This document shows, in pieces, positions 1 to 64,000 of a stretch of 64,000 nucleotides of DNA. The translations under genes were made by a program, and so were the position numbers. Under the pieces are notes generated by a model, which did no database searches, was not told where the DNA came from, and was given only the letters and a program-made list of their open reading frames with translations. Where the stretch lies: assembly GCF_023015885.1 (NCBI RefSeq), contig NZ_JALKBE010000003.1:186001-250000 (forward strand), written 5' to 3'. How positions within the stretch are numbered: position 1 is the stretch's first letter; each line of letters starts with the position of its first letter. The DNA is from Aliiroseovarius sp. S1123 (lineage in GTDB: Bacteria; Pseudomonadota; Alphaproteobacteria; Rhodobacterales; Rhodobacteraceae).

Positions 1-399
1 GACTTCATCTCTCTCACCGCTGCCGTATCTCTTGTCCCCGCCTTGGCCCGCGCCGGTGCCATGGACTATTCCCGCGGCCTTGTCGAACAGGCGCTGGCAA
101 ACGGCGAAACCGTGTTTCTGGACTTCAAAGCCAGCTGGTGCTCGACCTGCGCGGCGCAGGGACGCGTGATCAAAGCCCTGAAGGCCGAGAACCCCGCCTA
201 TGACGAGGCGATTACCTTTATCGACGTCGATTGGGACAAGTATGGAAAGTCGAAACTGTCCCGATCCCTGCGCATCCCGCGCCGCTCTACCTTGGTTGTC
301 CTGAAAGGCGAGGAAGAACTAGGGCGCATCGTGGCGGGCACCAGCAAAGCCGATATCAAGGCCCTGATGGACACGGCGCTGACGGCTGCGACCGCCTGA
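1..399 (+). CDS. Thioredoxin-family protein, exported (5' end outside window)
   Basis: The reading frame is open from base 1, so the gene starts upstream of the window. The first visible residues (DFISLTAAVSLVPALARAGA) look like the second half of a Tat or Sec signal peptide. The mature part carries the thioredoxin redox motif WCSTC followed by a thioredoxin-like fold (FIDVDWDKYG, then a cis-Pro-like IPRRSTLVV segment). It is probably a periplasmic thiol-disulfide protein that reduces or delivers electrons to an exported partner, like the C-terminal domain of DsbD. The partner is not visible. An internal TTG at position 43 could be mistaken for the start, but it would remove most of the signal peptide. 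It ends 15 bases from the convergent AEC transporter gene. Confidence 0.85.
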   Translation, partial: DFISLTAAVSLVPALARAGAMDYSRGLVEQALANGETVFLDFKASWCSTCAAQGRVIKALKAENPAYDEAITFIDVDWDKYGKSKLSRSLRIPRRSTLVVLKGEEELGRIVAGTSKADIKALMDTALTAATA

Positions 400-414
400 T
401 TGGGCGTTCCTGCC

Positions 415-1347
415 TTAGATTAATAGGCTAAGAAATAGGGTCAGCGTTATGAAGGCCCCAACGGTAGTGCCCAGCAGCGCGAGGGAAGCAACGCCCTCGC
501 GTCCGTGCTCCATCGCAAAAACAGTGTAGATGGTGAAGATCGGCATGGCGGCAGAGAGGATCACCGCCGATTGTAGTTCGGGCGATAGACCAGCACCCAG
601 CACAAGCAGTGCCACGAAGACCATCGCCGGATGCAGGAATAGCTTGCCCAAGGTGATCTGCATGGCCAGCGCCCGGTTGCCGATCAGCGGCAAGCCAACC
701 AAGCTTCCGCCAATTACGAAAAGCGCCAGCGCCGAGGCTGAAGCCGCCAGCATTCCGAACAGCCGCAGGGCCGGTTCGGGCAAGGTTAGACCCGAAATTG
801 ACACCACAAGCCCGGCTGCAAGAGCGACGACCATGGGCCGTTTCAGCACGCTTAGGATTACACTACGCATCTTGGCGGCAGGGCTTTCGTGCGGTCCCTC
901 GCGCCCCATCTCCATGATGGCCAGCGCGATGGGGATCAACACAAAGTTCTCCACCAGCATGTTCATCGCCAGAATTGACCCGGCCAAGTCGGGAAACGCC
1001 AACAGCATGACCGGATAACCTACGAATCCCGTGTTCGGGCAGGTCGTCCCCATCACCGCCACGCCGCGACGCGAGGCATCGACGCCGGTAACACGAAACC
1101 ACCCCCAAGCCAGCGCAATAGTTGCGAGGCCCCCAGCCATGAACACTGACATGTAGGCGAGGTTGAACACCTCGGCGACCGACCGAGTCGCCACCGCATG
1201 AAACAACAACGCGGGCAGCGCGATGTTCATCACGTAGCCGCCAAGCACGCGCATATCGGCAGGTTTGAACCAGCCGCCGCGCGTGGTCGCATAGCCCAGC
1301 GCAATGGCGGCATAGATTGGAAAGGTGATGGCGAGGATCGCCAGCAT
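415..1347 (-). CDS. AEC-family transporter (auxin efflux carrier-like permease)
   Basis: A 310-residue, very hydrophobic protein with about ten predicted membrane segments and the AEC family pattern. An N-terminal half ends near residue 150, and a second half follows a charged linker (GREGPHESPAAKMR). Conserved pieces include NIALPALLF near residue 42 and NTGFVGYP near residue 105. AEC proteins move small organic anions such as malonate or malate across the inner membrane; the substrate here cannot be read from sequence. The start codon overlaps the aroC stop codon by one base (TGATG), so it is probably cotranscribed and translationally coupled with aroC, although no functional link to chorismate is evident. 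Confidence 0.85.
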   Translation of the reverse strand: MLAILAITFPIYAAIALGYATTRGGWFKPADMRVLGGYVMNIALPALLFHAVATRSVAEVFNLAYMSVFMAGGLATIALAWGWFRVTGVDASRRGVAVMGTTCPNTGFVGYPVMLLAFPDLAGSILAMNMLVENFVLIPIALAIMEMGREGPHESPAAKMRSVILSVLKRPMVVALAAGLVVSISGLTLPEPALRLFGMLAASASALALFVIGGSLVGLPLIGNRALAMQITLGKLFLHPAMVFVALLVLGAGLSPELQSAVILSAAMPIFTIYTVFAMEHGREGVASLALLGTTVGAFITLTLFLSLLI

Positions 1348-2456
1348 CAGCCGATTTGACCGCGCGGTCCTTCACCGATCTGTGCGCGGTGCAGCATCAG
1401 GTGATCAAGGATCACGCAGGCGGCCATTGCCTCGCCCACCGGAACAGCGCGGATGCCGACGCAGGGGTCATGGCGGCCCTTGGTGATCACTTCGATGGCT
1501 TCACCCGTCTTGGTGATCGACTGACGCGGTGTCAGGATCGAGCTGGTCGGTTTCACCGCAAACCGCACGACAATATCCTGCCCGGTCGAGATGCCGCCCA
1601 GAATACCGCCTGCATGGTTCGAACTGAACACAGGCTGCCCGTCATTCCCCATGAAAATCTCGTCCGCATTTGCCGTTCCACGCAATCCTGCGGCGGCCAT
1701 GCCTTCGCCAATTTCAACGCCTTTTACCGCGTTGATCGACATCATCGCGGCGGCCAGATCAGTGTCTAACTTGGCATAAACCGGCGCGCCCAGCCCGACG
1801 GGGGCGCCACGCACCACGACCTCGACCGCGGCGCCGACGCTGTCATTTTCCTTCACGCGCAGGAACTGCAGATAGTCTTCCCATTCCTGCACGGCGGTGG
1901 CATCGGGCAGCCAGAACGGGTTGTCATCAATCGCATCCCAATCGAACTTCGACCGGTCCAGATGCTTTTCGCCCATCTGGGTCATATAGCCCTTGATCTC
2001 GAGCCCCGGCACCAGCGCCTTCAGCGCCTCGCGGGCAACGCCACCAGCAGCCACGCGCGCCGCCGTTTCACGCGCCGAAGACCGACCCCCGCCACGCGGA
2101 TCGCGGATCCCGTATTTCTGCCAATAGGTGATGTCAGCGTGACCCGGACGGAAGGTCTTTTCGATCTCGCCATAGTCTTTCGATCGCTGGTCGGTATTCT
2201 CGATCATCAGCTGGATCGGCGTGCCGGTGGTCTGTCCTTCATAGACACCCGACAGGATGCGGACCTGATCGGGCTCGTTGCGGGCCGTGGTGTTCTTGTT
2301 CTGACCCGGGCGGCGCTTGTCCAACCAGACCTGCAGCATCTCGGCCTCGAGCGGCACACCAGGGGGGCACCCGTCGACGGTCGCGCCCAAAGCAGGCCCG
2401 TGGCTTTCACCCCAGGTGGTGACACGGAAGATATGACCAAAGCTGTTCATCGACAT
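1347..2456 (-). CDS. aroC: Chorismate synthase
   Basis: A 369-residue chorismate synthase, which converts 5-enolpyruvylshikimate 3-phosphate to chorismate using reduced FMN, the last step of the shikimate pathway. Family landmarks are present: the N-terminal [20 protein letters not shown] block, the [18 protein letters not shown] region near residue 50, [17 protein letters not shown] near residue 122, and the C-terminal [17 protein letters not shown] block. Length is normal for the short bacterial form. An alternative ATG two codons downstream (MNSFG) is equally possible. It is the first gene of a short operon with the AEC transporter. Confidence 0.97.
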
Positions 2457-2522
2457 GGGCGCGCTCCTTCATTCCCAAGCGTGATAGCGAAGGGGGAAAC
2501 GAAAGGGAAGCGCCCCAAGGGC

Positions 2523-3488
2523 CTAGCTTTCGCTTTGTTGCGGCCTGCGATGTTTTGGCTTCGGCGAGGGGCCGGCATCGTAGCGCGGGTTCGGGTTGCG
2601 CAGGATCGGGTTGCGGATCGATACGGACGGGCGGCTTTCCCGCCAGACGATGAACACACCCGAGGCGATGATCACCGCGGCACCAATGCCCACCCACATA
2701 TCCGGAAGCTCGTCAAAGAACAGCGCGCCAAAGGCGGTCGCCCAGAGGATCTGGCTGTATTGCGTGGGCGCGACGACGGCGGCGGGGGCGGAACGGTAAG
2801 CGATGATGATCATCATCTGCGCAAACACCGACATGGCGCCCACGCTGGCGGACAGGCCCAGATCCACGATCTGCATCGGCACATAGACGAAGGGTAGGAT
2901 CACCCCCATCGACAGAATGGATGACAGCATCGGGTAAAGGATCATCACGGCGGTGCGTTCTTCGCCCCCGATCTTGCGCATGATGATCGAGCCAAGCGCC
3001 GAACAGAACGCCGCGATCAGGCCGCAGATATGCCCGAACGAGATCACGGTCACGCCGGGGCGCAGCACGATCAGAACCCCGATCAGGCCGACGATCACCG
3101 CCGCCCAACGCTGACCGCGCACGGGTTCGCCCAGAAGCCAAGCAGACATGGCCGTAATCAGAAGGGGCGTCGCGAAGAGAAGCGCATAGACCTCGGCCAG
3201 GGGAAGAACGGTAAAGGCGTAGAACGCCGCAGACATTGCGATCACCGTGGTCGCCGAGCGTATCAAGATCAGCCACGGGTGATGCGGGCGGAAATTGTCC
3301 ACCTGACGGTCGGCCAGCATCATCACTGCCATCGGAACGAAGGCAAACAGCATCGCGAAGAAGATGATCTGGAACACGGCAAATTGCGCGCCGAGCAGTT
3401 TGATTACCGCGTCATGGGTGGCAAACAGCCCAAAGGCTGCAAAGGCGAAACCAAGCCCGCGCAGGGGGGATTGAGATGTGTCCGACAT
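2523..3488 (-). CDS. DMT-superfamily (EamA) membrane transporter
   Basis: A 321-residue protein with ten predicted transmembrane segments in two EamA repeats. It has typical DMT features: a HDAVIKLLGA opening helix, LPLAEVYALLFATPLL in the first repeat, and SAPAAVVAPTQYSQILWA in the second. The C-terminal 40 residues are a basic, Pro/Asn-rich cytoplasmic tail (RNPNPRYD, then PKPKHRRP). Such proteins export amino acids, riboflavin or other metabolites across the inner membrane; the substrate is not predictable. It lies upstream of aroC in the same direction but 66 bases separate them, so it may have its own promoter. Confidence 0.85.
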   Translation of the reverse strand: MSDTSQSPLRGLGFAFAAFGLFATHDAVIKLLGAQFAVFQIIFFAMLFAFVPMAVMMLADRQVDNFRPHHPWLILIRSATTVIAMSAAFYAFTVLPLAEVYALLFATPLLITAMSAWLLGEPVRGQRWAAVIVGLIGVLIVLRPGVTVISFGHICGLIAAFCSALGSIIMRKIGGEERTAVMILYPMLSSILSMGVILPFVYVPMQIVDLGLSASVGAMSVFAQMMIIIAYRSAPAAVVAPTQYSQILWATAFGALFFDELPDMWVGIGAAVIIASGVFIVWRESRPSVSIRNPILRNPNPRYDAGPSPKPKHRRPQQSES

Positions 3489-3735
3489 GGACCGCTCCGA
3501 AACTGAAGGTGTTAGCGATCACATTGCTGATTGTTGCGCCTGGGTCAAGGGCATGGCCGCTATGCGTTTTCGCTCGTATCCTTGTCTACCTCGTCTGGTG
3601 CTATGAGTGCGCGAAAACAGGCCTTAGGTAAAATAGGGTTTCTTTTCATTGGGTTGCAATGAAGTGGTCCACTCGACTCGAGCCCAACCTGCAAATCTGC
3701 TTGCTAATCTTCTGCGCATTGTGCACGTACGGGGC

Positions 3736-3822
3736 ACCTCGGGGTGCTGTGATCCCACAGCTGAGATGCGCAATGCGCGGACCCGTAGAACCTGAACCGG
3801 CTAACACCGGCGGAGGGAAGGT
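3736..3822 (+). promoter_or_regulatory. TPP riboswitch (THI element) upstream of thiBPQ
   Basis: The conserved THI-box elements occur in order: CTCGGGGTGC at 3738-3747, GCTGAGA at 3760-3766, ACCC at 3781-3784, GAACCTGA at 3788-3795 and GGCTAACACCGGCGGAGGGA at 3799-3818. The outer bases ACCTC and GAAGGT can close the P1 helix. It lies 53 bases before the thiB start codon. The ribosome binding site GGAGG at 3866-3870 is in the expression platform, so thiamine pyrophosphate binding probably blocks translation or transcription of the transporter. A small hairpin (TTTGG/CCAAA, about 3825-3840) follows the aptamer. The remainder of the 3489-3735 gap shows nothing recognisable. Confidence 0.96.
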
Positions 3823-3874
3823 GATTTGGACATCCCCAAATGCCCCCATCCGTTCGGCGCATATGGAGGACCCA

Positions 3875-4864
3875 ATGAAGACAGCCCTTTCATTTGTCGC
3901 AGGACTTGCTTTGACCACGACCGCAGCCTTTGCTGCGGATAAACCCGTGCTGCAAGTTTATGCTCCTGACTATTTCGCATCCGAGTGGGGCCCCGGCCCC
4001 TCGATCGAGGCGGGCTTTGAAGCCCAGTGCGCCTGCGATCTGGAATTCGTCACCGGCGACGTGATGCCCCGCCTGATGCTGGAAGGCGAGCGTACCGAAG
4101 CGGACGTTGTGATCGGCCTGAACACCGACGTGACCGCCCGCGCCCGCGCTTCTGGCCTGTTTGCCCCGCACGGTCTAGATGTCAGCGGCCTGACCCTGCC
4201 CGTCGACTGGACCGACGACACGTTCGTGCCGTTCGACTACAGCTACACCGCCTTCATCTATGACAACACCAAGATCGCGCACGCGCCCACCAGCTTTGAC
4301 GCGCTTCTGGCGATGCCCGACGACACCAAGATCGTCATTCAGGATCCGCGCAGCTCGATCTCGGGTCTGGCGCTGCTTCTGTGGGTAAAATCGGTTTACG
4401 GCGACAAGGCGGATGAGGCTTGGACCAAGCTGAACCCGAAGATCCTGACCGTCACCAAAGGCTGGTCCGAGGCTTACGGCATGTTCACCGATGGCGAAGC
4501 CGACATGGTACTGTCCTACGTCACCTCGCCCGCCTATCACATCATCGCCGAGGAAGACCTGACCAAATCGGCAGCCATCTTCGACGAAGGTCACTACCTG
4601 TTCGTCGACCTTGTGGGCAAAATCGCGAACACGGACCAACCCGAGCTGGCCGACGCCTTCATGGCCTATGTGCTGAGCGAAGAGTTCCAGTCAGGCATCT
4701 CCACCACCAACTGGTCGTTCCCGTCGAAACTGGCGACTGAGAAGCTGCCGGAAGGCTTCCAGAACTTGCCCGTGCCCGCAAAAGCACTCGTGTTCTCGGA
4801 AGAGGAAGCCGAGGCAATCCGCAAGCCGGCTCTGGACGAATGGCTCGCCGCCGCGTCCAAATAA
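3875..4864 (+). CDS. thiB: Thiamine ABC transporter, periplasmic substrate-binding protein
   Basis: A 329-residue solute-binding protein with a clear Sec signal peptide (MKTALSFVAGLALTTTAAFA, cleavage before ADKPV). The sequence then follows the ThiB/Fe(III)-binding fold: LQVYAPDYFASEWGPG, the GLNTDV hinge region, and FVPFDYSYTAFIYD. It captures thiamine (and possibly its phosphates) in the periplasm and delivers it to ThiPQ. The ATG at 3875 is chosen over an upstream in-frame start at 3659 because the longer frame runs through the riboswitch, while GGAGG sits five bases upstream of this ATG. The 3' end overlaps thiP by 25 bases. Confidence 0.96.
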   Translation: MKTALSFVAGLALTTTAAFAADKPVLQVYAPDYFASEWGPGPSIEAGFEAQCACDLEFVTGDVMPRLMLEGERTEADVVIGLNTDVTARARASGLFAPHGLDVSGLTLPVDWTDDTFVPFDYSYTAFIYDNTKIAHAPTSFDALLAMPDDTKIVIQDPRSSISGLALLLWVKSVYGDKADEAWTKLNPKILTVTKGWSEAYGMFTDGEADMVLSYVTSPAYHIIAEEDLTKSAAIFDEGHYLFVDLVGKIANTDQPELADAFMAYVLSEEFQSGISTTNWSFPSKLATEKLPEGFQNLPVPAKALVFSEEEAEAIRKPALDEWLAAASK

Positions 4865-6399
4865 GCACCACCACCATCCTTGGCGTTTTGGCGCTTGGGG
4901 TGGTGGTCTGCCTGACCCTTGGCACGCTGATCGCTGTTGCGATGCGGGCCGAGGGTGCGGGCAGGCTTGGCCCAGCCGATTGGGCCGCCATTCGGTTCAC
5001 GCTTTGGCAGGCAGCCGCGTCAGCCACCCTTAGCATCCTTCTGGCGATCCCTGTCGCCCGCGCGCTGGCGCGGCGCAGCTTCCCCGGTCGTTCTGTGCTG
5101 ATCACCCTTCTGGGTGCACCTTTCATCCTGCCAGTCATCGTCGCCATTCTGGGCCTGATCGCCGTCTTTGGCCGCACCGGGCTGATCTCGCAAGCACTGG
5201 GTCTGTTCGGGATCGAGCCGATATCCGTCTATGGCTATCACGGCGTCATCCTCGCCCATGTGTTCTTCAACCTGCCGCTGGCGACCCGCCTGATCCTACA
5301 AGGCTGGCTGGCCATCCCGTCCGAGCGCTTCCGCCTCGCTGCCTCCCTCGGCATGGGCCCCTCCGACATCGCCCGCACCCTGGAACGCCCTATGCTGCGC
5401 GAGGTCGTGCCGGGCGCGTTCTTGGTCATCTTCCTGATCTGCTTAACCTCATTCGCAGTCGCGCTGGCCCTTGGCGGCGGGCCGAAGGCGACCACCGTGG
5501 AGCTGGCAATCTACGAGGCCTTCCGTTTCGACTTCGACCTTGCCCGCGCGTCGCTGCTGGCGCTGGTCCAGTTCGCTTTGGGCGCGGCGCTGGCTCTGAT
5601 CGCCCTGCGCGTCGCGATGCCGTCGGACATGGGCGCGGGGCTGGATCGCGCCGTCACCCGCTGGGATGACCGCCCGGCCCTGTTGGTGCAGGACATCGCC
5701 GCGATAACTCTGGCCACGCTGTTCTTGCTCCTCCCGCTGGGAATGGTCATTCTGGACGGCCTGCCGCGGCTTCTGCACCTGCCTCAGGTGGTCTTTGGCG
5801 CAGCCCTACGCTCTGTCATCGTCGCACTCGTCTCGGCGGCCTTAACGCTGGCCCTGTCCCTGCCCATCGCCGCCCTCGCCGTGCGCCACAACTCGCGCGT
5901 GGTCGAGGCATTGGGCTACTTAACCATCGCCGCCTCGCCGCTTGTCATCGGCACGGGGCTGTTCATCATCACCTTCCCCTTCGTGAAGCCCTCCGACCTC
6001 GCCCTGCCCATCACCGCTATCGTCAACGCGGCCCTCAGCCTGCCGTTCACCCTGCGCGCTCTGGTGCCCGCCTTGGCGGCGGTCGAGCGTGACTATGGCC
6101 CGCTCGCAGACGGGCTGGGCATGACCGGCCTGACCCGTCTACGTCACCTGTGGCTGCCTCGCCTGCGCCGCCCGATGGGCTTCGCCTTGGGGCTGGCCGC
6201 CGCGCTGTCTATGGGCGACCTCGGCGTCATTGCGCTGTTTGCCGACGGCGACAATGCCACCCTGCCCTTGCAACTATTCCGCCTGATGGCCGCCTATCGG
6301 ATGGAGGACGCCGCCGCCGCAGCGCTGTTGCTCTTGTCCCTCTCGCTACTGCTATTCTGGATCTTCGATAAAGGAGGTCGCGTGAATGCTGACCGTTGA
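4840..6399 (+). CDS. thiP: Thiamine ABC transporter, permease
   Basis: A 519-residue inner-membrane permease with about twelve transmembrane segments arranged as two BPD_transp_1 halves, as in the ThiP family. Each half has a cytoplasmic EAA-type loop for docking to the ATPase: ERFRLAASLGMGPSDIART in the first, ERDYGPLADGLGMTGLTRL in the second. It forms the thiamine channel with ThiQ and receives substrate from ThiB. The start overlaps the thiB end by 25 bases and the stop overlaps the thiQ start by 14 bases, so the three genes are translationally coupled and share the TPP riboswitch. Confidence 0.95.
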   Translation: MARRRVQISTTTILGVLALGVVVCLTLGTLIAVAMRAEGAGRLGPADWAAIRFTLWQAAASATLSILLAIPVARALARRSFPGRSVLITLLGAPFILPVIVAILGLIAVFGRTGLISQALGLFGIEPISVYGYHGVILAHVFFNLPLATRLILQGWLAIPSERFRLAASLGMGPSDIARTLERPMLREVVPGAFLVIFLICLTSFAVALALGGGPKATTVELAIYEAFRFDFDLARASLLALVQFALGAALALIALRVAMPSDMGAGLDRAVTRWDDRPALLVQDIAAITLATLFLLLPLGMVILDGLPRLLHLPQVVFGAALRSVIVALVSAALTLALSLPIAALAVRHNSRVVEALGYLTIAASPLVIGTGLFIITFPFVKPSDLALPITAIVNAALSLPFTLRALVPALAAVERDYGPLADGLGMTGLTRLRHLWLPRLRRPMGFALGLAAALSMGDLGVIALFADGDNATLPLQLFRLMAAYRMEDAAAAALLLLSLSLLLFWIFDKGGRVNADR

Positions 6400-7078
6400 C
6401 CAACTGCGCATCAAGATGGGCGATTTCAGTCTGTTAGGGGACTTCACAATTACGCCCGGCGCACGCGTCGCGGTGCTTGGCCCGTCTGGCGCGGGGAAAT
6501 CCACGCTGCTGGCGGCCATTGCGGGGTTCCAACCTCTGGATGCGGGGGCAATCCTCTGGGACGCACAGCCCATGCCCAAAGACCCCGCCGCGCGCCCGAT
6601 CAGCATGGTTTTTCAGGACAACAACCTGTTCCCACACCTGACCGTCGCGCAGAACGTGGGCCTTGGCCTGCGCCCGAACCTGCGCCTTTCGGACGAGGAT
6701 CACACAAGCGTCGCCCAAGCCCTGACCCGCGTGGGGCTGGAGGGGATGGGCGATCGCAAACCCGCGCAGCTTTCCGGTGGCCAAATCGCCCGCGTCGCCC
6801 TTGCCCGCGTCCTTCTGCGCGACCGCCCGGTGCTGCTGTTGGACGAACCCTTCGGCGCGCTTGGCCCTGCGCTGAAAGCGGAAATGCTGGCGCTGGTCCG
6901 AGACCTGCTGAACGAGACCGGCGCAACCCTTCTGATGGTCAGCCACGACCCCGAAGACGCCCGCGTGCTCTGCGATCAGGTAGTGCTGGTGGCGGATGGA
7001 GTGGCCCATGCGCCGGTTGCGACGGAGGAGATGTTTGCCAACCCGCCAGAGGTGATGCGGGAGTATTTGGGGGGGTGA
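6386..7078 (+). CDS. thiQ: Thiamine ABC transporter, ATP-binding protein
   Basis: A 230-residue ABC ATPase energising thiamine uptake. It has Walker A GPSGAGKST near residue 32, the Q-loop (MVFQDNNLFPHLT), signature LSGGQIARVALAR near residue 129, Walker B VLLLDEPFGAL and the switch His in MVSHDPEDAR. Length matches ThiQ, which lacks an extra regulatory domain. A strong ribosome binding site (AAAGGAGG) lies before the ATG inside the end of thiP. A degenerate copy of its last roughly 45 codons occurs about 490 bases downstream (7566-7701). Confidence 0.96.
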   Translation: MLTVDQLRIKMGDFSLLGDFTITPGARVAVLGPSGAGKSTLLAAIAGFQPLDAGAILWDAQPMPKDPAARPISMVFQDNNLFPHLTVAQNVGLGLRPNLRLSDEDHTSVAQALTRVGLEGMGDRKPAQLSGGQIARVALARVLLRDRPVLLLDEPFGALGPALKAEMLALVRDLLNETGATLLMVSHDPEDARVLCDQVVLVADGVAHAPVATEEMFANPPEVMREYLGG

Positions 7079-7167
7079 AATCCACCCCTTTTTGAGAGAA
7101 TCCCCCGTTTGTGGTATCCTCTGCCCCTTCAGGGCCTTCGGGCCGTAATCAATTTAAGGAGGGAGTT

Positions 7168-7455
7168 ATGTTTGCACGTGTTACTGAATACAAAATGAAA
7201 TCTGGTTCCCGAGACGCCGCAACCGAAAAGCTGAACGCGATGAAATCTCAGATCATGGCGATGCCGGGTATGTTGCAGTTCATCAATGTGATGAACGAGG
7301 ACGGATCAGGCTGTGTCATCGCGCTTGTCGATAGCGAAGAAACATCCAACGCCAATGCCGAAGCAGTCGCCGCCGCATGGGCCCAGTTTTCAGATGTCCT
7401 TGAAGCTGCCCCGTCAGCGAAAGGGTTTGATGTGATTGCCAATTGGACAAATTGA
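7168..7455 (+). CDS. Small antibiotic-biosynthesis-monooxygenase-like (ABM) domain protein
   Basis: A 95-residue protein beginning MFARVTEYKMKSGSRD, with the alternating pattern of a ferredoxin-like ABM/dimeric alpha-beta barrel domain (FARVTEYKM strand, helix around DAATEKLNAM, MLQFINVMN strand). Such domains act as small monooxygenases or stress-related ligand-binding dimers; no specific role can be assigned. The start is set by AAGGAGGG seven bases upstream; an in-frame ATG or GTG further upstream has no such site. It sits between thiQ and a decayed copy of the thiQ end, so it may have been inserted with that duplication. A terminator follows about 50 bases later. Confidence 0.75.
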   Translation: MFARVTEYKMKSGSRDAATEKLNAMKSQIMAMPGMLQFINVMNEDGSGCVIALVDSEETSNANAEAVAAAWAQFSDVLEAAPSAKGFDVIANWTN

Positions 7456-7506
7456 GTTAAGCGCATGAGGGCAAGGGATATTCCTCTCTTTGCCTCGATA
7501 CAAGAA

Positions 7507-7531
7507 GGGCGCCCACGGGTGCCCTTTTTTT
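7507..7531 (+). terminator. Rho-independent terminator after the ABM gene
   Basis: A 7-bp stem GGGCGCC / GGTGCCC (one G-T pair) with a CACG loop is followed by seven T. It ends transcription of the small ABM gene and possibly of the thi operon. Confidence 0.85.
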
Positions 7532-7565
7532 GTGTCATCACACCCCATGCCAAGACAGGGACGCG

Positions 7566-7701
7566 TTCACGACGCGGCACGCGCCTGCGGGCTCTGTGAA
7601 CAGATGTTGCTGGTGGCGGATGGCGTGGCGCATGCGCTCGTTGCGACGGAGGAGATGTTGCGCACCCGCCGGAGGTGATGCGGGAGTATTTAGGTGGATG
7701 A
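7566..7701 (+). pseudogene. Decayed duplicate of the thiQ 3' end
   Basis: This stretch aligns with thiQ 6943-7078. The frame reads LLVADGVAHALVATEEM, where thiQ has VLVADGVAHAPVATEEM. A one-base loss then shifts the frame, and the rest reads PPEVMREYLGG and stops, exactly as in thiQ. Upstream similarity (HD, LC-Q) fades near 7566. There is no start, Walker motif or signature, so it cannot be functional. It is either a partial tandem duplication or the scar of an insertion that brought in the small ABM gene between the two copies. Divergence of roughly one base in six to eight suggests it is not recent, or that it came from a related strain. Confidence 0.85.
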
Positions 7702-7766
7702 TGGAACGGCCGCTAAGAGCCCTTTTCGGCGTTCAGAAATGCTGGATTCGATAACGTCTACGAAGA

Positions 7767-8321
7767 CTATGGGCGGGCACACTCATTCGTTACGAGGCTC
7801 ATTGCTTGAGCAAATCCATCGACTCGAATCTTGACACGAATTTGGCCTTTCTGACCTGCAAAAACAATTCGTTCACTCGGTTGCTTTGCTTGCGAAACTT
7901 TCAATAGTTCCGAGATTATCCTCTTGTCGGCATTTGGTGGTGGCCAAGCACTCACCCCGTCAGAGCGCATACGATAATTTCGGCCAGCAACTTCTATGTA
8001 AATCGCGGAAGACTTCCGCATTCGCTTGTCCGAGTAAATCGATACTTGAGGGTCCCTTATTCCACGAAACCTCGTCACTGCTAGGAAGTAGTTTTGATCG
8101 GTCTCTGGATCATGCAATATCCTTGTTGCAACCCAGCAGGTCTTTGGTTTGGGTTTGACTTCAACGAAAACCGACCATTTTTTGAATGTTTTAATAGCGT
8201 CGGCTGCTGTGGCGGGGGTTGCTGCAAATGCTATCAGAAAAGCGAGCAGAACTTTGATGCGGCAGAGCTTTGCTGAAGATACTGGGTTATTTTTGCGGGA
8301 TGAATTGGCTTGAGGCGTCAT
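7767..8321 (-). CDS. IalB-like (invasion-associated locus B) exported protein
   Basis: A 184-residue protein with a basic N-terminus and signal peptide (VLLAFLIAFAATPATAA), so probably periplasmic. The mature part has the IalB-like pattern common in roseobacters: W-SVFVE near the start, a Cys-Trp (KTCWVATR), a basic YSDKRMRKSS segment, the AWPPPNADKRIISELLK segment and a last Cys (TNECARP) that probably disulfide-bonds with the first. The function of the family is unclear; in Bartonella IalB is linked to host-cell invasion, which need not apply here. Codon use is less GC-rich than the neighbouring genes. The start is uncertain because several residues precede the hydrophobic segment. Confidence 0.65.
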   Translation of the reverse strand: MTPQANSSRKNNPVSSAKLCRIKVLLAFLIAFAATPATAADAIKTFKKWSVFVEVKPKPKTCWVATRILHDPETDQNYFLAVTRFRGIRDPQVSIYSDKRMRKSSAIYIEVAGRNYRMRSDGVSAWPPPNADKRIISELLKVSQAKQPSERIVFAGQKGQIRVKIRVDGFAQAMSLVTNECARP

Positions 8322-8421
8322 GCTCTCATTCTACGCCCAGATACTGGGTTGACGCAAATTCAGGCAGATGAGTTCCGGATTGTCCCGCAGAGCGGATATT
8401 TCTCGGTCTTAAACTGACCAG

Positions 8422-8445
8422 AAAAAAGGGCGCCTTGCGGCGCCC
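8422..8445 (-). terminator. Rho-independent terminator of petABC
   Basis: Read on the minus strand it is GGGCGCC, loop GCAA, GGCGCCC, then six T. It lies about 26 bases after the petC stop codon. Confidence 0.9.
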
Positions 8446-8471
8446 TTCTCTATTCCGTCAAACCCGAACGC

Positions 8472-9269
8472 TTATGCGTTGAATTTTTTGCCCTTGTGCG
8501 GGGCCCAGAGCTTCTTGTTCGTCAGGTACAGAAGCGAGGTCAGCAGGACCAGCATCAGGACCGAGATAAAGCCAGCTTGTTTGCGGGCCATCATCTTGGG
8601 CTCGGCGGTCCACATCAGGAAGGCTGCAACGTCTTCGGCCAAGTGGTGGGCCGAGTTGTTGTGGCCGTCGTCATACTCGACCGAGCCATCTTCCAGCTGC
8701 GGAGGCATCGACGTCCAGCCGCCCGGGAACACGTCGTTGCCGTTCAGGTACTGGCCAGCAACTTCCTGTTCCTTGCCGTTAAAGGCAGTCAGGAAAGACG
8801 CGATGTATTCCGCGCCACCCATGCCTTTAACCAGCTGGTTGATGCCGGTACCAGCAGGACCGTGGAAACCAGCGCGGGCTTTGGCCATCAGCGACAGGTC
8901 GGGACCCATGCCTTCACCCGATACGGTCGGGAAGAAGTCAGCCGGCACGCGGGCGCGGTCGTCATCCAGTTCCGGATCGTAGATGGTGAAGTTTTCGGCT
9001 GCATAAGCGCGCACTTCGTCCTCGGTGTACTCGGGGCCGCCTTTGTCCGACAGGGTACGCAGCGGAACGTAGCGCAGACCGTGACAGGCCGAGCAGACCT
9101 CGGTGTACACTTTCAGGCCACGACGCAGCTGTTCTTTGTCGTACTTGCCGAACGGACCCTCGAACGAGAAGGCCGTGTCATGGACTTCGCCGCCGGCGCC
9201 TGCGGCCTGAGCCGCGCCAGTGGCGAGACCCAGAGCGACGATCGCGGATGCTGTGAGTTGTTTGATCAT
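8472..9269 (-). CDS. petC: Cytochrome c1 of the cytochrome bc1 complex
   Basis: A 265-residue haem c protein of complex III. After a signal peptide ([22 protein letters not shown]) come the haem motif CSACH near residue 40, then [12 protein letters not shown]. The MPPQLEDG segment contains the probable axial Met, and a C-terminal membrane anchor ([19 protein letters not shown]) ends in a lysine-rich tail. It accepts electrons from the Rieske protein and passes them to cytochrome c2 or cy. The ATG at 9269 has AGAGGA upstream and lies 14 bases after petB; a start six codons earlier is possible but would overlap petB. Third gene of petABC. Confidence 0.97.
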
Positions 9270-9283
9270 TGTTCTCAATCCTC

Positions 9284-10597
9284 TCACTCGGCTGCGCCGG
9301 GATAGTGGGCGTTGAAGTCTTCCTCGATCGTTGCCGGGGGGGTGCTCGGTTTCTCGAACAGACCCAAGAGCGGCAGGATAACCAGGAAGTAGGCGAACCA
9401 GTAGGTCGACCCGATCAGCGAAATCCAGTCATGCGGGAAGTTCGTGTCACGAGCGCCAACCCACATCAGAACGACGAAGTCGATCAAGAGCAGGCGGTAC
9501 CACCATTTGAAGGCCGGGCGATACTGACCCGAACGTACCGACGAAGTGTCCAGCCACGGTGCCAGAGCCATCACGATGATGGCGCCGAACATGGCCAGCA
9601 CGCCGAAGAACTTCGCGTCAATGATGCCACCGGTCACGAAGCTGACCAGCTGCACAACCCAAACGTCTGCGGTGAAGGCACGCAGGATCGCGTAGAACGG
9701 CAGGAAGTACCATTCCGGAACGATGTGTGCGGGCGTCGCCAGAGCGTTTGCCTCGATGTAGTTGTCGGGGTGACCCAGATAGTTGGGCATGAAGCCGACG
9801 ATTGCGAAGAAGCCAACCAGGATCAGGCCCAGCGCGAACAGATCTTTGATCACGAAGTAGGGCCAGAACGGCAGGGTGTCTTTCTTGGCTTCTTCTTTCG
9901 ACCCACGGCGAACCTCAACACCGGTCGGGTTGTTGTTGCCCGTGGTGTGGAAGGCCCAGATGTGAACGGCGACAAGCGCAGCAATCACGAAGGGCAGCAG
10001 GTAGTGCAGCGAGAAGAAGCGGTTCAGCGTGGCGTTGTCCACAGCAGGTCCGCCCAGCAGGAAGGTCTGCAGCGGCTCGCCGATGAACGGGATCGCACCG
10101 AACAGGCCGGTGATAACCGTCGCACCCCAGAACGACATCTGACCCCAAGGCAAAACGTAACCCATGAAGCCGGTGGCCATCATCAGAAGATAGATGATCA
10201 TGCCGACGATCCATGTGATCTCGCGGGGGGCCTTGTACGAACCGTAGAACAGGCCACGGAAGATGTGGATGTATACGGCCAGGAAGAACAGCGATGCGCC
10301 ATTCATGTGAATATAGCGGATCATGTGACCGCCGTTCACGTTGCGCATGATGTGTTCGACCGAGGCAAACGCCAGATCAACATGCGGGGTATAGTGCATC
10401 ACCAGAATGATACCGGTGACAATCTGCATCACCAGGCAGAACGCCAGTACGATGCCCCAAATCCACCACCAGTTCAGGTTTTTCGGGGTGGGGATCATCA
10501 GCGTGCCATAGGCAAGGCCAACGATGGGCAGACGCTCGTCCAGCCACTTTTCAAAGCCCGACTTGGGCTCGTAGTGATCGTGAGGAATTCCAGACAT
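9284..10597 (-). CDS. petB: Cytochrome b of the cytochrome bc1 complex
   Basis: A 437-residue integral membrane protein, the catalytic core of ubiquinol:cytochrome c oxidoreductase. It has the eight-helix cytochrome b arrangement. Haem-ligand His residues lie in [12 protein letters not shown] and related helices, [19 protein letters not shown] spans the Qo cd1 region, PEWYF is at the Qo site, and a conserved [13 protein letters not shown] loop is present. Length matches the alphaproteobacterial form. It lies between the Rieske gene (11 bases upstream) and cytochrome c1. Confidence 0.98.
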
Positions 10598-10608
10598 GTA
10601 AGCCTCCC

Positions 10609-11175
10609 TTATCCCAGTTTGATCGTCGTTTCGTCGACGAACACGGCGACGGGAACGGGCAGGTTTTCAGGTGCCGGACCTTTACGGATACGGCCCGAGG
10701 TGTCGTAGTGCGAACCGTGGCAGGGGCAGTACCAGCCGCCGAACTCGCCAGCGCCGTCGCCAAGAGGCACACAGCCAAGGTGGGTACACACACCCATCAT
10801 CACCAGCCATTCGCCAGCTTCATCCATCGCACGGTTTTGGTCGTCAGCCGACAGGGCCGCATCGCGGTTGTCGTTACGCGCAAACGCATCGATCAGGTTG
10901 TCGGCGGCGTTGTCCGCACGGGCCTGTTCGATTTCTTCTGCGGTACGGCGGCGAATGAACACCGGCTTGCCCAGCCATTTCACGGTGATCTGGCTGCCGA
11001 CAGCAACGTCAGCAATATCAACGCGGATCGAGCTGAGCGCCCGAACATCGGCAGAGGGGTTCATTTGATTGACGAGCGGCCAAACAGCAGCACCAGCCGT
11101 TACGGCTGCGGCGCCACCGGTCGCATAGTAAAGGAAATCCCGGCGGGTTCCTTCGTGGTCGTCGGCGTGTGACAC
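10609..11175 (-). CDS. petA: Rieske iron-sulfur protein of the cytochrome bc1 complex
   Basis: A 188-residue 2Fe-2S protein. The N-terminus has a Tat motif ([11 protein letters not shown]) followed by one membrane anchor helix, the normal topology for bacterial Rieske proteins. The cluster ligands are in [10 protein letters not shown] and CPCHGSHYD; the Cys residues outside the ligands form the usual disulfide. It shuttles electrons from ubiquinol at cytochrome b to cytochrome c1. First gene of petABC; the roughly 300-base upstream region holds the promoter. In relatives RegA controls this operon, and a RegB/RegA system is present at the right end of this window. Confidence 0.98.
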
Positions 11176-11484
11176 GAGCGCATCTCCCTAGCTAGGTTGC
11201 AATATGGCAACCGACACGACTTAAGACCGCCTTTGCAAGCGGTCCGTTTCGCGGCTGTTTAGCTAACGAAACGCGCTCAGTCCAGAAGTCATTAGGGCGC
11301 AGGGGGTGGTTTTCAAGGATATGATACCCAGAAAACATGCTGCAGCTGCACTGTTGGCGCGAACATCTAAAATGTCAGAGATTATTTCGCGCAAACTTAG
11401 TCGCGCGCCCATGACTTAAATCAAATGGCGCGCGACAATTTGGCGCGTGAGTCGTTTGGGGATATTTTCGGCGCGGGGCTAGAT
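11176..11484. other. Intergenic region upstream of petABC
   Basis: No convincing open reading frame was seen. It must contain the petABC promoter on the minus strand. Features visible are a long inverted repeat at 11400-11436 (listed separately) and two copies of TTGGCGCG (about 11354-11361 and 11439-11446). No sharp -35/-10 pair could be called by eye. Confidence 0.6.
11400..11436. repeat. Perfect 10-bp inverted repeat GTCGCGCGCC / GGCGCGCGAC
   Basis: The arms are 11400-11409 and 11427-11436, separated by an AT-rich 17-base loop containing CTTAAATCAAA. If one bulged C is allowed the arms extend to CAT/ATG. Neither side has a clear T-run, so it is a weak intrinsic terminator candidate. It could equally be a protein-binding palindrome or the end of an element carrying the atypical gene at 11485-11961. 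Confidence 0.6.
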
Positions 11485-11961
11485 CTACAAGCTTTCGCTC
11501 ATAGCGCGCCGCCAGACCGAAATGAATTCCTCGGGGAGCCTTCGCTTACTAGGGTGCCCCCCACCTCCCCAGAGAAATTTTCCTCCTCGCGATGCCCGGT
11601 CTGGACTAGGGAACGCATCGAACTCGAGATAGTAGCGCAAGCATATCTCGCGCGCCTTCGGACTTGTTTTCCCAAATGACAACTGCGCAGAGGTAAGAGC
11701 ATTTCCCACCGTATTCATATCCACTGAACAAGAATAAACTTTACCCTCAAACTCAATCTCATCGAATGCGGTGTAGGGGTCAGCCTCAACAACCAATATG
11801 GTCTCACCGATTTCACCTTCAACCCAAATATACCCAAGCAACTTGTCATAATTTGAAGCGTCTTCAAACCAGACATCAGGACGCTCTGAAAGAGCCTCTA
11901 AAGAAATGTGCTCGACGTTCAATACGCCGGGATTGTCAATACCAACACAAACTGTAGCCAT
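11485..11961 (-). CDS. Hypothetical acidic protein, atypical composition
   Basis: I do not recognise this 158-residue protein. It starts MATVCVGIDNPGVLNVEH, is acidic in its first two thirds (DVWFEDASNYDKLLGY, GEIGETILVVEADPYT), has no signal peptide or membrane helix, and ends in a basic, Gly-rich segment (SRGGKFLWGGGGHPSKRR). It is noticeably more AT-rich than the GST gene downstream, which suggests horizontal acquisition. It could be a cytoplasmic immunity-type or accessory protein, but nothing in the sequence proves that. Coding potential is supported by its length and by the lack of a better frame. Confidence 0.5.
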   Translation of the reverse strand: MATVCVGIDNPGVLNVEHISLEALSERPDVWFEDASNYDKLLGYIWVEGEIGETILVVEADPYTAFDEIEFEGKVYSCSVDMNTVGNALTSAQLSFGKTSPKAREICLRYYLEFDAFPSPDRASRGGKFLWGGGGHPSKRRLPEEFISVWRRAMSESL

Positions 11962-11982
11962 TATGTAGCGCTCATACTCAAA

Positions 11983-12585
11983 TCAAACCGGCTTCGTCGC
12001 CTTCATGCTTTCCCGCTCGCAGAAAACGGCGAACCAGTCGTCCAGCGCATCACGGCCCTTGCGCCAGCCGCGGGCGTCGTGGCGGAAATCCAGATAGCCC
12101 AGCGCGCAACCGACCGCGATTTGGCCCATGTCCAGCGGGCCGGACAGGTGGCTCATCCAGCGGGTATTCAACGCGTCCAGCGCGCCCTCGATCTTGCCCC
12201 ATTGACCTTCGATCCAGTCCTCGAACCGCATCCCTTCTGGGCGCAGGCGTAGTTCGTAGGTCATCAAAACGGCGGCATCCATCATCGCGTCTGCCGTCGC
12301 CTCCAGCGTCAGGACGTCCCAAATCTGGTGCTCGGGATAGAGCTTCCCGCCACTGCGCGCGTCCAGAAAGCGGGTGATCACACGGCTGTCATAAAGCGTC
12401 GGGGCGTCGGGCCGGATCAAAGCCGGGATTTTCGACAGGGGATTTGCCGCCGTCACCGTGGGGTCTGGGGCGGTCGGCAAGGTGGCCGCCATGATCTCTT
12501 CCACGTCGCCCTCTTGGCCGGTTTCTTGCAACAGCACGCGCACCTTGCGCGCAAACGGGGACGTCACGGACGAGATCAATTGCAT
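11983..12585 (-). CDS. Glutathione S-transferase family protein
   Basis: A 200-residue GST with the N-terminal thioredoxin-like domain (MQLISSVTSPFARKVRVLLQETG, where the Ser of TSPFARKVR is the probable catalytic residue). The glutathione-binding segment follows (NPLSKIPALI, then TLYDSRVITRFLD), and then an all-helical C-terminal domain. It probably conjugates or reduces small electrophiles with glutathione; the substrate is unknown. It is downstream of the small membrane protein gene at 12589 with a three-base gap, so the two are probably one transcript. Confidence 0.9.
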   Translation of the reverse strand: MQLISSVTSPFARKVRVLLQETGQEGDVEEIMAATLPTAPDPTVTAANPLSKIPALIRPDAPTLYDSRVITRFLDARSGGKLYPEHQIWDVLTLEATADAMMDAAVLMTYELRLRPEGMRFEDWIEGQWGKIEGALDALNTRWMSHLSGPLDMGQIAVGCALGYLDFRHDARGWRKGRDALDDWFAVFCERESMKATKPV

Positions 12586-12588
12586 GGC

Positions 12589-12879
12589 TTATACCTTTCG
12601 AAAGCGAATGCGGGTCAGGCCGACGGCGTCAATCTCGACCCCCGGACCATTTTCCCCAAGTCGGATCACACGGCGCATCCGTGCAGTGGCGTTGACTTGC
12701 TCGTGCTCGTCTGACTTTTCGCGCCGCGCGGTCAGCCCTTCGGGCATCTCGTCCAAGGCGTCTTCATGACGCTGATCCCGCCGCCCACGTTCAACCGAAC
12801 GGGCGATGGCATAGGTGGTCAGGGCGACGGCGCCATAGCGCAGCGCAACGGCAGCAATTGGGGCAAGCGGTAAGGCCAT
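12589..12879 (-). CDS. Small hypothetical protein with one N-terminal membrane segment
   Basis: A 96-residue protein, family not recognised by name. Residues 1-25 form a hydrophobic segment (LPLAPIAAVALRYGAVALTTYAIA). A highly charged middle follows (SVERGRRDQRHEDALDEMP) and a small C-terminal beta-rich part (MRRVIRLGENGPGVEIDAVGLTRIRFRKV). It probably sits in the inner membrane with the C-terminus in the cytoplasm. A good ribosome binding site (AAGGAGGATCC) precedes the ATG. It lies three bases before the GST gene. Confidence 0.65.
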   Translation of the reverse strand: MALPLAPIAAVALRYGAVALTTYAIARSVERGRRDQRHEDALDEMPEGLTARREKSDEHEQVNATARMRRVIRLGENGPGVEIDAVGLTRIRFRKV

Positions 12880-12928
12880 AGGATCCTCCTTACATAGAAA
12901 TGTAGGTGGGCCGGGGGCTTATGTCCAC

Positions 12929-13537
12929 TTACGCGGGCGGATCGTCCATCAGTTTGGCGATTTCGGCAAGCTCTTGCCCAAAGCCCGTATGCATCTGCGC
13001 GGCCGCAGCTTCGCGCACCGGATCATCCTTGTTCTGACCCAGTTTCCACGTGCCGTCGATGGTTTCGACCTCAAGTCGCATGGGGACGATCATGCTCTCC
13101 ATCTTGGTCACCACCTCGGGCGTCATCTTGTCGAAGGTCCAGGGGGCTTTGCCGTCAATCCGCGCTTCATAGGCGGCGGTCTGGCGGACCAGAATGTCAT
13201 GCAGCGCGTCGTGTTCCAGCGGCACCAAGCGCCCGCGCAGATGCACGGCGACATAGTTCCACGTGGGCACCTGTTGGTCCGCCCCGTACCAATCGGGCGA
13301 GACATAGCCGTCTGGCCCGGTCACCGCGATCACCGCATTCACCGCACCCACCCGCGCGATGGGGTTCGAGCGGACCAGATGGAACTCAGCCAGCTTCCCG
13401 TCATCGGACAGCAGAAACGGGATATGGGACAAAAGCGGCGCATCCCCCGCCACGCAGAGCGTGCCAAAGGCGCGGGTCTGGGCGAAGGCGATGTTCTGGT
13501 CGCGTTGACTGCGGCGAAAGACAGGGTTCGGGTGCAT
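12929..13537 (-). CDS. FMN-binding negative transcriptional regulator, PaiB family
   Basis: A 202-residue protein of the PaiB/FMN-binding split-barrel family. Family marks are MHPNPVFR at the start, HIPFLL near residue 38, the VPTWNYVAVHLRG block near residue 88 and the WKLGQNK motif near residue 165. Bacillus PaiB is described as a repressor of sporulation and protease genes and binds flavin; in roseobacters its target is unknown and an enzymatic role is possible. It is 33 bases upstream of the mtaB stop side and in the same direction, so it may be the distal gene of the dapF-mtaB transcript. Confidence 0.85.
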   Translation of the reverse strand: MHPNPVFRRSQRDQNIAFAQTRAFGTLCVAGDAPLLSHIPFLLSDDGKLAEFHLVRSNPIARVGAVNAVIAVTGPDGYVSPDWYGADQQVPTWNYVAVHLRGRLVPLEHDALHDILVRQTAAYEARIDGKAPWTFDKMTPEVVTKMESMIVPMRLEVETIDGTWKLGQNKDDPVREAAAAQMHTGFGQELAEIAKLMDDPPA

Positions 13538-13570
13538 GGCGGGTCCTCTGACAATGCTGAGGACAGGTGA

Positions 13571-14833
13571 TCAGACAACCAGCTGTTTGTCTACGATCCG
13601 TATGGGCGTGGCGGTGATCAGCGCGCCCTCTTCCTGAGGCGTATCGAACACAACTTCGGCGAAGTGCGCGGTGCGGCCCATCGTTGGGTTCTCCATCAGA
13701 ATCTGATGTTCCTGCCCTACTTGCGCTTCCAGATGCCGCTGAACCTGCGCATCACCCGCCGCCCGCAGTCGCGCCGCGCGCGCCTTGATCACGTTGCCAT
13801 CCACGGTGTTGGGGATTTTCGCGGCAGGCGTGCCTTCGCGTTTCGAATAGGGGAAGACGTGCAGCCATGTCAGGTCGCAATCCTCGACCAGCTTCACGCT
13901 GTTTTCGAAATGCGCATCTGTTTCGGTGGGGAAGCCCGCGATGATGTCGGCCCCGAAGGTGATGCCCGGGCGCAACTTGCGCGCCTCTTCACAGAAGGCA
14001 ATCGCATCGTCGCGCAGGTGCCGCCGCTTCATCCGCTTCAGAATCAGGTCATCCCCGTGCTGAAGACTGAGGTGCAGATGCGGCATCAAGCGCGGTTCAG
14101 ACGCGATGGCCAGCATCAGGTTCTCATCCGCCTCAATCGAATCGATCGAGCTGATGCGCAGGCGTGGCAGATCCGGCACCAGACGCAGGATGCGCATGAC
14201 CAGATCGCCCAAGCGCGGCTCTCCGGGCAGATCGGCGCCCCAGCTTGTCAGGTCCACGCCGGTCAGGACGACCTCGTTAAAGCCACGATCCACAAGGCGT
14301 TTGATCTGATCGACCACGACGCCCGCAGGCACCGAGCGCGAATTTCCGCGGCCATAGGGGATGATGCAGAAGGTGCAGCGGTGGTCGCAGCCGTTTTGAA
14401 CCTGCACATAGGCGCGCGACCGGGTGCCGAACCCATCGATCAGGTGGCTGGCGGTCTCGGTCACGGACATGATGTCATTGACCTGCACGCGCTCCGTCTC
14501 TCCGATCAGGTCGGGGGCAAGGCCCGCCCAAGTCTCGGGTGACATCTTTTCGTGGTTGCCGATGACCGCGTCGACCTCGTCCATGTTGGCGAAGGTCTCG
14601 GGTTCGGTCTGCGCCGCACAACCGGTGACGATCACCTTGGCGTCGGGATTTTCCCGGCGAAGCTTGCGGATTTCCTGACGGGCTTTGCGCACGGCCTCAG
14701 CCGTCACAGCGCAGGTGTTTACCACCACGGCGCCCTCGACGCCGGCCTCGTCGGCCAGACGCTTCATCGCCTCGGTTTCATAGGCGTTCAGGCGACAGCC
14801 AAGCGTCGCGAAAATTGGGGGTTTCGCGCCCAT
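13571..14833 (-). CDS. mtaB: tRNA t6A37 methylthiotransferase
   Basis: A 420-residue radical-SAM methylthiotransferase. The N-terminal UPF0004 domain has Cys residues for one cluster (TLGCRLNAYE, VVNTCAVT, VTGCAAQ). The radical SAM motif CDHRCTFC lies near residue 151, and a short TRAM-like domain ends the protein. It converts t6A to ms2t6A at position 37 of tRNAs reading ANN codons. The MtaB subgroup (rather than MiaB or RimO) is suggested by the short N-terminus PPIFATLGCRLNAYETEAM. It begins one base after the dapF stop codon. Confidence 0.93.
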   Translation of the reverse strand: MGAKPPIFATLGCRLNAYETEAMKRLADEAGVEGAVVVNTCAVTAEAVRKARQEIRKLRRENPDAKVIVTGCAAQTEPETFANMDEVDAVIGNHEKMSPETWAGLAPDLIGETERVQVNDIMSVTETASHLIDGFGTRSRAYVQVQNGCDHRCTFCIIPYGRGNSRSVPAGVVVDQIKRLVDRGFNEVVLTGVDLTSWGADLPGEPRLGDLVMRILRLVPDLPRLRISSIDSIEADENLMLAIASEPRLMPHLHLSLQHGDDLILKRMKRRHLRDDAIAFCEEARKLRPGITFGADIIAGFPTETDAHFENSVKLVEDCDLTWLHVFPYSKREGTPAAKIPNTVDGNVIKARAARLRAAGDAQVQRHLEAQVGQEHQILMENPTMGRTAHFAEVVFDTPQEEGALITATPIRIVDKQLVV

Positions 14834-14834
14834 C

Positions 14835-15671
14835 TTACAGACCCTTCAGAAAGGCTTGCGTCAGCTGGCCACTATAAACAAAGGCGGTGGGGCCGGTCAT
14901 CCAGACGCCATCCTCGCGCCAATCCAAGGTCAGCCAGCCGCCATCCAGCTCCATCCGCACACGCTTGTCGGTCAGGCCGCGCTGATGGGCGGCGACGGCC
15001 GTGGCACAAGCGCCCGAACCGCAGGCCAGCGTAATGCCCGTGCCGCGTTCCCAGACGCGCATCCGAATCTCGTCGCGCGACCGGATTTCAGCAAACTCGA
15101 CATTGGTGGCTTCGGGGAACAGCGGATCGGTCTCGAAGCCCGGCCCGATACCGGCGACATCCACAGCATCGGCATCGTCCACAAAGAACACGCAATGGGG
15201 ATTGCCCATCCCCACAGCGACAGGGTCGCCTTCCAGCGGCAGGTGCTGCAGATCCACGTCTTGCGCCAGAGGCACCTCTTGCCACGTTAGCTGAGGTTGG
15301 CCCATGTTCACCGCGACCAGATCACCATCTGCGCGTGCTTCAAGCACCCCGCGCGAGGTGCGGATGGTCAGGGCATCCTTGCCGGTCTGATCCATCATAT
15401 AGCGCGCCACGCAACGGGTCGCGTTTCCGCACGCCCCGGCCCGACTGCCATCCGAATTCCAAAAATCCAGATCAATATCGGCCACGTCCGAGCTGCGAAT
15501 CTCGGCCAGCTGATCAAAGCCAACGCCGCGATTGCGATCACCCAACCCAGCCGCCAATTCGCGAGTCACAACAGCATCGCGCCCCCGTGAATCAATCATC
15601 ACGAAGTCATTGCCCGCCCCATGCCATTTCATGAACTCAAGGCCATTCATATGTGTCTGCGCATCTGCCAT
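14835..15671 (-). CDS. dapF: Diaminopimelate epimerase
   Basis: A 278-residue enzyme (from the chosen start) that interconverts LL- and meso-diaminopimelate for lysine and peptidoglycan synthesis. It shows the N-terminal [15 protein letters not shown] block, the catalytic Cys in GACGNATRC and the second catalytic Cys in [11 protein letters not shown]. The frame is open for 35 further codons, but those residues (rich in W, Q and H) are not typical of the family. I chose the ATG before [12 protein letters not shown]; the ATG before NGLEF is almost as likely. It lies directly upstream of mtaB, and the tRNA-Lys gene diverges upstream. Confidence 0.93.
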
Positions 15672-15781
15672 GAGCCGCGATATAAGCCCTTGGCAAAACT
15701 TTTGCCAGAGATCGTGCAGATTCATTCGAAAATGGGGTTGACCCCACCCGCCACTCCCTTTAGTCACCGCGCTCACAGAGT

Positions 15782-15857
15782 GGGCCGTTAGCTCAGTTGG
15801 TAGAGCAACTGACTTTTAATCAGTGGGTCGAAGGTTCGAATCCTTCACGGCTCACCA
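15782..15857 (+). tRNA. tRNA-Lys (TTT anticodon)
   Basis: It folds as a full cloverleaf. The acceptor arm is GGGCCGT paired with ACGGCTC, the D-arm GCTCAGTTGGTAGAGC, the anticodon stem-loop CTGACTTTTAATCAG with anticodon TTT, and the T-arm GAAGGTTCGAATCCTTC. The CCA end is encoded (15855-15857). It marks the left boundary of the accessory segment; tRNA genes are common integration sites, but no second copy of its 3' end was seen inside the window. Confidence 0.98.
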
Positions 15858-15864
15858 CTTTTTC

Positions 15865-15895
15865 AAAGGCTTAGCCAGAGATGGCTGGGCCTTTT
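15865..15895 (+). terminator. Imperfect hairpin terminator after tRNA-Lys
   Basis: Paired segments AAAGGC/GCCTTT and AGCCA/TGGCT enclose a GAGA loop, followed by a short T-run (CCTTTTG). It is placed directly after the tRNA. Confidence 0.65.
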
Positions 15896-16396
15896 GACGT
15901 TCTGGGTGCCAGAATGGGTACCAAATCTACTGAACTCCTTGTCTGGCTATGCGACCAGATTCGTCGGCGTATGATTTGACCATAGAGGATCACGCAAACC
16001 TCGTCCGCCCCCCAAGGGCTTCCTTTCACCCTCTCCTCTATGATCGCTCAGAATACATGGGATGATTTTACCATTGCTCGGAAACGGGCTTTCAATCCGA
16101 GCCATGCCTCCCCCTCCGGCTGTGCTCTGCTGACTGAGAGAGGAAGAAACCGATCCCGGGCAACAGGAGTGAAGAGTAGCCCAAGCTACGCCGGAAACTG
16201 TCTAAACATTGGGTAGTAGCTCAATCCCCATGGGCAGTCCAAGCGTTATTGGTTGCAGAGAGGCACAAAAAATAGCCAGAGATGCATTTGTCGATGGAAA
16301 ACAGTTTGATCATCCACTAACAGAAGAAGGCCTCATTGAGGCCGTGCTAACAAAGCAAGATGCGCTTTGGGAAAAGTCTAAAAGAGAGAAGTGGCT
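15896..16396. other. About 500 bases without a convincing gene
   Basis: The stretch is less GC-rich than its surroundings and carries only short frames. One 21-codon frame starts ATGGGTACCAAATC near 15914. A 73-codon frame at 16209-16430 (KIARDAFVDGKQFDHPLTEE and onwards) overlaps the ACP start and has no clear ribosome binding site. Either could be the remains of integrated DNA. It presumably holds the promoter for the acyl carrier protein gene. Confidence 0.5.
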
Positions 16397-16639
16397 ATGG
16401 CAGATTTGGCTCAGGAATTGCATGATCTGATCACGGAAGAAACCGGCATGGATGCCAGTGAATTTACGGCTGACACATGTTTGTTTTCGGAAGGGTTCAT
16501 CGACAGTTTCACGATGACTTCGGTCATTGCGTATATCGAAGAAACCCACGCGGTTGAGATCCCTCAGTCCGAGATCACGCTTGAGAACTTTGACACGATC
16601 AACAACATGGTTGGGTTCATCACGCGGGCGAAGGGCTGA
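16397..16639 (+). CDS. Acyl carrier protein (stand-alone carrier)
   Basis: An 80-residue four-helix carrier protein. The phosphopantetheine site is Ser37 in GFIDSFTM, where fatty-acid ACP has DSL; the replacement of Leu by Phe and the rest of the sequence (VEIPQSEITLENFDTINNM) mark it as a specialised carrier rather than the AcpP of fatty acid synthesis. It should be loaded by a phosphopantetheinyl transferase encoded elsewhere. It points toward the operon at 16811-22330, which encodes an AMP-forming ligase and a PLP decarboxylase, the usual companions of such a carrier. I infer that the ligase charges it. Start: ATG 16397; a GTG two codons earlier is possible. Confidence 0.88.
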   Translation: MADLAQELHDLITEETGMDASEFTADTCLFSEGFIDSFTMTSVIAYIEETHAVEIPQSEITLENFDTINNMVGFITRAKG

Positions 16640-16810
16640 CATCCGGCCGAGAGGCCGTCGCGTTCAAGTACAAGGCTTGGTTGGGTCACGCCAACTGGTG
16701 CGTCAACAGTGTCGCTTGGGTCCAAAGCGACCTGACCATTCCCTCAGAGCGACCCCATGCGTAACCCGCGCAGATTTCGGCTGTGCTGCCACGGCTTCTT
16801 GCCCTTGATG

Positions 16811-18607
16811 TCAGGTAGAAGAAGCATGTCGCTTGTGAAAGAACGCGAGGCGCTCTTGCAGCTGATTTCGCTGATCATCAGAAAGGAAGCTTTCGGGAAC
16901 GCATGTCAGAAGGTGTTCTAGCTGCTTCATGTCAGCCTGTGATCGGCATATGTTTGCCAGAACTCTTGCATTCATGCCTTCAGCCCCTTCTGCATCGATC
17001 AACGAAAGCGCGCGATCAATTGCCTCGCCGCCACGATTAAGTCGCGCTGCCGCTTGCAGGTTGGTCGTATCAGTTAAGCGTCGTTCCTGTTCAGTCAAAT
17101 CACGCCGGATGTCGTCAGATGCTTTGACAAGCGACAAAACGTCCTCGTCCCGGCGTTCGCGATATGCGGTTTGAATCGCGGCAACATCGGCGCGCAAATC
17201 AAGTCCGCGTGCCTGCCTGCCTGCCTCAATCGGATCAATCTTAAGGTCAAATTCAGCAACATAGCGATTGAATAGCGCGCACTGCTCTTTGTCCCCAAGA
17301 GCGCGAACAAGGTGCGAGAGCGTCCGCATCATCATGGCCATGGGTTTTCCATTCTTGCACTTGCTGAGGATACCCTCGCTTGCATCGGGCTGGCTCCCTT
17401 CGCGGGCTTCTGCCTCTCTTGCCTCATCGATTGCGTGCAGGACACTAATTCCATGAGAGAGCCCCTCTTGGCGTCTCTTCTGAGACTGTAGCGCCAAGAT
17501 GAAGTCTCGGTGGATCCAAGACATCTGCAGGTTATCGCGCCGCACGTCTCCGTTTTTGTCGTATAGAATTGGAGCCAGCAACCGTTCGGTGGCCTTGAAA
17601 TCTTGCGAACGCAGCAGGGCTTGCCCATAACCACTTGCTGCAACACGTTCATATCGAACGTCGGTGATCCCACCCGCCTCAAGCATGTCAGCGGCGATCC
17701 GTGCTGCGACATCGGGCTGGGTATGGTGCAGGCTGTTGGGTATGAAAGCGTGCTCGAGGTCACTGAATGTCACAACTTCATAGGCAGGCAGATAGTCCAC
17801 GTTCGGATTTCGGGCGATGACATTGTCGATGGCGACACGCTGCAATGACTTGCCAACGGTCTGATCGACAAGCGCGTCGACACTGCAGAATGAGCTGTGC
17901 TGATACACTGGCGAGTTCACCAGCATAATATGCGCGTTGGGATTTGCGTTCTCCACCAAGGAAATTGCACGTTCAATGCGCTTTTCAGCTGCCTCCAGAT
18001 CCATGCTGTGAAGCTCAAACCGCCCCGGATATAGCTGCGTCATTTTCCGGGTCGGCATCGCATTAAGGTACAGCTGGTTCTCGGCATCATACCAATAGCG
18101 CCGCCCGCCAACGGTCATAATCACCACATCCGCTTGGCTAACCGGCGCATACAATGCATTGAACGCCGCCCGGCGCTTGAGCATCTCTTCACGCGGGCCG
18201 GCAACCGTAAAGTGGATCTGCATATCCACCCATTCATCGCCGACTTGGATCAGAGACTCGCTCATTGCGTCAGCCTGCCCGGTTGACCAGGCGATCTCGT
18301 TCGAGAGCACATCAATGTTGAACGCATTGAAGTTTTGGAACTGTTTCACCGCGTCCCCTGGCAGATCCGAAGAGAAGACACTCGACAAAACTTGCATATC
18401 GCTCGCGCGTAGAGCTTTTTCCATTCCACGTGCAAAACAGTTTCCTGCGACGAAGAATGAAGGGGCGCTGCACAGCGGACGCGAAAGTGTTGTCGCAGGC
18501 CGGGGAAAGGGAACCAGTCGCTCGTGCCCATGTTTATGCGATGGGAAGTTACGCAGCCGGTTGCCGCGCATCGCATTGTTCACTTCACCGATACTTTGAA
18601 TCTGCAT
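16811..18607 (-). CDS. GSCFA-domain protein (SGNH-hydrolase-like) with long helical C-terminal region
   Basis: A 598-residue protein. Residues about 50-310 match the GSCFA family: a motif reading AGNCFARGMEKAL, then QNFNAFNIDVLSNEIAW, VDMQIHFTVAG, a strand-helix pattern (ADVVIMTVGGRRYWYD), IMLVNSPVY and PNVDYLPAYEVVTF. The second half is helical and charged (EAREAEAREGSQPDASEG; LTEQERRLTD; RGGEAIDRALSLIDAEGAEG) and may be a repeat-type or coiled-coil interaction region. GSCFA proteins are related to SGNH esterases/acyltransferases and are often near polysaccharide genes. The usual Ser of GSCFA is Asn here. The ATG at 18607 follows GAGG and lies 8 bases beyond the ligase stop, so it is the last gene of the operon. 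Confidence 0.8.
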   Translation of the reverse strand: MQIQSIGEVNNAMRGNRLRNFPSHKHGHERLVPFPRPATTLSRPLCSAPSFFVAGNCFARGMEKALRASDMQVLSSVFSSDLPGDAVKQFQNFNAFNIDVLSNEIAWSTGQADAMSESLIQVGDEWVDMQIHFTVAGPREEMLKRRAAFNALYAPVSQADVVIMTVGGRRYWYDAENQLYLNAMPTRKMTQLYPGRFELHSMDLEAAEKRIERAISLVENANPNAHIMLVNSPVYQHSSFCSVDALVDQTVGKSLQRVAIDNVIARNPNVDYLPAYEVVTFSDLEHAFIPNSLHHTQPDVAARIAADMLEAGGITDVRYERVAASGYGQALLRSQDFKATERLLAPILYDKNGDVRRDNLQMSWIHRDFILALQSQKRRQEGLSHGISVLHAIDEAREAEAREGSQPDASEGILSKCKNGKPMAMMMRTLSHLVRALGDKEQCALFNRYVAEFDLKIDPIEAGRQARGLDLRADVAAIQTAYRERRDEDVLSLVKASDDIRRDLTEQERRLTDTTNLQAAARLNRGGEAIDRALSLIDAEGAEGMNARVLANICRSQADMKQLEHLLTCVPESFLSDDQRNQLQERLAFFHKRHASST

Positions 18608-18615
18608 ATCCAACC

Positions 18616-20061
18616 TCAACTACTCGACAATTCAGACATCAATGATGGGTAATCCACTTTCCCAACTGGGGTCCGGGGAAGGGCATCACGTTCATGGAAA
18701 CGGCGCGGGCGCATATGTGGGGGAAGGCCACGGTTGGTGTTGCGGCGGATCTCGCGGATTGAAGCCTCGCTTTCGGGGACGACAAAGGCGATCATTTCTG
18801 TGCCATGTATATCGTGCTGCCGCGCAAGAACGGCGGCTTCTGCAACACCCTCAAGCGCGCTCAGTGCCTCTTCAACATCGGTCAGGCTGATGCGCACGTC
18901 CTGAGATTTCACAAGCCGGTCGCGGCGACCCAACAGCGTCAGGAAACCATCCGCATTCAGCACACCCACATCGCCGGTAAACACGGCATGCTGGCCATCC
19001 AGCAATCGGCGCGCGCGGGCGGTGGCCTCGGGATCATCAAGGTAGCGATCAAAGGTGCCCGCACCAAGATGGACGATCTCTCCTTCCTCGCCGGGGGGCA
19101 GCGGAGTCGCAGAATCGTCAACAATGCGCAGTTCGACGCCTTCGATTGGTCGACCGATGCTTCCAGGATACCGTCCTGCATCGTCCGGATGCAGCGTACA
19201 GCTGCGATAGGTTTCGGTCAGGCCATAGTTAAGCAGCACCCGCGCCTGAGGGACGCGGGCCTGAAGTGCAGTGATCACCTGAGAAGAAATTGCAGAGCCA
19301 GTCGAGGTCATCAGCCGCAAGCTGCTTGTGTCAGCGGTTTCGAAACCCGAAATCCCAAACAAAAGACCCGAATACAAAGAGGGGACACCAGCCAAGACGG
19401 TCGGGCGGTGCGCATTGATGGCGCGCGGGATGTCTTGCAAAATGTCCCGCTCTGGCAGGATCAGGACATGGCCGCCTACCAAGGCAGATAGCATCTGCCC
19501 CCAACCATAGTCATGCGCAAATGGGATCGGGACAAGAATGCGCTCGATCTTGGAATAACCCAGCGTGCGCGTCACTCGGTCGACACCTGCGGAAAGCGTT
19601 CCGCCTTTCTGGACCACACCTTTGGGCAACCCTGTTGAGCCCGACGTGAACACGACAGAGGCGTCGCTGTGGGGTTCCGGCCGAAACGATCCAAGCCCCC
19701 CCGGTGCAGCGACAAGCGCGTCCAGAAGGGGCTGATCAACCACAAGGTCGGGTTTGTAGTAGGCCTCGACTTTCGCGCGCTGCGATGCGGTTGCCTTGGC
19801 CGACAGGAACATCGGAAGTGCGCCCATCGACCAGATCGCGGGCAGCATGGCAATCATGTGCGCAGAGTTCGGCAGAACAATCATCACACGCTGTTCGCGC
19901 TGGTTCCCGATGCCCCGCATCGTCAGCGCGGACGAAAGCGCCCCTGATAGCTCGAGGATGTCACCCCGGCTCCAGGTCTTTTCGCCTTGTATCGCCATAG
20001 GTGCGTCAGGCGCATCCTCGACAAGCCGAAGAAATGCGACAAGAGGATGAGGATACGTCAT
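18616..20061 (-). CDS. AMP-forming acyl/aminoacyl ligase (ANL superfamily)
   Basis: A 481-residue adenylate-forming enzyme. Core motifs are present: the P-loop-like FTSGSTGLPKGVV near residue 138, LLNYGLTETYRS near residue 260, FTGDVGVLNADGFLTLLGRRDRLVK near residue 360, and the C-terminal catalytic Lys in RTPVGKVDY. It activates a carboxylate with ATP and transfers it to a thiol, here most likely the phosphopantetheine arm of the nearby carrier protein. The C-terminal domain and the neighbours resemble the exosortase-A-associated ligase and BtrJ-like carrier loading, but substrate cannot be deduced. It overlaps the sulfotransferase gene by four bases (ATGA). Confidence 0.9.
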   Translation of the reverse strand: MTYPHPLVAFLRLVEDAPDAPMAIQGEKTWSRGDILELSGALSSALTMRGIGNQREQRVMIVLPNSAHMIAMLPAIWSMGALPMFLSAKATASQRAKVEAYYKPDLVVDQPLLDALVAAPGGLGSFRPEPHSDASVVFTSGSTGLPKGVVQKGGTLSAGVDRVTRTLGYSKIERILVPIPFAHDYGWGQMLSALVGGHVLILPERDILQDIPRAINAHRPTVLAGVPSLYSGLLFGISGFETADTSSLRLMTSTGSAISSQVITALQARVPQARVLLNYGLTETYRSCTLHPDDAGRYPGSIGRPIEGVELRIVDDSATPLPPGEEGEIVHLGAGTFDRYLDDPEATARARRLLDGQHAVFTGDVGVLNADGFLTLLGRRDRLVKSQDVRISLTDVEEALSALEGVAEAAVLARQHDIHGTEMIAFVVPESEASIREIRRNTNRGLPPHMRPRRFHERDALPRTPVGKVDYPSLMSELSSS

Positions 20062-20993
20062 GGCAGGTCTTTATCCTTACCCTTTTCCGGGGATTTGGCG
20101 TGGTCATGTGCAGATAGCGCCATCTGCTTGGCGCGCTTGTATTGAACGATCCGTTGCTGTCGCGTGACTGGCGCGGAAATGCGCGGCAGATCATAATCCA
20201 GCTCTTCCATAAGCGGCCCTACCACCTCCAGAGCGGCTTTGGCCGACGAACGCGGCAGCGACCGGCGCCATCGCGCGACCCTAGTCTTCTCAACGCCATC
20301 CGTGTTGAAGATCTTCCAGTCACCCAGACCGATCTGCGCCTTCTCGGGGGCAACTTTGCCCGCAAAGGGCGGCAGTTCTGCAAAGTCGGTAATCCGGCGC
20401 AGCTCGGCCTCCGGGTCGGCGGTCAGATCCTCATAGCGGCACAGCAGAGAACTGGCCCCGAGCCTCATGTGCATATCCAGCATCGCACGGTTCAGGTCAT
20501 TCCAAGCAGCCGCCCAAGCCAGATAGTAGTTGTCATACTGCGCCATCCACGGACGCATCTCGGGAACGTTCTGGCCCATCTGGTCTGTCAGATCTTTCAT
20601 CGACGCGACCACGTCCAAGGGATTTCGCACAAGGCAAATGAAGCGGCAGTGACCAGACAGCAGCGTCTCGATCCCATCCAAATCAAAGATATCGAAGGCC
20701 GATTTTTCAGCCCAGAGGGGCTTGCCTTCTTTTTCAGCGGCTTCGTCCAAGAAGCTGAAACACAAGGCGCGCAGCCGTGCTAGAACATCTGCCTCCTCAA
20801 AGCCTGCAAAGGCCAAACCCGTCAGCATACCCAGATCAGGTCCTTCACCGCTGGACTCGCGGATCATCCGGGCAGCGCCGGAAAAGACATAGGTTTCGGG
20901 TGGGCAGTGGATCTTCGGGTGCGATGTCAAAAGACGCTGCAAAAGAGACGTCCCTGATCGAGGGAATCCAATGACTTTAATTGGCTGCATCAT
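20058..20993 (-). CDS. Sulfotransferase (PAPS-dependent family)
   Basis: A 311-residue soluble sulfotransferase. The PAPS 5'-phosphate-binding loop is GFPRSGTSLLQRLLTSHPKI at residues 8-27; the 3'-phosphate-binding part is FICLVRNPLDVVASM near residue 120; other pieces (LLCRYEDLTADPEAELRRI) also match the family. It should transfer a sulfate group from PAPS to a hydroxyl or amine on a small molecule or glycan. It overlaps both neighbours by four bases (ATGA at each end), so decarboxylase, sulfotransferase and ligase are translationally coupled and probably act on one product. Confidence 0.9.
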   Translation of the reverse strand: MMQPIKVIGFPRSGTSLLQRLLTSHPKIHCPPETYVFSGAARMIRESSGEGPDLGMLTGLAFAGFEEADVLARLRALCFSFLDEAAEKEGKPLWAEKSAFDIFDLDGIETLLSGHCRFICLVRNPLDVVASMKDLTDQMGQNVPEMRPWMAQYDNYYLAWAAAWNDLNRAMLDMHMRLGASSLLCRYEDLTADPEAELRRITDFAELPPFAGKVAPEKAQIGLGDWKIFNTDGVEKTRVARWRRSLPRSSAKAALEVVGPLMEELDYDLPRISAPVTRQQRIVQYKRAKQMALSAHDHAKSPEKGKDKDLP

Positions 20994-22330
20994 CTGCTCC
21001 TGATGGTGCCAGGAAGGTTCAATGCGCTTTCGCTGATGTCGCGCAAATTTCCGTCCTCGATCATATACTCAGCCGGTTCGGGATGGCTGATAAAACGGGT
21101 GGGGCTTGCTGTCAGGCCATAGGCGCCAGACATCAGAACCGCCAGAACATCACCTTTTGCCAGCAGCGGCAGCGTGATCTTGCGGGACAGCTGGTCGATC
21201 GAGGTGCACAGCGGACCTGCCAGCATTTGCTCAACCGGCGCCGGATCGCCCTGATGCTGCAACACTTCAAATGGGTAGTTCTTTTGGAACACCGATCCCA
21301 TCATGCCGCACGCAGCGAGGTGATTGTTGAAACCCGCGTCGCACACTGCAATGGGCAGTCCCCGGCTGACTTTGGCAGACAAAACGCGCGTTACAAGCGC
21401 GCCAGAAGGGCCGCTGATCCATCGCCCAAGTTCCAGCAAACGTGTCGCGGCGCCAAGGCGCGGATCCTGCGCAAGCGATTCGATATGCGGGGCGATCAGC
21501 GCTCGTACCTGTTCAATGTCCAACGGCACCTGCCCGTCATGCAGCGGAATACCAAACCCCGCGCCGAAGATCAGTTTCTCGGGCGGGGTGCTGGCACATT
21601 CGGCCGCGCGCGAGAAAATCGCGCAAAGGTTCTCGATGTTTTCAGCAATCGGCTCGGGTGCGAGGCACATAGACCCCGTGTAGGCGTGAAAGCCGGTCAG
21701 TCGAAGGGACGCGCGTGCATCAATATCTGCAATAACCGCAGGCACTTCGGGCTCGTCGATGCCAAACTGGCTTGGCTTGCCCGACATGCTGGCGCCAAAC
21801 CCTTTGGGAACATGGTCGGGATTGATCCGCAGAAGCACGTCCTGCTGGATGCCCTTCTCAGCGCAAATCGCATCCAGCATGTCGATTTCGTCAGATGACT
21901 CGACAACGATGGTCAGCCCAAGCCCAGCGTATTCGCGCAATTCTCGGTCGCGTTTTCCTGGACCGGACCACGTAATTTGCGAAGGGTCCAGACCGATCGC
22001 CAAAGCCCGTTCGACCTCCATCGACGACGACGCGTCGATGTGATCCAGCTGGGACATGACACTGCGCAGAACCTGCAAGTTCGGGTTCGATTTGATCGCA
22101 TAGCTGGGGGCAAGAAGCCCCTCGAACACCGTTTTAACCAGCGTGGCCCGTTGTGAAAGTTCTTCGGAATCGTAGATGTAAAAGGGTGTCTCGATCTTGT
22201 GTAGGTCAAGCGCAGAGAGCTTGGACAAGAAGGTCTTCTCGTTGCGGTGTTTCAATTCGTGGCCTTTTTGGAAGAAATTTTTTCGCTCGGCTTGCTCTGT
22301 TTTGGCGCTCGTATGCCGCGTGTATGCCAT
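20990..22330 (-). CDS. Type III PLP-dependent decarboxylase (DapDC/OrnDC fold), carrier-protein type
   Basis: A 446-residue decarboxylase of the alanine-racemase-fold family. The PLP lysine is in PSYAIKSNPN (about residue 80), followed by HIDASSSMEVERAL, the ITWSGPGKRDREL block, HAYTGSM, the Gly-rich phosphate site FGAGFGIPL, the catalytic Cys in AGPLCTSIDQL and the SGAYGLTASPTRF ending. The pattern is closer to exosortase-A-associated and BtrK-type decarboxylases than to lysine-pathway LysA. Those enzymes decarboxylate an amino acid, in BtrK while it is tethered to a carrier protein. Start is uncertain: ATG at 22330 or 22369; neither has a strong ribosome binding site. First gene of the operon. 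Confidence 0.85.
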   Translation of the reverse strand: MAYTRHTSAKTEQAERKNFFQKGHELKHRNEKTFLSKLSALDLHKIETPFYIYDSEELSQRATLVKTVFEGLLAPSYAIKSNPNLQVLRSVMSQLDHIDASSSMEVERALAIGLDPSQITWSGPGKRDRELREYAGLGLTIVVESSDEIDMLDAICAEKGIQQDVLLRINPDHVPKGFGASMSGKPSQFGIDEPEVPAVIADIDARASLRLTGFHAYTGSMCLAPEPIAENIENLCAIFSRAAECASTPPEKLIFGAGFGIPLHDGQVPLDIEQVRALIAPHIESLAQDPRLGAATRLLELGRWISGPSGALVTRVLSAKVSRGLPIAVCDAGFNNHLAACGMMGSVFQKNYPFEVLQHQGDPAPVEQMLAGPLCTSIDQLSRKITLPLLAKGDVLAVLMSGAYGLTASPTRFISHPEPAEYMIEDGNLRDISESALNLPGTIRSR

Positions 22331-22486
22331 CTTCTGGAGGTACCAGTAAAGATATAGAGCATATAACAATATGCCCTATTGTCAGTTTTCGAGGGCTCGA
22401 ATGATACTCACTACAAGAGCTAGAACACCTAACGCTCCAATCCGCTAAATTGTTATTGTTTGTTAAAGGTCGCCGGTTGAGAGCTT

Positions 22487-22705
22487 TCACTCAAGCATCC
22501 GCAGAGCATAAAGCTCCAATCGCTTGTCCAGTGCTTCCTGGAATCGTCGTTTGAACTCGGGCGACGCTGTGATCCTACCGACGTGCCAGCGAGAATACCC
22601 AGTGGCCTTTGCGCACTCATACTGCTTGCCGCCTGGATTCTGGAGCAACCAAAACAGAACCGCTTCATGTCGGCGCTGACAAGCTGGGTAAGGGCGCCTA
22701 CTCAT
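22487..22705 (-). CDS. Small phage-like DNA-binding protein (terminase-small-subunit-like), probably remnant
   Basis: A 72-residue protein reading MSRRPYPACQRRHEAVLF and then a helix-turn-helix-like part (GKQYECAKATGYSRWHVGR) followed by a charged helix (PEFKRRFQEALDKRLEL). The layout resembles small terminase subunits or phage excision-type HTH proteins, but similarity is too weak to be sure. The start is set by GGAGGG eight bases before ATG 22705. It sits in AT-richer DNA with a truncated helicase-like frame, so this zone is probably the remains of a prophage or plasmid. Confidence 0.5.
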   Translation of the reverse strand: MSRRPYPACQRRHEAVLFWLLQNPGGKQYECAKATGYSRWHVGRITASPEFKRRFQEALDKRLELYALRMLE

Positions 22706-22803
22706 TCCGCAAGCCCTCCATGAATTCCCTGATCTCCGGATGGTGAGTAAGCCCATAGCCGGTCAACGTGAAAGGTGAGAGGGGGAGCTATTATGCTCTT
22801 CTG

Positions 22804-23352
22804 CTAAAAGCTTTCGTCGACAACAACTAAGGCCGGGCGAGGAAATCCTTTCCCATCTCGCGTCGGTTTGGGAAGATAGACATATTGGTGGACAAAAATT
22901 CTGAATGCTGGTTGCTCATCAGCCCATTGCTTCAGATATGGGCATTCTTCAAAGAGCGGGCAGTATTCACCACTATCCCCGGAGCCTTGTTGGCAACATG
23001 TGCGATAGACATTCAGTCCGGCTTTCGCCGCTTTATCAGCGATTCTATATCGAGCGCAGTGACCTGCACTTCCTTGGGAGGAATTGCGTCCTGCTAGCTC
23101 TAGCACTCGAAAGCCAAGATCCCGTGCAATTCTTGCGACTTCCGCCGCATGTTTGTTGTCCGGTACGTAGAAGTGAATCTCCGAGTTTTGATAACTGGGA
23201 TCACTTGCGAGGCTGGAAATTGTCATCTGTGTCTTACCCAGCCCCGTTGTCGCTTTGATCTGAATTGCTTCAGAGATGTCTGCGGGATTTGGTTCTGCAG
23301 GGGGCCAAGAATTCCTCCACCACACAGTTTGATTGCGGCGATAACCACTCAC
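22804..23352 (-). pseudogene. Truncated helicase/primase-type ATPase fragment
   Basis: 182 codons from a GTG. A Walker A-like motif KATTGLGKTQ is near residue 33 and a DEAD-like Walker B VVVDES lies at the very end, where the frame stops at once. Everything a helicase needs after motif II is absent. A Cys cluster (GHCARYR, RTCCQQG, CPLFEECPYL) lies between the two motifs, as in Fe-S helicases or plasmid replication helicases. The most likely reading is the N-terminal piece of a phage or plasmid DEAD-box protein, broken at its 3' end. It supports an earlier integration event in this interval. Confidence 0.6.
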
Positions 23353-23494
23353 CCCCCGCCTGCCAACACGAACTGGACCGACATTTCACCGAATTGTGAC
23401 CGCATTATGCGTTGACCTTCCCCCGGGGGAAGCTGGCTGTTGCATCGAAATGAAACCAGACGTTCCTGCGACGATGCAGCTTGATGGGGGGCAC

Positions 23495-24058
23495 ATGAAC
23501 TTAAACACATCCAGAAGACGTTTCCTGTCGGGATTGGCAGCAGGTTGCGCCCTTCCTGCGCCAATGCTCCTTGCTCAGACTGGGCAGGTGGAAACGGAAC
23601 GTAACATTTCCTCGTTTCGCATGCACCGCTGGCAAGACCATTTCGACAGTCTGAAAAACGGGGTGATCCTGTCGGACACCACGTCGCGCATGCTGCAATA
23701 CTGGTCCGAGGACGGGACGGTTGCAAAGATCTATCCAACCAGCGTGCCGCTGAGCGATGACCTGACACGCCTTGGATACACACGCGTGGTGCGCAAGGTG
23801 GACGGGCCGTCATGGAGGCCCACGCCTTCGATGAAACAACGCAATCCGGAATGGCCAGACTATGTCGGCCCCGGGCCACAAAACCCCTTGGGGACACATG
23901 CGCTTTATCTCAGTTGGCAATACTATCGGATCCACGGCACCAACGACACGCGCAAGATCGGGCGACGGTCCTCGAACGGGTGCATCGGACTTTATAACGA
24001 GAAGATCGCCGAGTTGTTCGCATTTGCGAAGGTTGGCACACAGGTCAAGCTGATCTGA
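23495..24058 (+). CDS. L,D-transpeptidase (YkuD domain), Tat-exported
   Basis: A 187-residue protein with a twin-arginine signal peptide (SRRRFLSGLAAGCALPAPMLLAQ). The YkuD catalytic region is at the C-terminus: GTHALYLSW, the conserved YRIHGTND and the nucleophile motif SSNGCIGLYN. It makes 3-3 or lipoprotein cross-links in peptidoglycan, acting in the periplasm. An in-frame open region extends 33 codons upstream, but ATG 23495 is preceded by GGGGGG and starts the signal peptide. It is the first gene of a run of exported redox proteins, only 23 bases ahead of a cytochrome c gene, so it probably belongs to the same transcript. Confidence 0.9.
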   Translation: MNLNTSRRRFLSGLAAGCALPAPMLLAQTGQVETERNISSFRMHRWQDHFDSLKNGVILSDTTSRMLQYWSEDGTVAKIYPTSVPLSDDLTRLGYTRVVRKVDGPSWRPTPSMKQRNPEWPDYVGPGPQNPLGTHALYLSWQYYRIHGTNDTRKIGRRSSNGCIGLYNEKIAELFAFAKVGTQVKLI

Positions 24059-24081
24059 TCTGCAAGGAAAGAACAAAGAAT

Positions 24082-24516
24082 ATGACCATCAAAACGTGGA
24101 GCCTGATCGGGATTGCGGCCCTCATTGCCATTTTTCTTCTGGCGCGTGGCGGGGCGAATGACGGGGCGGACCCCGCAGCGGAAATTGCCGCAGGCGCGCC
24201 GATGGTGACGGTGCAACTGCCTGCCGAGCTGAGCGCAAAGGCGGTGATGGGAAAGCGCGCCTTCGACGCGGTTTGCGCAGACTGCCACGGGACCGATGCA
24301 GCGGGGCAGCAGGGCATCGCACCGCCGCTTGTGCACAAGATCTATGAACCCAGTCATCATGCGGACATGGCCTTCATGCTGGCTGCGCAAAGGGGGGTGA
24401 CCGCGCATCATTGGGGCTTCGGCAACATGCCGCCGGTCGACGGCTTGACCCGGGCCGACGTTGCGAACATCATTGCGTACGTACGAGAATTGCAACGCGA
24501 GAACGGGATCAACTGA
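24082..24516 (+). CDS. Membrane-anchored class I cytochrome c
   Basis: A 144-residue monohaem cytochrome. Residues 6-21 form an uncleaved membrane anchor (WSLIGIAALIAIFLLA). The haem motif is CADCH at 65-69 and the likely axial Met is in WGFGNMPPV near residue 115. The segment between is His-rich (KIYEPSHHADM; RGVTAHHWGF), which could bind metal. It faces the periplasm and probably passes electrons between the multicopper oxidase or diheme cytochrome encoded next door and the respiratory chain. It is followed after three bases by the gene at 24520. Confidence 0.88.
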   Translation: MTIKTWSLIGIAALIAIFLLARGGANDGADPAAEIAAGAPMVTVQLPAELSAKAVMGKRAFDAVCADCHGTDAAGQQGIAPPLVHKIYEPSHHADMAFMLAAQRGVTAHHWGFGNMPPVDGLTRADVANIIAYVRELQRENGIN

Positions 24517-24519
24517 ACG

Positions 24520-24858
24520 GTGCTTGGGGAAATTCGCAGATGGATCGGGCCCATGTTCGTCGCGGTCGGCATTTTTGTCGCCAGCCTGCTTTTGTCAGGT
24601 GGCGTTGCTGAAGCGCATGGCAAACATGCGCCCTCAGCAACAGCGGTCACCGCGCAGTCGGATACCGTTGATTTCGCTGATGACAATCAGGGAAACTGCT
24701 TTGGTGGTGCTTTTTGTTCTGGCCCTGCCATCGTCCAGCACAACTCTCTGCCTGCAGGCACAAGCGCCCACCGCGAGTGCTCTGCGCTACCTAGCAAGTT
24801 CCTGGGCCTTCCCGTCATATCCGGGATCGATCCACCACCTCCGCGCTTCCTGATGTGA
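24520..24858 (+). CDS. Hypothetical exported protein of copper-region type
   Basis: A 112-residue protein starting at a GTG three bases after the cytochrome stop. The N-terminus has a signal peptide (PMFVAVGIFVASLLLSGGVAEAHG). The mature part has two short Cys-containing pieces (NCFGGAFCSGPA; HRECSAL) and ends in a proline run (GIDPPPPRFLM) of a kind I associate with small proteins of copper and heavy-metal islands. I do not know a function. The His/Cys content would allow metal binding. Its place in the operon suggests a periplasmic role in copper handling, as inference only. Confidence 0.6.
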   Translation: MLGEIRRWIGPMFVAVGIFVASLLLSGGVAEAHGKHAPSATAVTAQSDTVDFADDNQGNCFGGAFCSGPAIVQHNSLPAGTSAHRECSALPSKFLGLPVISGIDPPPPRFLM

Positions 24859-24909
24859 TCCCTTCCGTGCGCCGGTGGCGTAGAGATACAATCCAATCAG
24901 GAAAATCCG

Positions 24910-25524
24910 ATGAAAACCAACAAACTACTTATGGGCGCGATGGCTGCGTCCGTACTTGCCGTGGCTAGCCAGTCCGTTCTTGCTCATGGGGGTGCCATGG
25001 GCATCGTCAAGGAACGCATGGATGGTATGGGCGTCATGAAAGAGGCCATGAAAGTTCTGACCCCGATGATGCAGGGCAAAGTCGACTACGACGCCGACGT
25101 GGTGCGTGATCGTGCAGGCGACATCAGCCAACATGCCGGAACGACCATGACGAAGCTGTTCCCCGAGGGCAGCACGGATGCCCCCTCCGAGGCGAAGCTT
25201 GAAATCTGGCAGGACTGGGAGAGTTTTGCGGCGCTGGCCGAGCAATTGCGCGTGACGGCTGACGGGCTGGCGGCGGCGTCCGATAACGGGTTGATGATGG
25301 CCGGCAACGCGCCTGCTGACGGTGGAATGATGGCTGGCCAAGGGGGCGCCATGATGGGCAGTGGCATGATGGCTGGTCAAGGCACGGGCATGATGGGAAG
25401 CGGCATGATGGGCGGACAAGGCGCAGGCATGATGGACTTCGCCGATATGCCAGCCGATGGCGTCTTTACCATGATGGGTCAGGTTTGTTCTGCTTGCCAC
25501 ACCCGTTTCCGGGCCGAGAAATAG
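24910..25524 (+). CDS. Cytochrome c'-type (class II) cytochrome with Met-rich insert
   Basis: A 204-residue exported protein (signal peptide ending SQSVLAHGG). The helical part and the C-terminal haem motif CSACHTRFR (193-197) match class II cytochromes c (c' / c556). Unusual is an insert of roughly residues 128-176 built from G-M-M units (GMMAGQGGAMMGSGMMAGQG and so on), which carries about 16 Met and is far richer in Met than ordinary cytochromes c'. Met clusters bind Cu(I), so this may be a copper-sensing or copper-buffering haem protein. It lies 51 bases after the previous gene and 9 bases before the diheme cytochrome. Confidence 0.85.
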   Translation: MKTNKLLMGAMAASVLAVASQSVLAHGGAMGIVKERMDGMGVMKEAMKVLTPMMQGKVDYDADVVRDRAGDISQHAGTTMTKLFPEGSTDAPSEAKLEIWQDWESFAALAEQLRVTADGLAAASDNGLMMAGNAPADGGMMAGQGGAMMGSGMMAGQGTGMMGSGMMGGQGAGMMDFADMPADGVFTMMGQVCSACHTRFRAEK

Positions 25525-25533
25525 GCCAAGACG

Positions 25534-26433
25534 ATGCGCAAACTCTATCGTCTGGGTTTGGCTGGGGTGGTGGCTGCCTCGGCCAGCCTATCGGCACTGA
25601 TTGCATGGCCAATTGGCCTACCCCCTACGCCGATAACACTGCAAGGCAACGTGGAACGCGGCGCGTATCTTGCGCGTGCATCTGGGTGCATCGCTTGCCA
25701 CACCGACATCGCTGGCGGAGGCGCTCCCCTTGCCGGGGGGCTGGCCCTTGAGACCCCATTTGGGGCGCTGTATTCCCCGAACCTGACCACCGACCCCGAT
25801 CATGGGATCGGCGGCTGGACGCAGGCTCAGTTTGCCCGCGCTGTCCGCGAAGGGGTCTCGCCCGAAGGGTACGCCTATTACCCGGCCTTTACCTACCCGT
25901 TCTATGCGAACTTCACGGATCAAGAGATCGCCGACCTCTGGGCTGCGTTCCAGACGGTACCCCCCGTCGCCACGCCGTCGCGCGCACCCGAAATGCAGTT
26001 TCCTTTCAACCAGCGTTGGGGCTTGAAGCTGTGGCGTGCGGCCTATCTTGAACCACCCCGGACCGAGCCCGTCGAAGGCAAGGACGAGATTTGGAACCGT
26101 GGCCGCGAACTGGTCGAAGGTGCCACCCATTGCGCCGCCTGCCATACGGGGCGGAATTTCGCAGGGGCCCGCAACTCGGATACCGAGCATTTCCAAGGAA
26201 GTGATACCCTGCCCGGCGGCGAGAAAGCACCCGCGATCGACCACGAAACTCTGACCAAAAGAGGATGGGATGTGGCAAGCATCGCTTACGCGCTGCGCAC
26301 CGGCATCACGCCCGAGGGCGACGCCTTTGGCGGGACCATGGGTGAGGTCGTTCTATATGGCACAAGCTTTTTGACCGAAGCAGACCGAACAGCCATCGCA
26401 ACATATCTGATGGATGAACACGAAGGTGGGTAA
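25534..26433 (+). CDS. Diheme cytochrome c, exported
   Basis: A 299-residue protein with an N-terminal signal or anchor (LGLAGVVAASASLSALIAW). Two haem motifs are visible, CIACH at 52-56 and CAACH near 196-200. Probable axial Met residues lie in the two following domains. The repeats (GAYLARASGCIACHTDI; GRELVEGATHCAACHTG) resemble the cytochrome c subunits of alcohol or aldehyde dehydrogenases and of gluconate dehydrogenase, but no catalytic subunit is encoded nearby. In this setting it is more likely to accept electrons from, or pass them to, the multicopper oxidase that begins five bases downstream. Confidence 0.9.
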   Translation: MRKLYRLGLAGVVAASASLSALIAWPIGLPPTPITLQGNVERGAYLARASGCIACHTDIAGGGAPLAGGLALETPFGALYSPNLTTDPDHGIGGWTQAQFARAVREGVSPEGYAYYPAFTYPFYANFTDQEIADLWAAFQTVPPVATPSRAPEMQFPFNQRWGLKLWRAAYLEPPRTEPVEGKDEIWNRGRELVEGATHCAACHTGRNFAGARNSDTEHFQGSDTLPGGEKAPAIDHETLTKRGWDVASIAYALRTGITPEGDAFGGTMGEVVLYGTSFLTEADRTAIATYLMDEHEGG

Positions 26434-26437
26434 GTGC

Positions 26438-27847
26438 ATGGACACATCACAGAAAGCCCAAGTGACTTCTGGGCCAAAACTGAACCGCCGCACATTTCTG
26501 GCCGGAACCGCCGCGCTTGCTGCGACGCCGGGATTTATACATGCTGAAACCATACCTCGGTTGGTGGCCCGCCCGGCGACCGCGCGCCTGCGGCCAGCTG
26601 AATACCCCGAGACACCGATCTGGGGATATGATGGCGGGGTACCTGGCCCTCTGTTGCGCCTGAAACAGGGCGAACGCTTGATGCGCAGACTGGTGAACGA
26701 GCTGCCACAGCCCACCTCTGTTCATTGGCACGGTGTGCGGGTGCCGAATGCGATGGACGGTGTTCCGGGTATAACGCAGGAGGCCGTCGCACCCGGCGGG
26801 CAGTTTGACTATGACTTCACCCCACCAGATGCGGGCACATTCTGGTATCACTCGCACAACCAATCCACCGAGCAGATCGCAAGGGGGCTCTATGGTTTGT
26901 TGATTGTCGATGAGGCCGAGCCGCCAGAAGTCGACCATGATATTTCTGTGGTGCTGGATGATTGGCGGCTTCGTGAAAGCGGAGAGATCATCGAAGATTT
27001 CGACCAAATGCATGACTGGACGCATGCGGGACGGATCGGAAACTTCGTGCAGGCATCCCTTTTGCCGCAGATATCGCAACTGCGCCGCCATGAGCGGCTG
27101 CGCCTGCGGCTGGTCAATGTCGCGGTGGACCGCGTCATGATGATTGGCATTCATGGCCTAAGCGGCGCCATCGTGGCGTTGGATGGCATGCCACTGCAAA
27201 CGCCCGAACACACCGACCACGTTGTCCTTGGTCCGGCCCAAAGGGCGGATTTCATTGTAGATGTCACTGCTGACGAAGGTGACCAGGCGCTGATTGCCAT
27301 CCATGAACGTGACGAGGCTTTCGTACTTGCAGATCTCCATGTTTCGGCCGGGGGCAGTTCGTCCGCGCGCGGGGCAATCAACCCTTTGCCATCCAATCCG
27401 CTTGTCCCTCTTGAGACAGCGCAGGCCACGACCGAGGCGCACTTGATCATGGAAGGCGGCGCGATGGGGGGGCTGCGTCAGGGGATTTGGAAGGGTGAAC
27501 GCCTGTCGATCCAGCAATTGGTCGAACAAGGGCAGGTTTGGACTTTCAATGGCGTCGCAGGTCTGCCTGAAGCCCCATTGGTTGAGGTTGCCGTGGGCGA
27601 CATTGTCGAAATTCCGATGCAAAACGACACGGCGTTTCCACACGCCATGCACCTGCACGGGCACCATTTTCAGGAACGTCTGGCCGATGGCTCGCTTGGC
27701 CCTCTGCGCGACACACTTCTGATGGATCGTGGGGAAACGCGCAGCATCGTGTTTCGGGCGGACAATCCGGGGGACTGGCTTTTGCATTGCCACATGCTGT
27801 CACACCAAAAGGCGGGTATGAAAACCTGGATCCGGGTGGCAGCATGA
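26438..27847 (+). CDS. Multicopper oxidase, Tat-exported
   Basis: A 469-residue three-domain multicopper oxidase. The N-terminus is a Tat signal (LNRRTFLAGTAALAATPGFIHA). The copper-binding motifs are in order: HWHG, WYHSHN, HAMHLHGHHF and HCHMLSHQKAGM, giving the type 1 Cys and His with Met as axial ligand. It oxidises Cu(I), a phenol or another donor and reduces oxygen to water in the periplasm. The ATG at 26438 follows the diheme cytochrome stop by four bases; an in-frame start at 26414 would overlap it. It overlaps the next cytochrome gene by four bases. A second multicopper oxidase lies at 33418. Confidence 0.94.
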   Translation: MDTSQKAQVTSGPKLNRRTFLAGTAALAATPGFIHAETIPRLVARPATARLRPAEYPETPIWGYDGGVPGPLLRLKQGERLMRRLVNELPQPTSVHWHGVRVPNAMDGVPGITQEAVAPGGQFDYDFTPPDAGTFWYHSHNQSTEQIARGLYGLLIVDEAEPPEVDHDISVVLDDWRLRESGEIIEDFDQMHDWTHAGRIGNFVQASLLPQISQLRRHERLRLRLVNVAVDRVMMIGIHGLSGAIVALDGMPLQTPEHTDHVVLGPAQRADFIVDVTADEGDQALIAIHERDEAFVLADLHVSAGGSSSARGAINPLPSNPLVPLETAQATTEAHLIMEGGAMGGLRQGIWKGERLSIQQLVEQGQVWTFNGVAGLPEAPLVEVAVGDIVEIPMQNDTAFPHAMHLHGHHFQERLADGSLGPLRDTLLMDRGETRSIVFRADNPGDWLLHCHMLSHQKAGMKTWIRVAA

Positions 27848-28335
27848 GACGCGGAACACTTGTTGCACTATGCGCTCCCGGGTTGATGGCCTTCGGCATC
27901 GCGTTCACAGCATTCAGCCCCGTAAATGCGCAAGCCAAGCCTGCACAGCAGCCTGTGGACTCGGATCTTGTTGCGGGCAAGGTCCTGTATGCAGAGAACT
28001 GTGCCGCTTGCCATGGCGCGAAGCTTGAGGGCCAACCCGACTGGCGGGCAGCGGGCGAGGACGGCGTCCTTCCTGCCCCACCCCATGACCAAACCGGTCA
28101 CACTTGGCACCACGGCGATGCGTTGTTGTTTGACTATACCAAACGCGGTGGACAGGCTGCGCTTGAAACGCGCGGTGTATCTGGATTTGCCAGCGGGATG
28201 CCGGGGTTTGAAAGCAGTCTTAGCGATCAACAAATCTGGGACATCCTGGCCTTTATAAAATCCACCTGGCCTGAACGCATCCGCGAGATGCAGGCCACAC
28301 GCACCACAGGTGAACAAATGCAGGGCGGTTCATGA
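27844..28335 (+). CDS. Exported class I cytochrome c
   Basis: A 163-residue monohaem cytochrome with a signal peptide (MRRGTLVALCAPGLMAFGIAFTAF, then ending PVNAQA). The haem motif CAACH is at 53-57, followed by a long loop with His-Trp-His-His (HTWHHGDAL). The likely axial Met is in FASGMPGF. The ATG overlaps the multicopper oxidase stop (ATGA), so the two are coupled and this cytochrome is a good candidate for the redox partner of that oxidase. An upstream in-frame ATG at 27787 lies deep inside the oxidase gene and was rejected. Confidence 0.88.
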   Translation: MRRGTLVALCAPGLMAFGIAFTAFSPVNAQAKPAQQPVDSDLVAGKVLYAENCAACHGAKLEGQPDWRAAGEDGVLPAPPHDQTGHTWHHGDALLFDYTKRGGQAALETRGVSGFASGMPGFESSLSDQQIWDILAFIKSTWPERIREMQATRTTGEQMQGGS

Positions 28336-28428
28336 TTGCCCGGCTCGACCATTATCATCACATCTCGCGGCGGCCTCGGCCACAAGGGCCAAGATCATGC
28401 TGTCTGCGCGAACAACAAAGGAAAAGAC

Positions 28429-28905
28429 ATGACCAAACCGACACTTGACCGGCGCCTGTTTCTTGCGGGGCTTGGCGCCTCTTGCATCGGACTTGCCACG
28501 CCAATTAGTGCCTCTTCTCGCCCTCTGATACAGGTTCTAAAGGACCCGGATTGCGGCTGCTGTGGCGCCTGGATGGCAATCATGCAGCAAGAAGGCTTCG
28601 ACCTGGAAGTTCAGAATGCCTCGTGGGATGCCCTGTCACGCTATAAGGAAACGAACGGTATCCCGCAGGACATGGTGTCATGTCATACCGGCGTGGTGAA
28701 CGGGTACTTCATCGAAGGGCATGTACCCGCCGCTGACATCCGTCGCCTGCTGGCCGAGCGCCCTGATGCGGTGGGGCTGTCCGTTCCCGGAATGCCCTTT
28801 GGATCACCCGGCATGGGGCCAGAGAACGAGCGAGACGCCTATGTCGTCTACCTGATCCGCAAGGATGGTAGCACCGAGGTTTTCAACAACTACGACGCCG
28901 CCTGA
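28429..28905 (+). CDS. DUF411 metal-binding protein, Tat-exported
   Basis: A 158-residue protein with a twin-arginine-type signal (DRRLFLAGLGASCIG). The mature domain is the DUF411 type (CopG-like) found in copper and silver resistance regions: VLKDPDCGCCGAWM near residue 40, VSCHTGVVNGYFIEGHVP, and the GLSVPGMPFGSPGM loop. The CGCC motif with a later Cys and Met residues suits Cu(I) binding in the periplasm. The start is set by AAAGGA nine bases before ATG 28429. Its last 16 bases overlap the convergent Crp/Fnr gene. Confidence 0.88.
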   Translation: MTKPTLDRRLFLAGLGASCIGLATPISASSRPLIQVLKDPDCGCCGAWMAIMQQEGFDLEVQNASWDALSRYKETNGIPQDMVSCHTGVVNGYFIEGHVPAADIRRLLAERPDAVGLSVPGMPFGSPGMGPENERDAYVVYLIRKDGSTEVFNNYDAA

Positions 28906-29492
28906 TCGGTGCGCTTTAGACAATAGACGCCGCGGGCGGGGCGTTCGACCTGCCCGTCGCGTACCAGATCCGACAGCACACGAAAGACGACCTCGTGGCT
29001 TAGCCCAAGGTCGCTGGCGAAAGCCACCACCGTTCCGGTCATCCACCCATCTGCAAGGCCCGCAAGAACCCGGTCCTGCGCAGACCGGATCGCCAGCAAC
29101 TCTTGCTTGCGGCGATAAGACTGGACTTGCGCCGACAGCCGTTGAACCAGACCGATTGCAAAAGCAGTGTCCTCTGTCATGGCGCCCAACACGATGGCCT
29201 TGTCGAGTACGCGAACGGTACTGTCCCGGTCAGCGATGGCGTCACAGTGATAGTGGTCGCTGAATAGCGACGGCTCGGCCAGCGTGTCGCCTGGCCCTGC
29301 CCTGAACATCGTGACCAGCTGCCCCGCTTCCGTGTGGCGCACCAGACGCACCTCTCCTTGTTCAATAAAGAACATGCCGCGCGCCCTATCGCCCTGATGA
29401 AACAGATGCTCTCCGCCCGTCAAACTGCGGCGCGGCAGATCGGACAGGGGCAGGCCATCAAATGGCGCTGGGAGTGGGATCAAACTGCTCAT
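28890..29492 (-). CDS. Crp/Fnr-family transcriptional regulator
   Basis: A 200-residue regulator with an N-terminal cyclic-nucleotide-binding-type barrel (HLFHQGDRARGMFFIEQGEVRLV near residue 30) and a C-terminal winged helix-turn-helix (VVAFASDLGLSHEVVFRVLSDL). It lacks the N-terminal Cys set that holds the 4Fe-4S cluster of Fnr, so it does not sense oxygen that way; its two Cys are isolated. It sits between the cytochrome/copper operon (convergent) and the gene at 29568 (divergent). A Crp/Fnr-type palindrome lies two bases upstream of its own start codon, suggesting autoregulation and control of the divergent gene. Confidence 0.9.
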   Translation of the reverse strand: MSSLIPLPAPFDGLPLSDLPRRSLTGGEHLFHQGDRARGMFFIEQGEVRLVRHTEAGQLVTMFRAGPGDTLAEPSLFSDHYHCDAIADRDSTVRVLDKAIVLGAMTEDTAFAIGLVQRLSAQVQSYRRKQELLAIRSAQDRVLAGLADGWMTGTVVAFASDLGLSHEVVFRVLSDLVRDGQVERPARGVYCLKRTDQAAS

Positions 29493-29493
29493 T

Positions 29494-29507
29494 GTGATTC
29501 AAATCAT
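29494..29507. promoter_or_regulatory. Crp/Fnr-type operator, GTGAT-TCAA-ATCAT
   Basis: It matches 8 of the 10 fixed bases of the Fnr consensus TTGAT-N4-ATCAA. It sits just upstream of the Crp/Fnr start codon and about 60 bases before the divergent gene at 29568. Confidence 0.6.
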
Positions 29508-29567
29508 ATCCAACAGGCCCAAATGACGCCAGCTTTTGGAGCCACGCATTCGATCAAGAGGTCAAAC

Positions 29568-30107
29568 ATGCTCCGACACACAATATTCGCGATTGTCACA
29601 TTGTTTGCAGCCGCGCCGATCTACGCACAGCACAGTCACGACCATGCGGGTGATATGCCGCAAACTGTCCTGCCGACCGAACCCGGTCAGGGCGCATTTG
29701 CCGCCATCGCCGAGATCGTTGCCTTGCTGCGCGCCGACCCAGAAACAGATTGGTCAGCGGTCGATATCGCGGCCCTGCGCCAGCATCTGATCGACATGGA
29801 TGACTTGGTGACGCATGCCGACGTAACAACAGAAGACGTGCCAGAGGGCGCACGGTTCCACGTGCAAACCACCGGGATTGGAGGTGGCGCAGTCTCGCGC
29901 ATGGTCCCCGCGCATGCGCCGGTGTTAAGTGCCGACACGGGCTGGACAAGTCAGGTGCTTTTGAACGGGGATGAAATTGTTTGGACCGTTACCTCATCGA
30001 AAGACGCTAAGATGATCCGGGCGCTGGGCTTCTTCGGCCTGATGGCCGTCGGCAATCACCACCAACCCCACCACTTGGGCATGGCGACAGGTACCATGGC
30101 GCATTGA
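29568..30107 (+). CDS. Hypothetical His-rich exported protein
   Basis: A 179-residue protein with a clear signal peptide (MLRHTIFAIVTLFAAAPIYAQ) and a mature N-terminus starting HSHDHAGDMPQ. The C-terminus is also His-rich (NHHQPHHLGMATGTMAH). The middle is acidic and helical (AEIVALLRADPETDWSAVDIAAL). I do not know its family by name; similar small proteins occur with copper genes. The two His/Met-rich ends suggest periplasmic copper or other metal binding. It is only one base from the convergent copZ stop codon, and the Crp/Fnr-type box lies in its promoter region. A longer in-frame reading from 29334 overlaps the regulator gene and was rejected. Confidence 0.7.
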   Translation: MLRHTIFAIVTLFAAAPIYAQHSHDHAGDMPQTVLPTEPGQGAFAAIAEIVALLRADPETDWSAVDIAALRQHLIDMDDLVTHADVTTEDVPEGARFHVQTTGIGGGAVSRMVPAHAPVLSADTGWTSQVLLNGDEIVWTVTSSKDAKMIRALGFFGLMAVGNHHQPHHLGMATGTMAH

Positions 30108-30108
30108 T

Positions 30109-30309
30109 CTAGACCAAAATTGTCGCTGGATAGCCTTCCTTGGCGAGCACGGCGAGCAAATCGTGATCCGTTAAGTCACTGGTGATCCTGACCTTGTGGG
30201 CGTCAAGATCAAACGCCAGTTGCGCCTGCGGATCAGCGGTCAAGACAGCTTTCTCAATCACGGCTTTACAGTGTCCGCAGCTCATGTCGGGGACATCGAA
30301 TGTAAGCAT
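30109..30309 (-). CDS. copZ: Copper chaperone, heavy-metal-associated domain
   Basis: A 66-residue ferredoxin-like HMA domain with the metal motif MSCGHC near residue 9 and the usual beta-alpha-beta layout ([34 protein letters not shown]). It carries Cu(I) in the cytoplasm to the CopA pump. It diverges from copA, and a CueR-type promoter (30348-30369) precedes it on this strand. Confidence 0.93.
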
Positions 30310-30347
30310 ACAAGGGCTCCTCTTGTGGCTTCACGTTTGCAGGTGGG

Positions 30348-30369
30348 GCTTCCCAAGGGGGAAGGTCAA
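30348..30369 (-). promoter_or_regulatory. CueR-type operator/promoter for copZ
   Basis: On the minus strand it reads TTGACCTTCCCCCTTGGGAA, followed by GC, very close to the CueR/HmrR consensus (TTGACCTTCC, spacer, GGAAGGT). The TTGACC is the -35 box of an overlong-spacer promoter. Confidence 0.75.
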
Positions 30370-30396
30370 TGCTCAAGAAAATGTGTGGTTTCGCCC

Positions 30397-30420
30397 TTGA
30401 CCCTCCCCTTACTGGAACCC
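30397..30420 (+). promoter_or_regulatory. CueR-type operator/promoter for copA
   Basis: It reads TTGACCCTCCCCTTACTGGA, followed by ACCC. The -35-like TTGACC and the spaced CC/GG palindrome match CueR boxes, though the right arm (GGAACCC) is imperfect. It lies about 40 bases upstream of the copA start. Confidence 0.65.
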
Positions 30421-30458
30421 CCATGTGTGACTCGAGAACCCGTTTAGTGGAGGGCACC

Positions 30459-32969
30459 ATGTCCGAGAAATCCCAAATCCGGCTGTCCGTGGACGGCATG
30501 TCTTGCGCATCTTGTGTCAGCCGCGTCGAAAAGGCTTTGACGGCCGTTCCGGGCGTCGATAGCGCAGCGGTCAATCTGGCCTCTGAAAGCGCTGACATCG
30601 TGTTTTCCGAACCCGCAACCCTAACGTCTTTGGCTGACGCGCTAGAGCAATCCGGGTATCCGGCCCAGATGGCCGAGGTCACGTTGCAAATCGAAGCAAT
30701 GACCTGTGCAAGCTGTGTCAGCCGTGTCGAGCGTGCCTTGACCGCAGTGCCCGGCGTTCTGAGCGCATCGGTCAATCTGGCCACCGAGACAGCGCAGGTA
30801 AGATACGCTGAAGGCGTTGTCACCCCAGCGGATTTGGCTCGTGCGGCCAGCAAATTGGGCTATCCAGCACAGGTCAAGCAAGGAAGCGATTCCGATCAGG
30901 CGAGCCGAAAACTGGCCGAGATCACCCGGCTGGGGCAGCTCACATTGGTGGCCGCCATTCTGGCCCTGCCCGTCTTTGTGATTGAAATGGGCAGTCATCT
31001 GTTTCCGGCCATGCATATGTGGATCGAACGTAGCATCGGCTTGCAGACAAGCCGCCTTCTGCAGTTTGTATTGACGACGATCGTGCTGTTCGGCCCCGGG
31101 TTGCACTTCTACACCAAGGGGTTTCCGCTGCTGTTTCGGGGCGCACCGGACATGAACTCTTTGGTCGCCTTGGGGACCTCGGCCGCCTACGGCTTTTCGG
31201 TCGTTGCAACCTTTGCGCCCGGCTTGCTGCCCGAGGGCACAGCAAATGTCTATTTCGAGGCAGCTGCAGTGATTGTCGTTTTGATCCTTCTGGGCCGTTG
31301 GTTTGAGGCGCGCGCCAAGGGCCGCACTGGCGAAGCGATCCGCAAATTGGTCGGGCTACAGGCCAAATCGGCCCGGGTCGAACGAGGTGACGACATCGTT
31401 GAAGTTCCGATTGATGACATTGCGGTGGGCGACGTGATCCATGTACGCCCCGGTGAAAAAATCGCCGTCGACGGAGAGGTCCTGTCTGGAAGCTCTTATG
31501 TTGACGAAAGCATGATTACCGGAGAGCCGGTGCCGGCTGAGAAAACCACGGGCGCCGAAGTGGTCGGGGCCACCGTGAACGGCACAGGCGCGCTGCGCTT
31601 CCGGGCGACCAAGGTGGGTGCCGACACGATGCTGGCCCAGATCATTCAGATGGTGGAACAGGCGCAGGGCGCGAAGCTGCCGATTCAGGGTCTGGTGGAT
31701 AGAATTACCGCTTGGTTCGTTCCTGCCGTTATGGGCGTGGCCGCCGTGACCATCGTGGCCTGGCTGATCTTCGGCCCCGATCCCGCGCTGAGCTTCGCTC
31801 TGGTCGCAGGGGTTGCGGTCCTGATCATTGCCTGCCCGTGCGCAATGGGTCTGGCGACCCCCACCTCGATCATGGTGGGCACCGGACGTGCCGCCGAGCT
31901 TGGGGTGTTGTTTCGCAAGGGTGACGCGTTGCAAATGCTGGGGGAAACACAGGTGGTTGCTCTGGACAAGACCGGCACGCTGACGGCCGGGCGGCCGGAA
32001 CTGACCGACCTGATTGTGGCAGATGGCTATGATCGTGATGAAGTCTTGCGGCTTGTTGCTGCCGTTGAAGCCGGATCCGAACACCCGATTGCCGAGGCCA
32101 TCCTGCGGGCGGCCGAAGGGCGGGATCTGTCCCTTCCAACCGTCGAGAAATTCGCGTCAATCACCGGATACGGAGTAACCGCGACTGTGGAAGGGCGGCA
32201 AATTCTGATCGGCGCGGACCGACTGATGGCCCGTGACGGTATCGCGTTGGGCAAACTCGGCGACACCGGAACCGAGCTGGGGCAGCAAGGACGCACCCCG
32301 CTTTACGCCGCCATCGACGGCAAGATTGCCGCTGCCATCGCCGTATCGGACCCGATCAAACCCACAACACCCGCAGCGATTAACGCTCTGCACGATTTGG
32401 GTTTGAAAGTCGCCATGATCACAGGCGACAATCAGGGCACAGCCAATGCCATCGCGCGCAGTTTGGGCATCGATCATGTCGTGGCCGAGGTGCTGCCCGA
32501 GGGCAAGGTTACGGCCCTTGGCAACCTGCGGGAACATGGCAAACTGGCCTTTGTCGGGGACGGGATCAACGATGCCCCCGCCTTGGCGTCGGCCGATGTG
32601 GGGATTGCCATTGGCACCGGCACCGATGTGGCCATCGAAGCTGCAGATGTGGTGCTGATGTCCGGCGATCTGACCGGCGTGGTCAACGCGTTCGACATTT
32701 CGGCCCGGACCATGCGCAACATTCGCCAGAACCTGTTCTGGGCTTTCGGCTACAATACACTCCTGATCCCGGTGGCGGCCGGGGTGCTATATCCTACGTT
32801 TGGCCTGCTTCTGTCACCGGTTCTGGCCGCCGGTGCAATGGCGCTGTCCAGCGTGTTCGTCCTGTCAAACGCCTTGCGACTGCGCTGGGTCCGGCCTGCG
32901 ATCGGCGCGGGAACATCGCCATCAGCGGCGCGCCCCGCAACTTTGAAACCTGCCACCGCCGCCAACTGA
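30459..32969 (+). CDS. copA: Copper-exporting P1B-type ATPase
   Basis: An 836-residue P-type ATPase exporting Cu(I) from the cytoplasm. Two N-terminal HMA domains (MSCASC near residue 15; MTCASC near residue 82) are followed by eight membrane helices with the transport motif CPC ([13 protein letters not shown]). Also present are the TGE actuator loop ([11 protein letters not shown]), the phosphorylated Asp in DKTGTLT, the HP motif (SEHPIAEAI) and the hinge [16 protein letters not shown]. The start is set by GGAGGG before ATG 30459; the longer frame from 30369 overlaps the promoter. copA is followed by cueR after 13 bases. Expression is probably activated by CueR through the box at 30397. Confidence 0.97.
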
Positions 32970-32982
32970 AGGGGAGGCTACC

Positions 32983-33384
32983 ATGAACCTGAATATCGGA
33001 GATGTGTCCAAACGCACCGGCCTTCGCGCAAAAACCATTCGTTACTACGAGGATATCGGTCTGGTTAAACCGCTTAGGGATACAAACGACTACCGTGTCT
33101 TTCGCGAAATCGACCTGCACAAGCTGACCTTTCTCAGCCGCGCGCGCGCCTTGGGCTTTACCATTGACGATTGCCGCAACCTTCTGGCCCTCTACGAGGA
33201 TGAAACGCGCGCCAGTGCAGATGTGAAAGAGATCACCAGCAAGCACTTGAAAGAGATCGAAGCGAAGATCAATGATCTTCAGGCCATGCACGCCACGCTA
33301 AGCCATCTGTCTAAAGAGTGTGCCGGCGACCACCGCCCGGATTGTCCCATTCTTGAAGGTCTCAGCGGTGATGACCGCCGCTAA
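32983..33384 (+). CDS. cueR: MerR-family copper-responsive regulator
   Basis: A 133-residue MerR-type activator. The N-terminal winged helix is MNLNIGDVSKRTGLRAKTIR, then YYEDIGLVKP. A long dimerisation helix follows, and the C-terminal metal loop is CAGDHRPDC, giving the C-x7-C spacing of Cu(I)/Ag(I)-sensing CueR/HmrR proteins. It should bind the two boxes between copZ and copA and start their transcription in excess copper. It sits 13 bases downstream of copA and 33 bases before a multicopper oxidase gene. Confidence 0.95.
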   Translation: MNLNIGDVSKRTGLRAKTIRYYEDIGLVKPLRDTNDYRVFREIDLHKLTFLSRARALGFTIDDCRNLLALYEDETRASADVKEITSKHLKEIEAKINDLQAMHATLSHLSKECAGDHRPDCPILEGLSGDDRR

Positions 33385-33417
33385 GCTTGCCCATCAGATC
33401 CATAAGGAAAGTCGAAC

Positions 33418-34875
33418 ATGATCTCTCGTCGAACTCTGCTGTCCGGTCTTGGCGCCGCTGCTTTGATACCGCAGCTTCCGGTCCGCGCTTGGGCCACCAC
33501 GCCTTCAAAGCCCCTGCAGATGCCGCCCTTGGTTGATGCCACTTCAAGCGGACAGTTCTCGCTGACCGCACAAGCAGGCGAGACGGATTTCCTGGGTCGT
33601 GCGTCAAGCCGAACCTGGGGGTTTGACCAGCCCTTCCTGGGGCCAACCGTCAGGTTGAACCATGCGGGCAACACTGCGGTCGCTGTTCACAACGCGTTGG
33701 ACCAGGCGATCTCGGTGCACTGGCATGGGCTTGTGGTGCCCGGCGATGTGGATGGTGGTCCGCATCAGCTGGTTGACCCCGGCCAAACCTGGTCCCCTGT
33801 CCTTCCCATCGACCAACCCCCTGCAACCGTCTGGTATCACAGCCATACGCACGGCAAGACCGCGCAACAGGTGCAAATGGGTCTGGCGGGTGTTCTTCAC
33901 CTGACGGACGGGCAGGACGATGCACGCGGTCTGCCAACCACCTATGGCACAGATGACCTGACCGTGGTCCTGCAGGATCGTCGCTTCGATCAGGATGGGC
34001 GCATGTCATATCGTGTGACCATGCATGACCAGATGATGGGGTTCCTTGGGGATACCATGGTGGTCAATGGGCAAGTGGGTGCCACCGCCATCGTCCCAAA
34101 GGGGGTGGTCCGCCTGCGCCTGCTGAATGGCTCGAATGCGCGGATCTATACTTTGGCGCTGTCTGATGGCCGCCCCATGCATTTGATCGGCACCGATACG
34201 GGCCTGCTGGACGCCCCCATCACGCTGGAAACCCTAAGCCTTGCGCCGGGCGAGCGGTATGAAGTTCTGGTGGATTTCGGCAACGGGAAGGACATTTCGC
34301 TTCTGAGCGGACAGAACGTCAACGAAGGGATGATGGGTGGCATGATGGGGCGGCGGCGCCCTTCTGGACCACCGTTCGAGGTGCTGCCCTTTGTCGTCGA
34401 TCCGGCGGCGCCAGTCCGGATAACCCGAGTGCCCGATGCGCTGGGTGGATCGCGTCCGAACATGGATGCGAGTTCAGCCGCCCGACGCCGGATCACGCTC
34501 GATATGGCCATGGGTCCCGGCATGATGATGCGTCGCGCCGAAGACCGGTTCTCGATCAACGGTCAAGCGTTCGACATGTCGAAGATCAACTTCAAAACAC
34601 AGGTGGGGCAGGTCGAAAAATGGCGGGTATCGGCCAACATGATGATGCACCCCTTCCATGTCCACGGTGTCATGTTCCAGGTGCTCAGCGAAAACGGACG
34701 CCCCCCACTTCCACAAAACCTGGGCTGGAAGGACACGATCCTGATTGATGGTGAGGCTGAGATCTTGATGCGGTTCGACCGTCCGGCGACAGAAGCACTC
34801 CCCTATATGTTCCACTGCCATATTTTGGAGCACGAGGATGGCGGCATGATGGGGCAGTTTACCGTGAGTGGTTAG
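33418..34875 (+). CDS. Multicopper oxidase, CueO/CopA-type
   Basis: A 485-residue Tat-exported (MISRRTLLSGLGAAALIPQL) multicopper oxidase. The copper motifs are HWHGLVVP, WYHSHTHG, HPFHVHGVMF and HCHILEHEDGGMM. A Met-rich stretch (NEGMMGGMMGRRR, later MAMGPGMMMRR) lies in the position of the CueO Met-rich region and suits Cu(I) binding. It is likely to oxidise Cu(I) to the less toxic Cu(II) in the periplasm. It is the last gene of the copA-cueR transcript and belongs to a different subgroup from the oxidase at 26438. Confidence 0.94.
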   Translation: MISRRTLLSGLGAAALIPQLPVRAWATTPSKPLQMPPLVDATSSGQFSLTAQAGETDFLGRASSRTWGFDQPFLGPTVRLNHAGNTAVAVHNALDQAISVHWHGLVVPGDVDGGPHQLVDPGQTWSPVLPIDQPPATVWYHSHTHGKTAQQVQMGLAGVLHLTDGQDDARGLPTTYGTDDLTVVLQDRRFDQDGRMSYRVTMHDQMMGFLGDTMVVNGQVGATAIVPKGVVRLRLLNGSNARIYTLALSDGRPMHLIGTDTGLLDAPITLETLSLAPGERYEVLVDFGNGKDISLLSGQNVNEGMMGGMMGRRRPSGPPFEVLPFVVDPAAPVRITRVPDALGGSRPNMDASSAARRRITLDMAMGPGMMMRRAEDRFSINGQAFDMSKINFKTQVGQVEKWRVSANMMMHPFHVHGVMFQVLSENGRPPLPQNLGWKDTILIDGEAEILMRFDRPATEALPYMFHCHILEHEDGGMMGQFTVSG

Positions 34876-35115
34876 GGCATTGCTTGCGCAAATGGCATTG
34901 GACGAAAGCAGTCATTCGCCACCTATGTCTCCAGATGCATAGCAATTGGTTGGGTGCTCAATAATCTGCAACTCTGTGGCCGTTGCAGCCATGGTGTTGG
35001 CTCGAACAACTTTCTGCACCTTTGCCAGGTTCGCCGCTTTTCGCGCTACGCCATTAAGCGCGGCTTTCGTTTGTCTGGACGCAGGTTTGGCCCTGACGGG
35101 GGGAAGGCGTGCGGC
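34876..35115. other. Intergenic stretch, no recognisable gene
   Basis: About 240 bases with only short frames. Part of it (about 34960-35105) reads as an open frame rich in Arg and Phe without a start or family match. It may be a remnant, but I cannot name one. Confidence 0.4.
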
Positions 35116-35751
35116 CTAGTTCCGGGACGTCTCTTCATCCGGGCGAGGAGGATTCATCCACAGCACGACAAGACGGGCGAGAAGGATAAGGCCGAACGTT
35201 ACAAGCGTCGCCGTCGATTCCCCCATAAACTGGGAGAACGCCAAATAGGCGGCACCTCCTGCCAACGAGATCGTAGCATACAGGTCTTCACGCAAGACGC
35301 TTGGGGTAATGTTGCACAAGAGATCGCGGATCATGCCACCCGCCGTACCGGTTACGCAGCCGATTACGATGGTCAGAACCGGCGCAACCCCGGCTTCCAA
35401 GGCAACCTGAACGCCGGTCAGGGTGAACAGCGCCAACCCGACCGCATCCAGATACATCAACAGGGCCAACCGCCGCCCGTTGCCTGTCGGCATGCGTGCC
35501 GCGACGAAGAAACTCAGCAACGATGAAGGGACCGCCACCATTAGAAAACGTAGGTCAGAGATCCAGAAAACCGGGGTCAGCCCCAAAAGCAGATCCCGCA
35601 GCGTGCCCCCGCCAACAGCGGTGACAACGCCCAGAACGGTTGCGCCGAATAAATCAAGGTTGAAGCGACGCGCCTGAATTGCAGCTGAGGCCGCCATGAC
35701 CGCAGTTGCGATCAGCGATAGTGGCACGAAGAGAAGTGTAAGCGATTCCAT
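35116..35751 (-). CDS. TRIC / UPF0126 (YicG-like) membrane protein
   Basis: A 211-residue protein with six to seven hydrophobic segments in two repeats. Each repeat has the family GGG/GG-RD motif (TAVGGGTLRDLLLG near residue 48; TGTAGGMIRDLL near residue 135). The family includes prokaryotic trimeric intracellular cation channel homologues that form K+-permeable trimers; a role in glycine transport has also been proposed for some members. The ATG at 35751 starts the first helix; the longer frame to 35883 adds non-hydrophobic residues of no similarity. It is transcribed divergently from the repeat-protein gene at 35995. Confidence 0.88.
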   Translation of the reverse strand: MESLTLLFVPLSLIATAVMAASAAIQARRFNLDLFGATVLGVVTAVGGGTLRDLLLGLTPVFWISDLRFLMVAVPSSLLSFFVAARMPTGNGRRLALLMYLDAVGLALFTLTGVQVALEAGVAPVLTIVIGCVTGTAGGMIRDLLCNITPSVLREDLYATISLAGGAAYLAFSQFMGESTATLVTFGLILLARLVVLWMNPPRPDEETSRN

Positions 35752-35994
35752 CGCTCGCAACTTAGCCGTCGCAGGCACCGGTGACGAGCAATTCTGCCAT
35801 AAATGCGTCGCGGGCCGGTGTGGCGCAGCGCTGGTGCATTGGACAGGCAGAGCTGATCCCCCAGCACTCTGCACAGACCGCAACCTGACAAAACGCTGAC
35901 ACTCTCATTCAGACTTTTGACGCGGCCAAGGTGCTATCAGGGGTAGAGGCGCCCGAATCAATAGCGCCCGAATGGAAAACAAAGGACAGAGCAA

Positions 35995-36360
35995 ATGACC
36001 AAAGAAGACGACAAGGTATTTTCCCGGCGCAAGGCGCTGACCCGCATTGGTGGGCTGGCATTGGCCGCCTACTCCGTACCCGCGCTGACCACGCTGTCGG
36101 CTGCCCACGCATCTTCGGCGCCTTCGCCGGCCAGCGCTCCGTCGCCTGCAAGTGCACCGTCGCCTGCAAGCGCGCCGTCGCCGGCAAGCGCACCTTCCGA
36201 AGCCAGCGCACCTTCCGAAGCAAGCACGCCTTCCGAGGCCAGCGTACCTTCCGAGCCGAGCGGCCCGAGCGGCCCCCGCGTGGCAACGGCTGAAGAATGC
36301 ACCAGCGGCGGTGGAACGGTGGTTACGCGCGCAGATGGTGTTAAAGTCTGTGAAAGCTAA
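35995..36360 (+). CDS. Ser/Pro/Ala-repeat protein with twin-arginine leader
   Basis: A 121-residue protein, not recognised by name. Residues 8-39 form a twin-arginine-type leader (FSRRKALTRIGGLALAAYSV, then ALTTLSAAHAS). Residues 42-94 are a six-residue repeat: APSPAS four times, APSEAS twice, TPSEAS, VPSEPS, then GPSGP. A short C-terminal part (TAEECTSGGGTVV, ending VCES) has two Cys. The leader and repeat strongly resemble the protein at 37722, and an HprK-PqqD kinase gene lies between them. I infer it is an exported substrate or scaffold for that kinase. Many Ser in a fixed spacing would suit repeated phosphorylation. It is followed by a strong hairpin. Confidence 0.75.
   Translation: MTKEDDKVFSRRKALTRIGGLALAAYSVPALTTLSAAHASSAPSPASAPSPASAPSPASAPSPASAPSEASAPSEASTPSEASVPSEPSGPSGPRVATAEECTSGGGTVVTRADGVKVCES
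36118..36276 (+). repeat. 18-bp coding repeats (Ser/Pro/Ala hexapeptides)
   Basis: About nine imperfect 18-base units encode the APSPAS-type array in the gene at 35995. The codons drift from unit to unit, which suggests the array is selected at protein level and not a recent DNA slippage. Confidence 0.85.
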
Positions 36361-36390
36361 ATCGATCTGGGTTATCCCCACCTGATCGAC

Positions 36391-36421
36391 GGCCTGCCCG
36401 CACAGTAATTGTGGGCAGGCC
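36391..36421. other. Strong hairpin between the repeat-protein gene and the kinase gene
   Basis: Arms GGCCTGCCC (36391-36399) and GGGCAGGCC (36413-36421) pair perfectly, extended inward by CACA/TGTG with a small bulge. There is no T-run on either strand, so it is probably not a simple intrinsic terminator. It could stabilise the upstream mRNA and give the repeat protein higher expression than the kinase. Confidence 0.65.
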
Positions 36422-36483
36422 AGATTGCGTTGACGCGCAAGGGGGAAATCGCTGGTATGATCAGCGACAAATAGGAGCGGAGC

Positions 36484-37725
36484 GTGGTGGAACCGCAGTA
36501 TGTGCAATTTGAGGGTCTGAAGCATCCCGTCGCGTTGGAAAACGCAGACGAGATTGCAGCGATGCTGCCCACAGTCCTTTCTGCCTGGCCGCACCACACC
36601 CTGAACACTCCACCAAGTGATCCGCCGTTCGTCACCATCCGTCCCGCTGGGCCAGACCGCTGGGACGTGATCCGTGCGGACCAGCCCGAAACGCCCCGTA
36701 CCTGGGATGGGGTCAACACAGTCTGCGACATCGTCGCCGAGATGGCGTGGGAGCGGCTGCGCTCGGACCCTGATTTGCTGTGCCTGCATGCTGCGGCTAT
36801 TGATTTTAACGGGCGTCTTGTGGTGATGCCTAACGCCAGACGCGCCGGCAAGAGCACCTTGGCTATTGCCTTGGCGCGTCTGGGTAGACCCCTGTATTCA
36901 GATGATTTTCTGCCCGTGCGCGTGGATGCGACCACGCGAAGCTGCGCGGGCATCGCGAACGGAATTCAGCCGCGCCTGCGTTTGCCTCTACCTGAAGGCT
37001 TCAGCGACAGCTTTCACGATGATGTTGCGCAGGATCCCGGCCCGTCGAACCGCCAATACAAATATCTTACCAAAGCACCCGTCGCCCCATGGGGCGAAAG
37101 CCTTCCCTTGGGCGCGATGGTGATGCTCGAGCGTCGCGACGCGCCGCAGCCGCCGCAGCTTAGCCCGATGGCACGCGAAGACGCGCTGGCCAGCCTGATC
37201 ACCCAGAACTTCGCACGCACGCGTCACGCGGGGGCGATCCTGCGCTCGGTCGACCTTTTGACGCGCCACTTGCCAATCTATCGGCTGAGCTATCATTGCG
37301 CCGAAGAGGCCGCCGAATACCTGTCGACCCACCCGGATCTGGCAGCTCTGCCTGCCGCCCAGCTGCCCGAGCTTGCACAAGATGACCGTCAGGCGCCCTT
37401 AGACCAACTTAACCGCCCTGCCCCCGACTTCACCAAAAATCAGTGCTATGTACAGGCTGCAGGCGTGGCCGAAAGCGTGGTGGGCGACGAGGCGTTTCTG
37501 GCTGATGGATCGGGGCTTGGCATTTTCCGCTTGAACCCGGTATCGGCCGCGATCTGGGCCTTACTGGAAGAGCCGACAGACCTGGCCGAGGTCGTCGAGA
37601 TCCTGTCCGAGGCGTTTCCAGATGTCCCCGTTGACCAAATCACGACAGACAGCGAAAACCTGATGCGCAGCTTGGCCCGCGCGCGTCTGATCACCCCTGC
37701 CTCTCACAGCATGGCAGCGCAATGA
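36484..37725 (+). CDS. HprK-like serine kinase fused to a PqqD-like (peptide-binding) domain
   Basis: A 413-residue fusion. Residues about 1-270 resemble HPr kinase: LCLHAAAI with His102, a modified P-loop PNARRAGKST (Gly122-Lys123-Ser124), RPLYSDDFLPV with paired Asp, and a later Arg-rich segment. The first Gly of the normal P-loop is replaced by Pro-Asn. Residues about 315-405 form a PqqD/RRE-like winged helix (YVQAAGVAESVVGDEAFLA; RLNPVSAAIWALLEE; LMRSLARARLI). HprK proteins phosphorylate a Ser; RRE domains bind leader peptides. Start is GTG 36484 with GGAGCGGAG upstream. It overlaps the next gene by four bases. Related separate-gene systems are known as HPr-rel-A; no nucleotidyltransferase is seen here. 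Confidence 0.85.
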   Translation: MVEPQYVQFEGLKHPVALENADEIAAMLPTVLSAWPHHTLNTPPSDPPFVTIRPAGPDRWDVIRADQPETPRTWDGVNTVCDIVAEMAWERLRSDPDLLCLHAAAIDFNGRLVVMPNARRAGKSTLAIALARLGRPLYSDDFLPVRVDATTRSCAGIANGIQPRLRLPLPEGFSDSFHDDVAQDPGPSNRQYKYLTKAPVAPWGESLPLGAMVMLERRDAPQPPQLSPMAREDALASLITQNFARTRHAGAILRSVDLLTRHLPIYRLSYHCAEEAAEYLSTHPDLAALPAAQLPELAQDDRQAPLDQLNRPAPDFTKNQCYVQAAGVAESVVGDEAFLADGSGLGIFRLNPVSAAIWALLEEPTDLAEVVEILSEAFPDVPVDQITTDSENLMRSLARARLITPASHSMAAQ

Positions 37726-38279
37726 GCGGCAGCAAGCGCATATCACGCCGCGCCGCGTTGCTTCGGTTGGGACTGGGGGCCGCCAGTGCCTATATGGCGC
37801 CCAGCATGGCTGGACTAAGCCTAGCCCGCGCTTCCTCTAGCGCGCCTTCCCCGGCCTCGTCGCCCAGCCCCGCCTCTTCTCCGTCCCCGGTCAGCCCGGC
37901 GTCACCGCCCTCTCCGGCCAGCACGCCAAGCATACCCAGCGGGCCAAGCATTCCAAGCGGGCCGAGCATTCCAAGCATTCCAAGCGGACCCAGCGGACCC
38001 GGAACCTGCCGAAGTTCTTCCATCGGCGGCAGCGCCCAGATCTCGCGTCAGGACTATCAACGCGCCCAACGCGCGATTGCGCGTGGGGATGCACGACCGC
38101 TACAAGAGGTCTTGAAGAACGTGCAGTCCAAGCAGCCCGGCAAGTTGCTCCAAGTCGGGTTTTCTGACACAGGAAAGCGAACGAAGTTTAGAGTGCTGAT
38201 CGTTGATCGGTCCGGCGCGGTCGTCTCGGTCTCGGTTGATGCGGGCTCGGGGCGGATCACAAGCATACGGAAGTGCTGA
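37722..38279 (+). CDS. Ser/Pro-repeat protein with twin-arginine leader and PepSY-like C-terminus
   Basis: A 185-residue protein. The leader (ISRRAALLRLGLGAASAYMA, then LSLARASS) matches that of the protein at 35995. Residues 41-93 form a repeat rich in Ser, Pro, Ala, Ile and Gly (SPSPASSPSP; then IPSGPSIPSGPS). Residues about 110-185 form a PepSY-like domain (DARPLQEVLKNVQSK; LQVGFSDTGKRTKFRVLIVD; VVSVSVDAGSGRITSI). PepSY domains modulate proteases or sensor kinases outside the cell. It overlaps the kinase by four bases, and the response regulator begins on the next base after its stop codon, so kinase, repeat protein and two-component system are one unit. Confidence 0.78.
   Translation: MSGSKRISRRAALLRLGLGAASAYMAPSMAGLSLARASSSAPSPASSPSPASSPSPVSPASPPSPASTPSIPSGPSIPSGPSIPSIPSGPSGPGTCRSSSIGGSAQISRQDYQRAQRAIARGDARPLQEVLKNVQSKQPGKLLQVGFSDTGKRTKFRVLIVDRSGAVVSVSVDAGSGRITSIRKC
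37842..38000 (+). repeat. Coding repeat array (Ser/Pro-rich)
   Basis: Units encoding SPSPAS and then GPSIPS-type hexapeptides in the gene at 37722. It is less regular than the array at 36118-36276 but shares the same six-residue period. Confidence 0.8.
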
Positions 38280-38945
38280 ATGCGTATCCTCATCGTAGAA
38301 GATGAACAGAAGATCGCCGAGCTGATCGCGGATGTTCTGGAAGGCGAGAGCCTGATCCCCGAGATCGCCAACGACGGAGAGCAAGGCTGGTTTCTGGGCA
38401 GCACCGAAAGCTATGCGGCTGCCATCCTTGATATCGGCCTGCCCAAACGTGACGGCCTATCGGTCCTGCGCGCATGGCGAGACGAGGGGCTGGACCTGCC
38501 CGTCATTTTGCTGACCGCCCGCGCAAACTGGAACGAGCGGGTCGAAGGGATCGACGCAGGCGCCGACGACTATCTGGGGAAACCCTTCCAGATGGAAGAG
38601 CTGGTCGCGCGTCTGCGTGCCCTGCTGCGCCGGTCCGGCGGTCAGAAAGCGACGATCCTTGAAGCCGGGGCGCTTCGGGTCGATTTGCGGCAAATGCGTG
38701 TCTCGGTCGACGGGCGTCCGTTGAAGGTCACACCCTTGGAATATCGGTTGCTGAACTATCTTCTGCATCATCGCGGCGAGGTGGTGACACAGGAAGAACT
38801 GGTCGAGAACATCTATTACCGGGATCAGGAACCTGACAGCAACGCAGTCGAGGTTCTGGTCGGCCGCCTGCGCCGCAAAATCGGCGGCGGTGTAATCGAA
38901 ACACGGCGCGGATTTGGGTACATGATCGCCGGGGAAGACGCATGA
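38280..38945 (+). CDS. OmpR/PhoB-family response regulator
   Basis: A 221-residue regulator. The receiver domain has the acidic pair (LIVEDEQ), the phosphorylated Asp in ILDIGLPKRDG near residue 50 and the Lys in YLGKPFQMEEL. The C-terminal winged helix (VTPLEYRLLNYLLHHRGEVV; then AVEVLVGRLRRKIG) binds DNA. Start directly follows the stop codon of the PepSY-like repeat protein (TGAATG). It is paired with the kinase at 38942. The overall arrangement resembles PhoP/PhoQ-type systems, in which small PepSY proteins can modulate the sensor. Confidence 0.94.
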   Translation: MRILIVEDEQKIAELIADVLEGESLIPEIANDGEQGWFLGSTESYAAAILDIGLPKRDGLSVLRAWRDEGLDLPVILLTARANWNERVEGIDAGADDYLGKPFQMEELVARLRALLRRSGGQKATILEAGALRVDLRQMRVSVDGRPLKVTPLEYRLLNYLLHHRGEVVTQEELVENIYYRDQEPDSNAVEVLVGRLRRKIGGGVIETRRGFGYMIAGEDA

Positions 38946-40294
38946 AGCTTTCCCTAAGCCTTCGCTTGTTGCTGGCAGCGGCCATGACAACGGCGATTGC
39001 CTTGGTGGCGACGGCCATCGTCTTTAACTTCCTGTTCCGGCTCTATTTCGAAGACCGCGCGCGGAGCGAACTTGAGACCTATCTGATCCAGCTTAGCGGC
39101 AATGTCTCGGCCAATACCGCGGGCGAGGTCGAGATCATTCCGATCCCCGATCCGCGGTTTAATCAGGCCTTGTCCGGTTACTACTGGCAGGTGCAGATCG
39201 ACCGGGACGAGCCGCTTCTGTCGCCGTCCTTCTGGGCCGCACCGCTGGAACTGGCGCGCCCGCAGACCGCAGGGTTGATCACCTATACCGATGTAACCAC
39301 CGGATCCGGCGATGCCGTCGCCGTCGCCAGCTGGATCATCACGATGGGCGAAGACGACACACGGAAAGAGGTCTTTTTGGCGGTCGCCATCGACCGTGCA
39401 GACTTGGATATGTCGGTCGCGCGGTTCACAACGAACTCGGTCTTCTGGCTGGGCGTCTTGGGCTTGTTCCTGATGAGCGCAAGCTGGTTTCAGGTGCGCC
39501 TTGGACTTAAGCCGCTACAGAAAATCCGCTCCGAGATCTCGCGTGTGTCCCACACCCCGAACGGGCGGCTGTCGTCGGAATATCCGTCCGAAGTTCTGCC
39601 GCTGGTCGAAGAGGTAAACCAGCTTCTGAACGTCAATGCCGAAGCGTTAGAGCGCGCCCGCTCGCGGGCGGGCGATCTGGCCCACGGGCTGAAGACTCCC
39701 CTGACGATCATGCACGGGATCGAGCGCAAGGTGCGGCGAACCGGAAACGATTCCTTGGCCGACGATCTGATGACGGAAATCACCAGCATTCAACACATCG
39801 TCGAACGAGAGCTTGCCTCGACGCGTGACAGTCATCAAGCGCTGCTGAAATGCGACGCGGGTCCGATCATTGACCGCCTGCACAAGGCACTTGGCCGCCA
39901 ACCCGGCGCCGAACATATAAAGTGGGACATCGACGTACCCAGCCCGCTGTTCCTGCCTTTCGACGAATATGATCTGACCGAGCTTTTGGGCAACCTTCTG
40001 GACAACGCGGTAAAATGGTCGGACAGCCGGATTTCCGTGCGTGGCGAACAGGATCAGACACAGGTGGCCCTCTGCGTCGAAGATGACGGCCCCGGCATCC
40101 CGCAGGAAGAATGGGATGCGGTGCTTGCGCGCGGAACACGGCTTGACCCGGACCAGCCGGGCACAGGCTTGGGGCTGAGCATCGCACAGCGTATGGCGCA
40201 GGCGCATGGATGCACCCTGTCGCTGGATTACTCTGATCTGGGCGGCGTGAAAGTGTGTTTGGTACTTCAGCCCGCGATCAACGACGCACCGTAA
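38942..40294 (+). CDS. Sensor histidine kinase
   Basis: A 450-residue membrane sensor. Two hydrophobic segments (residues about 7-27 and 165-183) frame a periplasmic domain of about 135 residues. A HAMP-like linker follows, then an H-box reading GDLAHGLKTPLTIMHG near residue 248, an N-box (LTELLGNLLDNAVKW), and a G-box (DDGPGIP; GTGLGLSIA). The H-box form HGLKTPL is the one seen in PhoQ-type kinases. It overlaps the regulator gene by four bases and runs convergently into the M20 peptidase gene, with a 17-base overlap. Confidence 0.93.
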   Translation: MKLSLSLRLLLAAAMTTAIALVATAIVFNFLFRLYFEDRARSELETYLIQLSGNVSANTAGEVEIIPIPDPRFNQALSGYYWQVQIDRDEPLLSPSFWAAPLELARPQTAGLITYTDVTTGSGDAVAVASWIITMGEDDTRKEVFLAVAIDRADLDMSVARFTTNSVFWLGVLGLFLMSASWFQVRLGLKPLQKIRSEISRVSHTPNGRLSSEYPSEVLPLVEEVNQLLNVNAEALERARSRAGDLAHGLKTPLTIMHGIERKVRRTGNDSLADDLMTEITSIQHIVERELASTRDSHQALLKCDAGPIIDRLHKALGRQPGAEHIKWDIDVPSPLFLPFDEYDLTELLGNLLDNAVKWSDSRISVRGEQDQTQVALCVEDDGPGIPQEEWDAVLARGTRLDPDQPGTGLGLSIAQRMAQAHGCTLSLDYSDLGGVKVCLVLQPAINDAP

Positions 40295-41429
40295 GCCAAT
40301 CCACAATGGCGCAGAACTGGTCGATCACTACGGGCAGCAGCGCGTCTGGGAAATCATAGTCCGGGTTGTGCAGCTGCGGCTGATTCACACCCGAACCCAC
40401 ATAAAGCATTGCCGCGCTGGCCCCATCATCTGCGAAGCGACCAAAGTCCTCGGACCACGGCATCGGGGCGGTCATCTCGTGCGTCTCGTGCCCCAGCGCC
40501 TGCGCCACATCGCGCGCGATCTGCACGGCGTCTGCGTTGTTAATCACCGCACGGAACACGTCATGCCAATGCAGTTGGACTTTCAGATCGCCCCGCGCCT
40601 CGGAAACCAGTGCCTGAGCCTTGGCCATCAGACGCTCCATCCGGTCGTTGGTCACCGCGCGCAGAGTCACCCGCAACTCACCATCCGCTGGCGCAATCCC
40701 GAAGGTCGGCTCGCCCAGCTTGGCATGGGTCAGGGTAGAAAGGGCAAAGCCTTCGTCCCCGATCTGGCCCGAGCCCAGCGCCGGAAGCGCCTCCATCAGC
40801 GTGGCCATCGCCGCCGCTGGGGACAGCCCGTCCTGCGGTGCCGCCGCGTGCGAGCTTCTGCCCTCGAACAAGATCTGCATCCCGCGCGACGCGCAATTGC
40901 CCGGCCCCGACCGCAAGCCGATCTCGCCCAGAGGGCGTCCGGGCAGGTTGTGATAAGCGAAGGCAAAGTCTGGCTTGATCTCGGCCCAGCGTGGATCGTC
41001 AATCACCGCCTGCGCGCCTGCCCCGGTTTCTTCGGCGGGTTGGAACAGCAGGATCACTCGGCCACAGGCAGGACGGCGTGCCAGATACATCGCGACCCCC
41101 AGCATCGACACCATATGCCCGTCATGGCCGCACAAATGCCCCTTCCCCTCGACCTCGGACCGATAGGGCAGATCCGAGATCTCGCGGATTGGCAACCCGT
41201 CCAGCTCGCAGCGCAAAAGCACCGTGGGGCCGTCGGACGCGCCGGTGAACTCGGCCGCCACACCATGACCCCCCAGCCCGCGCCAGATGCGATACGCACC
41301 CAGATTTGTCAGCTCGTCCGCGATGACCTCTGCAGTCTCGGCCTCTTCCCCTGAAATCTCGGGGCGGCGATGCAACGCGTGCCGCAGAGCGGTCAGCTGG
41401 GACAACTGATCTTGAGACAGGACAGGCAT
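40278..41429 (-). CDS. M20-family amidohydrolase/peptidase
   Basis: A 383-residue metal-dependent amidohydrolase of the hippurate hydrolase / HipO type. Visible are ALHRRPEISGEE near the N-terminus, the first metal residues in GHLCGHDGHMVSMLG, the catalytic Glu in FQPAEETGAGAQ, the RSSHAAAPQDG dimerisation-domain loop and a late His motif (GVNQPQLHNPDYDF). Its substrates are N-acyl amino acids or similar amides; which one is unknown. The start at 41429 is preferred over 41447 because the family usually opens a short distance before the first helix, but there is little difference. Confidence 0.9.
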   Translation of the reverse strand: MPVLSQDQLSQLTALRHALHRRPEISGEEAETAEVIADELTNLGAYRIWRGLGGHGVAAEFTGASDGPTVLLRCELDGLPIREISDLPYRSEVEGKGHLCGHDGHMVSMLGVAMYLARRPACGRVILLFQPAEETGAGAQAVIDDPRWAEIKPDFAFAYHNLPGRPLGEIGLRSGPGNCASRGMQILFEGRSSHAAAPQDGLSPAAAMATLMEALPALGSGQIGDEGFALSTLTHAKLGEPTFGIAPADGELRVTLRAVTNDRMERLMAKAQALVSEARGDLKVQLHWHDVFRAVINNADAVQIARDVAQALGHETHEMTAPMPWSEDFGRFADDGASAAMLYVGSGVNQPQLHNPDYDFPDALLPVVIDQFCAIVDWLTVRR

Positions 41430-41571
41430 GAAACCCCCATTGGACAAAGCAACAACAGACCCGAAGATCGTCGCAGATCATCTGCGTCGTCAAGCCGGGT
41501 TCTTTGGGAACGGGATGGGCAAACAAATGTTCCCCTAACCACGACACGTGTGAAACACCCTGCGCGAAACA

Positions 41572-43134
41572 CTAGATTGCCCCCCACTCCAATCCAAACT
41601 TGCCAAGATACTTCCGCAACCGATCCGCGTCGTTCTGCGTCCTGCGCTTACCCCGAGACACCGCAAACAGCACCCGGCCTGCTGCGCTGAGGCTGGAAGA
41701 ATTGCGACAGGTCCGAATGACCTCGGCCAGTTGCACAAGGTCGAATGGGTCCACGTCAGTCACCGCATCCCCCAACACATCCGCAACCAGTTTGTAGTCG
41801 TCGTTTGCATGCGCCGACTGCCAATCCACTCGCAGCGCGTCGATCTCAGAGGACACCATCGTCCGCGTGATCCGCCCTCGGGGTGCCAGCGTGCACAGGC
41901 GTCGAATCGAGCCCGAAAAGTCTCGGAAGTTCCCCGGCCAAGGCGTTGACGGATCCTTGGCGAAACTCAAATACATCTCGCGAGCGTCCGAATTGAAGCC
42001 AACATTCGTACCCAAATCCCGCTCGCAGCGGTCCAGCTCGTGCAGCAGATTGGCCTCGATATCCTCGGTGCGGCGACGCAATGCGGGCAGGGTGAAGTTC
42101 CAGGTGTTCAGGCGGGCCAGAAGGTCTTGGCGAAACTGCCCCGACGCAGCCAGACTGCGCAAATCACGGTTTGCACCGGCGATCAGGTGGAACCGGCTGG
42201 AAATCTCGTGATCCGAGCCCAGCGGATAGAACCGCCCGGTTTCAATCGCGTGTAGCAGAACCGACTGCATGTTGGAGTTCAGTTCATCCACGTCGTCCAG
42301 AAACAGAACACCGCCATCTGCCTCGCGCAGAAGGCCACTCCGTTCAGTGCCCGCCGTGCCAAGATAGGACCGGCGCTGACCAAACAGGGTTGCCATGGCA
42401 TCCGGCCCGTTCAAGGTCGCACAGTTCACATGAACCAGCCGCCCCTTGATGCGGCGGCGATCAAGCTTCAGGCTGTGAATGCGCTCGGCCAGCTCGGTCT
42501 TGCCGGTGCCGGTTTCGCCCAGCAGCAAGATCGGTTCGTCCGAGTTGCTGGCGACAAGCTCGACCCGGTCGATCAGATCGTTGTACTGCGGATTTCGGGT
42601 CTCGATCCCGCCCTTCAACTGGTCACTATATTCCCGCGACAACTGGTCAAACCGCTGCTGCAACGCGTTGTAGCGGCTGAGGTCCAAGTCAATGACATCG
42701 AATTTCGGCGTGTCATCTTCCGGACCCGGAGGACCGGTCTGGATCAAGCGCGCGGGCACGTGGCGGCTTTCCGTCAGCAGGAACCAACAGATCTGGGCCA
42801 CGTGGGTCCCGGTGGTCAGATGCACGTGGTACCGCTCGCGTTCGTCGTCGAACCCATAGGACCGCGCGAAGTCAAACAGCTTGCCGTAGACCTCTTGGAA
42901 GTCCCACGGGTCGTTCAGGTCCAACTGCTGCAACAGGACATCTGTGTCGGGCGACTTCTCTTCGATCTCGCGCTTCACCTGCTTGGCCAGACGATTGAAC
43001 CGCATGTCGTACAGGATCTCGAGCCGATCCACCTTGAAGTGGTCATGGCTGACAAGGCTTAGGGTCGGCCTCCAGCGGCGCTTTTTCCCCATATCCATTT
43101 GGGTTCCGAGAAAACCAATCACGACATTCTTCAT
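41572..43134 (-). CDS. rtcR: RtcR, regulator of the RNA-repair (rtc) genes
   Basis: A 520-residue regulator with an N-terminal CARF-like sensor domain (VVIGFLGTQMDMGKKRRW; YHVHLTTGTHVAQICWFLL), an AAA+ domain with Walker A LLGETGTGKTELA near residue 200 and Walker B GGVLFLDDVDEL, and a C-terminal DNA-binding part (NDADRLRKYLGKFGLEW). It should sense an RNA-damage ligand and activate rtcB. Notably, the place of the sigma-54 contact loop GAFTGA reads SYLGTA, so the normal interaction with sigma-54 may be altered. Start ATG 43134 chosen; a TTG at 43146 is also in frame. It diverges from the rtcB operon. Confidence 0.95.
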   Translation of the reverse strand: MKNVVIGFLGTQMDMGKKRRWRPTLSLVSHDHFKVDRLEILYDMRFNRLAKQVKREIEEKSPDTDVLLQQLDLNDPWDFQEVYGKLFDFARSYGFDDERERYHVHLTTGTHVAQICWFLLTESRHVPARLIQTGPPGPEDDTPKFDVIDLDLSRYNALQQRFDQLSREYSDQLKGGIETRNPQYNDLIDRVELVASNSDEPILLLGETGTGKTELAERIHSLKLDRRRIKGRLVHVNCATLNGPDAMATLFGQRRSYLGTAGTERSGLLREADGGVLFLDDVDELNSNMQSVLLHAIETGRFYPLGSDHEISSRFHLIAGANRDLRSLAASGQFRQDLLARLNTWNFTLPALRRRTEDIEANLLHELDRCERDLGTNVGFNSDAREMYLSFAKDPSTPWPGNFRDFSGSIRRLCTLAPRGRITRTMVSSEIDALRVDWQSAHANDDYKLVADVLGDAVTDVDPFDLVQLAEVIRTCRNSSSLSAAGRVLFAVSRGKRRTQNDADRLRKYLGKFGLEWGAI

Positions 43135-43488
43135 TGGATTATCCAAATTTATAATAGTCTATATGGCTATATCGTATAAGGCGGCGCGCCGACTGACAAT
43201 GCTGTGTTTTCTCAAGCATTATCAATACCCTATGCGGATTTGCGATTTTCCTCTCTACGCCACAGTCCCCGTGCCAAAACTCTGTCATTGAAAACAAGAC
43301 ACAAGGATCGACGCGATTGCGAACCGGAAGGCCGAGGGGGAAGAACTCGCTCCGTGCCGGCGCCAAACAAACCGTATCTGCCCATTCAGATGCGCGGCGG
43401 GCCTTCCGGTGGGGTTATTTGGTCGCATCTCTGCAAACGAAAATGGAGCGGTCAGGGGACCGCGTAAGTAATGAGGACTGGTGAGCAA
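43135..43488. other. Divergent promoter region between rtcR and the rtcB operon
   Basis: 354 bases without a convincing gene. It is AT-rich near rtcR (about 43140-43175), contains the palindrome GGCGCGCC, and has no clear -24/-12 sigma-54 promoter (GG-N10-GC with good flanks) that I could find on either strand. Confidence 0.55.
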
Positions 43489-43926
43489 ATGAAGACGGCT
43501 CTTTTTTGCAGCAACTGCAACTCGCGTATTTCGAACTGGCTCGACGAAATCGAGACCATTTCCGAAATGAACCGACTTTGCGACCTGAGGAATGATGACA
43601 GATACGTAGAAGAAGTGCACCCGGTTCCAAAAGGGTACGTACTTCGGGTCACTAACAGCGTTCTTGCTGAACGTCAGCGGCTGGTCCCCGGCTGGAACGA
43701 GGAAGGACGGTCGGAAGACTGGATGAACCTCGGCGACGTACTCGAGCGCGTTGGCCTTACCGATGATCTGTCACGGCTGAATGGATGTTGCGGGTTGGAT
43801 GGCGGCGACGGCCCTAACCGCGTCTGTAGCTGCGGCTCTTTGGTTGGAACTGAAAACTCAGATTGCTGGACATGGCATCAATTCGTTCCAAACCCCAAAA
43901 CGACGTATTGGAAGAAAAATGACTGA
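43489..43926 (+). CDS. Cys-rich hypothetical protein coupled to rtcB
   Basis: A 145-residue protein, not recognised. It starts MKTALFCSNCNSRISNW with a CxxC pair, has an acidic central part (DDRYVEEVHPVPKGY), and ends with a second Cys cluster (LNGCCGLDGGDG; RVCSCGSLVGTENSDCW). Eight Cys and nearby His residues suggest a small zinc-ribbon-type fold. Its stop codon overlaps the rtcB start by eight bases (ATGACTGA), so translation of the two is coupled. I infer a role in RNA repair, for example helping RtcB bind RNA or sensing the damage, from position only. A longer frame from 43471 is possible. Confidence 0.75.
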   Translation: MKTALFCSNCNSRISNWLDEIETISEMNRLCDLRNDDRYVEEVHPVPKGYVLRVTNSVLAERQRLVPGWNEEGRSEDWMNLGDVLERVGLTDDLSRLNGCCGLDGGDGPNRVCSCGSLVGTENSDCWTWHQFVPNPKTTYWKKND

Positions 43927-45334
43927 AGAAACTCAAAACTACCCCGTGACTGGGGATCATTTGAAAGACTGGGGGCATCGCCCCGGCAAGCAATTCCCTG
44001 CGCTTTTGGCGAAGGCCAACGAGATGCGCACGGAAGGGTTTGGGCTGGTCCGTATCCGGCAAGAGCTGGACAGCGAGATTGTGCCGTTGCCTGAAACCAT
44101 GGATCTGCGTGCGCCGGGGGACGTGTCGTTTCACGAAAACATCGACGTGGGCCATCCGGACGAGGACGACAATGTCGCGAAGGTGCGCGAGACGATGACC
44201 GCGCTGATGCGTACCCCGACGATCGAGGCAGGGGCCATCATGCCTGATGCTTGTCCGGCGGGGCCTGTGGGCACCATTCCGGTCGGCGGCGTAGTGGCGG
44301 CGCGCAATGCGATCCATCCGGGGATGCACTCGGCTGACATTTGCTGTTCGGTGATGATCACCGATCTGGGCAATGCGGACCCGAAGGCAGTTCTGGATGC
44401 GGCGCAGGCGGTCACGCATTTCGGGCCGGGTGGGCGTCCGCAGGGCAAGCGTTTCACCACGTCATTGAAGCTGCTGGATGCGTTTCGTGAGAATCCGTTC
44501 CTGAATAGCCCCAAGCTTCTGCGTATGGCGCAGGAACATATGGGGACGCAGGGCGACGGGAACCACTTCCTGTTCGTCGGACGCTCGCGCAAGACCGGGC
44601 GCACGGCGATCGTGACCCATCACGGATCGCGTGGGCCGGGGGCCGTTCTTTACAAGCACGGGATGCATGTGGCCGAGAAGTTCCGCAAGGAGTTGTCGCC
44701 CGAGACCGCCAAGCAGAACGCCTGGATCCCGGCTGATACCGAGGAAGGGCGCGACTATTGGGAAGCGCTGCAGCTGATCCGCAAATGGACCAAGGCCAAC
44801 CACAATGCGATCCACCAAGCGACGGTCGAGGCCGCGCGCGTGGGGGATGTGGGCGACCGGTTCTGGAACGAGCACAACTTCGTCTTCAAACGCGACGATC
44901 TGTTCTATCACGGCAAGGGCGCGACCCCCGCGTGGAATGGATACGCCGCCGACGCGACGGGCCTGACGCTTATTCCGCTGAACATGTCCGAGCCAGTGCT
45001 GGTTGTACGCGGCAAAGATGCGGATCACGGCCTTGGCTTCAGCCCGCACGGCGCGGGGCGCAACTTCTCGCGCTCGGAACACAAGCGCCGCATGGGCTCG
45101 GTCACGCCGGATGAGATGCTGAAGGCGGAGACCGAAGGTTTGGACGTGCGCTTCCATGCCGGTGGCGTGGATGCGTCGGAACTGCCGTCGAGCTATAAAA
45201 ACGCAGACAGCGTGGTAGCGCAGATCAAATCCTATGATCTGGCCGAGATCGAGGACTACATCGATCCCTACGGCTGCATCATGGCGGGCGATGTGCCGCC
45301 GTTCTGGATGAACAGAAAAAAGGGGCGCCGGTGA
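43919..45334 (+). CDS. rtcB: RNA-splicing ligase RtcB
   Basis: A 471-residue RtcB-family ligase, which joins 2',3'-cyclic phosphate and 5'-OH RNA ends using GTP and Mn2+. Motifs: GGVVAARNAIHPGMHSADICC with the metal Cys, GDGNHFLFVG, VTHHGSRGPG, and the catalytic His in FSPHGAGRNFSRSEHKRR near the C-terminus. It is longer than the roughly 408-residue Escherichia coli protein and belongs to the longer RtcB subgroup. ATG 43919 overlaps the Cys-rich gene; the much earlier in-frame start at 43781 lies inside that gene and was rejected. Confidence 0.96.
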   Translation: MTEETQNYPVTGDHLKDWGHRPGKQFPALLAKANEMRTEGFGLVRIRQELDSEIVPLPETMDLRAPGDVSFHENIDVGHPDEDDNVAKVRETMTALMRTPTIEAGAIMPDACPAGPVGTIPVGGVVAARNAIHPGMHSADICCSVMITDLGNADPKAVLDAAQAVTHFGPGGRPQGKRFTTSLKLLDAFRENPFLNSPKLLRMAQEHMGTQGDGNHFLFVGRSRKTGRTAIVTHHGSRGPGAVLYKHGMHVAEKFRKELSPETAKQNAWIPADTEEGRDYWEALQLIRKWTKANHNAIHQATVEAARVGDVGDRFWNEHNFVFKRDDLFYHGKGATPAWNGYAADATGLTLIPLNMSEPVLVVRGKDADHGLGFSPHGAGRNFSRSEHKRRMGSVTPDEMLKAETEGLDVRFHAGGVDASELPSSYKNADSVVAQIKSYDLAEIEDYIDPYGCIMAGDVPPFWMNRKKGRR

Positions 45335-45350
45335 CACGGTTTCCGGCGCC
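45324..45350. other. Hairpin at the rtcB 3' end
   Basis: GGCGCCGG (45324-45331) pairs with CCGGCGCC (45343-45350); the rtcB stop codon is in the loop. A run of A upstream would be a T-run only on the minus strand, so it is a weak terminator for rtcB itself. Confidence 0.5.
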
Positions 45351-45422
45351 GCTATCACGGGCCACCCTTGCAACCAAAGGTCGATCTGGATAGGTCTGGA
45401 TCGACTATTGGAGCTTTGTTTT

Positions 45423-48020
45423 ATGTATTCGAGATTTGTGGCGATTTTCGCATTTGTTTTTGCAAGCCTATCGGTTCAGGCACAGGCACAAAGTGTCGAT
45501 CAATATGTCTCCATTTCCCCGCCCGAAGATTGGGTCCTGCATCATCAACCGGCAAGCGGGCCGTTCGATTTGGCGGCGGATGAGGACCGGATCTATCGCT
45601 TGGTCGACAAGCAGATGTTGGCGACAGACACGGTCGAAAAATTCTTCTATCGCGATGTGACCAGCCTCCGCAGCAGCAGCGCTGTTGACGATTATGGCTC
45701 CATCATCATTGCCTTCAATCCTGTGTATGAAACCATTGCGCTGCACCATGTTCGGATCATCCGCGCGACGGGCGATGTTGTCGACGTGACCCAGCAGGGC
45801 GAAATGCAGCTGTATCGGCGCGAGAGCGATCGCGAGCAGCGGATCTATGACGGCAGCCTCGAGCTTGCCTTCCTTGTGCCGCAGCTCAAGCAAGGGGACA
45901 CGCTGGACTATGCCTATACGGCTCACGGTCGCAATCCCGCCTTGGGGCCGCACTGGCAGTACCGGTTCAGCCATAAATACAGCCGCCCGACCCAAAGAAC
46001 GCGGGATCGGTTGCTGGTCGCGACCGGAACGCCCGTCTTTCTGAAGGCGCATGGCAACGCGCCCGAGCCGACGATCACGCAACAGGGGGACTTCACGGAA
46101 TACGCCTGGTCTGCCGAAAACGTACCGGCGCAATCCGTCGAGGATGACATCCCCAAAGGGTATCGCGTCTGGACGTCGACCACCGCCAGCAGTGTCGAAT
46201 TCTGGAGCGATATCGGCAGGTTCTTTGCCCCGCATTATGACCCGGCCCAGTATCAGAACGCCCAGATTGTCGGGGTCGCCGACGCCATCCGGCTTGCCCA
46301 TCCCGACGACCCGAAAGCACAGCTGCGCGCGGCGCTGGCCTATGTCCAGAAAGAGGTACGTTATACCGCCGTACAGCTTGGCGTGGGCGGTTTCATCCCC
46401 CGAGACCCGGCACGCGTCCTGAGCAGAGGTTTTGGCGACTGCAAGGACATGACGGTTCTTCTGACCTCGATCCTGTATGCACTGGACATCGACGCGACAC
46501 CGCTTCTGGTGAACACCGACTACGGGGCGGGACTTGGCGACGACATCCCGCGTATCCGCGCCTTCGATCATGTCGTGGTGCGGGCGACCGTTGGCGAACG
46601 AAACTACGTCCTTGATCCGACCCGTGGCGAACAGCTTGGCGATCTGGACCATCTGCAACAGGGGCTGTTTGGCAAAGGCGTGATCATCGCCCCCGACAGT
46701 GTCGGCATGATCACGACCTATGTCCGGCAGCCTGAATACTACAATGATGTGGTCGACACATTTGATCTGCGAACCGAGCCCGACGCCATCCTGTTCACGT
46801 CGAAGGCCACCTATGTCGGGTCCGAGGCAGACGGAATGTTGGACTGGGCAAACTCCGCAGGCGAAGACGAGATCGAAAAAACGTTCTTCGACTATTTCAA
46901 GGGGATCTACCCCAGCATCGAAATCACCAGCCCGCTTGAGCTGACTGTTGACGAGACACACGCCTCTTTGACCGTCACCACACATTACCGGCTTCCGGAT
47001 GAATGGGAAGACGACGCCGAAACAGGTGGCCAAGTGTTCTGGTCTAGCCCCAAAGACCTGCTGTCAAAACTTCCAAAGCTAGAGGAAGACACACGCAAAG
47101 CACCCTTTGCAATCGCGCATCCGGTCCGCTTTCGCCATCAGTTGAAATACCTGACGGATCCGTCCTGGGGGTATGAAAACAAGACAGATCTATTCAACAC
47201 CGCAGCCTTCGACTTGAAGCTTGAAGCGCGCGGAAAACCGGGAACGTCCACGTGGACTTATTTCTATGTCACCAAATCTGATCGCATTCAGTCGAAAACC
47301 TGGCAAGATACCCGGCAAGCACTGAAAGACCTCGACGACACGCAATGGATCCGCTTGGACCGCCCGAATGAAGACGCGCTGGTCACGCGCATGGGTCTGG
47401 ACAGCTTGTCCGACGACGAATGGGCGGTGGTCGTGGCCGTCTATATCATCGTGGTTCTGCTGATCCTGCTTATCTACATAAGCTATCGCGCTTCGCCCGC
47501 AGAAGCCGAGATGAAGCTGCAAATCCTCTATCCCGTCTCGACTGCGAAATTTTTGATCATGTCGGTCGGAACCCTGGGATTCTATTCCTTTTACTGGTTC
47601 TGGCAAAACTGGCGCTGGCTGCGTGACGTCGACAACCAGAATGTTTCGGCCTTTTGGCGTGGCCTAGTGCTTCCAGCGTTCTGGAACTTCAGCCTGTTCC
47701 GCCGCATCGCGACGCAAGCCCCCGCAGCACGGCCTGCCCTGTCGCGCGTCGCAATCCCGTTGGCGATACTGTATTTGCTGATCAGCATCGCAAGCCAAGT
47801 TTTTGACGGGGATGACTCGCCCTTGTCGCTGACGCTTATGTTCATGCTGCTGCCGGTATTGGTCGTCCTTCCGTTTCAACGCGAAGTGTTGCGCAAGAAC
47901 GCCGAAAATCCCAAATGGGTGGCCCGCAACTCGCGCTTTGGCTGGCAGGCGATTGCGGCCCTCATCCTTTTGGCGCCGCTCGTTGCTCTTGTCGTTTACG
48001 GAGCGGTTACGGGCCTCTGA
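45423..48020 (+). CDS. DUF3857/transglutaminase-like protein with membrane C-terminus
   Basis: An 865-residue protein. The signal peptide is MYSRFVAIFAFVFASLSVQA. Residues about 40-230 match DUF3857. A transglutaminase-like core follows with the catalytic Cys in SRGFGDCKDMTVLL, His in RAFDHVVV and Asp in VLDPTRGEQ. After a beta-rich linker there are about six membrane helices, the first near residue 660 (VVAVYIIVVLLILLIYI), with a DUF4234-like part (TLGFYSFYWFWQNWRWLRD). It probably acts on peptides or cell-wall components outside the inner membrane. The start follows GGAG nine bases upstream; an in-frame start five codons earlier lies on top of that site. Confidence 0.87.
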   Translation: MYSRFVAIFAFVFASLSVQAQAQSVDQYVSISPPEDWVLHHQPASGPFDLAADEDRIYRLVDKQMLATDTVEKFFYRDVTSLRSSSAVDDYGSIIIAFNPVYETIALHHVRIIRATGDVVDVTQQGEMQLYRRESDREQRIYDGSLELAFLVPQLKQGDTLDYAYTAHGRNPALGPHWQYRFSHKYSRPTQRTRDRLLVATGTPVFLKAHGNAPEPTITQQGDFTEYAWSAENVPAQSVEDDIPKGYRVWTSTTASSVEFWSDIGRFFAPHYDPAQYQNAQIVGVADAIRLAHPDDPKAQLRAALAYVQKEVRYTAVQLGVGGFIPRDPARVLSRGFGDCKDMTVLLTSILYALDIDATPLLVNTDYGAGLGDDIPRIRAFDHVVVRATVGERNYVLDPTRGEQLGDLDHLQQGLFGKGVIIAPDSVGMITTYVRQPEYYNDVVDTFDLRTEPDAILFTSKATYVGSEADGMLDWANSAGEDEIEKTFFDYFKGIYPSIEITSPLELTVDETHASLTVTTHYRLPDEWEDDAETGGQVFWSSPKDLLSKLPKLEEDTRKAPFAIAHPVRFRHQLKYLTDPSWGYENKTDLFNTAAFDLKLEARGKPGTSTWTYFYVTKSDRIQSKTWQDTRQALKDLDDTQWIRLDRPNEDALVTRMGLDSLSDDEWAVVVAVYIIVVLLILLIYISYRASPAEAEMKLQILYPVSTAKFLIMSVGTLGFYSFYWFWQNWRWLRDVDNQNVSAFWRGLVLPAFWNFSLFRRIATQAPAARPALSRVAIPLAILYLLISIASQVFDGDDSPLSLTLMFMLLPVLVVLPFQREVLRKNAENPKWVARNSRFGWQAIAALILLAPLVALVVYGAVTGL

Positions 48021-48159
48021 CATCAGGACCGCCTTGTCCTCCGGTCATTGTCTGCTGACCGCATCACGAACCGGGAAAGACAGGGCGGACATAAGGGTGG
48101 AGACAAACCGATCCCCGCCAGAAGCCACAGACTCCAGTTCACTTAGTAGGAAAAGGGGT

Positions 48160-48235
48160 GGTGCCTCAAGAGGGACTCGAACCCCCGACCTTGTCCTTAC
48201 GAAGGACCTGCTCTACCAGCTGAGCTATTGAGGCG
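48160..48235 (-). tRNA. tRNA-Thr (CGT anticodon)
   Basis: On the minus strand the acceptor arm GCCTCAA pairs with TTGAGGC; D-arm GCTCAGCTGGTAGAGC; anticodon loop TTCGTAA within stem GTCC/GGAC gives CGT; T-arm GGGGGTTCGAGTCCCTC. CCA is encoded (48160-48162). It reads ACG threonine codons. Confidence 0.97.
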
Positions 48236-48377
48236 CACAGGCTGCCGGGCGAATTCCGCTCCGCAGCGTTGGGGGTTTTAGACGCGACACGATCTTTGCG
48301 CAAGCAAAAATGGCGTTCGGGGTGGGCAGGCCAAACAGGATCAAGCGGCGACCAAGTGACGCCGCCTGATCTGATCT

Positions 48378-49853
48378 TTACGCGGCGGGCTTGTCGTCCG
48401 CCTCTTTGACAACTTCACCGTCCAGAACGGCGGGATCGTCGCTGACCTCTTCAGCATCTTCAACTGCGTCCACCGGGGCGTCGCCGACGACCAAAGGCAG
48501 CATCTCGGCGCCCGTGGGAACGGCACCCTCGGCCTCGGGCGCTTGTTTCCACGCCAGCGTGTCAAAGCCATCGCAGTTGTTACAGACCGGCAGCCAAGCG
48601 GCGTGCACGTGGTTGCAGCTTTCGCACACCCACTGCGGCCCTCGCGGTGCGGTTACGGCACGGGCCAGCGTGGCGCGCACATCGTGGTCCGAGGCACCCT
48701 CGCCCCGTTCAATCGCCGCCAGAAGCGTCAGCGCACGTTGCGTCGGCATCGTGTCCGGCAGGTCGCCCAGCGCGGTGCGGGCGCCGGGATAGTCTTCGGC
48801 TGCGATGTTCAGCTCGGCCAGCAGCATCCGGGTTTCCGGGTTTCCGTCCTGATGCTTCGTCAGCGCACGGAACCGCTTGATCCGCTCGGCTGGGCTTTCA
48901 TCCGGGGCGATGTCCGCAAAGGCCGCGGCCAGATCCGGGTGCGGCTGCGCCGACCACGCTTTGACCAACACGCGCGAGGCATACTTCGGTTTCCCATCCG
49001 CAATATACCCACGCGCGGCCATCACGGCGGCGGGCACCAGATCGGGCGACAGGCGGTTGGCTTCGATCGCGGCGACACGCGCTTCGATCGGGTTGCCTTC
49101 CTTCATCACGCCCTTGGCTTCGGACAGCGCCAAAACCGCATCGCGGCGCTTGTGCACGTCACGCGGCAGGGCCCCGTATTTCAGCTTGGCCCCCAGCGTT
49201 TTGCGCGCGCCAGCCCAGTCGTTATTCTGCGCCTGAAGGCCCAGCAGCACATCCTGTGTTTCGGTGTGGCGCGGCTTCAGCGCAAAGGCTTTCTCGGCCA
49301 GCTTCATCGCGGTTTCGGTGTCGCCCTCTTCCAGCTTCTGCTTCATGATCCCGCGCACGCCAACAAACTGCGTGCGTTCGTCCTTCAACAAACGCTTATA
49401 GACCTGAGCCGCCTTGCGCTTGTCGCCGGACATCTCTGCGGCCTGCGCGGTCAGCAGGTTGGTCAACTCGGGACGGCGCAGATATTTCTCGGCCCGGGCG
49501 GCTTTCGACATCGCGGTCGAGCTTTCGCCCGAGGCGATTGCCATCATGCCCTCGGCCAGCGCCTCGTATCCCTTGCGTTCACGCGAGCGGTCGAAATAGC
49601 GCGAAATCGCGGTTTCATCACCATTCACGAAGCGGACAAACGCAACCAGAAGCCCAAACACAATCAGCGCCAGCCAGATCGCGATCACCAGAAGCACCCC
49701 GGCGATGACGGCCTGTAGGGGCTCCATGTTGAATTCAGTCCCGCCAACGGCAATGCGCACGCCACCTTCGGTTTCCATGAGGATCCCAGCGCCCACTGTC
49801 AAAAGTGCAATCGCTGCGATGAAAAGGACAATCTTAATCAAAGACCAAAGCAT
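48378..49853 (-). CDS. hemY: HemY-like protein with C-terminal zinc-ribbon motif
   Basis: A 491-residue membrane protein of the proteobacterial HemY type (not the Bacillus protoporphyrinogen oxidase). Two N-terminal membrane helices (residues 1-25 and 45-75) precede tetratricopeptide-like helical repeats. In this order the C-terminus carries a four-Cys motif (WVCESCNHVHAAW and VCNNCDGFDTLAW) and then an acidic, Ala/Pro-rich tail. HemY is thought to aid later steps of haem synthesis and perhaps to coordinate enzymes; the mechanism is not settled. It is the last gene of hemD - mitofilin-like - hemY, 10 bases after the previous gene. Confidence 0.9.
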   Translation of the reverse strand: MLWSLIKIVLFIAAIALLTVGAGILMETEGGVRIAVGGTEFNMEPLQAVIAGVLLVIAIWLALIVFGLLVAFVRFVNGDETAISRYFDRSRERKGYEALAEGMMAIASGESSTAMSKAARAEKYLRRPELTNLLTAQAAEMSGDKRKAAQVYKRLLKDERTQFVGVRGIMKQKLEEGDTETAMKLAEKAFALKPRHTETQDVLLGLQAQNNDWAGARKTLGAKLKYGALPRDVHKRRDAVLALSEAKGVMKEGNPIEARVAAIEANRLSPDLVPAAVMAARGYIADGKPKYASRVLVKAWSAQPHPDLAAAFADIAPDESPAERIKRFRALTKHQDGNPETRMLLAELNIAAEDYPGARTALGDLPDTMPTQRALTLLAAIERGEGASDHDVRATLARAVTAPRGPQWVCESCNHVHAAWLPVCNNCDGFDTLAWKQAPEAEGAVPTGAEMLPLVVGDAPVDAVEDAEEVSDDPAVLDGEVVKEADDKPAA

Positions 49854-49863
49854 CGGCGGTTCC

Positions 49864-51150
49864 TCAGTTCGTGTTCATTTGCTGGGACAGATCGGCTGCT
49901 GCGGCCAAGGCATCGCGGCGCTGCGTAGCACTTGCGATCCACGGGGCCAGCGCTGGCTGTCCGGCGTCGGGCATCGCGGCCAGTTCCGTCAACGCGGTGT
50001 CCAGCTGCCCAGCTTTCAATGCCGCTTCGGCGCGCGACAGGATGGCGTCGGGGTCGTCACCCTCTTTTGGCTCCAAAGACCGCGTGCCCAGCTGAGTGCG
50101 GAAGAAGGCCGAGACGCGATCCATCTCGCCCGCTTCCACTGCGGCGCGGATCGAGGCATCGAGCGACGCGCGCGCGGCTTCCGGGAAACTTGTTTGCAGT
50201 GATTGCTGCGTGGCCACACCATCCGCCGCAATGGCCGACAACGCATCCGGCGCAGCAAGGCCTGCATTTTCCGTCAGATCAAACAGCGCATCCCCAAAGG
50301 GCTGGCCAGTTTCCAACGCTGCATGCACCCGTGCCATTGCGGCACGTGCTGCTGCTGCCCGCGCCGTTTCAGCGGCAGACACTTCCAACGTCTGCGCGTC
50401 TTCTTTCTGGCTGGTGATCCGCGCAAGCTCGGTATCCAGCATCTGACGCATTTGCTGTAATTCACGTTCATACGCAGCGGCAGCAGCTGCAGCTGCTTCC
50501 ATGCCCGAGCCTTGGGGCAGCTTCTCAACCGTGTGAATTCGATTCTCTAGCGCGTCCAGCTTGGCGGTCATCCCGTCAAGCTGCGTGCGCAACTGGTCCA
50601 TCGTGCCTGCGGTCTCGTCCCGCAGTCGATCCAGCCCATCATCTGCTGCCAAGGCCTGAAGACTGTCGCCCTGCGCGGCGGTGCGGCTTTCCAGACCGGC
50701 AATGCGGTCCTGAAGCGCGGCCATCTCGGCGACCATAGGATCCTCAGAAGGCTGACCAAATGGCCATTGATCGGGGAAACGCGCGGCGCCAAATCCGATG
50801 GCTGCGGCGACCGCGCCGCCCAAAAGAAGCGGCACAAAGCCGGACCCGCTTTTCTTTGGGTCTGCGGAGATAGGGGCTGGTTCTGCCGGGGTTTCGACCT
50901 CTTCAAAGGTCTGCTCAGCAGTCTCTTCAGTGTCAACCTCGTCTTTCGGCAAATCTTCGCCGTCCGCGCCTTCGGCATCCTCGGAAACCTCCGGCGCATC
51001 CTGCTCAGACTCCGCCGCGGGCGTGTCCTCAGTCGGGTTGTCAGGAAGAGTATCCTGTTCCTCGTCCAGCTTGGTTTCTTCGACGACGACGGCGTCTTCC
51101 ACCGTTTCCGCCTGTTCCTTGGCTGTTTTCGGAGACTTGGCCAAAATCAC
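49864..51150 (-). CDS. Mitofilin-family inner-membrane protein
   Basis: A 428-residue protein of the bacterial mitofilin (Mic60-like) family. The first 110 residues are very acidic and disordered (QDTLPDNPTEDTPAAESEQD). One membrane helix follows (GFVPLLLGGAVAAAIGFGAA), then a long coiled coil (AALQDRIAGLESRTAAQGDS; YERELQQMRQMLDTELARI) and a C-terminal mitofilin-like domain. In alphaproteobacteria it helps shape the inner membrane and membrane contact sites, and its gene travels with haem-synthesis genes as here. Start is a GTG with GAGGGG upstream; a TTG two codons later is possible. Confidence 0.9.
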   Translation of the reverse strand: MILAKSPKTAKEQAETVEDAVVVEETKLDEEQDTLPDNPTEDTPAAESEQDAPEVSEDAEGADGEDLPKDEVDTEETAEQTFEEVETPAEPAPISADPKKSGSGFVPLLLGGAVAAAIGFGAARFPDQWPFGQPSEDPMVAEMAALQDRIAGLESRTAAQGDSLQALAADDGLDRLRDETAGTMDQLRTQLDGMTAKLDALENRIHTVEKLPQGSGMEAAAAAAAAYERELQQMRQMLDTELARITSQKEDAQTLEVSAAETARAAAARAAMARVHAALETGQPFGDALFDLTENAGLAAPDALSAIAADGVATQQSLQTSFPEAARASLDASIRAAVEAGEMDRVSAFFRTQLGTRSLEPKEGDDPDAILSRAEAALKAGQLDTALTELAAMPDAGQPALAPWIASATQRRDALAAAADLSQQMNTN

Positions 51151-51219
51151 GAACCCCTCGAATCTTGCTCTAAAATGCTGCAGCTGCGTAGAACAGCCTA
51201 TCGCTTGCTTTGGTGCGGC

Positions 51220-51915
51220 TCAAGCGACGTGACCGCCCAACGCTGCGACAATCCCGCTCACCATCGCATCACCGGTCGGCGTATCGACAAATTCGGCGGT
51301 TTTGCCCGTAGTTGCACGCCACTCTGCTGCAACTGCATCGCTCATACCAATGACTTGGAGGTGCGGCCCCGGTTTCGCAATGGCTTCCGCAACCAAACGC
51401 GCTGAACGAGGCGAAAAAAGGGGAAGCAGGGCGGGGTCTTCCCCTTCCAACGCAGCGCGCGCTTCGTCGGTCAGGGGCTGCGCCGCCTGCGCATAGACCT
51501 GAAGATCTCGGCACGACAGCCCCGCCGCAGTCATACCGGCCGAAATATCGACCGCTTTATGCGAGCCGCAGAGATGTACATAATTGGCCGATCGCGTGCC
51601 CAGCTTCTGCAACAGCTCTTCTGCATTCACCGCGACGGTCTGAACCTGTGCGCCTTGCGCTGTCGCGGCCTCGGCAGTACGCCTGCCGACGCAATGGGCA
51701 GAAATGCCGGACAAATCCCACCGCGCCGCATGTTCCGAGGTCAGGATCACCTCAATGTCGTCGGACAGCGCGGGCCAATCCCCAAACGGCTGAATCTGCA
51801 AAATCGGCGAGATCACATGCGGCACATCCCGGCCCAGCGCGGTCTCGACCTGCGTCAAAAACCGGTGCGCCGCCGCTTCTGGGCGCGTCAGGACAAGGAT
51901 TGGGAACTTTGACAT
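51220..51915 (-). CDS. hemD: Uroporphyrinogen-III synthase
   Basis: A 231-residue protein with the bilobal HemD pattern. The opening is FPILVLTRPEAAAHRFLTQ, followed by VISPILQI, ILTSEHAARW, HCVGRRTAEAATAQGA and ultimately the ALLPLFSPRSARLVAEA region, which are the family's few conserved blocks. It closes and inverts ring D of hydroxymethylbilane to give uroporphyrinogen III on the haem pathway. HemD sequences diverge strongly, so the assignment rests partly on context: it precedes the mitofilin-like gene and hemY, and is divergent from tsaD, the usual Rhodobacterales arrangement. Confidence 0.9.
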   Translation of the reverse strand: MSKFPILVLTRPEAAAHRFLTQVETALGRDVPHVISPILQIQPFGDWPALSDDIEVILTSEHAARWDLSGISAHCVGRRTAEAATAQGAQVQTVAVNAEELLQKLGTRSANYVHLCGSHKAVDISAGMTAAGLSCRDLQVYAQAAQPLTDEARAALEGEDPALLPLFSPRSARLVAEAIAKPGPHLQVIGMSDAVAAEWRATTGKTAEFVDTPTGDAMVSGIVAALGGHVA

Positions 51916-51992
51916 ATACTGGCCGGGATTGTCTGCGAACTATCTAGGTGTTACCCCGAGCCGACCCGTTCCCGCAACAGATCGCAAGCGTG

Positions 51993-53099
51993 ATGACTGA
52001 AACTGATCAACCCCTTACCGTTCTCGGGCTGGAAAGCTCGTGCGATGACACGGCTGCGGCGGTGGTGCGCCATACGCCCGGCGAAACGCCCGAGGTGCTG
52101 TCGTCGGTGGTCGCCGGCCAGACCGAGCTGCACGCAGATTTCGGTGGCGTCGTGCCGGAAATCGCCGCGCGGGCGCATACGGAAAAGCTGGATAGCTGCG
52201 TCGAACAGGCTCTAACACAGGCGAATATGGCGTTGGCAGATGTCGACGCGATCGCCGTCACCGCTGGCCCCGGCCTGATCGGCGGCGTGCTGGCGGGCGT
52301 CATGTGCGCCAAGGGGCTGTCGATTGGAGCGGGCAAGCCCTTGGTCGGTGTGAACCACCTTGCAGGCCACGCCCTGACCCCACGCCTGACGGATCAGGCA
52401 GCGTTTCCTTATCTGATGCTGTTGGTCTCGGGCGGTCACTGCCAGTTCCTGATTGCCAAAGGGTCCGACGAATTTACACGTCTTGGCGGCACGATCGACG
52501 ATGCCCCCGGCGAGGCGTTCGACAAAACCGCCAAACTTCTTGGCCTACCCCAACCCGGCGGTCCCTCGGTCGAGGCCGAGGCAAAGAACGGCGACCCCAA
52601 ACGCTTCAAATTTCCGCGTCCGCTGCTGGATCGTCCCGGCTGCGACATGAGCTTCTCTGGCCTAAAGACTGCCCTTCTGCGCGAACGTGACCGGCTGGTG
52701 GCCGAACATGGCGGGCTTAGGGTGCAGGACCGCGCGGACCTCTGCGCGGGTTTCCAAGCTGCCGTGCGTGATGTTCTGGCCGAGAAATCGCGCCGCGCGC
52801 TGAAAGAATATCTATCCCTGAACCCAGCCGACCCCACATTGGCCGTGGCAGGGGGTGTGGCGGCAAATATGGCCATTCGGGGTGAATTAGAGACTGTTTG
52901 TGCACAGCACGACACAGCTTTCCTTGCCCCGCCTCTGGCGCTGTGTACTGACAATGCTGCGATGATCGCATGGGCCGGGATCGAGCGGTTCCGCGCGGGG
53001 CAGCAAGATGACATGACCCTGCAAGCCCGCCCGCGATGGCCGCTTGACCAACGTGCGCCCGCAATGTTGGGATCAGGAAAGAAGGGGGCAAAGGCATGA
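51993..53099 (+). CDS. tsaD: tRNA N6-threonylcarbamoyladenosine synthase subunit
   Basis: A 368-residue TsaD/Gcp protein. Motifs: [16 protein letters not shown], the metal-binding histidines in [12 protein letters not shown] and [20 protein letters not shown], and [13 protein letters not shown]. It transfers the threonylcarbamoyl group from its adenylate to A37 of tRNAs reading ANN codons. MtaB, which uses the product, is also in this window (13571-14833). ATG 51993 starts five codons before the first conserved strand; the frame is open further upstream without family similarity. It overlaps gpsA by four bases. Confidence 0.97.
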
Positions 53100-54043
53100 G
53101 CATTTCGGTTCTGGGCGCAGGCGCATTCGGCACGGCATTGGCGATCTCTCTGGCGCAAAGCGGACGCGCGGTTGGTCTGTGGGCGCGCGATCCGGGCGAT
53201 ATGGCATCCGCCCGCGAAAACACGCGCCGCCTTCCCGGTTTTGCGTTTCCCGACGGCCTGACGGTGCTTAAACAGATCGAGGATGTGCAGACCTCGGACA
53301 TCATCCTGCTGGCCGTTCCCATGCAAAAACTGGCTGGGTTTCTGGCTGAAAATGCGACCCTATTTCAGGGCAAAACGCTTGTTGCCTGCTGTAAGGGCGT
53401 CGATCTGCAATCCGGGCTTGGTCCGGCAGAGATCATTCAGCGGACCTGCCCTTCCGCCACGCCAGCGATCCTGTCTGGCCCCAGCTTTGCCGTGGATATC
53501 GCAGCCGGATTGCCCACCGCACTGACCTTGGCCTGCGAAAACGGCGAGGCGCTGCAAGCGGCGCTGTCCACCAACAACATCCGCGTGTATCGCAGCAGCG
53601 ACCTGATTGGGGTCGAGATCGGGGGCGCCTTGAAGAACGTCGTCGCCATCGCCTGCGGCATCGCGATTGGCGCTGGGCTGGGCGAAAGCGCCCGTGCGGC
53701 CCTGATGACCCGTGGCTATGCCGAAATGCAGCGCTATGCCGCCCTGAAGTGTGCGCAGCCTGACACGCTGTCGGGCCTATCGGGCTTCGGCGATCTGACG
53801 CTGACCTGTTCGTCCGAGAAGTCCCGCAACTATAGCTTCGGACTGGCGCTTGGCCACGGCGATCCCCTGCCCGAAGGTACCACCGTCGAAGGGCGCGCGA
53901 CCGCCAAAGCAGTCTCTAACTTTGCCCAAAACGCCGGGATCGAGATGCCCATCGCGCAGATGGTCGTCGCCGTGCTGGACAATCAACTGACCATAAACGA
54001 AGCTGTCGACATGCTCTTGTCACGGCCGCTCAAGGAGGAATGA
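53096..54043 (+). CDS. gpsA: Glycerol-3-phosphate dehydrogenase [NAD(P)+]
   Basis: A 315-residue enzyme that makes glycerol 3-phosphate for phospholipids from dihydroxyacetone phosphate. The N-terminal Rossmann motif is [16 protein letters not shown], followed by [12 protein letters not shown] and the [17 protein letters not shown] region. The catalytic Lys is in [15 protein letters not shown], and [19 protein letters not shown] completes the active site. It overlaps tsaD by four bases and is followed without spacing by the YciI-like gene. Confidence 0.97.
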
Positions 54044-54316
54044 ATGCTCGTAGCCGTCATCTGCACTGACAAACCCGGTGCCATTGAAACCCGCAAAGCC
54101 AACCGCGATGCGCATCTGGCCTATATCAAGGACACCGGCGTGGTCGCACAGGCGGGCCCGTTTCTGGACGCCGACGGCATGATGTGCGGGTCACTTCTGG
54201 TGCTGGATGTCGATGACATGACCGCCGCACAGGCATGGGCCGATGGCGATCCCTATGCCAAGGCCGGTCTGTTTGCTGACGTGCGCATCGAGCAGTGGAA
54301 CCGGGTGGTCGGCTAA
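54044..54316 (+). CDS. YciI-family small protein
   Basis: A 90-residue ferredoxin-like (YciI) domain protein. It has the family pattern of AVICTDKPGAIETRKANRDAHLAYI with the conserved His-containing helix, then GPFLDADGMMCGSLLVLD. Members are probably small enzymes acting on unstable metabolites; YciI itself is poorly understood. The start directly follows the gpsA stop, and the stop overlaps the next start (TAATG), so tsaD-gpsA-yciI-EVE form one transcript. Confidence 0.9.
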   Translation: MLVAVICTDKPGAIETRKANRDAHLAYIKDTGVVAQAGPFLDADGMMCGSLLVLDVDDMTAAQAWADGDPYAKAGLFADVRIEQWNRVVG

Positions 54317-54732
54317 TGGCGTATTGGCTGTTCAAATCCGAAGTCTCGACCTGGAGCTGGGACCAACAGGTCGCAAAGGGTGACGCGGGCGAGGAATGGA
54401 ACGGCGTGCGCAACTATCAGGCACGCAACCACATGCGCGCCATGAAAATCGGCGATCTTGGCTTCTTCTATCACTCGCAGAAGGAAAAAGAGATCGTCGG
54501 CATCGTCGAGGTGATCGCGGAAAGCCATCAGGACAGCACCACCGACGACGAACGCTGGGATTGCGTGGACATCAAAGCGGTGCGCGCCCTACCCAAGCCG
54601 GTGACGCTGGCCATGTGCAAAGACGATCCGCGTTTGGCCGATATGGTGCTGGTCAACAACACCCGCCTGTCGGTCCAACCGGTGACCGAGGCCGAATGGG
54701 CCATCGTGCTGGAGCTTGCGGGCGACGCTTGA
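54316..54732 (+). CDS. EVE-domain protein
   Basis: A 138-residue EVE (PUA-like) domain protein: MAYWLFKSEVSTWSWDQQ at the start, WNGVRNYQARNHMRAMK near residue 33, GDLGFFYHSQKEKEIVGIVEV, and LVNNTRLSVQPVTEAEW near the end. EVE domains bind modified bases in nucleic acids and are related to YTH domains. It is the last gene of the tsaD operon and begins on the stop codon of the YciI-like gene. The earlier frame at 54295 adds seven non-conserved residues. Confidence 0.93.
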   Translation: MAYWLFKSEVSTWSWDQQVAKGDAGEEWNGVRNYQARNHMRAMKIGDLGFFYHSQKEKEIVGIVEVIAESHQDSTTDDERWDCVDIKAVRALPKPVTLAMCKDDPRLADMVLVNNTRLSVQPVTEAEWAIVLELAGDA

Positions 54733-54785
54733 CAAACACCCTGCCCGGCTGATCGCATAAGGTCAGTCGAACAGGAGGAAATCAT

Positions 54786-55175
54786 ATGTTGGAAGTCATC
54801 GTTGCTGCCATTGCGGGCTATGCGTTCGGCGCAGTTTGGTACATGACGCTGTCAAAACAGTGGGTTGAAGCCTCGGGGATCCAAACGGATGACGCGGGCA
54901 AACCACAGAACGCATCCGACCCAAAACCCTATATCGTAGCCTTTGTGGGCGCGCTGGTTGTCGCCGGGATGATGCGGCACATGTTCAGCATGGCGGGCAT
55001 CGATGGGGCGGGCAAAAGCCTGATCGCCGGACTGGGGCTTGGACTTTTTGTGGTCGCACCGTGGATGATCAACAACGTCATGTTCAGCGACCGGTCCAAA
55101 TCCTTGATCTGGATGGATGGGGGCTATGCCGTTGGGGGCTGCACCATCATCGGGCTGGTTCTGGGTGTGATGTAA
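54786..55175 (+). CDS. DUF1761-family small membrane protein
   Basis: A 129-residue protein with four hydrophobic segments. The first holds the family-like IAGYAFGAVWYMTLSKQWVE motif; others are IVAFVGALVVAGMMRHMF, GLGLGLFVVAPWMINNV and the last helix (GGCTIIGLVLGVM). The function of DUF1761 is not known. It has a strong ribosome binding site (AGGAGGAAATCAT before ATG). A terminator follows 10 bases after the stop codon. Confidence 0.85.
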   Translation: MLEVIVAAIAGYAFGAVWYMTLSKQWVEASGIQTDDAGKPQNASDPKPYIVAFVGALVVAGMMRHMFSMAGIDGAGKSLIAGLGLGLFVVAPWMINNVMFSDRSKSLIWMDGGYAVGGCTIIGLVLGVM

Positions 55176-55185
55176 GAAACAAGAA

Positions 55186-55212
55186 GGGGCCCGACGTCTC
55201 GGACCCCTTCCT
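55186..55212 (+). terminator. Rho-independent terminator after the DUF1761 gene
   Basis: GGGGCCCGA pairs with TCGGACCCC (one mismatch) around a short CGTC loop, followed by TTCCTC. The remainder of the gap to 55376 shows nothing recognisable. Confidence 0.7.
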
Positions 55213-55376
55213 CACCCCACGTGCTCCCTCAGCACCGCACGTGTCTCTGAATTCAAGGTCCGACCGTCCTGGTCTTCGTAGATGAAGCTAGCGCAGGTTT
55301 CGGCACCGCGCAATTGAATTGACCGTAAAATACCGTTCAATTGCAGTGGTTTACATTCACCTTCCGTTAAAGACTC

Positions 55377-55405
55377 AAAAAGCGCGACCCGAGGGGCCGC
55401 GCTTT
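55377..55405 (-). terminator. Rho-independent terminator of the DUF2853 gene
   Basis: On the minus strand AAAGCGCG and CGCGCTTT form a stem with a run of T after it. It lies about 25 bases after the stop of the gene at 55430. Confidence 0.8.
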
Positions 55406-55429
55406 GAAAAGGTCAGGTGTCTGGGCGGT

Positions 55430-55771
55430 TTAGCCGTAGACGGCCTCTTTGCCGAAATGCTTTACCAGCATGTAGTACACAACGGCGCGGTACTTGTTGC
55501 GCTCGCTGCGGCCATAGGTTTCGATCACAGCGTTGATCGCGTCCATCAACTGCGGACCATCTGTCAGGCCCAGCTTCTTGATCAGGAAGTTGTTTTTGAC
55601 GGTCTCAAGCTCGCTTTCCTGCGTTGCAGCCACGGTCGAGGCATCGTCATTATAGATTGCAGGACCACAGCCAATTGTCACCTTGGTCAAAAGATCCATA
55701 TCCGGCGACATGCCGCATTTGTTCTTAAGGTCATCTGCATATTTCGCGATCAAGTCGTCACGCTTTCCCAT
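55430..55771 (-). CDS. DUF2853-family protein
   Basis: A 113-residue soluble, helical protein: MGKRDDLIAKYADDLKNKCG at the start, KVTIGCGPAIYNDDASTV near residue 30, then ESELETVKNNFLIKKLGL and a final helix (YRAVVYYMLVKHFGKE). Domain of unknown function DUF2853, common in alphaproteobacteria. Two Cys (KCGM, IGCGP) may pair. It has its own terminator and stands alone. Function unknown. Confidence 0.88.
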   Translation of the reverse strand: MGKRDDLIAKYADDLKNKCGMSPDMDLLTKVTIGCGPAIYNDDASTVAATQESELETVKNNFLIKKLGLTDGPQLMDAINAVIETYGRSERNKYRAVVYYMLVKHFGKEAVYG

Positions 55772-55930
55772 CTGTGTCTCCCAATTTTATGGACGTTCAA
55801 TGATTTTCATCGAAACTCTAGGCGCAATCAGGATTTCCACAAAGGAAAAGTTTGCCGCAGCTTTCCCCCTATGTTTTTCCGCCTATCTGGCACAGGATGT
55901 CGACGACACATATTGCTCAAGGAGAACAAA

Positions 55931-56347
55931 ATGGGCCTTTGGAGTTTCGTAAAAGGTGCGGGTAAATCGCTTTTTGGTGGTGACGAAGCCGCATCCGCTG
56001 ACACCCTGAACAAAGAAGTTGCCGATCTGGGCATCGACACCTCGGGTCTGGATATCCAGGTCGATGGCGACAAAGTCACCGTCAAAGGCGGCGAAAACCT
56101 AAGCGCGGAAGAACGCGAGAAGGTCATTCTGGCCGTGGGCAACGTCGAAGGTGTGGCCGAGGTCGAGGCAGATCTTGAGGACGAGCCGACCTTCCACACC
56201 GTTGAAAAGGGCGACACGCTTTGGGCGATCGCAGAAAAGACCCTTGGCAACGGCGCCCGCTATAAAGAGATCTTTGAGGCCAACAAGCCGATGCTGAAAG
56301 ACCCTGACCTGATCTATCCGGGTCAGAACCTGCGCATTCCCGGCTGA
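55931..56347 (+). CDS. BON- and LysM-domain protein (LysM/YgaU-type)
   Basis: A 138-residue protein: an amphipathic start (MGLWSFVKGAGKSLFGGDEA), a BON domain (LDIQVDGDKVTVKGGENL; KVILAVGNVEGVAEVEADL) and a LysM domain at the C-terminus (HTVEKGDTLWAIAEKTLGNG; DLIYPGQNLRIPG). It matches the bacterial LysM/YgaU (Kbp) family; the E. coli member binds K+, while the LysM domain suggests contact with peptidoglycan. It has no signal peptide. The ATG at 55931 has AAGGAGAA upstream; the very long frame to 55319 is open by chance. A strong terminator follows. Confidence 0.93.
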   Translation: MGLWSFVKGAGKSLFGGDEAASADTLNKEVADLGIDTSGLDIQVDGDKVTVKGGENLSAEEREKVILAVGNVEGVAEVEADLEDEPTFHTVEKGDTLWAIAEKTLGNGARYKEIFEANKPMLKDPDLIYPGQNLRIPG

Positions 56348-56368
56348 TTTCGCTGAAATTACCTTTGA

Positions 56369-56405
56369 TTGCGGCCTCGCACCTGTGGGGCCGCAATTTT
56401 ATTTT
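56369..56405 (+). terminator. Rho-independent terminator after the LysM gene
   Basis: TTGCGGCC pairs with GGCCGCAA; the run TTTTATTTT follows. Confidence 0.92.
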
Positions 56406-56497
56406 AGATAATCATTGTAAACCGCAACTTTCGACTTGTGACGCCCGCCGTTTCCTTGTCTCATCTCGTGGACAAATTACACGAGGGACAACAGGAC

Positions 56498-57706
56498 ATG
56501 GCTTCATATCTCAAATCCACACCGACACGTGACGGCTTTTTCGGCGAGTACGGAGGCGCAATGCTGCCGCCCCCGCTGGAGCCGCATTTCAAAGAAATCC
56601 GCGAGGCCTATGACCGGATTTCGAAGTCAGCCGACTTCATCGCCGAGCTGCGCCACATCCGTAAGCATTTCCAGGGCCGTCCAACCCCAGTGTCTTATCT
56701 GAAGAACCTGTCCGAACAGTGCGGCGGCGCGCAGATCTATGCCAAACGTGAAGATCTGAACCACACTGGCGCGCACAAGCTGAACCACTGCATGGGCGAA
56801 GGCCTGCTGGCCAAGTTTATGGGCAAGAAAAAGCTGATGGCGGAAACCGGCGCGGGTCAGCACGGCGTGGCGCTGGCGACTGCCGCCGCTTACTTCGGTC
56901 TGGAGTGTGAAATCCACATGGGCGAGATCGACATCGCCAAGGAAGCCCCCAACGTGACCCGCATGAAGCTGCTGGGCGCCGAAGTTGTTCCCGTAGGCTT
57001 TGGTGGTCGTTCGCTGAAAGAGGCCGTCGACAGCTGTTTCGGCAGCTATATGGAGCAGGCCGACCGTGCCCTGTTCGCCATCGGCTCGGTCGTGGGTCCG
57101 CACCCGTTCCCGATGATGGTTCGTGACTTCCAGCACGTCGTTGGTGTCGAAGCGCGCGAGCAGTTCCTCGAGATGACCGGCGGTCTGCCCGACATGGTCG
57201 CCGCCTGTGTCGGCGGTGGCTCGAACGCGATGGGCCTGTTCTCGGGCTTTATCGACGACGAAGACGTATCGCTGCACGGCGTTGAGCCCATGGGCACTTC
57301 GTCGAAACTGGGCGAGCACGCCGCGACGATCACCTTCGGCGAAGACGGCGACATCCACGGCTTCCGCACCATGGTTCTGAAAGACGAAAACGGCGAGCCT
57401 GCCCCCGTGCACACCGTTGCCTCGGGTCTAGACTATCCGGGCGTTGGCCCGGAACACGCCCACCTCTATCGCACCGGCAAGGCAAACTATTCGGCCTGTG
57501 ATGACAAAGAAGCCCTGAATGCCTTCTTCACTGTCAGCCGCACCGAAGGCATCATCCCGGCACTGGAAAGCGCCCACGCGGTGGCCTTCGCCATGCGCGA
57601 GGCCCCGAAGAATCCGGGCAAGTCGATCCTGATCAATATGTCGGGTCGTGGTGATAAAGACATCGATTACGTGACCGAGAACTTCGGGTTCGGCGAAGAC
57701 CTGTAA
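56498..57706 (+). CDS. TrpB-like enzyme (tryptophan synthase beta-type PLP enzyme), stand-alone
   Basis: A 402-residue PLP enzyme of the TrpB family. The PLP Lys is in [14 protein letters not shown] near residue 90 (REDLN precedes), the catalytic Glu is in [13 protein letters not shown], and [12 protein letters not shown] binds the phosphate. The ending MSGRGDKDI is also kept. It converts indole (or another nucleophile) and serine to an amino acid. Several contact residues differ from ordinary TrpB ([14 protein letters not shown] where trpB has INNCIGQ...; [18 protein letters not shown]), and no trpA or trpF is near, so it may be a second, diverged copy. Start ATG 56498 follows GGGACAACAGGAC. 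Confidence 0.88.
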
Positions 57707-57727
57707 GTCTTTGTAAATATTCGGATT

Positions 57728-57751
57728 AGGGGCGCCTCGGCGTCCCTTTTT
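57728..57751 (+). terminator. Rho-independent terminator after the TrpB-like gene
   Basis: GGGGCGCC pairs with GGCGTCCC (with a G-T pair) around a TC loop, followed by TTTTT. Confidence 0.85.
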
Positions 57752-57754
57752 CGT

Positions 57755-58507
57755 TTACCGGCAGAAGCCCCAGCCATTGGCCTGCAGGTGGAAGTGATCC
57801 GCGTGGAGCCGATTGTATTCGGGGCCCAGAACCAAACGGAACCACGTGCAGGATCCGCGCCAGATCTGACGCAGGAACACGGCTTCCTCGGGTGCACCAT
57901 TCCAGTTCCGCAGCAGGGTCAGCCTGCGCCCGTCGGACAAAAGCGCACCGGTGATGTCGAAGGCGCCTGCGGTGGCATGACTGCTCCACGCGCTTTCCGT
58001 GCCGCGTGCGGTGCGCATTTTGCGACAGTTATAGCTGCCGATATGTAAAAGCTGCGCCACATCGGTTCCCAAATGCTGACGCGCGGCGGGTTGGACGTCG
58101 TGATGCTCCCACATGGCAAGACGCAACGCGGTGGAACAGCGGGTCTCGACCGGCGATAGCTGCGCGCCGACCAGCGACGACAGGCTGCCGCGCTGCGCGA
58201 TCCCGCAATGCTCGCCCGAGGTCAGAGGCTCCATCTGCGAGAACCCGACCCCTGCCTGCGCCAACACGTCCCGGCAGGTGGCCTCGTCCCGCGTGGCCAT
58301 GCGCAGCTGCCAACGGGTCACGGGCGTCACGGGCGCGGTGATCGACAAGGGCCGCGTGGGATTCCAGTGATCGGGCAACACGCTGTCAGGCCGCAAGAGT
58401 ACCCACAGCGCGACCAACCCCAGAAGCACAAGTGACAACACCGAGGACAAAAGAAAAAGCGCCGCCCGAAAGACAAACGGGCGGCGCTTTTTTGTGTCTT
58501 CTTCCAT
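57755..58507 (-). CDS. Extensin-like C-terminal domain protein
   Basis: A 250-residue protein with an N-terminal basic stretch and membrane anchor (KKRRPFVFRAALFLLSSV, then LVLLGLVALWVLL) and a periplasmic extensin-like domain. The domain has the conserved CRDVLAQAGVGF, four Cys (EATCRD, GEHCGI, YNCRKM, GSCTWF), the H-SSHATAGAFDITG region and LHADHFHLQAN near the end, a metal-type His/Asp pattern like peptidoglycan peptidases. The function of the family is not established. ATG 58507 lies 10 bases after the ahcY stop. Its first codons contain the ahcY terminator hairpin. Confidence 0.88.
   Translation of the reverse strand: MEEDTKKRRPFVFRAALFLLSSVLSLVLLGLVALWVLLRPDSVLPDHWNPTRPLSITAPVTPVTRWQLRMATRDEATCRDVLAQAGVGFSQMEPLTSGEHCGIAQRGSLSSLVGAQLSPVETRCSTALRLAMWEHHDVQPAARQHLGTDVAQLLHIGSYNCRKMRTARGTESAWSSHATAGAFDITGALLSDGRRLTLLRNWNGAPEEAVFLRQIWRGSCTWFRLVLGPEYNRLHADHFHLQANGWGFCR
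58456..58493 (-). terminator. Hairpin terminator of ahcY, inside the extensin-like coding start
   Basis: AAAGCGCCGCCCG and CGGGCGGCGCTTT pair perfectly for 13 bp, with A/T runs on both sides, so it can act in either direction. It overlaps codons about 6-18 of the extensin-like gene. Confidence 0.75.
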
Positions 58508-58517
58508 CACCGGACGA

Positions 58518-59903
58518 TCAGTAACGATAGTGTTCCGGCTTGAACGGACCTTCGGTCGAGACGCCGATATAGTCCGCCTGTTCCTTGTTCAGCGACGACA
58601 GTTTCACGCCGATGCGGTCCAGATGCAGACGGGCGACTTTCTCGTCCAGATGCTTGGGCAGGATGTAGACGTCGTTGTTGTATTCATCACCCTTGGTCCA
58701 CAGCTCGATCTGGGCCAGCACCTGGTTGGTGAAGCTGGCCGACATCACGAAGGACGGGTGGCCGGTGGCGTTGCCGAGGTTCAGCAGACGACCTTCCGAC
58801 AGCAGGATGATGCGGTTGCCCGAGGGCATCTCGATCATGTCTACCTGTTCTTTGATGTTGGTCCACTTGTGGTTCTTCAGGTTTGCCACCTGAATTTCGT
58901 TGTCGAAGTGACCGATGTTGCCAACAATCGCCATGTCCTTCATCGCGCGCATGTGCTCGATCCGGATGACGTCTTTGTTGCCGGTGGTGGTGATGAAAAT
59001 GTCGGCGCTTTCGACGGCATCTTCCAGCGTCACAACCTCGAACCCATCCATGGCAGCTTGCAGCGCGCAGATCGGGTCGATCTCGGTCACTTTCACGCGG
59101 GCACCAGCACCGCGCAAGCTGGCGGCCGAGCCTTTGCCAACATCGCCATAGCCACAGACCACGGCGACCTTACCGGCCATCATGGTGTCGGTGGCGCGGC
59201 GGATGCCGTCGACCAGAGATTCCTTACAGCCGTATTTGTTGTCGAATTTCGACTTGGTGACACTGTCGTTCACGTTGATCGCGGGGAAGGGCAGTTGGCC
59301 GTTCTTCACCAGATCATACAGGCGGTGCACGCCGGTGGTGGTCTCTTCCGAGACACCTTTGATCTGGTCGCGCATCTTGGTGAACCAACCGGGGCTGGCT
59401 TCCATGCGCTTTTTGATCTGCGCGTGGATCACGGTTTCTTCTTCCGAACCGGGAACGCCAAGGTCTTCGCCAGCTTCGGCGCGGGCACCCAATAGGATGT
59501 ACAGCGTCGCGTCGCCGCCATCGTCCAGGATCAGGTTCGGGCCGTCCGGGAATTGGAAGGACAGGTCCAGATAATCCCAATGCTCTTCCAGCGACTGGCC
59601 TTTGATGGCGAAGACCGGAACGCCGGATTGCGCGATCGCTGCAGCAGCGTGGTCTTGGGTCGAGAAGATGTTGCACGAGGCCCAGCGCACATCGGCGCCC
59701 AGCGCGACCAGCGTTTCAATCAGAACCGCAGTCTGAATGGTCATGTGCAGCGAGCCGACAATGCGTGCGCCCGTCAGGGGTTTCGTTTCACCGTATTCGT
59801 CCCGCAGGGCCATCAGGCCCGGCATTTCGGTTTCAGCGATGTCCAGCTCTTTGCGGCCAAACTCGGCCAGAGCGATGTCTTTGACGATATAATCCTGGGT
59901 CAC
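58518..59903 (-). CDS. ahcY: S-adenosyl-L-homocysteine hydrolase
   Basis: A 461-residue enzyme that splits S-adenosylhomocysteine into adenosine and homocysteine, keeping methylation reactions going. It carries [17 protein letters not shown]-type substrate-binding residues near residue 80 ([16 protein letters not shown]), the catalytic Lys/Asp in [12 protein letters not shown], the NAD site [13 protein letters not shown], and the C-terminal [11 protein letters not shown] tail. Start is GTG with GGAG eight bases upstream. In Rhodobacter ahcY lies beside regA-hvrA; here an HD hydrolase and a lipoprotein gene separate them and hvrA is absent. Confidence 0.97.
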
Positions 59904-60038
59904 GGTGTTTCTCCGATCCTGATCCCGTTACTGTTGCGCGTGCCGTAGCATTCTAACCACGAACACGCAATGAAGGCCAATTGACTTGCCCGTGAAAAAG
60001 GCGACATTGCGGGACGAAACCCGCAGGAAGGACCGAAA

Positions 60039-60635
60039 ATGCCCGCAAAACCCCGCGCATGGCAACGTATGCTGTCCGGTCGGCGGCTGGATCTGCTGGA
60101 TCCGACCCCCGTCGACATCGAGATCGAGGACATCGCCCACGGTCTTGCCTTCGTCGCGCGATGGAATGGGCAGACGTTCGGGGATTTCCCTTATTCCGTG
60201 GCCGAACACTCGCTATTGGTCGAAGCGCTGTTCACCCGGATGAACCCCAAAGCGCCCGTGAAGTGGAAGTTGGCTGCCCTTCTGCATGACGCGCCGGAAT
60301 ATGTGATTGGCGACATGATTTCGCCTGTGAAAGCCTCGGTCGGTGCGGGGTACGGAGAGCTGGACGATCGCCTGACCGCCGCCATCCACATCCGCTTTGG
60401 CCTGCCTGCGAAAATCCCGGTAGCTGTGAAAAAAGCCGTCAAGCGGGCTGACAAGATCTCGGCCTTTCTAGAGGCCACGCAGATCGCCGGGTTCAGTGTC
60501 GAGGAAGCCGGGAAGTTCTTTGGCGTGCCAGACCCCACGATCACTAAGGGGCTGGACATCACCCTGCGTCCGCCCGCCGAAGTCCGCGCCGATTTCACCG
60601 CCCGTCACAATAGCCTGTTAGAGCAGATGGGGTAG
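60039..60635 (+). CDS. HD-domain phosphohydrolase (YfbR-like)
   Basis: A 198-residue HD hydrolase. Metal motifs are YSVAEHSLLV near residue 56 (His), the HD pair in ALLHDAPEYVIGDM near residue 84, and a later Asp (KRADKISAFLEA). It resembles the 5'-deoxynucleotidase YfbR and related roseobacter enzymes that start with MLSGRRLDLLDPTP. It could trim nucleoside monophosphates. The start has AAGGACCGAAA upstream. It diverges from ahcY and converges on the lipoprotein gene. Confidence 0.88.
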   Translation: MPAKPRAWQRMLSGRRLDLLDPTPVDIEIEDIAHGLAFVARWNGQTFGDFPYSVAEHSLLVEALFTRMNPKAPVKWKLAALLHDAPEYVIGDMISPVKASVGAGYGELDDRLTAAIHIRFGLPAKIPVAVKKAVKRADKISAFLEATQIAGFSVEEAGKFFGVPDPTITKGLDITLRPPAEVRADFTARHNSLLEQMG

Positions 60636-60666
60636 TCACTTCAGAGACTATTCCAGCCTAAAACGC

Positions 60667-61008
60667 CTAGGCGCAGACGCGGCCGTGCTGCTCTGTGCCA
60701 CGTTTCCATCCCACGAACCGCTCGGCTGTAAAACTTAGCTCCAGTTCCCCCCAGCGCAGACGTTGGGTGATGCCTGCAGGGCATCCGGTCAGTGGCAAGG
60801 GTGTTGGGCGGCCAAGCTCTCGGGTCAGGGCGGGGATCACGCCCTTAGGCGAGCGTCCGAAATCCACGCGCTGATTGCTGGGCAGAACAGCCATTCCCTG
60901 CGCGTCGGGCGCGAAGGTGGCGGCTTGGCGGGGTTCGGGTGTCGGCGCGCCGGGCTGCACGCAGGCAGACAGCAGCGCAAGGCCCATCAGACCCGCGAAC
61001 AGCCTCAT
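60667..61008 (-). CDS. Small predicted lipoprotein
   Basis: A 113-residue protein with a short lipoprotein signal (MRLFAGLMGLALLSAC, lipobox LSAC with Cys16). The mature part is Pro/Ala-rich at first (QPGAPTPEPRQAATFAP), then a small beta-rich segment with two Cys (LTGCPAGI; GRVCA) probably bonded. It overlaps regA by four bases (ATGA), so it is cotranscribed with the redox regulator. Function unknown. Confidence 0.75.
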   Translation of the reverse strand: MRLFAGLMGLALLSACVQPGAPTPEPRQAATFAPDAQGMAVLPSNQRVDFGRSPKGVIPALTRELGRPTPLPLTGCPAGITQRLRWGELELSFTAERFVGWKRGTEQHGRVCA

Positions 61009-61559
61009 TTCGGGCTGCGTTTGGCCAGAATGCGCTGAAGCGTGCGACGGTGCATGTTCAGACGCCGCGCGGTTTCCGAGACATTGCGGTCGCAGAGTTC
61101 ATACACGCGCTGGATATGCTCCCACCGGACGCGGTCAGCGGACATGGGGTTTTCCGGCGGCGGCGGCAGCTCGTCCGGCATCGCAAGCAAAGCAGCGGTG
61201 ATGTCATTGGCGTCTGCGGGTTTCGACAGATAATCTGCCGCGCCCAGCTTGACCGCCGCAACCGCAGTCGCAATCGCGCCATAGCCTGTCAGAACCACAA
61301 TGCGGGCATCCGGGCGCCGGTCACGAATGGTTTCGACCACATCCAGCCCGTTGCCATCCTCAAGCCGCAGATCGACCACGGCATAGGCGGGCGGGCGGGC
61401 GGTGGCGATGGCCTTGCCAGCGGTGACTGATCCTGCCGTCTCAACGGCAAACCCACGCTTTTCCATCGCACGCGCCAAGCGGCGTAGGAACGGTTCGTCG
61501 TCATCCACCAATAGAAGGGACGCGTCTTCGCCAATCGGCTTGAGTTCCTCAGTGGTCAT
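61005..61559 (-). CDS. regA: Redox response regulator RegA/PrrA/ActR
   Basis: A 184-residue regulator. The receiver domain has the acidic pocket LLLVDDDEPFLRR, the phosphorylated Asp in AVVDLRLEDGNGL and Lys in YLSKPADAND, then a proline linker (ELPPPPENPMS) typical of RegA/PrrA. The Fis-type helix-turn-helix is NVSETARRLNMHRRTLQRIL. In photosynthetic and roseobacter relatives it controls respiration, bc1 complex, nitrogen and carbon genes according to redox state. ATG 61559 follows GGAGG; a longer frame exists. Works with RegB (62373). Confidence 0.96.
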   Translation of the reverse strand: MTTEELKPIGEDASLLLVDDDEPFLRRLARAMEKRGFAVETAGSVTAGKAIATARPPAYAVVDLRLEDGNGLDVVETIRDRRPDARIVVLTGYGAIATAVAAVKLGAADYLSKPADANDITAALLAMPDELPPPPENPMSADRVRWEHIQRVYELCDRNVSETARRLNMHRRTLQRILAKRSPK

Positions 61560-61641
61560 CGCAGCAACCTCCGGTTTGCATCTGCACTCAGATACGTAGG
61601 TATTAATGACCGTAAGGTCAATTTTGACGCTACGATGTCTG

Positions 61642-62268
61642 CTATGCGCCTGCGTCAATGAAGCAGCTTACCCGCTTGGCCATCGACTCGGGCGTCTCGT
61701 CCCGCTTGAAGAAATCGGCAAACCCGCTGTTGGGGAACATCAGATAGGTGAAGGTCGAGTGATCCATCAGGTAATACTCCTCCATCCCCTCTTCCGGTTC
61801 CTGCTTGCGGTAATAGGTCTTATAGGCCTGACTGGCGGCTTTGACCTGTTCTTGCGTGCCGGTCAGGCCAATCATGTTGTCATGCATGTAGCTGGTGAAG
61901 TCGGCCAAATGCTCGGGCGTGTCACGCTCCGGGTCGACCGAGATAAAGGCCGCCTGTACGTCATAGCCTTGACCGTCCAGAATGCGCATCGCAGCAGCGT
62001 TGCGGGCATTGTCCAGCGGGCAAACGTCGGGGCAGAACGTATAGCCGAAATAGACCAGCGTGGGCTTGGTGATCACGTCTTTCTCGGTCACAAGAGCGCC
62101 GGTTTCATCGGTCAGCTCGAACGGACCCCCGATTGAAGCAACGCCGGTTCCGATGGCACCTGCACGGCATTCAGCAAACGCATCCTCTTCCCCGCTGGTG
62201 ACAAACCATGTCACCCCGACCAGCGCCACAATCGCCGTTGCGGCCGTCACAGCATAGATGCGTTGCAT
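61642..62268 (-). CDS. senC: SCO1/SenC-family copper protein
   Basis: A 208-residue SCO protein. One N-terminal membrane helix (IYAVTAATAIVALVGVTWFV), then the thioredoxin-like domain with the Cu(I) motif CPDVC in YFGYTFCPDVCPLD, and the later copper His in MDHSTFTYLM. It delivers copper to cytochrome c oxidase and in Rhodobacter (SenC/PrrC) affects the signal to RegB. Start ATG 62268 has GGAG upstream; a longer frame begins at 62298. It lies between regB (divergent) and regA, the usual order. Confidence 0.96.
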   Translation of the reverse strand: MQRIYAVTAATAIVALVGVTWFVTSGEEDAFAECRAGAIGTGVASIGGPFELTDETGALVTEKDVITKPTLVYFGYTFCPDVCPLDNARNAAAMRILDGQGYDVQAAFISVDPERDTPEHLADFTSYMHDNMIGLTGTQEQVKAASQAYKTYYRKQEPEEGMEEYYLMDHSTFTYLMFPNSGFADFFKRDETPESMAKRVSCFIDAGA

Positions 62269-62372
62269 AGAAAATCTCCGGTTTGTTCGCGTGGGCATTG
62301 ATCCTGCCTTTCGTCACGACTAGCAAGAGAACACATTGACGCAACCGAAAAAGCTAACTCAGTTAATCACAA

Positions 62373-63788
62373 ATGGCGGAACAACAGACAGACCCGGCCA
62401 CTGATGCCGCCCTTGGCAGCCAGCACCGCAGCTGGGTGCGCCTGCGCACTCTGATCCTTTTGCGCTGGGCAGCGATTGCGGGTCAGATCGTGGCAATTGC
62501 CGTGGCAGTTCAGTTCTTTACGGTTCAGATCCCGTTTGGTTTGGTCGCCGCTGTCATTGGGGTCGCGGTGACCGCCAATCTTGTCTCCAGCACGCTTTTC
62601 CCGCGCAACACCCGGCTGAACGAACGTCAAGCCACCGGCATTCTGGTGTTCGACACGCTGCAGTTGGGCCTGATGATGTTGCTGACGGGCGGCATTCACA
62701 ACCCGTTCATGGTGCTGATCCTTGCCCCGGTAACTGTTGCTGCGACCGCGTTGTCGACACGCTCGACCATCATCGTCGGTGCTGTCGCTGTCGCCGCGAC
62801 CAGTTTGGTGACGTGGGTCAACATTCCGCTTCAGACCGCAACTGGCGTTCTGCAAATGCCCGAGCTGTTCGTGTTCGGCCTTTGGGTCTCGGTTACGATC
62901 TCGGTCGGGTTTATCGGACTTTACACGCACCGGATCTCGTCCGAGATGCGTTCGATGTCCGAGGCGTTGCTCGCCACGCAAATGGCCCTGTCCCGCGAGC
63001 AGAACCTGACCGATCTGGGCGGGGTTGTGGCTGCCGCCGCACACGAACTTGGCACCCCGCTGGCGACGATCAAGCTGGTCTCATCCGAGCTGGTTGAAGA
63101 ACTGAACGGCGACGACGAACTGCGCGACGACGCCCGCCTAATCGGCGAACAGGCCGACCGCTGCCGGGACATCCTGCAATCCATGGGCCGCGCCGGCAAA
63201 GATGACATGCTGGTCAAGCACGCCCCCCTGATCGCCCTGATCGAAGAGGCCGCCGAGCCCCACCGCGAACGCGGCAAGGCGCTTGAGATCGAAATCACCT
63301 GCACCGAGGCAGACCCCCTTGACCAACCCATCCTGATGCGCCGCCCCGAGATCATCCACGGGTTGCGCAACCTGATCCAAAACGCGGTGGATTTCGCCTC
63401 GACCAAGGTCTGGATCGAACTGTGCTGGAATGACGAGCGCATCATCATCCGCATTCTGGACGACGGCAAGGGATACTCGCCGCAGGTGCTGGGCTGGATC
63501 GGGGACCCGTTCATTCGCCGCCGCAAATCACAGGCAGAGCGCGGCCAGCGTCAGGCCTATAAAGGGATGGGGCTGGGTCTGTTCATCGCCAAGACGCTTT
63601 TGGAGCGTACTGGGGCCACGCTGCATTTCGCCAACGCCTCGTCTCCCTATACCGGCCGCCCCCACCCGCGCGAGAAATCTGGCGCGATTGCGCAGGTGGA
63701 GTGGAAACGCGGCACACGCGGGCTCGAGGCCGCGGACACCAGCGGCGCGCTGGGCGAGAACATCCATTTCACCCACGATGCGGGTTGA
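62373..63788 (+). CDS. regB: Redox sensor histidine kinase RegB/PrrB
   Basis: A 471-residue kinase. Six membrane helices are in residues 30-190, with the ubiquinone-contact motif GGIHNPFMV in the second loop. The H-box is AAAHELGTPLATIKL near residue 225, and the redox Cys is in EQADRCRDILQSMGRAGKDD. ATP-binding boxes follow (LIQNAVDFAS; DDGKGY; GMGLGLFIAKTLLE). It phosphorylates RegA when the quinone pool is reduced. No clear ribosome binding site is visible before ATG 62373, which may limit translation. It diverges from senC. Confidence 0.96.
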   Translation: MAEQQTDPATDAALGSQHRSWVRLRTLILLRWAAIAGQIVAIAVAVQFFTVQIPFGLVAAVIGVAVTANLVSSTLFPRNTRLNERQATGILVFDTLQLGLMMLLTGGIHNPFMVLILAPVTVAATALSTRSTIIVGAVAVAATSLVTWVNIPLQTATGVLQMPELFVFGLWVSVTISVGFIGLYTHRISSEMRSMSEALLATQMALSREQNLTDLGGVVAAAAHELGTPLATIKLVSSELVEELNGDDELRDDARLIGEQADRCRDILQSMGRAGKDDMLVKHAPLIALIEEAAEPHRERGKALEIEITCTEADPLDQPILMRRPEIIHGLRNLIQNAVDFASTKVWIELCWNDERIIIRILDDGKGYSPQVLGWIGDPFIRRRKSQAERGQRQAYKGMGLGLFIAKTLLERTGATLHFANASSPYTGRPHPREKSGAIAQVEWKRGTRGLEAADTSGALGENIHFTHDAG

Positions 63789-63902
63789 AAAACCCTGTGC
63801 GAACAAAGCGTTCGACCGGATTAAGCCTTCATTAACCACACTAGCTTAGAGTTAACCCGTTGATAACGCGGGTGGCAGACCGCCGAAACGACAGGTGTGG
63901 AC

Positions 63903-64000
63903 ATGATGAATACTCTTTACGCGGTGGGGCTGGTGCTGACGGCCCTGACGATCTCGATCGCGGCGCTTTACATCCTTTCCGTGCTGGACCCGGCGCGGGA
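63903..64000 (+). CDS. Hypothetical membrane protein, 3' end outside window
   Basis: The frame opens at ATG 63903 (MMNTLYAVGLVLTALTISIA, then ALYILSVLDPAR) and is still open at the right edge. The first 28 residues form one membrane helix. A weak AGGTGT lies upstream; ATG 63906 is an equally possible start. Family cannot be judged from 32 residues. Confidence 0.45.
   Translation, partial: MMNTLYAVGLVLTALTISIAALYILSVLDPAR

Follow-up and report, generated by a model that had tools for sequence, protein, structure and literature searches.

A kinase–RRE fusion and its signal-tagged partner proteins in Aliiroseovarius sp. S1123: predicted phosphorylation before export

Introduction

In the marine bacterium Aliiroseovarius sp. 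S1123, a protein of 413 aa joins an HprK/PEPCK-fold kinase domain to an RRE (PqqD-like) domain, and its gene lies between the genes for two small, serine-rich proteins. This locus raises the question of what the fusion recognizes, what it modifies and where the products go. It was analysed within a window of 64,000 nt of contig NZ_JALKBE010000003.1, to which all coordinates refer. The reading considered probable here is RRE-guided (poly)phosphorylation of signal-tagged exported proteins in the cytosol before export.

Organization of the locus

All features lie on the plus strand. The first small protein, SRR1 (35995–36360, 121 aa, from the ORF list; own-genome leader-profile match E 8.2e-17), is a putative exported protein consisting of a leader (RR, YxxP, AxA site), a region in which every third residue is Ser (repeats APSPAS, APSEAS and PSGPSG, 36112–36272) and a short tail with two Cys. 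The fusion gene (36484–37725, GTG start) follows. The start of the SRR2 ORF (37722–38279, 185 aa, leader-profile match E 1.2e-12) overlaps its end by 4 bases, and SRR2 combines a leader like that of SRR1 with Ser/Pro repeats and a PepSY-like C-terminal domain. The initial annotation had placed the fusion between two small proteins, both with Ser repeats, and overlapping the second by four bases, and the ORFs and coordinates confirm this arrangement.

A hairpin with a one-base bulge, GGCCTGCCCGCACA / TGTGGGCAGGCC, was read from the sequence of the SRR1–fusion gap (36391–36421). This intergenic region has a folding z of -3.1 against mononucleotide shuffles, and the same measure is below -2 in 31 of the 42 loci looked at. 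No known RNA elements were found at the gathering threshold between 35900 and 38400. The hairpin may reduce expression of what lies downstream, compared with that of SRR1.

Leader sequences

Both leaders in the window carry a candidate RRE-binding motif, read from the sequence: the YxxPxL motif Y26-S-V-P29 in SRR1 (36070–36081) and Y24-M-A-P27 in SRR2 (37791–37802). They share the fixed spacing RR-x13-Y-x2-P, and in all 86 leaders compared the motif is Y-x-x-P-x-[LFMVI], with the Tyr exactly 15 residues past the first Arg. The residue two past the Pro is L in 27, F in 25, M in 18, V in 11 and I in 5 of these. The motif at this spacing is found in none of the 18 ordinary Tat signals of the same genome, defined as matches to the general Tat model TIGR01409 at E <= 1. 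The spacing was absent from the initial annotation.

The RR pair, A37 and A39 are invariant in 38/38 SRR1 proteins, TatC is encoded in the genome, and the leaders have the features of Tat substrates, namely an SRRxxL-type motif, a hydrophobic stretch and an AxA site. It is by these motif features only that they are called Tat leaders. The earlier description of matching twin-arginine leaders thus stands for the match between the two, while their twin-arginine nature is a motif-based assignment, and neither is among the 18 TIGR01409 matches.

Co-occurrence of fusion and leader protein

A GTDB-wide scan for the fusion yielded 59 loci, and in 58 of these a leader/Ser-rich protein is encoded 290–573 nt upstream; the 59th ends at a contig edge. 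Among further home-family loci, the leader protein stands beside the fusion in 22/22. When the leader profile was searched against 295 home-family genomes, 24 matches were obtained at E < 1e-6, comprising the 23 fusion genomes and one in which the contig ends inside the fusion (Fisher 2e-33, with this contig-cut genome scored as a miss); as a single bacterial family contributes most of the loci, these counts are not independent events. A widespread occurrence of the fusion without a repeat protein nearby, named beforehand as the observation that would tell against such a system, was looked for in the home family and was not found.

The association extends further. Among 337 genomes of the class, the leader is present in 28 of 31 kinase genomes (kinase E < 1e-20) and the kinase in 28 of 29 leader genomes. 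The kinase occurs without the leader in G397, G478 and G603, the last being a PqqD-only match, and the leader without a strong kinase in G407. Outside the home family, the leader gene lies apart from the kinase in 12 of the 28 co-occurring genomes. A phylum-wide leader search added five matches, four with a full-length fusion directly downstream, of which three are in another class; the fifth (G679) was rejected as false, as it falls on a long enzyme ORF.

None of the nine weaker home-family kinase matches has a leader of this spacing. By reading, several of the nine are situated in lasso-like clusters. At locus L055, a Ser-repeat protein is encoded next to a weak kinase match, and its signal has no YxxP.

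The RRE domain and leader recruitment

The RRE domain covers about residues 320–407 of the fusion (37441–37704), as placed by profile alignment to LppB (9x8z). Pfam PqqD matches residues 345–403 (E 2.4e-12), and PqqD proper (TIGR03859) reaches 19.8 bits, under its cut-off of 46 bits. In profile comparison, the best solved relatives are TbiB1 (3e-7), LppB (1.3e-5) and TfuB1 (8.7e-5), and the modelled domain aligns to TbiB1 (5v1v) with a TM of 0.86, normalised by target. N351 and D389 of the fusion correspond in the alignment to N33 and D70 of LppB, the residues through which LppB contacts the Pro and the Tyr of the leader (PMC13381572). N351 is kept in 32/47 sequences, with Asp there in 14, D389 is kept in 43/47, and the position of LppB F74 is Leu in 22/47. 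As judged from the alignment, the leader-contacting residues are only partly conserved.

The same source gives YxxPx[L/V/I/F/A] as the RRE-recognition motif of lasso and LPP leaders. A PqqD/RRE-like domain in the fusion had been proposed from the outset, and both the Pfam match and the RRE fold of the model bear this out. The proposed recruitment of the leader by this domain is a prediction that is now strongly supported by the near-perfect co-occurrence, the YxxP fixed in 86/86 leaders and an RRE nearest to lasso B1 and LppB structures.

The kinase domain

The AlphaFold2 model of the fusion is of high confidence (pLDDT 92.5, pTM 0.88), and Foldseek assigns it a PEPCK/HprK fold followed by an RRE. 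By sequence, the kinase half has only weak matches to named families. The candidate catalytic residues His102 (36787–36789), Lys123, within the P-loop PNARRAGKST (36829–36858), and Asp140-Asp141 (36901–36906) are each present in 47/47 sequences, and G122-K123-S124 is invariant. This His-Lys-Asp-Asp set is needed in lasso-tailoring kinases, as determined by mutation (PMC9266682, available text). The P-loop is without the first Gly of the canonical Walker A, which is missing in the home group. The HPr-kinase-like domain with a GKST P-loop described initially is thus upheld by the modelled fold, with the reservations that this Gly is missing and the sequence matches are weak. Because the catalytic set is found in all 47 sequences, phosphorylation before export by the fusion is plausible.

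Candidate target residues

Across the upstream tails of 58 loci and the window (59 in all), Ser pairs at lag 3 number 775, versus 409 +/- 13 in shuffles (z 28.5), in line with the repeats reported initially. The residues between the repeat Ser vary (SAA, SPA, SEP, SGG) and Ser is retained at every third position, pointing to an importance of the Ser residues as such. No named family was found for SRR1 of the window at E <= 0.01. Of its 38 relatives, 8 have weak formate_TAT matches and about one protein matches each of three collagen-like adhesin models; these matches are taken as compositional.

The Ser repeats, initially proposed as the target, are not universal. Some home-family tails are Arg-Pro-Thr-rich or Gly-rich, and other alphaproteobacterial lineages carry the same leader with short [FILV]P[ST]xC cores and no repeats, sometimes with a single Ser/Thr in cores outside the home family. 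These short cores speak for a rival reading in which the kinase targets only one or two Ser/Thr close to where signal peptidase cuts, in the manner of LppK and PadeK with their precursors, and the repeats are a flexible spacer or surface polymer. It agrees with the Ser directly past the cut site of the SRR leaders (A-x-A-S-S) and with known relatives that, in the available texts of PMC13381572 and PMC9266682, modify one Ser, if with several phosphates. The retention of Ser at lag 3 while the intervening residues change counts against it, and it is judged unlikely.

Somewhat less likely again is another chemistry at Ser, in which a phosphate chain or a non-phosphate group is added; this would perhaps prepare the Ser for glycosylation by an enzyme whose gene lies at another place. 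In lasso pathways, kinases attach as many as four phosphates, and a partner nucleotidyltransferase puts a hexose on phosphoserine (PMC9266682, available text), and Foldseek ranks PEPCK slightly above HprK for the kinase domain. However, a nucleotidyltransferase or glycosyltransferase is not evident among the ORFs at 32–42 kb, based on reading and on Pfam for seven proteins.

Tat enzymes have proofreading chaperones, and the fusion could in principle be a similar export chaperone, of which the RRE masks the signal until its protein is ready for export and ATP binding or hydrolysis drives release, with no lasting modification. In its favor, the RRE motif lies within the hydrophobic part of the signal, so that binding should compete with export, and repeat proteins need no cofactor. 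This improbable reading is weakened by the full kinase catalytic set being invariant, and we know of no energy-driven chaperone with a PEPCK/HprK fold. The relatives of the fusion are, moreover, proven kinases in the accessible part of PMC9266682.

That the locus is simply one of the HPr-rel-A, lasso-peptide or PqqD type, as the weak NCBIfam matches might suggest (HprK_rel_A in 47/47 at E <= 0.001, lasso PqqD in 15/47), is highly improbable given an HprK_rel_A score of 40 bits, far below the cut-off of 200, the Tat-YxxP leader in 0/8 genomes whose HprK_rel_A score exceeds the cut-off and in none of the weaker home-family cases above, and the lasso B2 protease and C macrolactam synthetase (cyclase) not seen among the ORFs neighbouring the fusion.

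Comparison with known systems

HPr-rel-A (TIGR04352, TIGR04353) shares an HprK-related kinase that works with a PqqD-like protein, with weak sequence similarity. The likeness to it that the initial annotation had drawn does not hold, and on the bit score and the eight genomes HPr-rel-A was rejected as the parent system; a lasso-peptide cluster was rejected on the neighbouring ORFs. The paeninodin-type lasso kinases PadeK, ThcoK, SyanK and PsmK are likewise HprK-like, with His-Lys-Asp-Asp and a Ser target in the precursor, and their pathways share a B1-type RRE and a Y/WxxP leader. Their product is a small threaded peptide, whereas the predicted product here is an exported protein (PMC9266682, as far as available).

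Another close parallel is LPP (linear polyphosphorylated peptides), with the genes LppA/K/B/S/N/D, in which LppK is a kinase of this type, with RRE and YxxP leader, that was shown to add several phosphates to a core Ser (PMC13381572). As far as the available text of that source extends, the two systems share an HprK-like kinase and RRE encoded together (here as one fused protein), alignable RRE contact residues Asn and Asp, a precursor whose N-terminus is conserved, with YxxPx[V/L], and whose C-terminus is highly variable, one to three precursors per locus and the absence of a cyclase. Compared with the LPP leader set [Y/W]xxPx[L/V/I/F/A], YxxP is present in 86/86 leaders here, and the M in 18/86 is outside the set; the full consensus YxxPxVLxHQxIxFETxxS is not matched, the leaders here being YxxPxxTxLSxAxAS-like. 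Unlike in LPP, the leader here takes the form of a signal peptide of twin-arginine type and the substrates include PepSY-like and S8-peptidase proteins. The SpI-like leader peptidase, NTP transferase and MsbA-like exporter of the LPP cluster were not seen among the ORFs of the window cluster (reading, and Pfam on seven proteins). LPPs are called restricted to Bacillota (PMC13381572; Popov et al. 2026), whereas the loci here are from Pseudomonadota. The system thus belongs to none of HPr-rel-A, lasso and LPP, although it would act in a way similar to lasso and LPP.

CotH belongs to a different kinase family from the HprK-like fusion. With CotB and CotG of the Bacillus spore coat, it offers a parallel as a dedicated kinase whose substrates, in an outer layer, are serine-rich repeat proteins, but in a different gene context and with a spore coat instead of signal-peptide export; RRE or leader recognition is unmentioned in the available part of PMC7821199. 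In the open-access papers searched, no description was found of HprK/PqqD proteins with a Tat signal, of HPr-rel-A, of PqqD together with an HPr kinase in Alphaproteobacteria, or of an RRE with a twin-arginine or serine-rich Tat partner, and the LPP paper alone was found for an HprK-like kinase with an RRE. The main text of PMC12710340 does not mention kinase, HprK, twin-arginine or Rhodobacter; a passage on YxxP occurs in that paper.

The PepSY protein and the two-component system

The PepSY-like domain of SRR2 (38034–38276) was absent from the initial annotation. Its Pfam match (E 0.032) is below the cut-off, and 9 of 23 relatives match at E <= 0.01. The model has pLDDT > 90 over most of residues 111–185, and the best Foldseek matches of the domain, 4exr and 2gu3, are weak (E 5e-3 and 6e-3). 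Downstream of SRR2, an OmpR-type response regulator (38280–38945) and a sensor histidine kinase (38942–40294) are encoded. This two-component system, initially proposed as regulator or readout, occurs in 26/59 loci, exactly the 26 with the PepSY protein, and is therefore part of an optional, PepSY-linked module; as a core partner it was rejected.

Proposed mechanism and significance

In the favored model of phosphorylation before export, the C-terminal RRE of the fusion is predicted, with strong support, to bind Tyr-x-x-Pro-x-Leu in the hydrophobic part of the twin-arginine-type signal. The HprK/PEPCK-fold domain would then move one or more ATP phosphates to Ser/Thr in the mature part while the protein is still in the cytosol; in this lineage the period-3 Ser repeats would be the most likely acceptors. 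The signal would subsequently direct export, probably by Tat, and a signal peptidase cut at AxA would free a polyanionic Ser-repeat protein. Against the model count the missing Walker A Gly, the lack of TIGR01409 matches, the partly conserved leader contacts, the strong variation of the Ser repeats and the few genomes with kinase or leader alone. Speculatively, the co-encoded two-component system might sense the PepSY-bearing SRR2, or ions held by it.

A general marking route is a more tentative idea, with the balance somewhat against it. The RRE motif inside the export signal would let RiPP-type machinery phosphorylate whole exported proteins in the cytosol, even ones encoded elsewhere, with Ser-repeat polymers, PepSY-like sensors and S8 peptidases as targets; the phosphorylated layer would be monitored by either of two alternative modules, a two-component system with PepSY or an ECF-type sigma factor with an S8 peptidase.

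RRE domains are familiar from natural-product biosynthesis. In the present system, the motif for recognition is embedded in a signal for export, and the partner proteins look like common secreted proteins, among them repeat polymers, one with a sensor-like domain and a protease. If the proposal is true, RRE-guided modification is not confined to small peptides and reaches secreted proteins, a substrate class would be assigned to a widespread orphan kinase family that carries no annotation beyond 'PqqD family protein', and bacterial extracellular phosphoproteins could be tested directly by means of two genes in E. coli.

Gene Cluster

The cluster consists of five genes on the forward strand (35995-40294), in the order SRR1, kinase-RRE fusion, SRR2, response regulator and histidine kinase. 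SRR1 (121 aa) and SRR2 (185 aa) each have an SRRxxL-type signal and an AxA site followed by Ser-rich repeats, and they enclose the 413-aa fusion, confirming the arrangement described in the initial annotation. The fusion overlaps SRR2 by 4 bases, SRR2 abuts the regulator, and the regulator overlaps the histidine kinase by 4 bases. The 123-base gap between SRR1 and the fusion holds a hairpin at 36391-36421, and this intergenic region folds more stably than mononucleotide shuffles (z < -2) in 31 of 42 loci, namely the window and 41 of the 59 loci from a GTDB-wide scan for fusion relatives. The fusion is single-copy in its genome (E <= 0.001). At the SRR1 C-terminus (36280-36360), and in many relatives, two Cys lie about 10-20 residues apart (C..GGG...VC). 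The adjoining genes at 30369-34875 (copper-type P-ATPase, MerR-type regulator and Tat-signal multicopper oxidase, identified by reading and, for the oxidase, by Pfam) are an ordinary copper island. In plasmid records, the fusion is annotated merely as "PqqD family protein" (6/6), and the small partner in Shinella as "hypothetical protein".

Co-Occurrence of the Fusion and Leader-Bearing Proteins

The check proposed in the initial annotation, a search for the fusion together with such repeat proteins, was run on the 59 loci. In 58 of them, the fusion is preceded at a distance of 290-573 nt by a leader/Ser-rich protein encoded on the same strand, and the exception (L177) has lost its upstream side at a contig end; the scan was keyed on home-group kinase motifs and most loci come from one family, so these counts are not independent events. 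The upstream tails contain 6 to 42 Ser each (median 20; the lowest, in L131, is partly masked), and Ser pairs are enriched at lag 3 (775 observed versus 409 +/- 13 in shuffles) and lag 6 (685 versus 388). In the home family, the leader is found at the same spacing in all 22 fusion loci other than the window and in none of nine weaker kinase matches. One contig (L046) has two leader proteins with long RPS/RPN repeats (2455-2976 and 4757-5377), both upstream of a single fusion.

A leader profile built from 29 leaders was also run on whole genomes. Among 295 home-family genomes, 24 matched at E < 1e-6 (next best 4e-4), and these include all 23 genomes with a fusion (E < 1e-20; in two pieces in G123); the 24th, G196, holds the leader and the fusion start, with the rest beyond the contig end. 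Among 337 genomes of the class, 31 had a kinase or PqqD match (E < 1e-20), 29 the leader (E < 1e-5) and 28 both, the exceptions being G397, G478 and G603 (kinase without leader) and G407 (leader without strong kinase). Ignoring relatedness, the association gives Fisher p values of 2e-33 (home family) and 2e-36 (class). In 12 of the 28 co-occurring class genomes, the leader gene lies at least 25 kb from the kinase or on another contig; physical linkage is therefore not a sufficient explanation for the association. As a control, the leader was found in 0 of 8 class genomes above the cut-off of HprK_rel_A, the curated HPr-rel-A kinase model. Across 349 genomes of the phylum, eight leader matches were obtained at E <= 1e-4, three seen before and five new. 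Four of the new ones have a full-length fusion match directly downstream (E 1e-88 to 1e-94), and three of these, whose tails are of the SRP/YSRP or SGG type, belong to another class. The remaining new match, in G679, is false. G833, from the window's own genus, had no leader match at E <= 1e-4, so presence is patchy within the genus.

Leader Motif and Its Recognition

The distance from the first Arg to Tyr is exactly 15 residues in all 86 leaders, 59 of them upstream and 27 downstream. After this Tyr come x-x-P-x and then L (27), F (25), M (18), V (11) or I (5). The search expression demanded YxxP, and all loci having upstream sequence passed it; Tyr was allowed at 12-21, so the fixed position was not built in. 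YxxP at this position is absent from 18 ordinary Tat signals of the same genome (TIGR01409 matches at E <= 1, at least one of which, L221, looks spurious), one of which has YxxP elsewhere. TIGR01409, the general Tat signal model, does not pick up the SRR1 and SRR2 leaders at E <= 1, and the label "Tat" thus rests on the motif.

YxxPx[L/V/I/F/A] is reported as the RRE-binding motif of lasso and linear polyphosphorylated peptide (LPP) leaders, with Asn33 and Asp70 of LppB holding the leader Pro kink and Tyr (PMC13381572). These residues align with N351 (Asn in 32/47 fusions, Asp in 14) and D389 (43/47) of the fusion; against LppB-like binding, the F74 pocket divider is not conserved. Together, the co-occurrence and the fixed YxxP motif support the earlier suggestion that the RRE domain recruits the leader-bearing proteins.

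The leader also heads PepSY-like proteins (window and 26 loci), which occur in the identical set of 26/59 loci as the two-component genes; in L142, L169 and L178, a second leader begins and the sequence ends early. In four loci, RR-x13-YxxP and a short Ser/Gly/Arg stretch precede S8-family peptidases: L045:5151-6491, L229:4851-6293 (on a contig other than that of the fusion, L047), and L277:1235-2572 and L278:1213-2478, both beside a gene annotated as a sigma factor. In genomes beyond the home family, kinase and PqqD are often encoded separately, by neighbouring genes, and in some loci short cores with [FILV]P[ST]xC replace the repeats. Such cores, with Pro/Gly/Arg tails, are seen in other alphaproteobacterial lineages (L237, L241, L244-L246, L250-L253, L255-L257), and in several genomes with these leader genes the kinase gene is 25-41 kb away. 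A Ser-repeat protein at L055:6248-6643, adjoining a weak PqqD-less kinase match, has RR without YxxP in its signal and may be a relative with a different recruiter.

Fold and Candidate Catalytic Residues

By sequence, the RRE half alone is recognised (Pfam PqqD, E 2.4e-12); the score against HprK_rel_A is 40 bits, below the cut-off of 200. The single window sequence matched, among solved structures, only the lasso RRE TbiB1 (E 0.059) and one unrelated entry. With a profile of 22 relatives, lasso and LPP RREs are the best-matching structures for the RRE part (TbiB1 3e-7, LppB 1.3e-5, TfuB1 8.7e-5, PbaB1 3.4e-4; PqqD 0.022), and the P-loop region matches HprK 3tqf (1.1e-4). An AlphaFold2 model, based on 47 aligned sequences (the window and 46 of the 59 loci), has a pLDDT of 92.5 and a pTM of 0.88, and its top Foldseek matches are PEPCK (2e-5), HprK (4e-5) and the TbiB1-leader complex (1.5e-4; target TM 0.86, rmsd 2.2), which establishes the fold.

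His102, Lys123, Asp140 and Asp141, each invariant in 47/47 fusions, form a candidate catalytic set. Matched by order and motif, they correspond to the His-Lys-Asp-Asp reported as essential by mutation in lasso-tailoring kinases (PMC9266682). The home-group P-loop, PNxRRAGKST, is without the first Walker A Gly, which distant members keep.

Known Parallels and Proposed Mechanism

In LPP pathways, an RRE binds YxxP and an HprK-like kinase is reported to add several phosphates to core Ser (PMC13381572), and lasso precursors are reported to receive up to four (PMC9266682). The window system would work in a like manner; membership in either pathway fails, as no peptidase, nucleotidyltransferase, exporter or cyclase was seen near the cluster (by reading and by Pfam on seven proteins). 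In L103 and L106, kinase/PqqD genes lie, by reading, near a sensor kinase/regulator, and in L106 also near polysaccharide-type genes, a setting reminiscent of LPP loci lying in capsule loci. A functional parallel to the fusion and its Ser-repeat partners is CotH acting on CotB/CotG, as reported in PMC7821199.

In the proposed mechanism, the fusion would bind the export signal and phosphorylate the mature part while the protein is still cytosolic; export would come afterwards. Tat carries proteins already processed in the cytosol, and a Tat-type route would therefore suit such a protein. Speculatively, the phosphorylated Ser repeats may form a cation-binding layer, and the PepSY/two-component or sigma modules may read it out.
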